A stretch of 36,039 nt of DNA from Oscillospiraceae bacterium (GTDB lineage Bacteria; Bacillota; Clostridia; Oscillospirales; CAG-272). This document shows, one piece after another, positions 1-36,039 of the stretch. A program made the translations under genes and the position numbers. The DNA lies in the NCBI GenBank assembly GCA_015063395.1, contig SVUF01000007.1, positions 1-36,039 on the forward strand, in the 5' to 3' direction. The notes under the pieces were generated by a model. That model was given only the letters and a program-made list of their open reading frames with translations. It did not search any database and had not been told where the DNA came from. How positions within the stretch are numbered: the first letter of the stretch is position 1; the number at the start of each line of letters is the position of its first letter.

Positions 1-671
1 CCACAGCATGAGCCGTTGTCACCGTCAAGTACGTTTGTAGGAGCATTGATTCCGCCGAAACTTGCAAATCCCTCGGATGTTGCGCCGGAAGCGATTACTG
101 TTCCGTCATCATTGATATACTTAACCTCTGTGTCGCAAGTAAGACCAAGATCCATAAGTGCGCCGCCGCCGTTAATTGCATTTCTGAAAGAAACAGCGAT
201 TACGTTTTCGCCATCCTTAAGAAGATCTGTCTTATCAGAAAGATCAACAGATGTGTAAGCTTTGTCGTTGTAGCCGCCCGTTGACCAAACCTCTGTACCG
301 TTGATGTAAACAACGGGATCTTCGTCATAGATTACAGAAAGTGTAAGAACCTTAACTGCAGAAGCATCTTCTACAGTAAATGTCTTTACAAGGTAAGCCT
401 CAAAGCTTGATGTAAGTACTGTCTGAGCATTGGGTGAAGTGTATGCAGCTCCTGCAAATGGAGTAGCGCCTACTTCCCATGTGTCAGCATCTGTTCCTGT
501 TGTCCAGCCTTCAGGTGCGGGTGTGGGTTCTTCGCCCTCTACAAGCTCATAGTATACATAGCTCCATTCAGAGCCCTTTGCAACAAGCTCAGTCTCGTCT
601 GCAAAAGAAGCGATGCTGAGGATGCCCATGAGCATTCCAAGGCAGAGAACCATTGAAATCAGTTTCTTCAT
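1..671 (-). CDS. Secreted beta-sandwich protein, 3' end cut by window
   Basis: The frame is open on the minus strand from an ATG at 671 to the window edge, giving about 223 residues without a stop. The first 24 or so residues are a typical signal peptide (MKKL, a hydrophobic core, then SFA before DET). The following 130 residues read like the beta-sandwich found ahead of lamin-tail, phosphoesterase or CotH-type domains in secreted proteins: a W-x-x-G-x-x-PF segment, then VYINGTEVW, then a GENVIAVSF strand. The visible end (ASFGGINAPTNVLDGDNGS) resembles the start of an F5/8 type C (discoidin) carbohydrate-binding domain. GAGAGG at 680-685 is a good ribosome binding site. The catalytic part, if any, lies outside the window, so no enzymatic function can be given. 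It is probably exported and may bind glycans. Confidence 0.75.
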   Translation of the reverse strand, partial: MKKLISMVLCLGMLMGILSIASFADETELVAKGSEWSYVYYELVEGEEPTPAPEGWTTGTDADTWEVGATPFAGAAYTSPNAQTVLTSSFEAYLVKTFTVEDASAVKVLTLSVIYDEDPVVYINGTEVWSTGGYNDKAYTSVDLSDKTDLLKDGENVIAVSFRNAINGGGALMDLGLTCDTEVKYINDDGTVIASGATSEGFASFGGINAPTNVLDGDNGSCC

Positions 672-722
672 TTTGAAATACCTCTCAAATAATAAATTAG
701 TATACTTTTGTATACCACGATT

Positions 723-751
723 ATTTTATCACATGTCAGAAAAAATTTCAA
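723..751 (-). promoter_or_regulatory. Sigma-A type promoter of the secreted protein gene
   Basis: On the minus strand TTGAAA (751-746) and TAAAAT (728-723) are separated by 17 bases, about 50 bases upstream of the start codon at 671. The rest of the 672-938 gap is very AT-rich and holds the divergent tldD promoter. Confidence 0.55.
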
Positions 752-871
752 TATAATAAGATTGACTTATTTTACTCTTTTTTTGACTTTTACCATTTTG
801 CATTGTGTATTTTCAACAAAAATCGGTCTGCATTTTTTACAACACATCGTTTTTTTGCTTTTTGGTTTAAC

Positions 872-900
872 TTGAATTTTATGTTTTTTTGGGTTATAAT
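872..900 (+). promoter_or_regulatory. Sigma-A type promoter of tldD-tldE
   Basis: TTGAAT at 872-877 and a perfect TATAAT at 895-900 are spaced by 17 bases. The tldD start codon is 38 bases further on, preceded by AAGGAG at 927-932. Confidence 0.7.
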
Positions 901-938
901 ACATATTATCAATACTTGATATCAACAAGGAGAAAATT

Positions 939-2327
939 ATGATTAAAAAAAATATACTCGAAAGGGTTCTTATGAAGGCTATGTCAACAGGGGCGGATTT
1001 TGCTGAAATATTTGTTGAGCATACCCGCAGTAACAGCCTTTATTTTATCAATTCGAGAATTGAAGAGATTTCCGATTCCACCATCAGCGGTGCAGGTATC
1101 CGTGCATTTCTCGGCTGCAGATGTGTTTCCGCTTCAACAACAGATCTTTCGGAGTCAGGTCTTGTTACCTGTGCCGAACGTGTTGCAGATGTCATTTCAC
1201 AGTCAAGAGCCGAAGTCAGCATCTCGCTTACAAGAGCCATTCCCACAAATGTACATCCTATCAAGATTGTTCCCGACACTGTTGCAAAGTCCCGTAAGGT
1301 TGATCTTTTGAAAGCAGGATGCTTTGCCGCTTCCGAAAAAAGTCCTGAGATCTTCCAGGTCAGCGGATCTCTTTCCGATGTGGACCATGAGATCCTCGTT
1401 GCTAACTCCGACGGACTTCTCATTGGCGACAGATCCATCAGAACACGTATGGGAATCAGTGCCATCGGTGACAGAGGGGGTAACCGTCAAAGCGGATTTT
1501 ACGGTCCCGGAGCAAAAATGGGGCTTGAGTTTTTTGACACCGTCGACCCCAAAAGCGTTGGAGAAGAAGCTGCAAGAATTGCCCTTGTAAAGCTTGGTGC
1601 GCGTCCATGTCCTGCAGGTAAAATGACAGTCGCCATTGAAAATGGCTTTGGCGGTGTTATATTCCATGAGGCATGCGGTCACTCACTTGAAGCAACCTCG
1701 GTTGCAAAAAATACTTCTCAAATGGCAGGAAAGCTTGGCATGAAGATCGCCTCTGAAAAGGTCACAGCTGTTGACGACGGAACAATTCCGGGAGCATGGG
1801 GCAGCATCAACATTGATGACGAAGGAACTCCATCAAGAAGAAATGTTCTCATCGAAAACGGAATCCTTAAATCATATATGATCGACAAGCTCAACGGAAG
1901 AAGAATGGGCATGGCTCCTACAGGAAATTCACGCAGACAGAGCTACGCCTATGATCCAACTTCACGTATGACAAATACCTTTATTGAAAACGGAAACGAT
2001 AAAAATGAGGACATTATTGCCTCAATTGAATACGGTCTTCTCGCCAACAGAATGGGCGGAGGATCTGTTAATCCCATTAACGGAACCTTTAACTTCTCTG
2101 TTGAGGAGGGATATATTGTGAGAAACGGTAAGATCTGCGAACCGGTTCTCGGCGCTTCACTAATCGGAAAAGGCTCCGAGATCCTTATGAATATTGACAT
2201 GGTCGGACAGAATCTGTTCTGCGGTCAAGGTATGTGCGGAAGCTCAAGCGGATCAATCCCCACAAATGTTGGGCAGCCCCTTATACGTGTCAGCAGTATT
2301 ACTGTTGGCGGTACTGCAGAGGAATAA
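939..2327 (+). CDS. tldD: TldD-family metalloprotease, catalytic subunit
   Basis: 462 residues, close to the usual size for TldD. The zinc-binding HExxxH signature is present as HEACGH at residues 243-248, inside the conserved GGVIFHEACGHSLEA stretch. Downstream blocks typical of the family follow (IDDEGTPS, the NSRRQSY region, and the glycine-rich C-terminus). In characterised bacteria TldD forms a heterodimer with TldE/PmbA and degrades unfolded peptides or trims leader peptides of ribosomal peptides such as microcin B17; the catalytic zinc site is in TldD. The partner gene starts 18 bases downstream, so the two are almost certainly co-transcribed. No RiPP precursor or cyclase gene is visible nearby, so a general peptide-turnover role is more likely here. 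Confidence 0.93.
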   Translation: MIKKNILERVLMKAMSTGADFAEIFVEHTRSNSLYFINSRIEEISDSTISGAGIRAFLGCRCVSASTTDLSESGLVTCAERVADVISQSRAEVSISLTRAIPTNVHPIKIVPDTVAKSRKVDLLKAGCFAASEKSPEIFQVSGSLSDVDHEILVANSDGLLIGDRSIRTRMGISAIGDRGGNRQSGFYGPGAKMGLEFFDTVDPKSVGEEAARIALVKLGARPCPAGKMTVAIENGFGGVIFHEACGHSLEATSVAKNTSQMAGKLGMKIASEKVTAVDDGTIPGAWGSINIDDEGTPSRRNVLIENGILKSYMIDKLNGRRMGMAPTGNSRRQSYAYDPTSRMTNTFIENGNDKNEDIIASIEYGLLANRMGGGSVNPINGTFNFSVEEGYIVRNGKICEPVLGASLIGKGSEILMNIDMVGQNLFCGQGMCGSSSGSIPTNVGQPLIRVSSITVGGTAEE

Positions 2328-2345
2328 TCGGGAGGTTTTATAAAT

Positions 2346-3695
2346 ATGACGGACTACAAATCAATTATTAAAGCGGTTGAAAATGCCGCTTCTGAAAACG
2401 GTCTTGAGGACTATGAGCTTTACCTTACCACAAGCGAGAGCATCGGCTGCGAAACCTTCCGTGACGAGCTAAGCGAATTTTCTTCAAGCAAGGGCACATC
2501 TGTATATTTCAGATGTATAAAGAACGGAAAGCTCGGTTACGCCACAACTCAAAAAACTGATGATGAAGAAATTTCCCTTCTCGTTGCAAGAGGTGCAGAA
2601 AATGCTCTCATCAACGAAAAGGACGAAAGAGCTATTATCTATGACGGAAAGGGTGAATATCGTCAAGTTCCCGAGGTTCAGTTTACTCTGCCAAGCGCGG
2701 CTAAGCTTGCAAGTATTGCCATGGACATGCGTAACACCCTTTATAATTCCGACAAAAATATTGCCGACGGTACATCAGCAGGTACGGGCGCATATTTAAG
2801 TTCAACCTTTATCTACAATTCCAAGGGACTTACTCTTGAAAACGAGGTTGGAAACGCAAATGCCTATATGTACGCCGTAGTATCTGACGAAAACGGAGAG
2901 TCTCCTGAAAGCGCTTTCAAGGGTGTTTACAAGGACATCGACTCCTTTGATCAGCAAGAGGTTGCCGACTATGTTATAAACAAGGCGAAACGTAAATTCG
3001 GTGCAGGAAACGTTAAGACCGGTAAATACAATATAATTTTCAGCCGCGAATGTATGGCAGAAATTCTTTCTACGTATCGTTCTGTATTCTATGCTGATTC
3101 CGCTCAAAAGGGATTTTCCAAGCTTGGTAAATCCTTGGTTGGCACTAAGATCGCTTCCGATATCGTAACCCTTACCGATACACCTTTCAAGGAGGACAAT
3201 CCCCTGCAGATATCCTTTGACGGTGAGGGCTATCCCACAATGGAGAAGAACGTAATTGAAAACGGCATTTTAAAAACCATGCTTTATAACCTTACCACTG
3301 CCGAAAAGGACGGTGTTGAAAGCACGGGCAATGCTTCAAGAGGCGGCTCGGGAATCGGTACCCGTGTATACAGCTTCTTCATTAATCCCGGTCGTATGAA
3401 CGACGAAGAACTTATTAAATTTGCAGAAAACGGCATCTTTGTAACCGATATGAAAGGCTTCCACGCAGGAGCGGACACTGTCTCAGGTGATTTCTCCATT
3501 GAAAGCGAGGGCTTTGTAATTGAAAACGGAGTTCTCACCCGACCTGTCAGATCCTTTACCGTTGCAGGTAACTTCTTTGATCTTCTTCTGAATATCAAGG
3601 AAATCAGCTCCGAGCTTGAAATGAGATCACCCGGATTTACACAGATTGCTTCTCCCGCAGTGCTTATTGAAAACATGTCAGTTGCAGGCGAATAA
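2346..3695 (+). CDS. tldE: TldE/PmbA-family subunit, partner of TldD
   Basis: 449 residues, the second member of a TldD-TldE pair. The C-terminal half shows the shared modulator-of-gyrase fold blocks (NVIENGILKTMLYN, the TGNASRGG turn, and SGDFSIESEGFVIENG), but it lacks the HExxxH zinc motif of its partner. This is the expected pattern for the non-catalytic TldE/PmbA subunit, which completes the active cavity of the heterodimer. GGGAGG at 2329-2334 serves as ribosome binding site. The gene ends 16 bases before a strong hairpin terminator, so the operon is just these two genes. Confidence 0.9.
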   Translation: MTDYKSIIKAVENAASENGLEDYELYLTTSESIGCETFRDELSEFSSSKGTSVYFRCIKNGKLGYATTQKTDDEEISLLVARGAENALINEKDERAIIYDGKGEYRQVPEVQFTLPSAAKLASIAMDMRNTLYNSDKNIADGTSAGTGAYLSSTFIYNSKGLTLENEVGNANAYMYAVVSDENGESPESAFKGVYKDIDSFDQQEVADYVINKAKRKFGAGNVKTGKYNIIFSRECMAEILSTYRSVFYADSAQKGFSKLGKSLVGTKIASDIVTLTDTPFKEDNPLQISFDGEGYPTMEKNVIENGILKTMLYNLTTAEKDGVESTGNASRGGSGIGTRVYSFFINPGRMNDEELIKFAENGIFVTDMKGFHAGADTVSGDFSIESEGFVIENGVLTRPVRSFTVAGNFFDLLLNIKEISSELEMRSPGFTQIASPAVLIENMSVAGE

Positions 3696-3711
3696 TTAAT
3701 TTTAAAAAAAC

Positions 3712-3753
3712 AAAACAGCATAACTAAAGGATTTCCAATAGTTATGCTGTTTT
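3712..3753. terminator. Bidirectional intrinsic terminator between tldE and the surface protein gene
   Basis: A perfect 14-bp inverted repeat has arms at 3712-3725 and 3740-3753 and a 14-base loop. It is followed by T-runs on both strands, so it can end transcription of tldD-tldE (+) and of the convergent gene at 3769 (-). Confidence 0.9.
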
Positions 3754-3768
3754 TACGTGCTATAAATA

Positions 3769-4824
3769 TTAAATATATGATCTTCTCTTTTTGCAAACGA
3801 TCATTATTCCCAAAATAAAGGATACTATCGCAAGAGGTACAAAGACAAGCTCTTCGCCGGTTTTGGGATTTTCAAGCTGTCTTTCATATTCGGCATAAAG
3901 CGCTTCAAAGCGCTGTCTTGGAGTTCTGCCAAGATCGTCATCATAGCCTTCCCAATCAAAGAAAATACCATCATAATATGGTGAATCATACTCAAAATAT
4001 GCTTTTATGTCAGCAAAGAACACCTTTAAACTAACAGTTGTTAAATCAAAATTTTGAAAATCCTCAACTGTATATTTATAACCAAAAAACAAATCCCAAG
4101 CATCTATGCAGTATCCAAGCTCTTTGACATAAGCGGACCCCGGCTTCACCAATAATGACGCAGCCTTTTCCTCGTCTTTCATACATGCAGCTTCAATTAC
4201 AAAATTTGGAGGTACTGACTCATTTTTAAGGTATTTTGCATATGCTTCAAATTCTGAATCAGTCAACTCTTTAAGGGTTTGTCTTGCGTATTCAGGCTCC
4301 TCGGACATTCTTCGATACGCTTCTCTGAGCTCATCCGCTGTAATTCCAAGCTTTTGAATTACAAAGCGGTACATACAATTATATCCCTCAAGATCATGGC
4401 ATTCATCATAATAATTTTCAAGTTCAATGCACAAATACTCCGGAGTACCATCTAACCGATTCCAAAACTTAGAAAAACCAGCTCCTTCCCACTGATCTGA
4501 ATAATCAGTATAATATTTATAAGTCAACTTTTTTCCTTGTTCTGTAAAAGGAAGAAATTCAAAGCCAAAGCCCCAAACATCTCCGCCTTCTCCTGCAAAA
4601 TCACCATAGAAGATAGTATCATAGCTTTGTTCGAAGCTTGTTGTGTATCTTAATCCATCTTCATCAAGAGGCTCTTCATACGCCAGCTTTTCTGCCCAAA
4701 GCTTATCAAAGCTATCGTCCGCATATGAAAGCATAGGAAATGCTGACGTAACAAAAGAAAAAATGAGCAAAATCACTGTGGCTATCTTAACAAATCCTGT
4801 GGTTTTCTTGTTGTACTTTCTCAT
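3769..4824 (-). CDS. Secreted protein with NPKTG sortase-type anchor signal
   Basis: 351 residues, function not recognised. The N-terminus has a basic start, a hydrophobic core (residues 12-30) and a likely signal peptidase site near SYA-DD. The mature part is rich in acidic and aromatic residues (many Tyr, Asp, Glu, Phe) and shows no catalytic motif I can name. The last 33 residues are NPKTG (319-323), a hydrophobic segment, and a KKRRSYI tail. That is the layout of a cell-wall sorting signal with NPxTG in place of LPxTG, a variant seen in clostridial surface proteins. It is therefore probably exported and covalently anchored by a sortase encoded elsewhere. A strong GGAGGC ribosome site lies at 4831-4836. 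It stands alone between a shared terminator and its own promoter. Confidence 0.8.
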   Translation of the reverse strand: MRKYNKKTTGFVKIATVILLIFSFVTSAFPMLSYADDSFDKLWAEKLAYEEPLDEDGLRYTTSFEQSYDTIFYGDFAGEGGDVWGFGFEFLPFTEQGKKLTYKYYTDYSDQWEGAGFSKFWNRLDGTPEYLCIELENYYDECHDLEGYNCMYRFVIQKLGITADELREAYRRMSEEPEYARQTLKELTDSEFEAYAKYLKNESVPPNFVIEAACMKDEEKAASLLVKPGSAYVKELGYCIDAWDLFFGYKYTVEDFQNFDLTTVSLKVFFADIKAYFEYDSPYYDGIFFDWEGYDDDLGRTPRQRFEALYAEYERQLENPKTGEELVFVPLAIVSFILGIMIVCKKRRSYI

Positions 4825-4852
4825 TATATCGCCTCCTTTTTATTCTATAAAT

Positions 4853-4881
4853 ATTGTATCATATAAATAGACTATTGTCAA
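4853..4881 (-). promoter_or_regulatory. Consensus promoter of the NPKTG surface protein gene
   Basis: Minus strand TTGACA (4881-4876), 17-base spacer, TACAAT (4858-4853), about 28 bases upstream of the start codon at 4824. Confidence 0.8.
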
Positions 4882-4926
4882 TAGGCTGTAAGAATTTCAC
4901 ACAAAAAAACCGATGTGTTTGATAAT

Positions 4927-6183
4927 TTATATGTGCAAAAATGACACGGTTATTTTAAATCTGTTTTCTTCCTTTAGCTCTGCGCAAATTTTTCCGTCAT
5001 TTGCCTCAGTTATGGCGCGAGCCAATGAAAGCCCGATTCCGTGACCGCCCGCGCTTGAATTTCTTGATTCATCGATCTTATAAAATCTTTCAAAAACATG
5101 CTCCAGCTTTTCCGGAGAAATATAATACGATGATGGATTTTCAACGGTTAAATGCACCCACTTGTTTTGCTGAACAAGAGTCACTTGGATCTCTGCCCCA
5201 AGAGGAGAATACTTGATTGAATTTTCAAGAAGTATGGACACAAGCTGACCTATGGAAATTTCATCCCCCAGCATATATAGCCCATCTTGTATTTCAGCAG
5301 TCAGGCTTTTTCCCTGTGACACTGCAAGAACGTTGAATGAATCAGTTAGCTCCTCAACGGTTTTGGAAAGCTCAAATTTTGCATTTTTTTCAAAGCTTTC
5401 CCTCTCCTCCATTTTTGAAAGATATACAAGCTGGTTTGTAAGATTTGTCAGTCTTGCGCTTTGCTTTTTTATATCCTCAAGGGATTCATTCTTTCCGATA
5501 TCCATTTCAAGAACATCCACATTCGCATTGATTATGGTAAGGGGCGTTTTGATCTCGTGACCTGCATCTGTTATAAACCTTTTTTGTTTTTCATAGCTTT
5601 CGCTTATAGGACGGATGATCCTTGTCGACAAAAAGAACAGAACTATTCCTACAATTACAAATGCAGAAAGAGCAATCATTGAGCTTGTAAAAAGGAAAGA
5701 TGCAACTGATTCAAGCTTACTTCCGCAATCAAGGAATACAATTCTTGTAAGCTTTCCTTCCTGACTTTTAAAATATCTGATCTTATTTATAAATCCCTTT
5801 TCTCTTTCAAGTGTGTTTATCTCCAAGGCGTATTCCTTGGCGCTTTCCTTGTCAACGGATGCAATTCTGCTGACATCACAGTAAATCACTTTACCGTTTT
5901 CATCAATAAGCACGGAAAAAAATCTTGATTCATATGGCAATTCCGGTGACATATAGTGTGGCAGACGCCCATCATTTTTGTCCCATTTCATCTCCGTTTC
6001 GGGAATCTTTTCAAAATTCGGAAAGGTACCCTTGTTCTCTGAAAGGAACTTCAGTATTTCATCGGCATCGGCAACGGTATTGGAATAATTTATTATGTTC
6101 ATTACCGCTATTATGAGAGTAAGAACTATCAATAGCGAGCCTGTTGAAAGGGTTATAAATTTGAATCTAAGCTTTTTGATCAT
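4927..6183 (-). CDS. Membrane sensor histidine kinase
   Basis: 418 residues when started at the ATG at 6183. That start has a GGAGGAG ribosome site and overlaps the stop of the response regulator gene (ATGA), so the longer frame back to 6285 is not used. The layout is TM1 (about 10-32), an extracytoplasmic sensor region of about 130 residues with no named domain, TM2 (about 163-186), then a HisKA dimerisation domain with the H-box at His209 (FITDAGHEIKTPLT). The HATPase domain follows, with an N-box (ENSIKYSPLGAEI) and a G-box (GGHGIGLSLARAI). It is predicted to autophosphorylate His209 and pass the phosphate to the neighbouring OmpR-type regulator. The stimulus is unknown, but the divergent gene for a beta-helix glycan-binding lipoprotein suggests a surface or polysaccharide signal. 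Confidence 0.9.
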   Translation of the reverse strand: MIKKLRFKFITLSTGSLLIVLTLIIAVMNIINYSNTVADADEILKFLSENKGTFPNFEKIPETEMKWDKNDGRLPHYMSPELPYESRFFSVLIDENGKVIYCDVSRIASVDKESAKEYALEINTLEREKGFINKIRYFKSQEGKLTRIVFLDCGSKLESVASFLFTSSMIALSAFVIVGIVLFFLSTRIIRPISESYEKQKRFITDAGHEIKTPLTIINANVDVLEMDIGKNESLEDIKKQSARLTNLTNQLVYLSKMEERESFEKNAKFELSKTVEELTDSFNVLAVSQGKSLTAEIQDGLYMLGDEISIGQLVSILLENSIKYSPLGAEIQVTLVQQNKWVHLTVENPSSYYISPEKLEHVFERFYKIDESRNSSAGGHGIGLSLARAITEANDGKICAELKEENRFKITVSFLHI

Positions 6184-6851
6184 TGAAGCTCCTCCAAGGA
6201 GTAGCCTGCGTTTCGCGACGCCTTTATATAAATATTTGCTCCAAGGGATGAAAGCTTCTTTCTGAGATAGGATATATACACCCACACTATATTGATCTCG
6301 ACATCATTGTCAAAGCCCCATATTTTTTCCATGAATCTTTCCGTTGGAATTATCCTTCTGGGAATTGCCATCAGCATTTCCATCATCTGAAATTCCTTGT
6401 TGGCAAGTCTTATGATTCCCTCGGGAGATGAAAGCTCAAAGGTGGCTCTGTTCAAGGTTATGTTGCCGTAGGTGATCTTGGTATCCACAGATCCCGTTGT
6501 TCTTGTTATAGCTCTGATGGTTGCAAGAAGCTCCTCTGTTTCAAATGGCTTTGTCAAATAATAGTTTGCTCCGCTGTCAAGCCCAAGCACCTTGTCCTCC
6601 ACCTGTGCCTTGGCACTGAGGATCAATACAGGTATATTGTTTCCGCTTTTTCTTATTTTTTTGAGAACGGAAATTCCGTCCATTTCAGGCATCATTATAT
6701 CAAGGATCAACACGTCATAATTGCCAAGCTCTATGTATGATATTGCGTCCTTTCCGTTATATACGGCGTCCGCCGAAAAATTGTTCTTTTCAAGCAGCTT
6801 TATAATTGCTCTGGAAAGAGGTCTTTCATCCTCTGCAAGTAATATTCTCAT
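6180..6851 (-). CDS. OmpR/PhoB-family response regulator
   Basis: 223 residues, full length for the family. The receiver domain has the acidic pocket (ED at 7-8), the phospho-acceptor Asp51 in LILDIMMPEMDG, and the conserved Lys in LTKPFE. The C-terminal half is a winged-helix DNA-binding domain, with the ANKEFQMMEMLM and VYISYLRKKL blocks of Trans_reg_C. GGAAGGG precedes the ATG at 6851. The kinase gene overlaps its stop by four bases, so the two are translationally coupled. The divergent promoter region carries 11-bp phased repeats that could be its binding site. Confidence 0.94.
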   Translation of the reverse strand: MRILLAEDERPLSRAIIKLLEKNNFSADAVYNGKDAISYIELGNYDVLILDIMMPEMDGISVLKKIRKSGNNIPVLILSAKAQVEDKVLGLDSGANYYLTKPFETEELLATIRAITRTTGSVDTKITYGNITLNRATFELSSPEGIIRLANKEFQMMEMLMAIPRRIIPTERFMEKIWGFDNDVEINIVWVYISYLRKKLSSLGANIYIKASRNAGYSLEELQ

Positions 6852-6881
6852 ATTCTGTTCCCTTCCTATTATGTTTATTTG

Positions 6882-6910
6882 ATTATATCATATTTTCTTT
6901 TCTAAATCAA
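6882..6910 (-). promoter_or_regulatory. Promoter of the response regulator/kinase operon
   Basis: Minus strand TTGATT (6910-6905), 17-base spacer, TATAAT (6887-6882), 31 bases upstream of the start at 6851. Confidence 0.7.
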
Positions 6911-6921
6911 TAATATACGCT

Positions 6922-6968
6922 TTTATTTAAGTGAAATTTAAATATTTTGGCTTTTCAGTTTATTTAAA
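6922..6968. promoter_or_regulatory. Candidate response-regulator binding repeats
   Basis: TTTATTTAA occurs at 6922-6930 and again at 6959-6967. TTTAA blocks start at 6926 and 6937, exactly 11 bases apart, with a further TTTA at 6959, two 11-base steps later. Direct repeats in helical phase are the usual target of OmpR-family regulators. The region lies between the divergent regulator and beta-helix protein genes. The sequence is AT-rich, so chance similarity is possible. Confidence 0.35.
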
Positions 6969-7016
6969 CTTGCAGTTATACTATATATACATAAATTTTT
7001 GAAATAAGGATTAATT

Positions 7017-9200
7017 ATGAAAAACAAACTTCTTACCCTTTTCCTTACTTTTTCAGTTTTTGTCTCTTTCATCAGCTGTTCCAACAGCACCATCAATACA
7101 AAAATCCCTCCAAATTCAGAACCCCCAGGGCTTATCGGAACTGCCACCTCCACCCTTGGCGGATATGAGGATTCCTTCGGCGATGACCTTGAGAACTCCG
7201 AGATCTACAATGGGTATTTTGAAGACGATATTGCTGATATTACCGTTGCCTGTATTTCGGGTACTGCAAACGCTTTTTCAATTGACGGCAGCACCGTTAT
7301 TTTCTCAAATATTTCCGAGGATTCCGTCTATTCGATCAGCGGTAAGCTAAAAGGAAATATAATAATTGATATATCCGAGGATTATAAATTTGAGCTTGAG
7401 CTTCAAGACATTTCCATTGTCAGTGACTTGACAACCCCAATTCTTGTAAAAAACGGTGACAAGGTTTCCATTTGCGCTAAAAACGGATTCACAAATTATA
7501 TATATGACATTAGACAAAAGGTCGATGAGAACGACGAAACTGTCTATTCCTCCGCAGTTTATTCCATGTGCGACCTTGAGCTGTGCGGCAAGGGTGAGCT
7601 GAATATTGTTTCTGAAAACAACAAAGGAGTTCACACAAAGGACGATCTTACAGTCAAGAATCTTTTACTTAACGTAAAATGCGCTGACAACTGCCTTAAG
7701 GGTAATGACAGTGTGACGGTGGAAAGCGGAAGCGCCACTCTTATTGCAACTGCAGGTGACTGCATCAAAACCTCCAACACAAATATTTCCGAAAAAGGCG
7801 TGCAAAGAGGAACGATCTCCATACTTGGCGGTGAACACACTCTTTATGCCGCCTGCGACGGAATTGATGCCTCCTACGATGCTGTCATTGATGGAGACGC
7901 TACAAAATTAACAATATATACCGACAAATATTCCAATTATTCCGAGGACATAACCGTTATTACAGAAGATATAAATTATATTCGCTTTCCAAGCAAGGAC
8001 TATAAATTCTCCGTGAAATACTATAATTCCGATTCGGACTATATTTGGGTGGACGCTGAATACCACTCGAATGTATCGGGAGGAAGAAACAGCTATTATT
8101 ATTACTCCTACCCTAAAAATGAAAACTACTCCAAGGTACAGTTCTTTATCTATTTGTCCGATGCTGAAACTAAAAAAGAGGATACCTGCCTTGTTTCAAC
8201 AGAGCTTTTGACACCAAATGAAGCCTACGATACAATGGCATTTAACATAGATTTCAGCGGTCAGGTAAGCTGCTCTTGGACAAGCTACTCAACCTCAATG
8301 GGCGGTGGCGGCGGAAGACCCGACGGCTTTGGCGGTGGCGGCTTTGGCGGTGGCGGCTTCGGCGGAGGAGGCTTCGGCGGAGGAGGCATGCAAGATGGCA
8401 ACACCGAAAAAAGCGATCATTCCGCAAAGGGCATCAAGGCAGGAAACGAGGTCTTGATCATATCGGGAACGATATCGATCAAAGCCTATGATGATGCAAT
8501 TCATTCAAACAATGAATCAACCCTGGAAAACGGAGAAGCTGCCATGGGAAATATAAATATTCTTGGCGCAACCCTTACTGTTTACAGCAACGATGACGGA
8601 CTTCATGCTGACGGTACACTTAAGATCAGCGGAGGAGACTTGAATATTGTAAACTCATACGAAGGTCTTGAAGGAACAACTGTCGAGATCCTTGGGGGCA
8701 ATATATCCGTAATATCCAAGGATGACGGCATTAATGCAACCGTATCATCGGGTACGGGCGTTGCTGTTTCCGGCGGTACTCTTTATGTTTATGCAAGCGG
8801 TGACGGAATTGACGCCAACAGCCGTTCCTCCTATATGGGTATAGATTTTTCAGGCGGAAGCATTGTTGTCATTACTACTTCAGGAGGAAACTCCGCAATC
8901 GACACCGAACAGGGTTATAAATACAGCGGCGGCTCGGTTCTTGCCATTATGCCAACGGGCGGCATGACAAACGAAGCTACACACTGCCAGAATTTCTCAA
9001 GTGTTGCAACGAGTAAATCCCTCTCCCTTACATCAGGTAATTATCTTTCAATAGAGGTTGATGGCAAGGTTGTGGTTTGCGCGAAAATCCCAACAAATAT
9101 TTCCGCTAAGGTTATTTATCTTGGCTCTGATTCCGCTTCATTCACCACGGATTCCCAAAGTCAATATAATTTTGATTCAAACGGTATATACTTTGGCTGA
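7017..9200 (+). CDS. Cthe_2159-like carbohydrate-binding beta-helix lipoprotein
   Basis: 727 residues. The start has a hydrophobic signal ending FISC-SN, a lipobox with the lipidated Cys at about residue 21, so the protein should be tethered to the outer face of the membrane. Two stretches (about 170-310 and 470-690) consist of short beta-helix rungs with recurring acidic turns such as NDDGLHADG, KDDGINATV and SGDGIDANS. These are typical of the Cthe_2159 (DUF4353-type) family, whose C. thermocellum member is a right-handed beta-helix that binds cellulose and pectic polymers. An insert and a glycine-rich linker (428-458) separate the halves. Genes of this family are often found with CotH, VTC and two-component genes; here only the two-component pair is present. 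Catalytic lyase activity cannot be claimed. Confidence 0.85.
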   Translation: MKNKLLTLFLTFSVFVSFISCSNSTINTKIPPNSEPPGLIGTATSTLGGYEDSFGDDLENSEIYNGYFEDDIADITVACISGTANAFSIDGSTVIFSNISEDSVYSISGKLKGNIIIDISEDYKFELELQDISIVSDLTTPILVKNGDKVSICAKNGFTNYIYDIRQKVDENDETVYSSAVYSMCDLELCGKGELNIVSENNKGVHTKDDLTVKNLLLNVKCADNCLKGNDSVTVESGSATLIATAGDCIKTSNTNISEKGVQRGTISILGGEHTLYAACDGIDASYDAVIDGDATKLTIYTDKYSNYSEDITVITEDINYIRFPSKDYKFSVKYYNSDSDYIWVDAEYHSNVSGGRNSYYYYSYPKNENYSKVQFFIYLSDAETKKEDTCLVSTELLTPNEAYDTMAFNIDFSGQVSCSWTSYSTSMGGGGGRPDGFGGGGFGGGGFGGGGFGGGGMQDGNTEKSDHSAKGIKAGNEVLIISGTISIKAYDDAIHSNNESTLENGEAAMGNINILGATLTVYSNDDGLHADGTLKISGGDLNIVNSYEGLEGTTVEILGGNISVISKDDGINATVSSGTGVAVSGGTLYVYASGDGIDANSRSSYMGIDFSGGSIVVITTSGGNSAIDTEQGYKYSGGSVLAIMPTGGMTNEATHCQNFSSVATSKSLSLTSGNYLSIEVDGKVVVCAKIPTNISAKVIYLGSDSASFTTDSQSQYNFDSNGIYFG
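8325..8384 (+). repeat. Four tandem 15-bp repeats encoding GFGGG
   Basis: Four adjacent 15-bp units (8325-8339, 8340-8354, 8355-8369, 8370-8384) encode GFGGG four times within the glycine-rich linker. Units 1-2 are identical to each other, and units 3-4 are identical to each other but use different codons (TTC, GGA). This points to two separate duplication steps. The linker probably gives a flexible joint between the two beta-helix segments. Confidence 0.9.
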
Positions 9201-9201
9201 C

Positions 9202-9244
9202 AAAAAAGGATCTTCCTCTTACAAAAGAGGTTGATCCTTTTTTT
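9202..9244. terminator. Bidirectional intrinsic terminator after the beta-helix protein gene
   Basis: The stem pairs AAAAAAGGATC with GATCCTTTTTT, with an inner CCTCT/AGAGG stem, just after the stop at 9200 and ending in seven T on the plus strand. The A-run at 9202-9207 gives a T-run on the minus strand, so it can also serve the convergent gene ending at 9243. Confidence 0.9.
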
Positions 9245-9611
9245 ATTTGTTGTTCATTATCCTTTCGCTGAGCTTTAATATCTCATCAGCATATTTCCTT
9301 TTGCGATGATTCATCAGGCTTTTATGAATTGGATAGTTTGTAATTGCAAGGAGCATTCCCACAACACCGATTATAATTCCGGGGATCATCATATCTCCAA
9401 GGCCAAGCATTGCGGGAAGTTCAGTCATTACAAGACTCATTCCCGTTCCTATTATAATTGCGCTCAAGCTGCCGAATACATATGAAAATATGTTTACAGG
9501 ACGCTTAACCTTTTTGTCGAGCTGACGGAGTGCGTCAAGCTCACTTGCTTCTTTTTCCATGTACTGTGTACGGATCTTCTGTGCCATAAACTGCTGATCA
9601 TTCTTATTCAT
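9243..9611 (-). CDS. Small protein with two membrane segments, unknown function
   Basis: 122 residues from the ATG at 9611, which has GAGG upstream. The open frame continues upstream to 9737 but would overlap the preceding gene, so the shorter start is preferred. The first 38 residues are charged and probably cytoplasmic (KIRTQYMEKEASELDALRQL is helical). Two hydrophobic segments follow (about 40-62 and 72-92), then a basic C-terminal helix. I recognise the pattern as a conserved clostridial small membrane protein, but no activity is known to me. It lies 10 bases downstream of the gene for an 11-residue-repeat protein, so the two probably form one transcript and may act together at the membrane. 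Confidence 0.75.
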   Translation of the reverse strand: MNKNDQQFMAQKIRTQYMEKEASELDALRQLDKKVKRPVNIFSYVFGSLSAIIIGTGMSLVMTELPAMLGLGDMMIPGIIIGVVGMLLAITNYPIHKSLMNHRKRKYADEILKLSERIMNNK

Positions 9612-9621
9612 AATTAAAACC

Positions 9622-9846
9622 TCACAAATCAATTGTTTTTTTATTAAGTCTTTCTTTGGCTTCCTCAACACTTTCGCCCTCTTTTGCAAAAAGCACCTCA
9701 ACACATTTGTCGCTGACCTTTTCAAAGCCTTCAACAACCCCTGTTTCGATTTTCTTGTAGCCTTCCACTACACCGTTTTCGATTTTCTTGTAGCCCTCTG
9801 TTACCTTCCCAGCAATCTTATCGTTTGTATCTGCCGTCTTTTTCAT
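9622..9846 (-). CDS. Small 11-residue-repeat (apolipoprotein/LEA-like) protein
   Basis: 74 residues with three consecutive 11-residue repeats from about residue 15: VTEGYKKIENG, VVEGYKKIETG and VVEGFEKVSDK. They are followed by a KEGESVEEAKERL helix. Eleven-residue amphipathic repeats are characteristic of helices that lie on lipid surfaces or of LEA-type stress proteins. There is no signal peptide or membrane segment. AAAGGAG precedes the start. A TATAAT is present about 35 bases upstream on the minus strand without a convincing -35 box. It is the first gene of a two-gene unit with the two-TM protein. Surface association with the inner membrane is an inference. Confidence 0.75.
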   Translation of the reverse strand: MKKTADTNDKIAGKVTEGYKKIENGVVEGYKKIETGVVEGFEKVSDKCVEVLFAKEGESVEEAKERLNKKTIDL

Positions 9847-10036
9847 TTCCGTTCTCCTTTACTTTTTATGACTATATTATATTTTTCTTTGTTTTCGATT
9901 TTTTTGTAAAATGTTAAAGAAATGTTAGAAAGAAAAATTTGAGTAAAAAAGTAATCTTGAAAAAGCATCAAAAGCCACAACTTATACCTGACTCCACACA
10001 AGAGGGACTTTGTGATTAATCAATTATCTATAAAAT

Positions 10037-10080
10037 AAAGGAGCTATAAAAAACTCGGTTTGAGTTTTTACAGCCCCTTT
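10037..10080 (-). terminator. Hairpin of the GGAGCTGTAAAAA terminator family, copy 1
   Basis: The inverted repeat has arms at about 10037-10056 and 10062-10080 with a short loop. On the minus strand it is followed by TTTATTTTAT. It sits 14 bases downstream of the stop of the broken gene at 10094, so it was probably that gene's terminator. It shares its stem sequence with the hairpins at 13139 and 17305. Confidence 0.65.
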
Positions 10081-10093
10081 GTTTAAATCATTT

Positions 10094-10331
10094 TTACTTT
10101 GATAACTCTTCAAGCTTCTGTACTACATTCTTGAATCTTTCGATATTTCTTATACCGTCATATCGCTTGCTCTCAAGGCGGTCAAGCATATAATATGCGC
10201 TTGTATGTTGACAATCCTCTTCAAAATCATCATCATTTTCGGGATAAGGATCGTTGAGTTTTGTGTTTGACTTAATACGATCTTATAGTAACGTACAAAT
10301 GTAAATAGGTTAAAATACCGTTTGGCTTCAT
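10094..10331 (-). pseudogene. Broken small gene, probable frameshift
   Basis: A 62-codon minus-strand frame (10282-10094) ends in TAA and looks like real protein: acidic DPYPENDDDFEED, then the charged helix YYMLDRLESKRYDG and a final helix. It begins directly after a stop codon (10285-10283) and has no start near its N-terminus. In a different frame an ATG at 10331 opens MKPNGILTYLHLYVTI and reaches this point, so removing one A near 10283 would give one 78-residue protein. A family terminator follows the stop. No good ribosome site precedes 10331. The product is not recognised. The rest of the 9847-10392 gap is AT-rich and holds only the hairpins listed here. Confidence 0.5.
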
Positions 10332-10339
10332 ATTAAGCC

Positions 10340-10387
10340 AATAACTCCCGAAGAACCTTGAAAATTCCTCGGGGGTTACTTTTTATT
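10340..10387 (+). terminator. Hairpin with T-run next to the SdpI-family gene
   Basis: TAACTCCCGAAGAA (from 10342) pairs with TTCCTCGGGGGTTA (to 10378), allowing G-T pairs, and is followed by CTTTTTATT on the plus strand. It lies directly after the stop of the minus-strand gene at 10393. The T-run favours plus-strand termination, so its role for the minus-strand gene is uncertain. Confidence 0.5.
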
Positions 10388-10392
10388 ATAAT

Positions 10393-10770
10393 TTATCTGC
10401 GCGTTCCATCATCGTTGAAGCTTCTTTTCAGCGCATTTTCCGTTGGGAAAATAGATGCTATCAACGCCACCAGCTGGAGCATACATATTACCGTTCCGAC
10501 TATCCCTATTGTATCCTCGCTTTTGTTATAAAAGGGGATCAGTATTACAACTGATGGGATCAGGGAAATCCAGCCTATTTTCCACCAAAGCCTTCCGCAA
10601 AAATCGTGGGCAAATTTCCATGTATCCATGTTTTTCATGGATCTTGTTGTTCTATATCCGTATATTGCATTTATTTTCTGAGGGCAGTGCTTCCACATTA
10701 TTCTTCCTGCAATTATTAAAATAATGGGGATTATTAAGTTACATACCATTGTAAACCACCAAAACCACAT
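10393..10770 (-). CDS. SdpI-family membrane protein
   Basis: 125 residues from the ATG at 10770. The frame also allows a TTG at 10776, but GGAGG at 10779-10783 leaves only two bases to that TTG and eight to the ATG, so the ATG is chosen. Three hydrophobic segments (about 5-25, 67-86 and 92-113) surround the conserved cytoplasmic block NAIYGYRTTRSMKN...W, the hallmark of the SdpI/YhfL-type domain. SdpI of Bacillus subtilis is the immunity and signalling protein for the SDP toxin, but that protein is larger. Short stand-alone SdpI-domain proteins like this are common and of unknown role, and no SdpC-like toxin gene is visible here. It is the last gene of the operon starting at 13056. Confidence 0.82.
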   Translation of the reverse strand: MWFWWFTMVCNLIIPIILIIAGRIMWKHCPQKINAIYGYRTTRSMKNMDTWKFAHDFCGRLWWKIGWISLIPSVVILIPFYNKSEDTIGIVGTVICMLQLVALIASIFPTENALKRSFNDDGTRR

Positions 10771-10794
10771 AGCCAATGCCTCCTACAAATTCTT

Positions 10795-12555
10795 TTATTT
10801 TGAAAACCTTAAGGTTCTGTATTCTCCGTCAAGATAAATATTTTCAACTGTGATGCTTTCCAATTCTTCGGGAATTAAACAGTTTGATCTGTATCCGTTC
10901 TCCGTAAAGTCTATCCCGAGAAGTCCATCGGTTATTACTCTGCAAAAAAGCGCGCTTTCACCACTCAGATGGCGCATATTGTATTCGGGATATGCCTCCA
11001 CAGCATAGGGTACACGGTCTCCAAGAAGTCTTGTTTGTGAATATTCCTTCAGCTTTTCAAAGGCTTTTTCCGTTTTTCCGCCTCTGAAAAGTGCGGATAT
11101 ATAGTAAAGAGCGCTTCTGTCCCACATAATATTTTCTCCCTCCGTGGACCTGACACTGCCTTCATTCCACAGCTTTTCGTCTATGGACCTTAAGGTATCC
11201 TCCGCTCTGTCGGTTATACCCATATATATCGGCAGACAGTTCCAAGCTCTTATGGCGTCGCATCCCTTATGGTAATGATATGTGTTATATCCCGAAACCT
11301 CACCTCCAAAGTATTTTTCAATACTTTCCGAAAGCTTGCTTCTTATCTCAAGGACCTCATTTGCCTTTTGGGTATTTCCCTGCTTCTTCAATATGATGGC
11401 ATAGTATCCAAGTCCCCCGTAGCTCAGGCTTTGTGTATTCAGATTTATACCCGATGATATTCTGTTTTCAAGCTCGTCGGTATTGGAAAATACTACTCCG
11501 TCACTATTAATATTACACTTTATATACTCATAACACCAATCCAGCAATTTTATCCGCCTTTCGTCAGGCATTATACCCCTTGTAAGAAAATATCTGCAGT
11601 TGCCATATAAAAACATTGAGGCATCTCCGCGGTCCCCTGCTCCGTTCCAGAAATCCGTTGCCTCTGATATAATACTGCTGGGAATTGGACGGTATTCGTC
11701 AGTCATATAGGGCTCAAACCAGATCTGCGCGTTTTCGGCAGCTTCGTTTAATATTTTGTCCCCCGTAAAAGCAAACCACGGAGTTGAATATTCACTTTGG
11801 TCATTACACCATATGGCAGCATAATAATTTGTACCCCCGGGAGAATGTACACGTCCTGCGGAGGTTTTGAATATACTTTCTCCTGCCCGAAGCTTTGCAA
11901 AGGCAAACATAGTATCTATAATATCATCTCCTGATGAAAGGTCGCATACATCCTGAAGCTCCTTTACCCTTGCATATCTTTTTTCAAGTGAATTTTCCTC
12001 AAACACTGCCTCGCTGTTTGCAAATCGGGTTATAAATGAAAAGATTACTTTAAAGGTCTCGCCTTTTTTTATTGACCTTGGAGCTATGTCCGCATAGATC
12101 TCCGAATATACATATCCGCGGCAACAAAGGGTCGTATTTATTCTTCTGTATTCTTTATACTCGGGAATATAGTCCTCCTCTGAATTGTTGGTGATCTCCA
12201 CAATTTCATAAAAGGCAGGACAGGTTGTTGATGGATAAAAGCGATGTACTATACTGAGTTCATTTGTTCTTGAACGGACACACAGCACTCCGTCAAGCTC
12301 AACCTTTTCAAATGCCTCCTTGCCAAAATCAATTACGGGTCCATCAAATTGAACCTTATATGAGGACTGTGTCACATCGGGGTGAGTTCTGAACAGGGGA
12401 TATATCAAGTATCTCTCAAAGCTAACGACCCCGTCCTTGACTCCGTAAGCGATGATTCCCGAAACCTGTTCTCCGCTCATTTCAATGTCATCGCGGTGTC
12501 CTTCAAAATTTGTTGAGGCTATTTTCCTCTTTGTTTCTTCTATGTACCAGCGCAT
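10795..12555 (-). CDS. Six-hairpin glycosidase-like protein, cytoplasmic
   Basis: 586 residues with no signal peptide. The first 200 residues look like a beta-sandwich, including the LDGVLCVRSRTNELSIVHRFYPS strands. From about 215 on there are repeated amphipathic helices with glycosidase-like loops: GGTNYYAAIWCNDQSEY, WNGAGDRGDASMF, and the tryptophan-rich RAWNCLPIYMG and EGENIMWDRSALYY. This is the layout of (alpha/alpha)6 six-hairpin glycosidases such as rhamnosidase- or glucosidase-type enzymes. I cannot assign a GH family or substrate. Acidic residues in CNDQSEY and GAGDRGD are candidates for catalysis, by inference only. A GGAGGAG ribosome site precedes the ATG, nine bases after the stop of the kinase gene upstream. 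Confidence 0.7.
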   Translation of the reverse strand: MRWYIEETKRKIASTNFEGHRDDIEMSGEQVSGIIAYGVKDGVVSFERYLIYPLFRTHPDVTQSSYKVQFDGPVIDFGKEAFEKVELDGVLCVRSRTNELSIVHRFYPSTTCPAFYEIVEITNNSEEDYIPEYKEYRRINTTLCCRGYVYSEIYADIAPRSIKKGETFKVIFSFITRFANSEAVFEENSLEKRYARVKELQDVCDLSSGDDIIDTMFAFAKLRAGESIFKTSAGRVHSPGGTNYYAAIWCNDQSEYSTPWFAFTGDKILNEAAENAQIWFEPYMTDEYRPIPSSIISEATDFWNGAGDRGDASMFLYGNCRYFLTRGIMPDERRIKLLDWCYEYIKCNINSDGVVFSNTDELENRISSGINLNTQSLSYGGLGYYAIILKKQGNTQKANEVLEIRSKLSESIEKYFGGEVSGYNTYHYHKGCDAIRAWNCLPIYMGITDRAEDTLRSIDEKLWNEGSVRSTEGENIMWDRSALYYISALFRGGKTEKAFEKLKEYSQTRLLGDRVPYAVEAYPEYNMRHLSGESALFCRVITDGLLGIDFTENGYRSNCLIPEELESITVENIYLDGEYRTLRFSK

Positions 12556-12564
12556 AGCTCCTCC

Positions 12565-13056
12565 TTATTTTTCATAGTCCTGCAAGTATAGTTCTGACTC
12601 TTCTCTATTTTTGAACACGTAAATTTTTTTGTTCCCAAAGCGATTTAGCAACTCAAGTATTTTCGGTCTTGATTTTGTTGAAAATTCCGTTACAAATTGG
12701 GCAAATTCCTCATCAAGCTCCTTTTCAACCCATGGCATATCCTCCCGCTTATGACCGACCCTTTCCTTGATCCCCTCAAGACAGGTCTGTGTCGGATAAT
12801 CAAGAAAGAAAACCGTATCTGCTTTTTCAAGTCTTGTTTCCATGGTTCTCAAATAGTTGCCGTCAATTATCCACAAATCCCTTGACAAAATCTCCGAAAG
12901 CTTTTTATCAAACTCTTCACGACTTAGTGTTGTTCTGTCCTCTTTATGAAAGACCATATCAAGATAGTACAGCGGAAGCTCAGTTAAACCATGAAGCCTT
13001 CTTGCAAAGGTACTTTTTCCGCTTCCGGGACAGCCAATGATCAATACTTTTTTCAT
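12565..13056 (-). CDS. P-loop kinase-like ATPase (adenylate kinase/FlaR type)
   Basis: 163 residues. The Walker A motif GCPGSGKST is at residues 8-16 directly after the first strand. LPLYYLDMVFH and the WIIDGNYLRT block (about 92-101) are typical of the small FlaR/topology-modulation branch of adenylate-kinase-like P-loop proteins. KADTVFFLDYP is the Walker B-like strand, and the arginine-rich lid segment IKERVGHKRED follows. The true substrate of this branch is generally not known. It is the first gene of a three-gene unit with the glycosidase-like and SdpI-like genes and has its own consensus promoter. Confidence 0.8.
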   Translation of the reverse strand: MKKVLIIGCPGSGKSTFARRLHGLTELPLYYLDMVFHKEDRTTLSREEFDKKLSEILSRDLWIIDGNYLRTMETRLEKADTVFFLDYPTQTCLEGIKERVGHKREDMPWVEKELDEEFAQFVTEFSTKSRPKILELLNRFGNKKIYVFKNREESELYLQDYEK

Positions 13057-13092
13057 GTTTTGTTACTTCTCCTAAGTGTAATACACAATAAA

Positions 13093-13121
13093 ATGATACC
13101 TCAAAACCATGGATCTGTCAA
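13093..13121 (-). promoter_or_regulatory. Promoter of the kinase/glycosidase/SdpI operon
   Basis: Minus strand TTGACA (13121-13116), 17-base spacer, TATCAT (13098-13093), 36 bases upstream of the start at 13056. Confidence 0.75.
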
Positions 13122-13124
13122 CCC

Positions 13125-13172
13125 GAAAAAGAAAAATAGAGCTGTAAAAATCAAGATCGATCCTTACAGCTC
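13125..13172 (-). terminator. Terminator of the hisS operon (GGAGCTGTAAAAA family, copy 2)
   Basis: GAGCTGTAA and TTACAGCTC arms span 13139-13172, with further pairing around GATCGATC in the loop. On the minus strand a TATTTTTCTTTTT run follows (13138-13126). It lies 9 bases after the stop of the PLP lyase gene. Confidence 0.85.
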
Positions 13173-13180
13173 CGATATAT

Positions 13181-14434
13181 TTACTTTTTTTCCATTACAT
13201 TCAAAAGTCTCTGTGCCGCGCTGAGTATTCCAAGCTTGCCGCTTTCATATGTAAGTGCGCCTTGGAAGTATACATTATACGGCTCCTTCATGGGTCCGTC
13301 GGCGGAAAGCTCAATTGAAGCTCCGCTGACAAATGTTCCTGCTGCCATAATGACCTTATGCTGATATCCGGGCATGTCCCATGGCTCAGGGGTCAAGTGA
13401 GCATCAATGGGAGATCCTGCCTGTATGCCCTCACAAAAGGCACAAAGGTACTCCGGCTTATTAAGTGTTACCATCTGAATAATGTCATATCTTGGAGCAT
13501 TATATGAAGGCTCAACGAAAAAGCCCAGCTTTTCAAAAATATATGCCGCAAGACAAGCTGTTTTCAGTGCTTGGCACACTGTATGAGGTGCATAGAAAAA
13601 CCCTTTATAAAGGCTCTTATTTTGATTTATTGACGCCCCTACCTCAAGACCGACACCAACTGTAGTGAGTCTATAGGATGCAAGCTCGACTGCCTTGGCG
13701 CTTCCTGCAAGATAGCCGCCACACTCTGCCATACCGCCACCGGGATTCTTGATGAGGGAGCCTGCCATAAGGTCAACTCCCACTGCAGTGGGCTCAAGCT
13801 CCTCTACAAATTCGCCGTAGCAATTGTCAACATAAATATATGCGTCGCTTCTTGCTTTTACAAATTTTACAAGCTCTCCGATCTTCTTAACCGACAGTGT
13901 CTTTCTGTTAAGATACCCCTTTGATCTTTGGATAAACACTACCTTGACGTCTTTTGTAAGCTCTTTTTCAATGGCTTCATAATCAAAATCACCATCTTGT
14001 GTAAGCTCCGTCTGACGGTAGGACACACCAAAATCACGAAGGGATCCATCACCCTTGTTTCCGACTATGCCAATGACCTCCTCAAGAGTATCATAAGGCT
14101 TTCCCGCAACGGACAAAAGGGTGTCTCCCGGTCTTAAAAGGCCGTAAAGACCAATGGCAATCGCCTGTGTTCCGTTTACAATATTATGTCTTACAAACGC
14201 CGCTTCTGCGCCAAACACATCTGCGTAGATAAGATCAAGGGTGTCGCGTCCGCGATCTCCATAACCATATCCGCTTGTAGGTGCAAAATATGTTTCATTT
14301 ACCGTGTGCTTTGCAAAAGAGTTCATCACCTTTACAGTATTTTTATATGAGATCTCCTCAAGCTCCTTGAATTTATCAGAAAGAGCCGCTTCCGCCTCTG
14401 CACACAGTCTAAAAAGATTTTCGCTTATATTCAT
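13181..14434 (-). CDS. PLP-dependent lyase, aluminium-resistance/methionine gamma-lyase-like family
   Basis: 417 residues, the expected size of the COG4100 branch of fold-type I PLP enzymes (YnbB-like, often called aluminium resistance protein or methionine gamma-lyase family). The PLP-binding lysine is in LMAGSLIKNPGGGMAECGG, and the preceding IYVDNCYGEFVEE supplies the conserved Asp that contacts the pyridine nitrogen. The N-terminal SGYGYGDRGRDTLD block and the C-terminal MAAGTFVSGASIELSADGPM are also typical. The physiological reaction is not settled in this family; cystathionine or methionine C-S lyase activity is inferred from homology. It is the last gene of the hisS operon, 11 bases after the M42 peptidase gene. 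Confidence 0.88.
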   Translation of the reverse strand: MNISENLFRLCAEAEAALSDKFKELEEISYKNTVKVMNSFAKHTVNETYFAPTSGYGYGDRGRDTLDLIYADVFGAEAAFVRHNIVNGTQAIAIGLYGLLRPGDTLLSVAGKPYDTLEEVIGIVGNKGDGSLRDFGVSYRQTELTQDGDFDYEAIEKELTKDVKVVFIQRSKGYLNRKTLSVKKIGELVKFVKARSDAYIYVDNCYGEFVEELEPTAVGVDLMAGSLIKNPGGGMAECGGYLAGSAKAVELASYRLTTVGVGLEVGASINQNKSLYKGFFYAPHTVCQALKTACLAAYIFEKLGFFVEPSYNAPRYDIIQMVTLNKPEYLCAFCEGIQAGSPIDAHLTPEPWDMPGYQHKVIMAAGTFVSGASIELSADGPMKEPYNVYFQGALTYESGKLGILSAAQRLLNVMEKK

Positions 14435-14445
14435 TCTATCCCCGC

Positions 14446-15447
14446 TCAGATGTTGTTAAGGTCAGTTTTGAGAATTTCTACAGTAAGGTCAACGCAAGCG
14501 TCATAGTCCTTCTTGCTGATGGTCTCGTTTACGGAATGGATATATCTTGTGGGTACGGAAATTCCTGTTGCCTTTGCGCCCTTGCCCGTCATCTGAATGG
14601 ATGATGTATCAGTTCCGCCTGCCTCAAGGATCTCAAGCTGATATGGAATCTTCTTTTCCTTTGCGATCTTTTCAATTGCTCTTACAAATCCAATATCACA
14701 AATTACAGACGAATCCTTTACCTTAAGAGCCGCTCCGTTTCCAAGGCGAACCTCCATGGGCTTTGCTCCCTGGGCATCTCCTGTTCCTGTTACATCATAA
14801 GCTATGCCGTAATCGGGCATGATTGCATATGCCGATGTCTTTGAGCCACGGCAGCCTACCTCTTCCTGTACTGTAAATACAAAATAAGTATCGTTTGCAC
14901 ACTCTTCTGCTGCAAGAGCTGCTCTGATCATTACAGCGCATCCGAGCTTATCGTCAAAGGGACGGCCGGAATACAAACCTCCCATAAGTCTTTCAACATG
15001 GGGCATCATTGCACATGTATCTGCAACGTTTACCTTTGTCATTGCAGTTTTCTTGTCCTTGGCTCCGATATCAATTACAAATTTGCTCTGATTGTAGTCC
15101 CCTGCTCCAACACCTGCTTCGGGAACAAGAACACCCTTTGTTCCGTTTTCAAATACTACTGTTCCGAATGCAGCAGCCGCAAAGTTTATTCCTCCAATTG
15201 TATTGATTCTGATATATCCATTGTCCTGAATATGAGTTACGATAAATCCGATCTCGTCCATATGACCTGCAAGCATAAGCTTCTTCGGATTGGGAGCAGT
15301 ACCCTTTTTGAAGGCTATAAGGTTGCCCATGTTATCACGTGTTATGGAATCAACATGATCCTTAAGCATTTCTTCAATTACTACTGTGAGCTCATGCTCT
15401 CTTCCCGATACGGAAAGTGTTGTCATTAATTTCTTGAAAACATCCAT
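14446..15447 (-). CDS. M42-family metallo-aminopeptidase
   Basis: 333 residues, full length for M42 (glutamyl/deblocking aminopeptidase, historically called endoglucanase). The di-metal ligands are visible: His62 and Asp64 in LAGHMDEIGF, Asp in RPFDDKLGCAV, the catalytic Glu-Glu in FTVQEEVGCRGS, Asp in AYDVTGTGD, and the final His in TRYIHSVNE. These enzymes form large cytoplasmic dodecamers that trim peptides from the N-terminus. GAGG lies upstream of the ATG. It sits 10 bases after hisS and 11 before the PLP lyase gene, so it is expressed as the middle gene of that unit. Confidence 0.93.
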   Translation of the reverse strand: MDVFKKLMTTLSVSGREHELTVVIEEMLKDHVDSITRDNMGNLIAFKKGTAPNPKKLMLAGHMDEIGFIVTHIQDNGYIRINTIGGINFAAAAFGTVVFENGTKGVLVPEAGVGAGDYNQSKFVIDIGAKDKKTAMTKVNVADTCAMMPHVERLMGGLYSGRPFDDKLGCAVMIRAALAAEECANDTYFVFTVQEEVGCRGSKTSAYAIMPDYGIAYDVTGTGDAQGAKPMEVRLGNGAALKVKDSSVICDIGFVRAIEKIAKEKKIPYQLEILEAGGTDTSSIQMTGKGAKATGISVPTRYIHSVNETISKKDYDACVDLTVEILKTDLNNI

Positions 15448-15457
15448 TTTCTTTACC

Positions 15458-16816
15458 TCATTTCAAATTAATTATTTTTGCGGCTTTTTTGCCGTTAACG
15501 TATGTTATTATTTGCTCTGCTGCCTTGTCAACCTCAAACTGAGCCTGCGCTCCGCTTTCCATGTTCTTTAAGGTTATATTTCCCGATGCGATTTCATCTT
15601 CTCCGACGAATATTACAAAAGGAATTCCAAGACGGTTTGCATAATTGAGCCTTGATTTCATTTTTCCGCCCTCTGTGCTGATCTGTGTTTTGATGCCCAT
15701 GCGACGAAGCTTTGCGGAAAGTCCTATAATATATGATGTATCCTCAATCATGGGAAGGATCATGACATCGCAAGGCGCAACATATGCTTCATCAATATAA
15801 TTCATTTCCGAAAGAATGTAGAACAGTCTTGTAAGACCGATGGAAATTCCAACTCCGGGCAGATGACGGTCGGTATAGAAGGAAGCAAGCTCATCATATC
15901 TGCCTCCCGAACAAATGCTTCCGATCTCGGGATGACGGTTGAAGGTGGTCTCATATACCGTTCCTGTATAATAGTCAAGTCCTCTTGCAATAGAAAGATC
16001 AACCCTGTAATTCTTTTCGGGAACGCCGAACATGGCAATTGATTCGATTACTGTTTTAAGCTCCGAAACACCGAGATCATACTGCTCATTCTTGCCAAGG
16101 TACATATCCAGCTTGTCAAAAGCCTCGGAATTGTTGCTTGTTGACGCAATGAAATCTGTGATCTTCTCGCAATCTTCTTTTTCAATTTCAAGAAGCTGAA
16201 GCTCAGCAATAACCTTTTCCTTGCCGATCTTCTCAATTTTGTCAACAGTTCTCATTATATCCTGTGACTTGTCGGACAGTGAAAGAATTTCATAAAAGCC
16301 GTTAAGTATCTTTCTGTTGTTGATCCTGATAGTAAAATCGTCAAGACCGAGTCTTGTGAATATGTCATATATCATTGACGGAATCTCTGCATCATTTAGC
16401 ACGGAAAGCTTACCGTCTCCGATTATGTCTATATCAGCCTGATAGAACTCTCTGAATCTTCCCTTTTGTGCGCGTTCCCCGCGATATACCTTTCCGATCT
16501 GATACCTTCTGAAGGGAAATGAAAGCTCGCCTGCATTTTTTGCAACATATTTTGCAAGAGGAACCGTCAGATCAAAGCGCATAGTCATATCATTGTCGCC
16601 CTTTGCAAAACGGTAGATCTGCTTCTCTGTTTCTCCGCCCGCCTTGGCAAGAAGCACCGACGAAGCCTCAAGCACCGGTGTATCAAGGGGCAAAAAGCCG
16701 TAAAGACGGTATACCTCTTCAAGAGTTGATTTGATCTGTTCAAATTTCAATTGCTCCTTGGGCAAAAGCTCCATCATTCCCGAAAGCGTCTTGGGAACTA
16801 TTTTCTCATTACTCAT
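15458..16816 (-). CDS. hisS: Histidyl-tRNA synthetase
   Basis: 452 residues, a class II synthetase that charges tRNA-His. The class II motif 2 region (FPFRRYQIGKVYRGER...REFYQADIDIIG) and the two histidine-specific blocks RGLDYYTGTVYE and CSGGRYDELA are all present. The motif 3-like GVGISIGLTRL and a C-terminal anticodon-binding domain (about 355-440) complete it. The full RGLDYY block and the C-terminal domain mark it as HisS and not the HisZ regulatory paralogue. GAGG precedes the ATG. The leader between promoter and start is only about 40 bases, so there is no room for a T-box riboswitch, the usual control of clostridial synthetase genes. Confidence 0.96.
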   Translation of the reverse strand: MSNEKIVPKTLSGMMELLPKEQLKFEQIKSTLEEVYRLYGFLPLDTPVLEASSVLLAKAGGETEKQIYRFAKGDNDMTMRFDLTVPLAKYVAKNAGELSFPFRRYQIGKVYRGERAQKGRFREFYQADIDIIGDGKLSVLNDAEIPSMIYDIFTRLGLDDFTIRINNRKILNGFYEILSLSDKSQDIMRTVDKIEKIGKEKVIAELQLLEIEKEDCEKITDFIASTSNNSEAFDKLDMYLGKNEQYDLGVSELKTVIESIAMFGVPEKNYRVDLSIARGLDYYTGTVYETTFNRHPEIGSICSGGRYDELASFYTDRHLPGVGISIGLTRLFYILSEMNYIDEAYVAPCDVMILPMIEDTSYIIGLSAKLRRMGIKTQISTEGGKMKSRLNYANRLGIPFVIFVGEDEIASGNITLKNMESGAQAQFEVDKAAEQIITYVNGKKAAKIINLK

Positions 16817-16855
16817 ATTTATTTTTCCTCATTTTTCTTTTATTGTATATATGTT

Positions 16856-16884
16856 ATTGTATATGTTTTTTCATTCATTGTCAA
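16856..16884 (-). promoter_or_regulatory. Consensus promoter of the hisS operon
   Basis: Minus strand TTGACA (16884-16879), 17-base spacer, TACAAT (16861-16856), 40 bases upstream of the hisS start. Confidence 0.85.
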
Positions 16885-16910
16885 TAGAAAATAAATTTAC
16901 TTTTTGTATA

Positions 16911-16939
16911 TTTAATTTTCAAACTATATGTATTATAAT
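16911..16939 (+). promoter_or_regulatory. Probable promoter of the zinc-ribbon protein gene
   Basis: TATAAT at 16934-16939 with a weak TTTAAT 17 bases upstream (16911-16916). The start codon is 31 bases downstream. It lies back to back with the hisS promoter. Confidence 0.5.
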
Positions 16940-16970
16940 AAAACTGTAATATTGATCTTGGAGGTATATC

Positions 16971-17288
16971 ATGGGAATTATAGAAAATACACTCGTTTTT
17001 CTTTTCAAATATTTTTGGCTTATCCTTTTCTTTGTGATCATTCTTTTGATCATCACCGTCATAATTGCAAACTGTGTTCAAAAGCACCGTATTGTAAAAA
17101 AGGAACGTGAGCGCTCCTCAAAGCTTTTGAAAATGAGTTATGATGACGACGACCAATTCTCAGTTGCAAAGCACATTGACGGCGAAACCCCAAAAAACAA
17201 AAAATACTGTACTGTTTGCCGCTCACTTGTGGACAAAAAAGTGAAGATTTGTCCTGTTTGCAAAAGTCCGTTCAAAGAAATTAAATAA
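16971..17288 (+). CDS. Membrane-anchored zinc-ribbon protein
   Basis: 105 residues. One hydrophobic segment spans about 15-34, followed by a basic stop-transfer stretch (QKHRIVKKERER), so the C-terminus should be cytoplasmic. The tail carries two CxxC pairs, Cys80/Cys83 and Cys94/Cys97, in KYCTVCRSL...KICPVCKSPF, a compact zinc ribbon. GGAGG at 16961-16965 supports the start. Such small anchored ribbons are common in Clostridia, and their role is not known to me. It is a single-gene unit ended by its own terminator. Confidence 0.8.
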   Translation: MGIIENTLVFLFKYFWLILFFVIILLIITVIIANCVQKHRIVKKERERSSKLLKMSYDDDDQFSVAKHIDGETPKNKKYCTVCRSLVDKKVKICPVCKSPFKEIK

Positions 17289-17304
17289 AACAGCTTATCC
17301 ATTA

Positions 17305-17350
17305 GGAGCTGTAAAAAATTCTTCTTGGTTTTTTACAGCCCCTTTTTTAT
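17305..17350 (+). terminator. Intrinsic terminator of the zinc-ribbon gene (GGAGCTGTAAAAA family, copy 3)
   Basis: GGAGCTGTAAAAAA (17305-17318) pairs with TTTTTTACAGCCCC (17329-17342) with one A-C mismatch, followed by TTTTTTATT. It lies 16 bases after the stop at 17288. On the minus strand it lacks a T-run, so it is a poor terminator for rsmB. Confidence 0.9.
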
Positions 17351-17413
17351 TGTAAACTGTTTGATTTTGAAATATAAAAACAAAATGCGTACTTGATCTA
17401 CAGCTACGAATCC

Positions 17414-18736
17414 TCAATTGATCTTTTTCATTTTAGAAATGAAAAAGCCGTCAGTTTTATGAACATCGGGAAAAAGCGTCAGAACTCCTTCCTCACACTT
17501 GATTCCGCCGACCTCAAAAGGAATTGTTTCAAAATTCTTGAACTCATCAAGAAAGCTTCTCAAAACACTTTCGTTTTCTTTTTTTGAAAGAGTACAGGTT
17601 GAAAAAACCATCTCCCCGCCCTTTTTCAGATACTTTGCAGAAGCTCTTAAAATATCAAGCTGAATTTCGGGCAAACGCTTTGTCATTTCAAGATCCTTAT
17701 ATCTGAGCTCCGGCTTCTTCTTCATTACTCCGAAGCCCGAGCAAGGAAGATCGCACAAAACCTTATCAGCCTTTCCGAAAAGCTCCTCCTGTGGATTTCT
17801 TCCGTCTCTTTCGCCAATTGTTATAATATCAATACCAAGCTTATTTGCAGATGATTCGATCAGTGACAGCTTGGATTTATGTATATCAAAGCTATAGATC
17901 CTGCCAACATTATTCATTTCCATGGCAATTCCAAAGGATTTACCACCGGGACATGCACATGTGTCAACTACCGTGTCTCCTTCTCTTGCACCAAGAGCCA
18001 TGACACACAGCTGTGAAGCCACGTCCTGTACCATAAAATCTCCAGATTCAAATTGCGGGATATCGTTTATGTTGTGAGAAACATAGAGACCTGTGGGAGA
18101 ATACTCGGTTTTTTCAACCCATATTCCAAGGTCATTTAATTCAGAACACAGCTCCTCAGTGCTTTTCTTTAGAGTGTTAACTCTGAGGGTTACTCTTGAA
18201 TCGTCATTTGACATCGCGGCAAATATTTTCTCGGTACGCTCAAAGGAATAATCCTCCAAAAACATTTTGCAGATTTCCGGAGAAACTGAATAATTGACCG
18301 AAAGATATTCTACCTGTCCTGCCTCTTTTACAGTTGGAAATTTTATATTTTCCTTATTTCTGCATACACTTCTCAAAACACCGTTAATGTACGGAGCAGA
18401 ATATTTAAACTCCCTTTTTGCGATGTTTACCGACTCGTTACACGCCGCACTGTCGGGGATCTTTTCGCAGTACATGATCTGATACACGCCAAGCCTTAAA
18501 AGACACAGAACACCAATATCCAGTGACTGTAGCTTTTTTGCCGAAAACTGCGAAATGATGTGGTCAAGGGTGATCTTTTTTTCAATCACCCCGTAAAGCA
18601 GCCGTGTATACAACGCCTTGTCCCTACTCTCCATATCGGAGCTTGAAAGCACCGAATTGATCTCAAGAGTGGAATATTTACTGTCTCTGCCGCATCTTAG
18701 CAGAGATTTGTATGCCTCATATCTTGGATTTGCCAT
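17414..18736 (-). CDS. rsmB: 16S rRNA (cytosine967-C5)-methyltransferase
   Basis: 440 residues. The N-terminal 130 residues are the NusB-like RNA-binding domain, and the rest is a Rossmann-type SAM methyltransferase. The SAM loop is VVDTCACPGGKSF (about 257-268). The two functional cysteines of RNA m5C methyltransferases are present: Cys332 in LCDLPCSG and Cys381 in STCTLS. The domain order and length match RsmB (Sun/Fmu). The start codon shares one base with the stop of the YugP-like gene, so it is translationally coupled. This is the end of the nine-gene operon; the rlmN-prpC-prkC genes that follow rsmB in Bacillus are absent here. Confidence 0.95.
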   Translation of the reverse strand: MANPRYEAYKSLLRCGRDSKYSTLEINSVLSSSDMESRDKALYTRLLYGVIEKKITLDHIISQFSAKKLQSLDIGVLCLLRLGVYQIMYCEKIPDSAACNESVNIAKREFKYSAPYINGVLRSVCRNKENIKFPTVKEAGQVEYLSVNYSVSPEICKMFLEDYSFERTEKIFAAMSNDDSRVTLRVNTLKKSTEELCSELNDLGIWVEKTEYSPTGLYVSHNINDIPQFESGDFMVQDVASQLCVMALGAREGDTVVDTCACPGGKSFGIAMEMNNVGRIYSFDIHKSKLSLIESSANKLGIDIITIGERDGRNPQEELFGKADKVLCDLPCSGFGVMKKKPELRYKDLEMTKRLPEIQLDILRASAKYLKKGGEMVFSTCTLSKKENESVLRSFLDEFKNFETIPFEVGGIKCEEGVLTLFPDVHKTDGFFISKMKKIN

Positions 18737-19419
18737 TAATCCCTCGACCTTCCCCTTATCATTAAAAGTCTAATAATATAAAGAATTGACGTTACAAGCG
18801 CCGCAACATATGTGAGAGCCGCCGCGCCGAGAACCTTTTTGACAGCTCCTTCTTCTCCGCTATCTATGATCCTGTCTCCCGACAGAATTGCAATGGCTCT
18901 TGCCGACGCGTTGAACTCAACGGGCAAAGTTACGAGCTGAAAGAATGCAACAACCGAAAAGAAAGCTATTCCAAGTGTCATTAAATCAAAGGAGTCGAAG
19001 AATATACCCAATAATATAAGAAAATACGATGCTGTTGAGCTTATATTTGTAAACTTTACGATACTTGATCTGAGCTTTACGGGAGCATAATTTTCTGCAT
19101 GCTGAATTGCATGGCCGCATTCGTGTGCCGCAACCCCGATTGCCGCAACGGAGGTTGAATTATATGTGCTTTCCGAAAGCCTAACAACATTTGCCTGTGG
19201 GTCAAAATGATCTGTCAGATTTCCGCTTACCCTCTCAACTCTTACATGGTAAAGCCCCTTGCTTGCAAGAATTCTTGTGGCAACCTCGGCACCTGTAAGA
19301 TATCTTCTGTTATTTACTCTTGAATATTTGGAAAAAGTGGAGCTCATGTTTATCTGAACCGCAAGGCTGATAATAAATGATATCATGGCAACGCCAAATG
19401 TTCCGTAATGCCACCACAT
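18736..19419 (-). CDS. YugP-family membrane zinc metalloprotease
   Basis: 227 residues. The zinc-binding HExxH is His99-Glu100-Cys-Gly-His103 within VAAHECGHAIQHAENY. Hydrophobic segments lie at about 8-24, 122-142, 145-165 and 200-222, so the protease domain is membrane-embedded or on one face. The fold and motif match the YugP (Zn_peptidase_2) family; its substrate is unknown. GGAG lies upstream of the ATG at 19419. The gene is inserted between fmt and rsmB, which are adjacent in Bacillus subtilis. Being in the same unit suggests constitutive expression. Confidence 0.9.
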   Translation of the reverse strand: MWWHYGTFGVAMISFIISLAVQINMSSTFSKYSRVNNRRYLTGAEVATRILASKGLYHVRVERVSGNLTDHFDPQANVVRLSESTYNSTSVAAIGVAAHECGHAIQHAENYAPVKLRSSIVKFTNISSTASYFLILLGIFFDSFDLMTLGIAFFSVVAFFQLVTLPVEFNASARAIAILSGDRIIDSGEEGAVKKVLGAAALTYVAALVTSILYIIRLLMIRGRSRD

Positions 19420-19446
19420 AATTTTTTCTCCTTATCTTTTATAGTT

Positions 19447-20379
19447 TTAATTATAAAATTTATCGCCAACAGAAGCGCCTCTTCCGTTTACAAATGCCTC
19501 CGCACTCATTGGCTTTTTTCCCTCGGGAACAAGCTCTGTAAGATATACAGATCCCTTGGCGCAAAGAATCTTAATTCCCTTTGATGATATTTCCGTAATT
19601 AATCCACATTCCCCGTTAACACTTGTTTCTTCCGCAATTACGGTTTTTTTGAACTTGATCTTTCTGCCGTTCAACATTCCATAGGAAAGTGGTATTGGAG
19701 AAAGCCCTCTGACTCTGTTGTGAAGAGTTCTTGCATCAACATCAAAGGAAAGAACAAGGTCGGATTTATCTATTTTGGCAGCATATGTGGACTCCTCATC
19801 ACATTGGGGTATTCCCTTTTGACCCACTGTCATTTTTTCAACAGTATCTGCAAGCAAAGCGGCTCCCTCAATGGACAACTTATCATGCACATCCTCAAAA
19901 TTCATACTATCCTCAAGCTTGAACTTCATAACCGAAAGCATATCCCCTGTGTCAAGCCCCTTTTCCATATACATGACCGTTGCTCCGATCTCCTCCTGCC
20001 CTTCAATTATGGCTCTCTGCATGGGAGCAGCCCCTCTGTATTTGGGAAGTATGGATCCGTGCAGGTTTATACATCCGTATTTTGGATAATTCAATATATA
20101 TTCAGGAAGGATCTTTCCGTAGGCTACAACAACAATAAGCTCGGGGGCAAGCTCCTCAAGTGTTTCCTTGAATGCCTCATTTTTTAAGGTCTCGGGCTGA
20201 TATACCTGAAGTCCAAGCTCAAGCGCCCTCTTTTTTACAGGCGGGGGAGTCAATGTCATATGGCGTCCCTGGGGCTTATCGGGCTGGGTTACAACACCTG
20301 CAACGGTATGCCCTCTTTCAATTAAAGCTTCAAGAGTGGGAATGGCAAAATCGGGCGTACCCATAAATACTATTTTCAT
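19447..20379 (-). CDS. fmt: Methionyl-tRNA formyltransferase
   Basis: 310 residues, the normal length. It formylates initiator Met-tRNA with 10-formyl-tetrahydrofolate. The catalytic trio is visible: Asn105 and His107 in GCINLHGSILPKYRGAAP, and Asp143 in KGLDTGDML. The SLLPxxRGxAP-type loop is conserved as SILPKYRGAAP. The C-terminal domain (about 205-310) that contacts the tRNA acceptor arm is complete. The start codon overlaps the stop of def by four bases (ATGA), so the enzymes that add and remove the formyl group are made together. Confidence 0.97.
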   Translation of the reverse strand: MKIVFMGTPDFAIPTLEALIERGHTVAGVVTQPDKPQGRHMTLTPPPVKKRALELGLQVYQPETLKNEAFKETLEELAPELIVVVAYGKILPEYILNYPKYGCINLHGSILPKYRGAAPMQRAIIEGQEEIGATVMYMEKGLDTGDMLSVMKFKLEDSMNFEDVHDKLSIEGAALLADTVEKMTVGQKGIPQCDEESTYAAKIDKSDLVLSFDVDARTLHNRVRGLSPIPLSYGMLNGRKIKFKKTVIAEETSVNGECGLITEISSKGIKILCAKGSVYLTELVPEGKKPMSAEAFVNGRGASVGDKFYN

Positions 20380-20867
20380 TCTTCTTCCTCTTCTACATAT
20401 TCTTTGATCTCTTTTTTTGTAAGCATCCTTGTTGCCTTATCCTTATAAAGTATACCGTCAAGATGATCAATCTCGTGGCAGAATGCTCTTGCCTTAAGCT
20501 CTGAACCTGTATATGTAACAGGATTTCCGTCAATATCAAGGGCGGTTACAGTTACTCCCATGGGTCGTTTTACAATGCCCCATTTTCCCGGAAGAGAAAG
20601 ACATCCTTCAAGATCCTCCTGCTCTCCGTAATAAGCTACGATCTTGGGATTTATCAGTACAATTGTCTCCCCGGGTTCAGCTTCAACAATTGCGATCCTC
20701 TTCAAAACTCCAACCTGAGGCGCCGCAAGTCCTGCACCCTGTACTTCATGAAGAGTTTCGATCATATCAGCGATCAATGTCTTTATTCTCGGTGTAATCT
20801 CTTTTACTTCCTTACATTTTTTGCGGAGAACCTCGTCTCCGTCCTTTACAATTGTTAAAAGTGCCAT
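20376..20867 (-). CDS. def: Peptide deformylase
   Basis: 163 residues. All three family motifs are present: GAGLAAPQVG (44-53), EGCLSLPG with the metal ligand Cys89 (87-94), and HEIDHLDG with His131, Glu132 and His135. It removes the formyl group from nascent chains using a ferrous or zinc ion. The acidic extension after the catalytic helix (KEYVEEEEE) is short and probably disordered. AGGAGAT lies upstream of the start. It is coupled to fmt downstream and lies 19 bases after priA upstream in transcription order. Confidence 0.97.
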   Translation of the reverse strand: MALLTIVKDGDEVLRKKCKEVKEITPRIKTLIADMIETLHEVQGAGLAAPQVGVLKRIAIVEAEPGETIVLINPKIVAYYGEQEDLEGCLSLPGKWGIVKRPMGVTVTALDIDGNPVTYTGSELKARAFCHEIDHLDGILYKDKATRMLTKKEIKEYVEEEEE

Positions 20868-20886
20868 ATCCTATCTCCTTGTAATT

Positions 20887-23397
20887 CTAAATTGCCGATG
20901 GGTTCATATCTATGTTTACAGCAACATTTGAACCCGATTTCTTTTCAGTATATATTAGCAACTCCGAAAGCGCTTTTCTTGTTGCTTTATTTGATTTGCA
21001 TTTTATTATGATCTTCATTCTCATTTTGTCCCGTATCTTATATACAGGCGCTTCCATTGGACCGAAAACCTGAAGTCTCAGCTCCGAATATTCCCCCTCC
21101 AGCATTTCCTTAAGCTTTTGACAGGCTATATTAACGGAATTTGCAAGTGCCTTTTCATCCTCTGACGAAAAGGTGATTGCCGCTATATCGCAAAAAGGCG
21201 GAAAGACAAGTGCGTGTCTCATTGCTATCTCGTTTTCATAAAAGCCTTTATAGTCCTGCTTTGCCGCCAAAAGAAGAGTGGGATTGTCGGGGCTTGAGGT
21301 CTGAATTATAGCTTTGCCGCTTTTTTCAGCTCTGCCCGCCCTGCCTATTACCTGTGTTATCAGCGAAAATGTTTTCTCTGCCGCTCTGTAGTCTCCCATA
21401 TAAAGTCCTGCGTCAGCATTGATAACACCTACAAGCGTCACTCCCGGGAAATCATGCCCCTTGGTTACCATCTGTGTTCCCAGCATTATATCCTGCTTTT
21501 GGCTTCTGAAATCATCAAGCATACTGTCAAATGCATATTTTGTCTTGGTGCTGTCGGCATCAAGCCTCAACACCTCCGCTTCCTTGAACATGCTTTTTAT
21601 GTGCTTTTCCACATACTGTGTACCGTATCCCATAAACTGAATCACACGGCTTGAGCATTCGGGGCATTTTTCGGGCACTCTGCTCTTATATCCGCAATAG
21701 TGACAAAGCAAATATCCGTTTTCAATTCTGGCACCAAGAGAATCCGCCCACCCCACAGGCGTTTTATCCTTGGTGTGATAAGTCAATGAAACTGAGCAGT
21801 TGGGACACTTGATTACAAATCCGCACAGTGAGCATGTTGCAAAATTGCTGTATCCCCTTCGGTTTACAAACAGTATCGCCTGCTCCTTATTTTCAAGCTT
21901 CTCACACAAAGCCATACGCAAAAGCTCCGACACAGGCTTTGTCATATCAGTGCCTCTTGTATCAAAAATCGTCGTTTCGGGAAGATCGTTTCCCGAATAT
22001 CTGTTTTTTAATTCCACAAGGGTATATGTGCCGTTTTTGGCTTTATAATATGTTTCCACCGACGGGGTTGCCGATGAAAGAAGCATTACTGCATTATTGT
22101 GAGCGCACCTGAACCTTGCAATATCCCTTGCATGATATCTGGGAGTCATGTCTGATTTATAGGTATGCTCCTGTTCTTCGTCTATAATTATCAATCCTAA
22201 ATCATTAAATGGGGCAAATACAGCCGATCTTGTACCTATACAGATCTTTGCCCTTCCTTCGTACATTCTGCGCCATTCGTCAAATCTTTCTCCGTTTGAA
22301 AGTGAAGAATGAAGCACCGCAATATCATTTCCATAAAACGATGAAAACAGCGAAACTGTCTGTGGAGTCAAGGATATTTCGGGAACAAGAACAATTACGC
22401 TCTTTCCTGCCTCAATCACCTTATCGATGACGCTTTTCATTACTCTTGTTTTTCCGCTTCCCGTTACTCCGTGAAGAAGCACCGCTTTTGGCTTACCTTC
22501 TTCACATATAGCAGATATTGTTTCAAATGCATTCTTCTGTTCACTTGAAAGTATATTATCCCGGCTTGATCTTTGTTTGTCTCCGTATGGGATTCTATAC
22601 TGCTTTACGCTTGATATCTTCACAAGCCCCTTGGTAATCAGTGAATTCAGCATTACTCTTGTTGCTCCAAGCTTTTCCCTCAGCTCTCCAACCGAACACG
22701 CACCGAACTCATCTATATACTTAACGATCTGCTTTTGCTTTTGGGATCTTGAAAGGGCGATCATCATTTCATCATCACAGGGTCTTGTAAGCTCTGCGTA
22801 TTCAAGGGTCGCAGCTTTTGTATTGCTTTTTATTCTATACTCGCGGCTTATAAATCCTCCGCCAACAAGCTTTGAAAGCTCAGACTCAAGACCCTCTCCG
22901 AATTTTTTCGAAAGCTCCTCCAGATATACCCCATGTCCGTCACGGCATGTAAATGACCGTTGAACGATGTATTCGTAGATCTTTGTACATTCAACGCCAA
23001 GATGGGAAGTATCAAGCCCTGCTGTTGCAAAATACTCCTTGTCAACCCTTCCGAGAGTTCCTGTGGGCAATATGGTTCTCACAGCATCTCCGATACTGCA
23101 GAAGGTGGTTTCCTTCATATAAAAGCAAAGCTTTAGCATTTCCTCGGACAAAGCCTCCACAACAGTATCGCTGAAAATGCTTGCCACCGACTTTAGCTTT
23201 ACCTTGCTGTCGATGCAGGTATACATCCTGCCCACTACACCTGCACAAAGCTTATTGTTTCTTCCAAAAGGAACGCAAACAAAGCTTCCAAGCTTTATTC
23301 TGTCCTTTAGCGACGGATCTATACGGTATGAATAGCCTATATCTGCAGAATACGGAAGGTCAAGAATATAGACCTCCGCGGTATTAAATTGTTCCAC
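20887..23397 (-). CDS. priA: Primosomal protein N' (replication restart helicase)
   Basis: 836 residues if started at the GTG at 23397. The frame is open to an ATG at 23463, but that ATG has no ribosome site. The GTG follows GAGGG by about nine bases and begins just before the family's N-terminal strand (AEVYILDLPYSADIGYSYRID). The N-terminal DNA-binding domain is followed by the helicase: Walker A HGVTGSGKT, the DEEQ box in LIIIDEEQEHTYK, and later SF2 motifs (QVIGRAGRAEKSG). Eight cysteines in two clusters (TCSLCGFVIKCPNC and LCHYCGYKSRVPEKCPEC) form the PriA zinc site. It reloads the replisome at collapsed forks. The coaBC gene usually found between rpoZ and priA is missing here. Confidence 0.94.
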   Translation of the reverse strand: MEQFNTAEVYILDLPYSADIGYSYRIDPSLKDRIKLGSFVCVPFGRNNKLCAGVVGRMYTCIDSKVKLKSVASIFSDTVVEALSEEMLKLCFYMKETTFCSIGDAVRTILPTGTLGRVDKEYFATAGLDTSHLGVECTKIYEYIVQRSFTCRDGHGVYLEELSKKFGEGLESELSKLVGGGFISREYRIKSNTKAATLEYAELTRPCDDEMMIALSRSQKQKQIVKYIDEFGACSVGELREKLGATRVMLNSLITKGLVKISSVKQYRIPYGDKQRSSRDNILSSEQKNAFETISAICEEGKPKAVLLHGVTGSGKTRVMKSVIDKVIEAGKSVIVLVPEISLTPQTVSLFSSFYGNDIAVLHSSLSNGERFDEWRRMYEGRAKICIGTRSAVFAPFNDLGLIIIDEEQEHTYKSDMTPRYHARDIARFRCAHNNAVMLLSSATPSVETYYKAKNGTYTLVELKNRYSGNDLPETTIFDTRGTDMTKPVSELLRMALCEKLENKEQAILFVNRRGYSNFATCSLCGFVIKCPNCSVSLTYHTKDKTPVGWADSLGARIENGYLLCHYCGYKSRVPEKCPECSSRVIQFMGYGTQYVEKHIKSMFKEAEVLRLDADSTKTKYAFDSMLDDFRSQKQDIMLGTQMVTKGHDFPGVTLVGVINADAGLYMGDYRAAEKTFSLITQVIGRAGRAEKSGKAIIQTSSPDNPTLLLAAKQDYKGFYENEIAMRHALVFPPFCDIAAITFSSEDEKALANSVNIACQKLKEMLEGEYSELRLQVFGPMEAPVYKIRDKMRMKIIIKCKSNKATRKALSELLIYTEKKSGSNVAVNIDMNPSAI

Positions 23398-23504
23398 CTC
23401 TATGATCCCTCGCTTTCTTTTGATTTTTCTTTTTAAAGTAAAATAAGAATCCGTATCATACAAACCATATGACTACAGATTCTCACTTTATGGAAATATG
23501 ATAC

Positions 23505-23777
23505 TCAGTCCTCTTTTTTTTCAGGTTCAAGGATCTCGTAAGTTCCGTTCTGGATGCGCTCAATTGCTGTTGCTATGGGCTTATCATCTCTGAGATCCTC
23601 GGAAATGAGTGCATATATGCTCTTGTCAGATCCCTTGTTTCCAATGATCTTTTCAGCATCCTCTTTCTGCTTGGAATACTCATCCTTTACAAGACATGCC
23701 GCCTTTGCCACTGCAACTGTTACTGAATAACGGTCAAATTCGCCCTTGCCTATTTTGTCAATTGTTGGATAAATCAT
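23505..23777 (-). CDS. rpoZ: RNA polymerase omega subunit
   Basis: 90 residues. The conserved core is FDRYSVTVAVAKAACLV near residues 14-30, and the second helix has KPIATAIERIQNGTYEI. Omega binds the C-terminal part of beta-prime and helps RNA polymerase assemble. GAGG lies upstream of the ATG at 23777. Its place directly after gmk is the standard Firmicute and proteobacterial arrangement. The acidic tail (EPEKKED) is common. Confidence 0.92.
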   Translation of the reverse strand: MIYPTIDKIGKGEFDRYSVTVAVAKAACLVKDEYSKQKEDAEKIIGNKGSDKSIYALISEDLRDDKPIATAIERIQNGTYEILEPEKKED

Positions 23778-23845
23778 ATTTACTCTCCTCTACCAAAATC
23801 CATCTAATTTAATTTATTTAATTGTTCATCTATTGCTGATTTTAT

Positions 23846-24469
23846 TTACGCTTTATAAAAGCTTTCCGCAAAATCACGGTGATTTTGTGTTTTGCACTCT
23901 TCGTGCGCCTCACCCGAAATGATCTCACAAACCGTAGCTACTGCCTTTTCAAGCTTTCCTGTTTCATTGATCACAAGATAATTATAAAGGGGAAGCTGTG
24001 AATATTCCCAATGGGACCTTTCAAGCCTTTCAGCCATGTCATCTTCCGATGTATCCCCTCTTCCCGCCAGCCTTGCAACAAGTGTATTATAATCCGGAGC
24101 AGAGACCATTATAAGCACTGCCTCAGGAATCATATTCTTAACTCTGAGACCGCCTTGAACATCTATTTCAAGAATTATATTAATTCCCTTTTCAAGACAT
24201 TTCACAACATAATCCTTTGGTGTGCCGTAAAAATTCCCGTTGTACTGCGCATACTCAAGAAACTCGCCGTTTCCAATTCTTTTTTCAAACTCTTCCTTGG
24301 TAATGTAGAAATAATTTACTCCGTCCACCTCATTGTTTCTCGGAGCTCTTGTTGTTGCCGAAATTGAGACCTCTGCAAGCTTTGTTTCCAAAACCTTTTT
24401 GCAAAGCTCACCCTTTCCGCTTCCCGAGGGACCTGAAATCACAAACAATTTGCCTTTTTTATTATCCAT
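23846..24469 (-). CDS. gmk: Guanylate kinase
   Basis: 207 residues from the ATG at 24469. GGAGGC lies seven bases before it; the alternative TTG at 24475 is almost touching the ribosome site and is rejected. The P-loop is GPSGSGKG (13-20). The GMP-binding segment follows (SISATTRAPRNNEVDGVNYFYI, with the conserved Arg and Tyr residues), then the lid region RLAGRGDTSEDDMAERL. It phosphorylates GMP and dGMP to the diphosphates. Synteny remA-gmk-rpoZ agrees. Confidence 0.96.
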   Translation of the reverse strand: MDNKKGKLFVISGPSGSGKGELCKKVLETKLAEVSISATTRAPRNNEVDGVNYFYITKEEFEKRIGNGEFLEYAQYNGNFYGTPKDYVVKCLEKGINIILEIDVQGGLRVKNMIPEAVLIMVSAPDYNTLVARLAGRGDTSEDDMAERLERSHWEYSQLPLYNYLVINETGKLEKAVATVCEIISGEAHEECKTQNHRDFAESFYKA

Positions 24470-24487
24470 ATTCAAAGCCTCCGATCT

Positions 24488-24748
24488 TCAGTCTTCGTCT
24501 TCAATCTCGTTGTCGTTCTTTTCCATTCTCTGAAACAGTGTTTCCGGAGTTATGGAGCATATAATTATATGGTCAGTATCGCAAACAAGTACTGATTTAC
24601 ACTTTTTTCCGCAACACAGATCTATTGCCCTGCCCGATTCCTTTGCTTCAAGCACCATTCTCTTTATAGGAGCGCTGTCGGGCTGAGCAACACTTACAAT
24701 TCTTTCACAGGAAACAAGGTTTCCGTATCCTACGTTTACAAACCTCAT
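24488..24748 (-). CDS. remA: RemA/DUF370-family DNA-binding regulator, cysteine-rich
   Basis: 86 residues. It has the RemA signature FVNVGYGNLVSCERIVSVAQPDSAPIKRMV, and the DxDHIIxxxIxPET block is kept as DTDHIIICSITPET. In Bacillus RemA is a ring-forming DNA-binding protein that activates biofilm matrix operons. The segment normally reading GRRTRAV, whose arginines contact DNA, is GKKCKSV here. Six cysteines (14, 45, 46, 50, 56, 64) occur, an unusual number for this family. The position between yicC and gmk is the classical one. The stop lies 18 bases before the gmk start. Confidence 0.93.
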   Translation of the reverse strand: MRFVNVGYGNLVSCERIVSVAQPDSAPIKRMVLEAKESGRAIDLCCGKKCKSVLVCDTDHIIICSITPETLFQRMEKNDNEIEDED

Positions 24749-24757
24749 GCTTCCACC

Positions 24758-25645
24758 TTATTCCAGATTCTGAACCTGTTCTCTGATCTTTTCAAGCAGA
24801 CATTTCAGCTCAACAACAATTGCCGCGCTCTTTGCATCTGAGCATTTGGAGCCGGATGTATTGACCTCTCTGTTGATCTCCTGAAGAAGAAAATCAAGTC
24901 TGCGTCCCACAGGCTCCTCGGATTTGAATATTTCCTCAAACGCCACAAGATGACTATCAAGCCTTACAAGCTCCTCATCAATTGCGGTTTTGTCCGCAAA
25001 GATCGCACATTCTGTCAATATTCTTGCTTCATCAACAACAATATTCTTTTCCTTCAAGACCTCGTCAAGACGGGCTTCAAGCTTTTCTCTGTAATTCTTT
25101 GTATAAGTCTCGGCTCTTTTTGCAAGCTCTTCCTTAAGAACAAGGACCTGATTTTTCTTTTCAAGCAGATCCTCCTTGAGTCTTTTTCCTTCAGCCTCTC
25201 TGCCCATAACAAATATCTCAAGAGCCTTGTCAATTACAGTCTTCACATCATTCCAAAGTGCTTCCAGATCTTCTTCCTCTGTAATTGATGTAAACACCGA
25301 TGTATTTCTTGCAACGGTCATTACGGAAATATCATCCTTAAGTCCAAATAGCTCCTGAAGCTCCCGTAACGCCGATATATATGTCTGGGCATAAGCCTTG
25401 TCAACGCAAATCTTTTCTCTTGATGCTTCTATTTCATTGATAGAAAGATACACATCAAGCTTTCCTCTTGAAATTCCACCCTTTTGAAGATATGTTTTGA
25501 TCTTATCCTCAAACATTCCGTAATTTCTCGGCAGCTTTATATTATAATCAAGAAATTTACTGTTCACCGATTTAAGTTCAACAGTAATCTCTCTTCCGTT
25601 TATAACATCGGAAAAGCGTCCAAAGGACGTCATGCTTCTTGCCAT
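24758..25645 (-). CDS. yicC: YicC/YloC-family endoribonuclease
   Basis: 295 residues, full length. The N-terminal MARSMTSFGR and ELKSVNSKFLDYNIKLPR blocks, the coiled-coil middle (about 150-215) and the C-terminal GRRLDFLLQEINREVNTSGSKC block are diagnostic. Members of this family in E. coli and Bacillus are Mn-dependent endoribonucleases or adaptors in RNA decay. AGGAG precedes the ATG. It opens the operon and is driven by a perfect consensus promoter. Confidence 0.94.
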   Translation of the reverse strand: MARSMTSFGRFSDVINGREITVELKSVNSKFLDYNIKLPRNYGMFEDKIKTYLQKGGISRGKLDVYLSINEIEASREKICVDKAYAQTYISALRELQELFGLKDDISVMTVARNTSVFTSITEEEDLEALWNDVKTVIDKALEIFVMGREAEGKRLKEDLLEKKNQVLVLKEELAKRAETYTKNYREKLEARLDEVLKEKNIVVDEARILTECAIFADKTAIDEELVRLDSHLVAFEEIFKSEEPVGRRLDFLLQEINREVNTSGSKCSDAKSAAIVVELKCLLEKIREQVQNLE

Positions 25646-25681
25646 ACAAAAAACTCCTGCTTATAATTTTCTTATCATCTT

Positions 25682-25710
25682 ATTATAACATCATTTTCTT
25701 TAATTGTCAA
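25682..25710 (-). promoter_or_regulatory. Perfect consensus promoter of the yicC-rsmB operon
   Basis: Minus strand TTGACA (25710-25705), 17-base spacer, TATAAT (25687-25682), 36 bases upstream of yicC. Both hexamers match the sigma-A consensus fully, which fits a nine-gene housekeeping unit. Confidence 0.9.
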
Positions 25711-25747
25711 TGATTTAAGTGAATTTTAAATAAATATTATATTAAGT

Positions 25748-26284
25748 TCACTTTATTTTTCCGAATATTTCTTTTTCAATATCCTTTATAAATTCAACAA
25801 ATCGTGCTGAGCTTTCCTCCAAGGAGTGATCGTTATAAAAAACATGATCGTAATTATAATTTTCCACCTCATCGTCTGCCGAATTACCGTATTTTGCGGC
25901 ATTATCAACGGCGCTTCTTTTTACAAGAATGGACACAACAGGAGTCCTCAAGCCCTTTATAAATTTACTGATCTCCGCTTTTTCCCTTATATGTACGACC
26001 ATTATATCATGGTCATCTTGAAGAAATTCCTCATACTGCTCAAGCAGGTATTTTGTGGGAAGATCGTTGTACTCCACGAACACTCTTTTAAGCTCTGCCA
26101 AAAATCTTCTTGATTTGGGGTCCTTCTCTCCATTCCAACCGTATTGTGACGCTATGTTTTTTATCGGTGTGATCGCGGACACGTTTTTTACAGCATATGC
26201 ACTCTCAAGAGCCACACACATGGCATCCTTTCCAACGCCCCCCTTACCGTTTATTACAATTACAAGCTTATTTTTCACATTCAT
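25748..26284 (-). CDS. P-loop nucleotide-kinase-like protein
   Basis: 178 residues from the ATG at 26284, which has AAGGGCGG just upstream; the frame itself extends to 26305. The Walker A motif GKGGVGKD lies at 13-20. The rest (SAYAVKNVSAITPIK..., MVVHIREKAEI, VSILVKRSA, then NYDHVFYND near the C-terminus) resembles deoxynucleoside-monophosphate or adenylate kinase-like proteins. The aspartate after the P-loop lysine, replacing Ser/Thr, is typical of dNMP-kinase-like proteins. No substrate can be named. It is downstream of marR, separated by a strong hairpin, and may be the last gene of the degV unit. Confidence 0.7.
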   Translation of the reverse strand: MNVKNKLVIVINGKGGVGKDAMCVALESAYAVKNVSAITPIKNIASQYGWNGEKDPKSRRFLAELKRVFVEYNDLPTKYLLEQYEEFLQDDHDIMVVHIREKAEISKFIKGLRTPVVSILVKRSAVDNAAKYGNSADDEVENYNYDHVFYNDHSLEESSARFVEFIKDIEKEIFGKIK

Positions 26285-26332
26285 TACCGCCCTTCTTTTT
26301 AACAAACTGTATTTTCATTGCTTTAACGACAA

Positions 26333-26366
26333 ATCGCTCATCTCGGATTACTCCAAGACGAGCGAT
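26333..26366 (-). terminator. Strong hairpin between marR and the kinase-like gene
   Basis: ATCGCTC (26366-26360 on the minus strand) pairs with GAGCGAT, and the stem continues inward through TCT/AGA and GGA/TCC to a GTAA loop. Only TTTGTCGTT follows, so it is more likely an attenuator or RNA-processing hairpin than a full terminator. Confidence 0.5.
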
Positions 26367-26373
26367 ACAGCCC

Positions 26374-26841
26374 TTAATCTGTTGAATATTCGTTCTTTGT
26401 GAGATCCTCAAGATTATTTACTATTGAGAAGAACACCTTATAAAATATCTGTCTTTCATCATCCGTGAAATCAGCAGAGCCCCTTTTCACAGCCTGTTCT
26501 ATTGCCCCCATGATCTTTCTGTTGAGCGCAAGTCCGTCATCAGAAAGCTTTATCATGGTTCTGTACTTTCTCTTTGTTGCCTGTATCGGCACTACAAGCC
26601 CCTTTTGAGTAAGATCAAGTATTGTTCTTGATACCGCCGCCTTATCTTCGTTACAAAGCTTACACAGCTCTGCCGCAGTCAGACCGCAGTCGTTCTTGCC
26701 TAAAAAATACATGCACATTACATGGTTACCCTTTAAGCCAAGATGCTCTGTCTCGATGTTTTTTATCTTTTGGATACATTTGTAAGCTCTTGTCACCGTA
26801 GTCACAAAGCTTTCAAATCTCTCGTTTAACTCTGTTACCAT
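26374..26841 (-). CDS. MarR-family transcriptional regulator
   Basis: 155 residues from the ATG at 26841; AAGGGAG lies eight bases upstream. A GTG nine bases earlier overlaps the ribosome site and is rejected. The winged-helix fold is seen in LTAAELCKLCNEDKAAVSRTILDLTQKGLV (the HTH) and RTMIKLSDDGLALNRKI (the wing). Flanking helices would form the dimer interface. MarR proteins bind 16-20 bp palindromes as dimers. In streptococci and lactococci the MarR protein FabT regulates fatty acid genes, and here the gene follows a fatty-acid-kinase-like pair, so a lipid-related role is a reasonable inference. Confidence 0.88.
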   Translation of the reverse strand: MVTELNERFESFVTTVTRAYKCIQKIKNIETEHLGLKGNHVMCMYFLGKNDCGLTAAELCKLCNEDKAAVSRTILDLTQKGLVVPIQATKRKYRTMIKLSDDGLALNRKIMGAIEQAVKRGSADFTDDERQIFYKVFFSIVNNLEDLTKNEYSTD

Positions 26842-26901
26842 ACTTATCACTCCCTTTCAAATTATTATGAATATAAGGAGCTGTCATTATGACCATGAAT
26901 A

Positions 26902-28575
26902 TTATTCAGCCGCAATGATGTAATCATATACGGGCTGACCTCCGCATACAAGGTCAATTTCCGCATCATCGTTTATTTTACCGCGCAAAAGCTCTACAGC
27001 AACCTCTGCGTCGCTGTCTTTGATATTTTCACCGTAGAACACAGTCAAATACGATGCCTCTGCAAATGCCTCGCCAATTGCCTTTATACAATCGTTGGCA
27101 TCGTCTGCGGAGCAAATGATCTTTCCGTCAACAATGGCAATAAGCTGACCGTCCTTGATCTGTACGCCCTCAATGGATGTATCTCTTACAGCATAGGTAA
27201 CCTGTGCTGTACGCACATTGCCGATTGCCTCATTCATTTCATTGGTATTTGTCTCAAGATCTCCGTCGGGATTGTATGCGATCATTGCCGCTATACCCTG
27301 GGGAACGCTCTTGGTGGGAAGAACGACAACATTCTTTTCTTCAACAAGCTTTGCCGCCTGTACAGCAACAAGATAAATATTCTTATTGTTGGGAAGAACA
27401 AACACATGCTTTGCAGGTGTTCTCTTTACAGCATTGATAATATCCTGTGTGCTGGGGTTCATTGTCTGTCCGCCAAACACGATCTTATCAACACCAAGAT
27501 CGATGAATGTATCTCTGATGCCCTCTCCCATACAAATGCTTACGATTCCAAATTCCTTTTCAGCAGGAGCAACTTCAACAACTGTTTCTTCCGCAGGTGT
27601 CAAAACAGGCTTTGCAGGAGCCGCACCTCCCTTTTCCATGCTTGCCATGGTGGAATGCTGAAGCTTCATATTCTCAACCTTCATGCTTTCAATTTCACCG
27701 TATTCAAGGGCTTTTTCAATGATCTGTCCCGGGTGGTTTGTGTGAACATGAACCTTGATTATATCCTCTGCATCAACGAAAACAACACTGTCTCCCATGG
27801 AGCATGCAAAATCGTTGAATTCTGCCGCAGTGCCTTCTCCGCGATACTTCTTCTTCTTTGCAACGATACATTCAGTACAGTAGGTAAACGTAATTGCACT
27901 TGCATCAAAATCAGAGAATGTTGCACCCTGTGTCTCTGTTACGGTTTCTTCATTAGCTTCAATAGGCTGCTGCTTAAGAGCCGCAAGCATACCTGTAATC
28001 AAAAGCATAAATCCAAATCCGCCCGCGTCAACAACCTGTGCCTCGCGAAGCACGGGAAGAAGCTCCGGAGTTCTTGCAAGAGTTTCCTCTCCTGTTTCCT
28101 TGATGTACGTGAAAAGACCTACGATATCGTCCTTGTACTTATCCTTTGCAGCCTCCTCAGCCTTTTCTGAGCATACTCTCATTACTGTGAGAATAGTACC
28201 CTCTGTAGGCTGCATTACTGCCTTGTAAGCCTCTGCGGTTCCGCGCTTCATTGCTCTTGCAACATCTGCAGGTGTTGCAGTCTCAAGACCCTTGAGCTCC
28301 TTTGCCATTCCTCTGAAGAAAAGAGAAAGAATTGCTCCTGAGTTACCTCTTGCAGAACGAAGCACCATGTCCGCAACCTTTTCTGCACAATCCGAAACTG
28401 TTCCGTCAAAATTGCTAAGTGCCCGAACCGTGCTCATTGTAAGAGTCATATTTATACCTGTATCTCCGTCAGGTACGGGGAAAACGTTCATATTGTTTAC
28501 ATCAACCTTATTGTTATCAAGAGAGTTTGTGGCTGATATAAGCATATTTCTCAGTGTCTGTCCATTAATTTCCAT
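26902..28575 (-). CDS. DAK2/DegV-linked kinase, FakA-like fatty acid kinase
   Basis: 557 residues from the ATG at 28575, which has GAGAGG upstream; the longer frame to 28611 would overlap degV. The N-terminal domain is DhaL-like, with the Mg/ATP-binding aspartates in VPDGDTGINM (34-43) and GNSGAILSLFFRG. The FakA middle region includes CTECIVAKKKKYRGEG, and VHVHTNHPG is present. The C-terminal domain holds NPSTQDIINAV and VVLPTKSVPQGIAAM, typical of YloV/FakA. Staphylococcal FakA phosphorylates fatty acids carried by FakB (DegV proteins) for phospholipid synthesis. The degV gene lies four bases upstream, which supports that role. Confidence 0.88.
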   Translation of the reverse strand: MEINGQTLRNMLISATNSLDNNKVDVNNMNVFPVPDGDTGINMTLTMSTVRALSNFDGTVSDCAEKVADMVLRSARGNSGAILSLFFRGMAKELKGLETATPADVARAMKRGTAEAYKAVMQPTEGTILTVMRVCSEKAEEAAKDKYKDDIVGLFTYIKETGEETLARTPELLPVLREAQVVDAGGFGFMLLITGMLAALKQQPIEANEETVTETQGATFSDFDASAITFTYCTECIVAKKKKYRGEGTAAEFNDFACSMGDSVVFVDAEDIIKVHVHTNHPGQIIEKALEYGEIESMKVENMKLQHSTMASMEKGGAAPAKPVLTPAEETVVEVAPAEKEFGIVSICMGEGIRDTFIDLGVDKIVFGGQTMNPSTQDIINAVKRTPAKHVFVLPNNKNIYLVAVQAAKLVEEKNVVVLPTKSVPQGIAAMIAYNPDGDLETNTNEMNEAIGNVRTAQVTYAVRDTSIEGVQIKDGQLIAIVDGKIICSADDANDCIKAIGEAFAEASYLTVFYGENIKDSDAEVAVELLRGKINDDAEIDLVCGGQPVYDYIIAAE

Positions 28576-28579
28576 GTTA

Positions 28580-29449
28580 TTACCTCTCTGTTCCAAGATA
28601 GAATAATGCAAGTGTTCCGGGGCCGCTATGTGATCCGATTACAGGTCCTACGTAAGAAATTTCCACATGATCAATACCAATCTCTGTTCTGATCTTATTT
28701 GCAAGATACTCTGCATCCTCAATGCAATCGCCATGGCTGATGAATACAACAGAGTTCTTTTCGGGGATCATTGTTGCCTTCATCTTGTCAAACATAGCAT
28801 TGATGGAAGCCTTTCTTCCCTTTGCCTTTGATACGTTAATAAGCTTTCCTGCATTGTCAACATGAAGAACGGGCTTGATCGAAAGCATCGTTCCAAGAAC
28901 CGCTGTTGCAGCGCTTACTCGTCCGCCGCGCTTCAGGAAGAAAAGATCGTCAACTGTAAACCAATGGCAAAGATTGAGCTTGTTGTTTTCTACGTAATCA
29001 CGTACTTCCTCAATTGTTGCTCCGCTTTCCTTTACCTTGCATGCAAGGTAAACAAGGAGACCCTGTCCCATTGAAGCACAAAGAGTGTCCACTGCATAAA
29101 GCTTTCTGTCGGGGTATTTTTCCTGAAGATCCGAAAGCGCGATCTTTCCCGATGAATATGTACTGCTGAGTCCCGAGGAGAATCCGAGATAAAGAATGTC
29201 ATTTTCTCCTTCGCTGAGAATATTATCAAAAATATCTGTAAATCTTCCAATGCTTACAGCAGATGTGGAAATCGTCTTTTTGTCGCGAAGCTTTCTGTAC
29301 ACTTCCTTAAAATCCACCTCGTTGTTGGCAACGGAGCCCCCCTCACCCTCGATGACGATGTCAAGCTGTGCAACCTTGATTCCAAGCGAATCAACCATTT
29401 CTTGAGTCATATCGATGCATGAGTCGGTTACAATCACAAAATTTCTCAT
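28580..29449 (-). CDS. DegV-family fatty-acid-binding protein (FakB-like)
   Basis: 289 residues, full length. VIVTDSCIDM near residue 10, the STSAVSIGRF block (about 60), FSSGLSSTYS (about 95), and the C-terminal SHSGPGTLALFY are the family landmarks; the Thr/Ser and His contact the fatty-acid carboxylate. FakB proteins present a bound acyl chain to FakA for phosphorylation. The product acyl phosphate feeds PlsX/PlsY. The gene is directly ahead of the fakA-like gene in one unit. The ribosome site before ATG 29449 is weak (GTGAG), and the leader contains hairpins that could limit translation. Confidence 0.9.
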   Translation of the reverse strand: MRNFVIVTDSCIDMTQEMVDSLGIKVAQLDIVIEGEGGSVANNEVDFKEVYRKLRDKKTISTSAVSIGRFTDIFDNILSEGENDILYLGFSSGLSSTYSSGKIALSDLQEKYPDRKLYAVDTLCASMGQGLLVYLACKVKESGATIEEVRDYVENNKLNLCHWFTVDDLFFLKRGGRVSAATAVLGTMLSIKPVLHVDNAGKLINVSKAKGRKASINAMFDKMKATMIPEKNSVVFISHGDCIEDAEYLANKIRTEIGIDHVEISYVGPVIGSHSGPGTLALFYLGTER

Positions 29450-29461
29450 ATTTTCTCACTT

Positions 29462-29485
29462 GATGCTCTCCTGCACGGAGGCATC
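29462..29485 (-). promoter_or_regulatory. Leader hairpin before degV
   Basis: GATGC-CTCC and GGAG-A-GCATC pair to form a nine-pair stem around GTGCA on the minus strand, 13 bases upstream of the start codon. The CTCC arm can instead pair with the GGGAGG just upstream, so two structures compete. The AGGAG in the 3' arm is a possible ribosome site that would be hidden. Confidence 0.35.
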
Positions 29486-29600
29486 CTCCCTTTCTTATTT
29501 TTAAAAATTGATAAAATACTAATTTTGCATTGACCTGAAATTAAAAAGTCTGTAGTCTTTAATTTTTTAGGCGTTAATATAAATTGTTAAAAAATATAAA

Positions 29601-29616
29601 TGTTGACACCTCAACA
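29601..29616. promoter_or_regulatory. 16-bp palindromic operator candidate at the degV promoter
   Basis: TGTTGA-CACC-TCAACA is a perfect inverted repeat placed just downstream of the -10 box (29622-29627), at the expected transcription start. An outer pair AAATTGTT (29581-29588) and AACAATTT (29613-29620) adds a second overlapping inverted repeat. The geometry suits a MarR-type dimer. Confidence 0.5.
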
Positions 29617-29621
29617 ATTTC

Positions 29622-29650
29622 ATTTTAGCATATTTCCAAATAATTGTCAA
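29622..29650 (-). promoter_or_regulatory. Promoter of the degV-fakA-like-marR unit
   Basis: Minus strand TTGACA (29650-29645), 17-base spacer, TAAAAT (29627-29622). The leader to the degV start is about 165 bases. The remainder of the 457-base gap up to the tRNA gene (29651-29840) is AT-rich and shows nothing else I can name. Confidence 0.8.
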
Positions 29651-29840
29651 TACACTTTTTAACCAAATATATTACACTTTTATGAACACAAATGGAGAAA
29701 CAAACCAATTATTGCCGATTATATTGTCCTTCAGCCGTAAAATCAGCTTTTTTTATCCATTTTTCATCAAAAATGAATTCTAATAAAAGTTACATTTTGT
29801 TTCATTTGGTAATTCATTTTTATATTTTTTCAAAAAACAA

Positions 29841-29869
29841 TTGACAAAACATCAAAAATAATGTATCAT
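29841..29869 (+). promoter_or_regulatory. Promoter of tRNA-Leu
   Basis: TTGACA (29841-29846), 17-base spacer, TATCAT (29864-29869), 37 bases upstream of the mature tRNA 5' end. Confidence 0.8.
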
Positions 29870-29906
29870 AGCAGGGTAACAAATGACATTCAATGTCTAA
29901 AGCTTT

Positions 29907-29991
29907 GCGCCTGTGGTGGAATTGGCAGACACGTTGGATTTAGGTTCCAATTTCGAGAGGAGTGCAGGTTCAAGTCCTGTCAGGCGCACCA
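29907..29991 (+). tRNA. tRNA-Leu (anticodon UAG)
   Basis: 85 bases with CCA encoded. The acceptor stem GCGCCTG (29907-29913) pairs with CAGGCGC (29981-29987). The D-arm GGAATTGGCAGAC is typical of tRNA-Leu. The anticodon stem TTGGA/TCCAA holds the loop TTTAGGT, giving anticodon TAG. A long class II variable arm follows, then the T-arm GCAGG-TTCAAGT-CCTGT. It reads CUN leucine codons. It stands alone with its own promoter and terminator. Confidence 0.97.
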
Positions 29992-29999
29992 AAAAAAAT

Positions 30000-30046
30000 C
30001 AAACCCAAGCATTTTACCGATTGGTGAAACGTTCGGGTTTGTTTTT
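30000..30046 (+). terminator. Terminator after tRNA-Leu
   Basis: CAAACCC (30000-30006) pairs with GGGTTTG (30035-30041), with a TTTTACC/GGTGAAA inner stem, followed by TTTTT. It also lies just beyond the stop of the convergent anti-sigma gene at 30059; on the minus strand it is followed by the A-run complement TTTTTTTT, so it can work both ways. Confidence 0.85.
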
Positions 30047-30058
30047 ATATATAGCGAA

Positions 30059-31354
30059 TTATTCTATTTTAAATGTGTTTTCTTTGATGTCTATTTCATA
30101 GTTACAAAGAAGATTTTCTTCATCTGAAAATGAGAAAACCATACTCCGCTGTATAATTGCCATTTCATTTTTTGAAACTCCAACGCGGTATTCCTCTGTA
30201 TATCTGAGTATATAACCATAATTCTTCAGTTTTTCATTATTTGTCAGCTTACAGTCGATCAATTGCAGACTTGAGAAACCATCACTGTAAAGAGTCATCT
30301 TTCCCGTCTCGTAATTGTCTGAAACGAAATCATTATAAGGATCCATCTCAATTTTCAGCTTTTGCAAAACCGTTGTTATATTGTCCTCAAATGTCATATC
30401 CGCAGGCATATTTAATCCCTCAAGGTAAACGCTTGTATAAAAATGCTTTTCTGATGGCTCCCATGAATATCCAAACAAATCCTCATGAGAATACACACTT
30501 AAGCCGTCATCATTATTGGACACCCTTTCCACCATATCTTCGATCCTTGTTCCTTCATATCTATAGCGTCCTACAAGGGATATGAAGTTTTTCAGTGACA
30601 AAAAATGGGTGAATTTATTATTATCAAAATACAGGGACAAATTGTCCGGCTTAAAATTTACATCGGGTGTTCCCATTGGAGCAGTTTCATTTGCAGACAA
30701 CTGAAATACGTTAAAATTTATTTTATCATTGTTCGTTGCTCTTACACTTATATATATTCCCGTTGAATCGTTGCTGTCGTCATTTTCGCAGGTAATATAT
30801 CCATCAAGACCCCCATCCTTTTGATATAGATCCACTATTTTGTTATCAATTAAATCCGATACTACAGCTTCTTCGTTTTCCCAACGATTATTAAACAACA
30901 TGATACTACTGAACGTACAGGAAAAACCATACTCTACTGAGTCAATTTTATAGCTGACGTATAGCCTGTCTGTTTCAACATAATAGGTCGCCTCAAAGAC
31001 TTCTACCTCAACACCGCTCTTTACCCTTGGAAAAATCGCATCCTCGCTTAAACTGAAATATTTTTCCATTTCATCGGGATTATTGAAAATTACCATCCTC
31101 GGCGATACGTCGTTGTTATATCCCGCAGTTGTAGTCGGAACTGTTGTAGGCAATGATCCAACGGTGATTTTATCCAACATAGGCACGATCAGCACTACAC
31201 TTACAAGAACCAACACCATCACGGCAGTAGCAATTGGCATCCATTTGCTTCCATATTTCTTTTTTCTTCTTAATCTCTCCCTTTGTGCTATATAACCTTC
31301 CACAATATCAGCATCAAGATGATTTAAACCCTCATTCCACTGTTCTTTTTTCAT
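30059..31354 (-). CDS. Single-pass membrane protein, probable anti-sigma factor
   Basis: 431 residues. A cytoplasmic N-terminal part of about 38 residues (LNHLDADIVEGYIAQRERLRRKKK) leads into one membrane segment (about 39-60). The remaining roughly 370 residues are extracytoplasmic, beta-rich, and not recognised. The start overlaps the stop of the sigma factor gene (ATGA). This N-terminal layout, a LxxLDxDIVE-like helix before a basic stop and a TM, is common in membrane partners of clostridial ECF sigma factors. I see no HxxxCxxC zinc anti-sigma motif and no named domain. Role as anti-sigma is inferred from gene order and topology. Confidence 0.72.
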   Translation of the reverse strand: MKKEQWNEGLNHLDADIVEGYIAQRERLRRKKKYGSKWMPIATAVMVLVLVSVVLIVPMLDKITVGSLPTTVPTTTAGYNNDVSPRMVIFNNPDEMEKYFSLSEDAIFPRVKSGVEVEVFEATYYVETDRLYVSYKIDSVEYGFSCTFSSIMLFNNRWENEEAVVSDLIDNKIVDLYQKDGGLDGYITCENDDSNDSTGIYISVRATNNDKINFNVFQLSANETAPMGTPDVNFKPDNLSLYFDNNKFTHFLSLKNFISLVGRYRYEGTRIEDMVERVSNNDDGLSVYSHEDLFGYSWEPSEKHFYTSVYLEGLNMPADMTFEDNITTVLQKLKIEMDPYNDFVSDNYETGKMTLYSDGFSSLQLIDCKLTNNEKLKNYGYILRYTEEYRVGVSKNEMAIIQRSMVFSFSDEENLLCNYEIDIKENTFKIE

Positions 31355-31947
31355 ACATTATAACCCTCACTTTCAAGCTTACGACGCAGCTCGTCCCTAA
31401 TTGCCGCAAGCTCCTTGTTTACCGTAGACATACTGACCCCTAAATCTGCCGCAATTGTTTTTACAGAGTCATACGCATAATATCTGCTCATGAAAATATA
31501 CTGTCGGCGAACTGAAAGAGATCTTGTAAAGCAGCTGATTATCCGTCCAAGCTCTCTTGCATTAAATTCTTCTTCCGTTGCATTACCGTCGTTTAAAAAA
31601 ATCTCCAACTCTTCAAGCGAAACCGTCATCTCAGATGGAATTCTTCTTTTTCTTACATTTGAATTGTATTTTTTTATTGCAGCTCTGCGCATTATCACCG
31701 TCAAAAATGCCTTCAGTACATTTGGTCTTTCAGGCGGGATCGAATTCCAAGCGCCAAGATATGTAACGTCAAGACACTCGTGGCATATTTCCTTGTCCTT
31801 GACGATATTATAAGCAATTGCCATAAGATATTTTTTGTATTTCAGATCTGTTTCCTTGATCGCTTTTTCGTCACGTTGCCAATACAGATCGATTATATCT
31901 CCATCACTGAGAGGTGATTGTTTATTTGCTTTATTTTGAAGATCCAT
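31351..31947 (-). CDS. ECF-type RNA polymerase sigma factor
   Basis: 198 residues from the ATG at 31947; a perfect AAAGGAGG lies six bases upstream, while the longer frame to 32049 has none and spans the promoter. Sigma region 2 is visible (LYWQRDEKAIKETDLKYKKY, then HECLDVTYLGAWNSIPP), and region 4 ends with the HTH TIAADLGVSMSTVNKELAAI. A 40-residue charged linker lies between. It should direct RNA polymerase to a small regulon after a surface signal, held in check by the overlapping membrane protein. No ECF-type AAC/CGT promoter is evident upstream; the promoter there is sigma-A like. Confidence 0.88.
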   Translation of the reverse strand: MDLQNKANKQSPLSDGDIIDLYWQRDEKAIKETDLKYKKYLMAIAYNIVKDKEICHECLDVTYLGAWNSIPPERPNVLKAFLTVIMRRAAIKKYNSNVRKRRIPSEMTVSLEELEIFLNDGNATEEEFNARELGRIISCFTRSLSVRRQYIFMSRYYAYDSVKTIAADLGVSMSTVNKELAAIRDELRRKLESEGYNV

Positions 31948-32040
31948 ACTATGCCTCCTTTCCCATGCGTTAAAAGGCCCTTCACTATTATAAGTACAAA
32001 AAAATCTGAAAATGTGTAATACTTTTTCCGTTATATTAAA

Positions 32041-32068
32041 ATTATACATATTTTTTACGTTTTGTCAA
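32041..32068 (-). promoter_or_regulatory. Promoter of the sigma/anti-sigma pair
   Basis: Minus strand TTGACA (32068-32063), 16-base spacer, TATAAT (32046-32041). The leader to the start at 31947 is about 85 bases. Confidence 0.7.
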
Positions 32069-32143
32069 ATTAAGGCGCGCCGATAGAAAAAGAGGTTGCC
32101 GTTCATAAACTACTGTTTTCTATCATTATTTAGTATTATTATA

Positions 32144-32190
32144 TAAAAAAAGATCTTCAAAAAGGCTATAAGCACCTTTATTTGAAGATC
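32144..32190 (-). terminator. Terminator overlapping the end of the MFS gene
   Basis: GATCTTCAAATAAAGG (32190-32175 on the minus strand) pairs with CCTTTTTGAAGATC (32165-32152), with the last seven bases T (32151-32145). The stop codon TAA (32180-32178) is inside the 5' arm, so the stem begins within the coding sequence. Confidence 0.85.
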
Positions 32191-33332
32191 GAATTTATTC
32201 TTTCTGTCATGATCACAACAACCGTTGCAAACAGTAAAAGAAAATACGGATACAGCCATGCCGCGAAAACATCTGCGCAAATTCCAAACAACAGGGGCAC
32301 AACGGAGCTTCCCGCATACGCACTTGCCATTTGCATGCCGACTATGCGCGTTGAATTTTCCCTGCCAAAGCACACGGGAGATCTGTGGATCATTGACGGA
32401 TATATGGGAGAAGCACCAAGCCCTGCCATAAACAGCCCTAAAATTGAATATTGCTTTCCAAGGGGTATGAGCATCATTGTAATTCCGATGATCATCACAA
32501 TGCCGCCCGCTCTGATCATATGTTTATCCACCGCTTTTTTCGGCAATAATCCGCCAATGAATCTTCCGACGGTTATTCCTACATAAAATGCTGACGCCCA
32601 TATTGCCGCTTCATAAATATCAAAGCCTCTTTCCTTCGCAAAATATGAGCATGCCCACATTCCCGCTGTTGACTCAAAGGCACTATATCCAAAAAAAGCT
32701 ATCAACGATGGCTTTACGCCTTTTATAAAAAGTGTATCCTTTATTCCTTTTCCCACTGTGCTTTTTTCATCATCAATGTTTTTTTCGCCATCGCGCCAAA
32801 TGGAAAGGCTTGAAAACAGAATTACCGTTAATATGACCTGAATTACCGCCACTATGCTGTACCCGGCATGATAATCCTGTGTTTCCTTGATCGCGTTACC
32901 CATTATATATGCACCAAGCGCCGCGCCGACACCCCAAAAACAATGAAGCATTTTCATATGCCTTGATGAATAATTGAGGGCAACATAATCATTGACAGCA
33001 ACATCAATGGCACCTGCTCCAAGTCCGTAAGGAATGGCAAAAAGCAGGAGAAGCCAAAAGCTTTTTACCGTTGAAAATCCTGTAAGTGCAATTGCAGTCA
33101 GCGCAACACTTATAGCACATACCCTTCCGCTTCCAAGATCTTTTATAAGCTTATGGGAAAACAGGCTTGAGAAAATGGTGGAAAGAGAAATTGTCATTGA
33201 CAAAACTCCGCCAAGAGAAAATGCCATTCCCATATTTTCTTCAATTGACGGCCATGCCGCTCCCAGCAAAGAGTCGGGCAGACCCATACTGATGAATAAT
33301 AAATATATAATTACCGTTAATATTGAAAACAT
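32178..33332 (-). CDS. Major facilitator superfamily transporter
   Basis: 384 residues from the ATG at 33332; GGGGAG precedes it. An in-frame TTG at 33347 is possible but less likely. Twelve hydrophobic segments are spaced through the protein, with a polar cytoplasmic loop near the middle (IWRDGEKNIDDEKSTVGKG). SMGLPDSLLGAAWPSI, GLGAGAIDVAVNDYVAL and MLHCFWGVGAALGAYIMG match the FucP/GlcP-like sugar-transporter branch common in Firmicutes. The substrate is not shown by the sequence. It has only a -10 like TATAAT (33379-33374) of its own and may also be read from the pth2 promoter 76 bases upstream. Confidence 0.88.
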   Translation of the reverse strand: MFSILTVIIYLLFISMGLPDSLLGAAWPSIEENMGMAFSLGGVLSMTISLSTIFSSLFSHKLIKDLGSGRVCAISVALTAIALTGFSTVKSFWLLLLFAIPYGLGAGAIDVAVNDYVALNYSSRHMKMLHCFWGVGAALGAYIMGNAIKETQDYHAGYSIVAVIQVILTVILFSSLSIWRDGEKNIDDEKSTVGKGIKDTLFIKGVKPSLIAFFGYSAFESTAGMWACSYFAKERGFDIYEAAIWASAFYVGITVGRFIGGLLPKKAVDKHMIRAGGIVMIIGITMMLIPLGKQYSILGLFMAGLGASPIYPSMIHRSPVCFGRENSTRIVGMQMASAYAGSSVVPLLFGICADVFAAWLYPYFLLLFATVVVIMTERINSIFK

Positions 33333-33407
33333 AAGCTCCCCGCACAAAAAATCTTACCGCTTAATATAGCAGTATTATATTTTATGCAGAGAGCTTTAAT
33401 CGGTTTA

Positions 33408-33830
33408 TTAATAAAGCGGAAGATCTCCCGTTATACTGTCGGCAACCTCGGTGGAAACAGGCTCAAGAGCCAAGCAGGTCTTTGTAGGGTTTCCGTGGAA
33501 CTCCGTCATTCCCGCATCGGTGATCACAGCGCATAATACGCCTTTTTCCTCAGCCTTTTTGGCAACTGCCATCAATTCCTCCTCAGAATCCACGTAAACG
33601 CATATTTTAGCGCATCCGTATTCAAACCATTCCGAAAGGGGAGTTTCATCTTTATCGGTTTTGCAAAGGGTCATTCCGTATTCCGTCATTATAAGATCCT
33701 CAAGACGCTCTTCCCTTTTAAGCGCCATCAGTATTGCTTCAACCGCTGCATGACCTGCCTGCGCGGCGATCTTGCCCTTACGCATTTTCAAATCCCTTCT
33801 CATTACGATCATCATTTTTGCTCTGTACAT
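33408..33830 (-). CDS. pth2: Pth2-type peptidyl-tRNA hydrolase
   Basis: 140 residues. The Pth2 core is visible: MIVMRRDLKMRKGKIAAQAGHAAVEAI, with Lys18/Lys20, Gln24 and His27, then CAKICVYVDSEEEL, and VITDAGMTEF with Asp105, ending in PTKTCLALEPV. Pth2 recycles peptidyl-tRNA and is the archaeal/eukaryotic type, unrelated in fold to bacterial Pth. Bacterial Pth2-like proteins with the TEFHGxPT block exist, so this is not a contaminant. The genome probably also has a standard pth elsewhere. GAGG precedes the ATG. Confidence 0.85.
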   Translation of the reverse strand: MYRAKMMIVMRRDLKMRKGKIAAQAGHAAVEAILMALKREERLEDLIMTEYGMTLCKTDKDETPLSEWFEYGCAKICVYVDSEEELMAVAKKAEEKGVLCAVITDAGMTEFHGNPTKTCLALEPVSTEVADSITGDLPLY

Positions 33831-33862
33831 TTTAACCTCACAAATACATTGTAGTTTTTGAC

Positions 33863-33891
33863 ATTATACCGTTTTTTTGAGAAGAGGTCAA
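33863..33891 (-). promoter_or_regulatory. Promoter of pth2
   Basis: Minus strand TTGACC (33891-33886), 17-base spacer, TATAAT (33868-33863), 32 bases upstream of the start. The -35 box lies 19 bases after the stop of the DUF4349-like gene. Confidence 0.75.
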
Positions 33892-33909
33892 TAGATCAAT
33901 TCAAAAAAA

Positions 33910-34659
33910 TCAGCCGTTCTTTTGCTTTTTCTTGGATTTTGTAACAACAAGCACTATGGTCAGGGGAATTCCGACATAAAGCACTACACTTCCAATAAAT
34001 ATCAAAAAGGGTGTAATTCTTTCCAGCAAGGTTTCTCCCATTCTGACAGCTACTGATACTGTGGAGTAATTCACGTCGGAATCATATCCGTTGATCATAA
34101 GCTCAATTGACTGAATCTCTGCACTGACTTCGGCGATCTCGTTGATTATGTTCAGCTTTTCCGATGGGGTGATCTCGTCTTCAAGTATTTCCTCGAGAAG
34201 CGCTTTTCTTTCCATCAGAGCATTTTTCTTGCTTTGGGCGCTGACATATTTGGTTGTAATGTCAGTTGTATCAACATTCTTGCGGATTATCTTGCCGTTT
34301 GTCTCAATGGACGAAAGAAATTCGTCAAGATGCTCTGTGGGAACACGGTAAGTTATATCAACGTATGTGCAGATACCTTCATCATAGCTTTCCGATGTTT
34401 CCTCAACATATCCGCCGAATTCACTGTTTTTGGAGGATATTGCTTTCTTCACAGCTGAAACATCATCAGTCTCAATAGTCATGGAAACATTGTATACGAT
34501 CTTTCTGTTTAGCTCGTTGCTGACATATGAGCTTTCGGCTCCTTCACCTACAGAGAACGAAGGATCCTGATGGGAAGGACTGCTTGCACTGCAGCTTGCA
34601 AGTGTAATGCAAATGCCGATTATTAACATTATTACCAATGCTTTTGTGTGCTTTTTCAT
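33910..34659 (-). CDS. DUF4349-like membrane lipoprotein
   Basis: 249 residues from the ATG at 34659, which has AAAGGAGG ten bases upstream; the frame to 34683 is rejected. A lipoprotein signal ends at LASC with the lipidated Cys23. The extracellular domain carries RKIVYNVSMTIETDDVSAV, DITYRVPTEHLDEFLSSI and TTKYVSAQSKKNALMERKALLEEILE, a coiled-coil hairpin, then a strand. A C-terminal membrane segment (about 216-240) and a KKKQKNG tail follow. This arrangement is the DUF4349 family. Its function is unknown. It has its own promoter. Confidence 0.86.
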   Translation of the reverse strand: MKKHTKALVIMLIIGICITLASCSASSPSHQDPSFSVGEGAESSYVSNELNRKIVYNVSMTIETDDVSAVKKAISSKNSEFGGYVEETSESYDEGICTYVDITYRVPTEHLDEFLSSIETNGKIIRKNVDTTDITTKYVSAQSKKNALMERKALLEEILEDEITPSEKLNIINEIAEVSAEIQSIELMINGYDSDVNYSTVSVAVRMGETLLERITPFLIFIGSVVLYVGIPLTIVLVVTKSKKKQKNG

Positions 34660-34687
34660 AAAAGACACCTCCTTTAATTTCACTAAT

Positions 34688-34716
34688 ATTGTAACATATT
34701 ACCTATATTTTGTCAA
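34688..34716 (-). promoter_or_regulatory. Consensus promoter of the DUF4349-like gene
   Basis: Minus strand TTGACA (34716-34711), 17-base spacer, TACAAT (34693-34688), 28 bases upstream of the start. Confidence 0.8.
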
Positions 34717-34888
34717 TAAATGGTATTTTTGAACGCTGTGTAAATAATTTAACATACTAAAGCTCCGATCTCTGCCAATTTATTACTATTACCTACAGTC
34801 ATTTCCATAATATTCCTTTTGTGTGTAAAAGTATTCACATTTGATTATTATTATCTTTAAATATTTTGGATAATTTTTTCAAAATCCA

Positions 34889-34917
34889 TTGACAAGAATA
34901 TGTTAAAAATATATAAT
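34889..34917 (+). promoter_or_regulatory. Perfect promoter of the metallophosphoesterase gene
   Basis: TTGACA (34889-34894), 17-base spacer, TATAAT (34912-34917). The start codon is 46 bases downstream. Confidence 0.85.
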
Positions 34918-34962
34918 TTTATTGTGAATTTTTTTATAAAGAAAGGATTTTCAAGCATACAA

Positions 34963-36039
34963 ATGAAGATCACACTTAAGTCACCGTCCATTGACTTTGA
35001 ATCAAAGGGAGCTTCGCTTTCCTATACCCTTGCAAATTCTCTTTGCGGCTCTGCCGCGGGTATGATATATGTTAAGTATACAGCCTACTCTGCATATCAC
35101 ATTTGTTGGGCTGATGACCGCTGTCTTCCCCTTACCGTAAAGTCAAAGGATAAATTACTGAAATATTCCCCTCTTTGCACATTTGAAGGGGATAACAGCA
35201 TGAAATTTACATATAAGGTTCTTGATTTTACAGCCATACCTCAAGGAGCAAAAAGACTTGTTCTCACAAATGGGGACGGGACTGTGCTGACATCTGTTGC
35301 CCTGCCCGAATATAAGCTTTTGCCTTTAAGCTCTCCTAAATATTGCTTCGGTGTTATTGCTGATATACATTACAATTATTTTTTCAATCATGACAAGACA
35401 ATTGACTATGCCGTTGACGCTATTGACAGAGCGCTTGATTTTTATAAAAACGTTGGTGCTTGTCACGTTTGTGCTGCAGGTGATTACGGTATATATTCTG
35501 AAGAAAAATCGTATCGGGACTTTAGCTCTGCCATTGAAAAAAGCGGAGTTAAGGTGATTGCCTGCGGAGGTAACCACGAGCTTTACGCCAAGCTTGACGT
35601 TATGTACAGTGAAAACGGAATTTGGCGTACGTACATGAATAAGGATATATATTCACGCAAGGACCCCGGTGTACTTGATATTGCCCAAAACGGAATTGAT
35701 TTTTCATATATGATTCCCAACGAAGAAAATGAAGTCTTTGTTTTTCTTTCCCAACGGTATTGGGACGGTCATACCTCAAAGCAACCCATGCTCCTTGACC
35801 CTGAACAGCTTATCTGGCTTGAGGATCAATTTGAAAAATACCATGACAAAACCGTATTTCTTCTATTCCACACCTATCTTTCCGATGATGACGGTGAAAA
35901 CGTTGATGGTGAAGGCGATCTTAAAAGTACCGGCGGCTACAGCTATAATGGGCATTACAACACCTATACACCCGATGAAAAAATACTTCGCGGACTTTTG
36001 ACAAAATACAAAAACGTAATATGGTTCAACGGTCACAGC
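34963..36039 (+). CDS. Calcineurin-like metallophosphoesterase, 3' end cut by window
   Basis: The frame is open from 34963 to the end of the window (359 codons). No signal peptide is present. About 125 residues of beta-rich N-terminal domain come first. The metallophosphoesterase core follows: GVIADIHYN (first metal Asp/His), AAGDYGIY, ACGGNHEL (Asn-His), LLFHTYLS, and FNGHS at the end, matching the D-x-H, GD, GNH(E) and GH(x)H motif series. It should hydrolyse a phosphoester with a two-metal centre; the substrate is unknown. AAAGGA at 34942-34947 is 15 bases from the ATG, longer than ideal, so the start could be slightly different. Confidence 0.85.
   Translation, partial: MKITLKSPSIDFESKGASLSYTLANSLCGSAAGMIYVKYTAYSAYHICWADDRCLPLTVKSKDKLLKYSPLCTFEGDNSMKFTYKVLDFTAIPQGAKRLVLTNGDGTVLTSVALPEYKLLPLSSPKYCFGVIADIHYNYFFNHDKTIDYAVDAIDRALDFYKNVGACHVCAAGDYGIYSEEKSYRDFSSAIEKSGVKVIACGGNHELYAKLDVMYSENGIWRTYMNKDIYSRKDPGVLDIAQNGIDFSYMIPNEENEVFVFLSQRYWDGHTSKQPMLLDPEQLIWLEDQFEKYHDKTVFLLFHTYLSDDDGENVDGEGDLKSTGGYSYNGHYNTYTPDEKILRGLLTKYKNVIWFNGHS

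Follow-up and report, generated by a model that had tools for sequence, protein, structure and literature searches.

FabT, the synthesis repressor of Lactobacillales, is a MarR protein encoded in a lipid operon, with a palindromic operator in its promoter and a link to exogenous fatty acids (available sections of PMC9083066 and PMC13046290), and the locus described here, with its putative operator, resembles it in these respects. In E. faecalis, the best-studied Gram-positive system, exogenous fatty acids are reported to be activated constitutively, with only synthesis being switched (PMC13046290, in the sections available), and the accessible part of PMC12594616 gives its fak genes as not being under FabT. 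Pneumococcal fakB3 is reported to respond to FabT indirectly, without direct binding (PMC7773995, in part).

The window, that is, the whole stretch of 36,039 nucleotides analyzed from an Oscillospiraceae contig, carries a degV-fakA-marR operon with a palindrome at its promoter (Table 1). We propose, with a probability of about 0.75, that this palindrome is the operator of the operon's own MarR, which would act as an autorepressor of fakB-fakA-marR and probably also control an aldehyde dehydrogenase (ALDH) gene, likely together with yhhN, the whole forming an acyl-scavenging regulon. The proposed regulon is wider than the first-pass annotation stated, with aldehyde dehydrogenase and YhhN added. 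A literature search, with subscription papers mostly outside it, found no description of this MarR-fak operator.

Table 1. Features of the degV-fakA-marR locus (window positions) and of the ALDH and yhhN genes elsewhere in the same genome (contig or locus positions)
Feature	Position	Strand	Remarks
MarR-family regulator, proposed repressor	26374-26850	-	PF12802, PF13463; model pLDDT 90.6
FakA/YloV-like fatty acid kinase	26902-28575	-	PF02734, PF13684, PF21645; 7w7h_A, E 9e-103
degV, DegV/FakB-like fatty acid binding protein	28580-29449	-	PF02645, 238.7 bits; solved FakB1 chains, E ~1e-34
Outer repeat AAATTGTT (29581-29588) / AACAATTT (29613-29620)	29581-29620	.	Present, not significant, excluded from the operator
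Operator palindrome TGTTGA-N4-TCAACA	29601-29616	.	Exact match; kept with marR in relatives
Predicted promoter TTGACA-17-TAAAAT	29622-29650	-	11/12 matches; TG ahead of second hexamer
ALDH, contig-end part	L147:3-929 (C52)		Runs off contig
ALDH end, as read	L259:1-176 (C77)		yhhN next
yhhN	C77:321-845		YhhN domain, 93.1 bits against 25.6

The operon and its leader in the window

The first-pass annotation had placed a perfect TGTTGA-N4-TCAACA palindrome at a transcription start; the palindrome is confirmed, and the promoter prediction agrees with the start. The palindrome reads TGTTGACACCTCAACA (TGTTGA-CACC-TCAACA), and the predicted start, at about 29615, falls within it, approximately 165 nt ahead of the degV ATG at 29449. 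The predicted promoter consists of the minus-strand hexamers TTGACA (29650-29645) and TAAAAT (29627-29622), and the operator starts 6 bp past it. Only one site was found in the window leader (L002, L046) at up to two mismatches. When 411-bp stretches of window composition were simulated, 46% contained at least one perfect 6-N4-6 palindrome; significance from the window alone was therefore rejected, and the lone palindrome is no proof by itself. Its exact sequence carries the case, because that sequence is conserved together with marR.

An outer inverted repeat had also been noted around the palindrome. The repeat is present. In simulations, however, 7.7% of flanks gained an additional inverted repeat of 8 bp, and 12% of random 66-mers with similar composition had one of 8 bp and equal span; the outer repeat is thus not significant and was dropped as a second operator. 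The degV leader also contains a short GC-rich hairpin, GGAGGCATCCTCC (29477-29489), which is terminator-like on the plus strand and on the mRNA strand stands shortly ahead of the degV start. A tRNA-Leu gene (29907-29991, plus strand) separates the degV operon from the next gene block.

Comparison supported the earlier description of the unit as a fatty-acid-kinase-like operon whose third gene is a MarR regulator. The kinase has the FakA architecture of Dak2, middle and C-terminal domains, with a DegV partner, and aligns to the solved chain 7w7h_A along its length and also to solved FakA domains. Both DegV and the kinase score under NCBI's narrow FakB1 and FakA equivalog cut-offs, so that FakB-like and FakA-like are fair names. 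The pair is probably a FakAB-type fatty acid kinase and a candidate for phosphorylating bound fatty acid. The regulator exceeded the cut-offs of both Pfam models, MarR_2 and HTH_27 (PF12802, 30.6 bits against 27; PF13463, 28 against 22.2), the structures matching its model have the MarR fold, and it is the single MarR of this kind found in its own genome. Its best NCBIfam model is BilQ, where it scores 25 bits and the cut-off is 125. The same run continues 3' of marR with an ORF without a family match, yicC, a remA-like gene, gmk, a 90-codon ORF, priA and def.

Conservation and layout of the site

Homologues of marR were gathered by protein alone in two sets. Set A comprises 71 loci of the window's bacterial family; set B covers named species, with the best 80 loci among 353 relatives. 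Allowing up to one mismatch, the region from -250 to +10 of marR contained a site in 42 of the 71 set A loci and 59 of the 80 set B loci (best 80 of 353), and a perfect site in 22 and 49 of them, respectively. Where marR was not the first gene, the site stood ahead of the first gene in 14 further loci: 11 of the 29 set A loci lacking a marR-proximal site (fadD-marR, degV-fakA-marR and fakA-marR) and 3 of 21 such loci among the best 80 of set B (yhhN-marR). It lay downstream of marR in L208 and L248. Cultivable relatives with the regulator and its site include Clostridium cuniculi (L180), which has yhhN-marR and two sites, and Lachnospiraceae bacterium GAM79 (L240), which has marR-degV. Altogether, 1.12 Mb from both sets contained 105 perfect sites (41 + 64), compared with 0 for each of ten control patterns (seven altered spacers, three altered arms) in the same 1.12 Mb. 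Independent counts are somewhat lower because 15 near-duplicate locus pairs (at least 85% over 1 kb) occur, one of them across the two sets. The loose pattern TTGWNNNNWCAA was uninformative.

No site was found in 18 of the 71 set A loci or in 16 of the 80 in set B (best 80 of 353), which was counted against the proposal. Among these loci are eight Lachnospiraceae fadD-marR pairs (L204, L224, L225, L232, L233, L236, L238 and L258); the MarR of these pairs is still kin to the window MarR.

Presence of the palindrome upstream of degV in relatives had been named as a check on the operator. Where marR is followed by degV, that check did not refute it: 13 of 17 such loci in set A and 30 of 33 in set B (best 80 of 353) had a site no more than 250 bp ahead of marR. 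Judged via degV itself, conservation was weak: among 30 loci picked by DegV similarity, only 6 had a site in the fetched flank, and the 15 with 54-62% identity (L047-L061) had none within 1.5 kb. That the closest DegV homologues mostly lack a nearby site was also counted against the proposal. The wider stretches around three of these loci (L136, L135 and L098 for L048, L050 and L060) have marR with the site further upstream. Site conservation thus tracks marR, not degV. In two degV loci (L062, L070) the retrieved flank contained a site but no marR, a hint that the regulator may act in trans.

The alignment of 143 sites from 112 loci, chosen at up to one mismatch over the 12 core positions, gave AAA-n-W-TGTTGA-CAAA-TCAACA-W-n-TTT. 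Since the core was used for selection, only the spacer and flanks hold independent information, and the spacer's bias toward CA is consistent with a -35 hexamer, TTGACA, lying inside the operator. Such a -35, with a -10 (at least 5/6 matches, 16-18 bp) facing the gene, was found at 70 of the 143 sites and facing away at 12. At another 28 the operator lay 4-12 bp past a -10, with 5 facing away, while 45 of the 143 sites fell in neither layout by the strict rule and were counted against the proposal. Both layouts occurred together in 14 of 112 loci, and neighboring sites were mostly spaced 21-22 or 36-43 bp apart. The window operator has the second layout only, just past the -10. A MarR dimer would occlude RNA polymerase at either layout.

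Acyl supply and the candidate regulon

The own genome (assembly 91% complete) had no match to PF00109 (KAS) or to PF08541 (FabH C-terminal domain), and thus no FabF or FabH gene was detected; in 14 positive-control genomes the same searches gave matches in 14 and 11, respectively. At 91% completeness fab genes may be missed, so their loss is not proven. Given that no KAS gene was detected and that PlsX is present, scavenging may be the only acyl source in this genome. If the absence of KAS is real, switching off synthesis, which is FabT's job, cannot be the role of the MarR here. Across the family, 100 of 146 sampled genomes, and 68 of 103 of good quality, had no PF00109 match. FabF (43 genomes, after three partial matches were dropped from 46) was present in 8 of 53 genomes with strong MarR homologues versus 35 of the other 93 (p = 0.0045, a value that ignores kinship and was not leaned on); over all 79 marR genomes the association, again with kinship ignored, had p = 0.28.

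The genome search for TGTTGA-N4-TCAACA near lipid genes, suggested in the first-pass annotation, yielded one such place outside the window. The perfect pattern occurs at three places: in the window, inside a 280-codon ORF, and at C52:1217-1232, the sole other perfect site outside a long ORF. The C52 site is accompanied by one-mismatch copies at 1253 and 1324, and all three lie between the ALDH gene and an M42 peptidase gene. In a promoter directed at ALDH (TTGACA-17-TATAAT, 12/12), the -35 falls within the 1253 site and the -10 is followed by the 1217 site, a two-site layout also seen in relatives. Nearer the ALDH start stand two further promoter-like matches, neither with an operator, which were counted against the proposal; another serves the peptidase. 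A long hairpin (L147:1050-1100) lies between the operator-bearing promoter and ALDH, with further promoter-like matches beyond, and an Rfam search of the C52 leader gave no match. A 64-codon ORF overlapping the 1217 and 1253 sites was taken as spurious.

An ALDH-yhhN operon has likely been split by the assembly, because the ALDH gene leaves contig C52 and contig C77 opens with an apparent ALDH end followed by yhhN. Lysoplasmalogenase activity is known for the M. tuberculosis member of the YhhN family (PMC9052158, in the part available), by analogy with which the protein here is a putative lysoplasmalogenase.

At up to one mismatch, 16 of 18 places in the genome were examined (C76 and C110:1465 were left out). 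Of these, 12 fall within ORFs, two are the copies on C52 and two are intergenic. The intergenic copies, the first of which follows an OMP decarboxylase/phosphoribosyltransferase pair (L012) while the second precedes a TPR protein (L151), look unrelated and were rejected as targets. At up to two mismatches, 221 places were found versus 80 for the reversed control, which is too noisy to name targets. The genome's own acyl-CoA ligase gene (L149) had no upstream site at up to one mismatch.

Recurrent neighbors of marR in relatives, counted from six-frame protein matches, were DegV, FakA, an AMP-binding acyl-CoA ligase (FadD type), an iron alcohol dehydrogenase, an aldehyde dehydrogenase, YhhN of the lysoplasmalogenase family, an OYE/BaiCD-like flavoenzyme and AcnX. 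At least one of them lay near marR on the same strand in 61 of 71 loci in set A and 64 of 80 in set B (best 80 of 353); set B is an independent test, since the labels were derived from set A. In the tree, the window MarR clusters with Ca. Avimonas and Clostridium (5 rows, support 100/91), and in 3 rows of its group yhhN and/or ALDH adjoins marR. By predicted function, then, the regulator's closest kin adjoin aldehyde and YhhN genes and here it adjoins fak, and the ALDH gene of its own genome keeps putative operators. In L101, L079, L107 and L111 the same MarR and operators stand ahead of OYE/BaiCD-BilR-like flavoenzyme and AcnX genes, which are not obviously acyl genes and were counted against the proposal. 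One site-bearing operon, in L115, encodes a choloylglycine-hydrolase/acyltransferase-type protein (4483-5718) between its marR and alcohol dehydrogenase genes.

On the evidence of these sequences, we infer that a MarR dimer seated over the start site would block transcription of fakB-fakA-marR. The same MarR would probably also control the ALDH gene from the promoter region with three sites, and yhhN most likely belongs to that operon. The enzymes may form a route from lysoplasmalogen through fatty aldehyde, fatty acid and acyl-phosphate to phospholipid synthesis; as no KAS genes were detected, it may be the cell's sole source of acyl chains. The ligand could be a long-chain fatty acid, a fatty aldehyde or an acyl thioester. 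Because the recurrent members are substrate-consuming enzymes, we lean slightly toward a ligand that would release the repressor over FabT-like co-repression. If true, a MarR that switches the kinase itself would explain intake control in gut bacteria dependent on scavenged lipids, and the operator code would offer a route to finding and testing lipid genes of many uncultured species. More tentatively, and at somewhat under even odds, gut Clostridia may have a dedicated, transcriptionally switched regulon for acyl scavenging in which one MarR subfamily reads TTGTTGACAAATCAACAA-type promoter operators, senses long-chain acyl or aldehyde compounds and controls lysoplasmalogenase, fatty aldehyde dehydrogenase, acyl-CoA ligase and fatty acid kinase; it would govern the sole acyl supply where synthesis has been lost, with an operator code common to the fab-operon MarR of relatives that keep synthesis.

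Other readings of the site and comparison with known systems

It is possible, though rather unlikely in our judgment, that the MarR exerts negative feedback as FabT does, the kind of control suggested in the first-pass annotation, binding tightly only with acyl-ACP or acyl-CoA and shutting down the activation of fatty acids once acyl chains abound. Acyl-ACP is reported to strengthen FabT binding (available sections of PMC9083066 and PMC13046290), and the accessible part of PMC12594616 cites S. pyogenes fakB4 as being under FabT control. The 22 fab-region loci of relatives with KAS also contained five MarR homologues, four of which stand behind TATTGA- or TGTTGA-type N4 palindromes (L165-L168) and branch inside the MarR tree. 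The targets here, however, consume fatty acids and aldehydes and do not make them, and FabT control of a fakB is called perverse in the same part of PMC12594616, as fatty acids would block their own use.

A generic sensor of hydrophobic or xenobiotic compounds, with varied amphipathic ligands and incidental lipid neighbors, would suit the best NCBIfam match, the bilirubin regulator BilQ (far under its cut-off), the OYE/BaiCD-BilR-like and AcnX neighbors at some loci and the MatE transporter that adjoins marR in L229; we consider it improbable, given that acyl-activating or aldehyde-oxidizing genes predominate around marR in both sets. The site could also be owned by another regulator, for example a Rex-like redox repressor: its half-site presumably resembles Rex operators, and alcohol and aldehyde dehydrogenases are usually under redox control. 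Yet the loci were chosen by MarR protein alone and the site tracks the marR-holding operon, which makes such ownership very unlikely. A functionless chance palindrome is barely credible: the shape is common enough in stretches of this length, but the exact motif recurs at the operons of marR homologues where every control pattern failed, and the window site sits in one of two recurrent promoter layouts. The reading that we prefer is an operator for the operon's own MarR.

Lipid gene control in a Gram-positive is also the business of FapR, the Bacillus lipid repressor, which uses another operator. FapR belongs to a separate protein family (PMC9083066, in part). The regulator of pneumococcal membrane composition, FasR (SPV_0647), has a gene that adjoins a fakB (fakB3), and its deletion lowers fakB3 expression; FasR differs in being TetR-like, not MarR, and direct control of fakB3 is merely suggested (PMC12647141, in the sections available). 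BilQ, the NCBIfam MarR of bilirubin utilization, is alike in being the best NCBIfam model and in the OYE-type neighbors of some relatives, and differs in its low score here and in the window operon being fak. FabT governs fab genes, whereas this regulator lies in degV-fakA-marR, outside any fab cluster, in a genome where no KAS gene was detected; the solved FabT (6jbx) ranks low among 111 PDB profile matches (E 2e-7) and is absent from the 10 PDB matches of the single MarR sequence. For these reasons, membership in FabT is not claimed. The layout is alike, and the comparison bears out the earlier suggestion of control analogous to, yet distinct from, that of FabT. Because four of the fab-region MarR homologues have like palindromes and fall within the tree, the regulators of synthesis and those of scavenging seem to use a common operator code.
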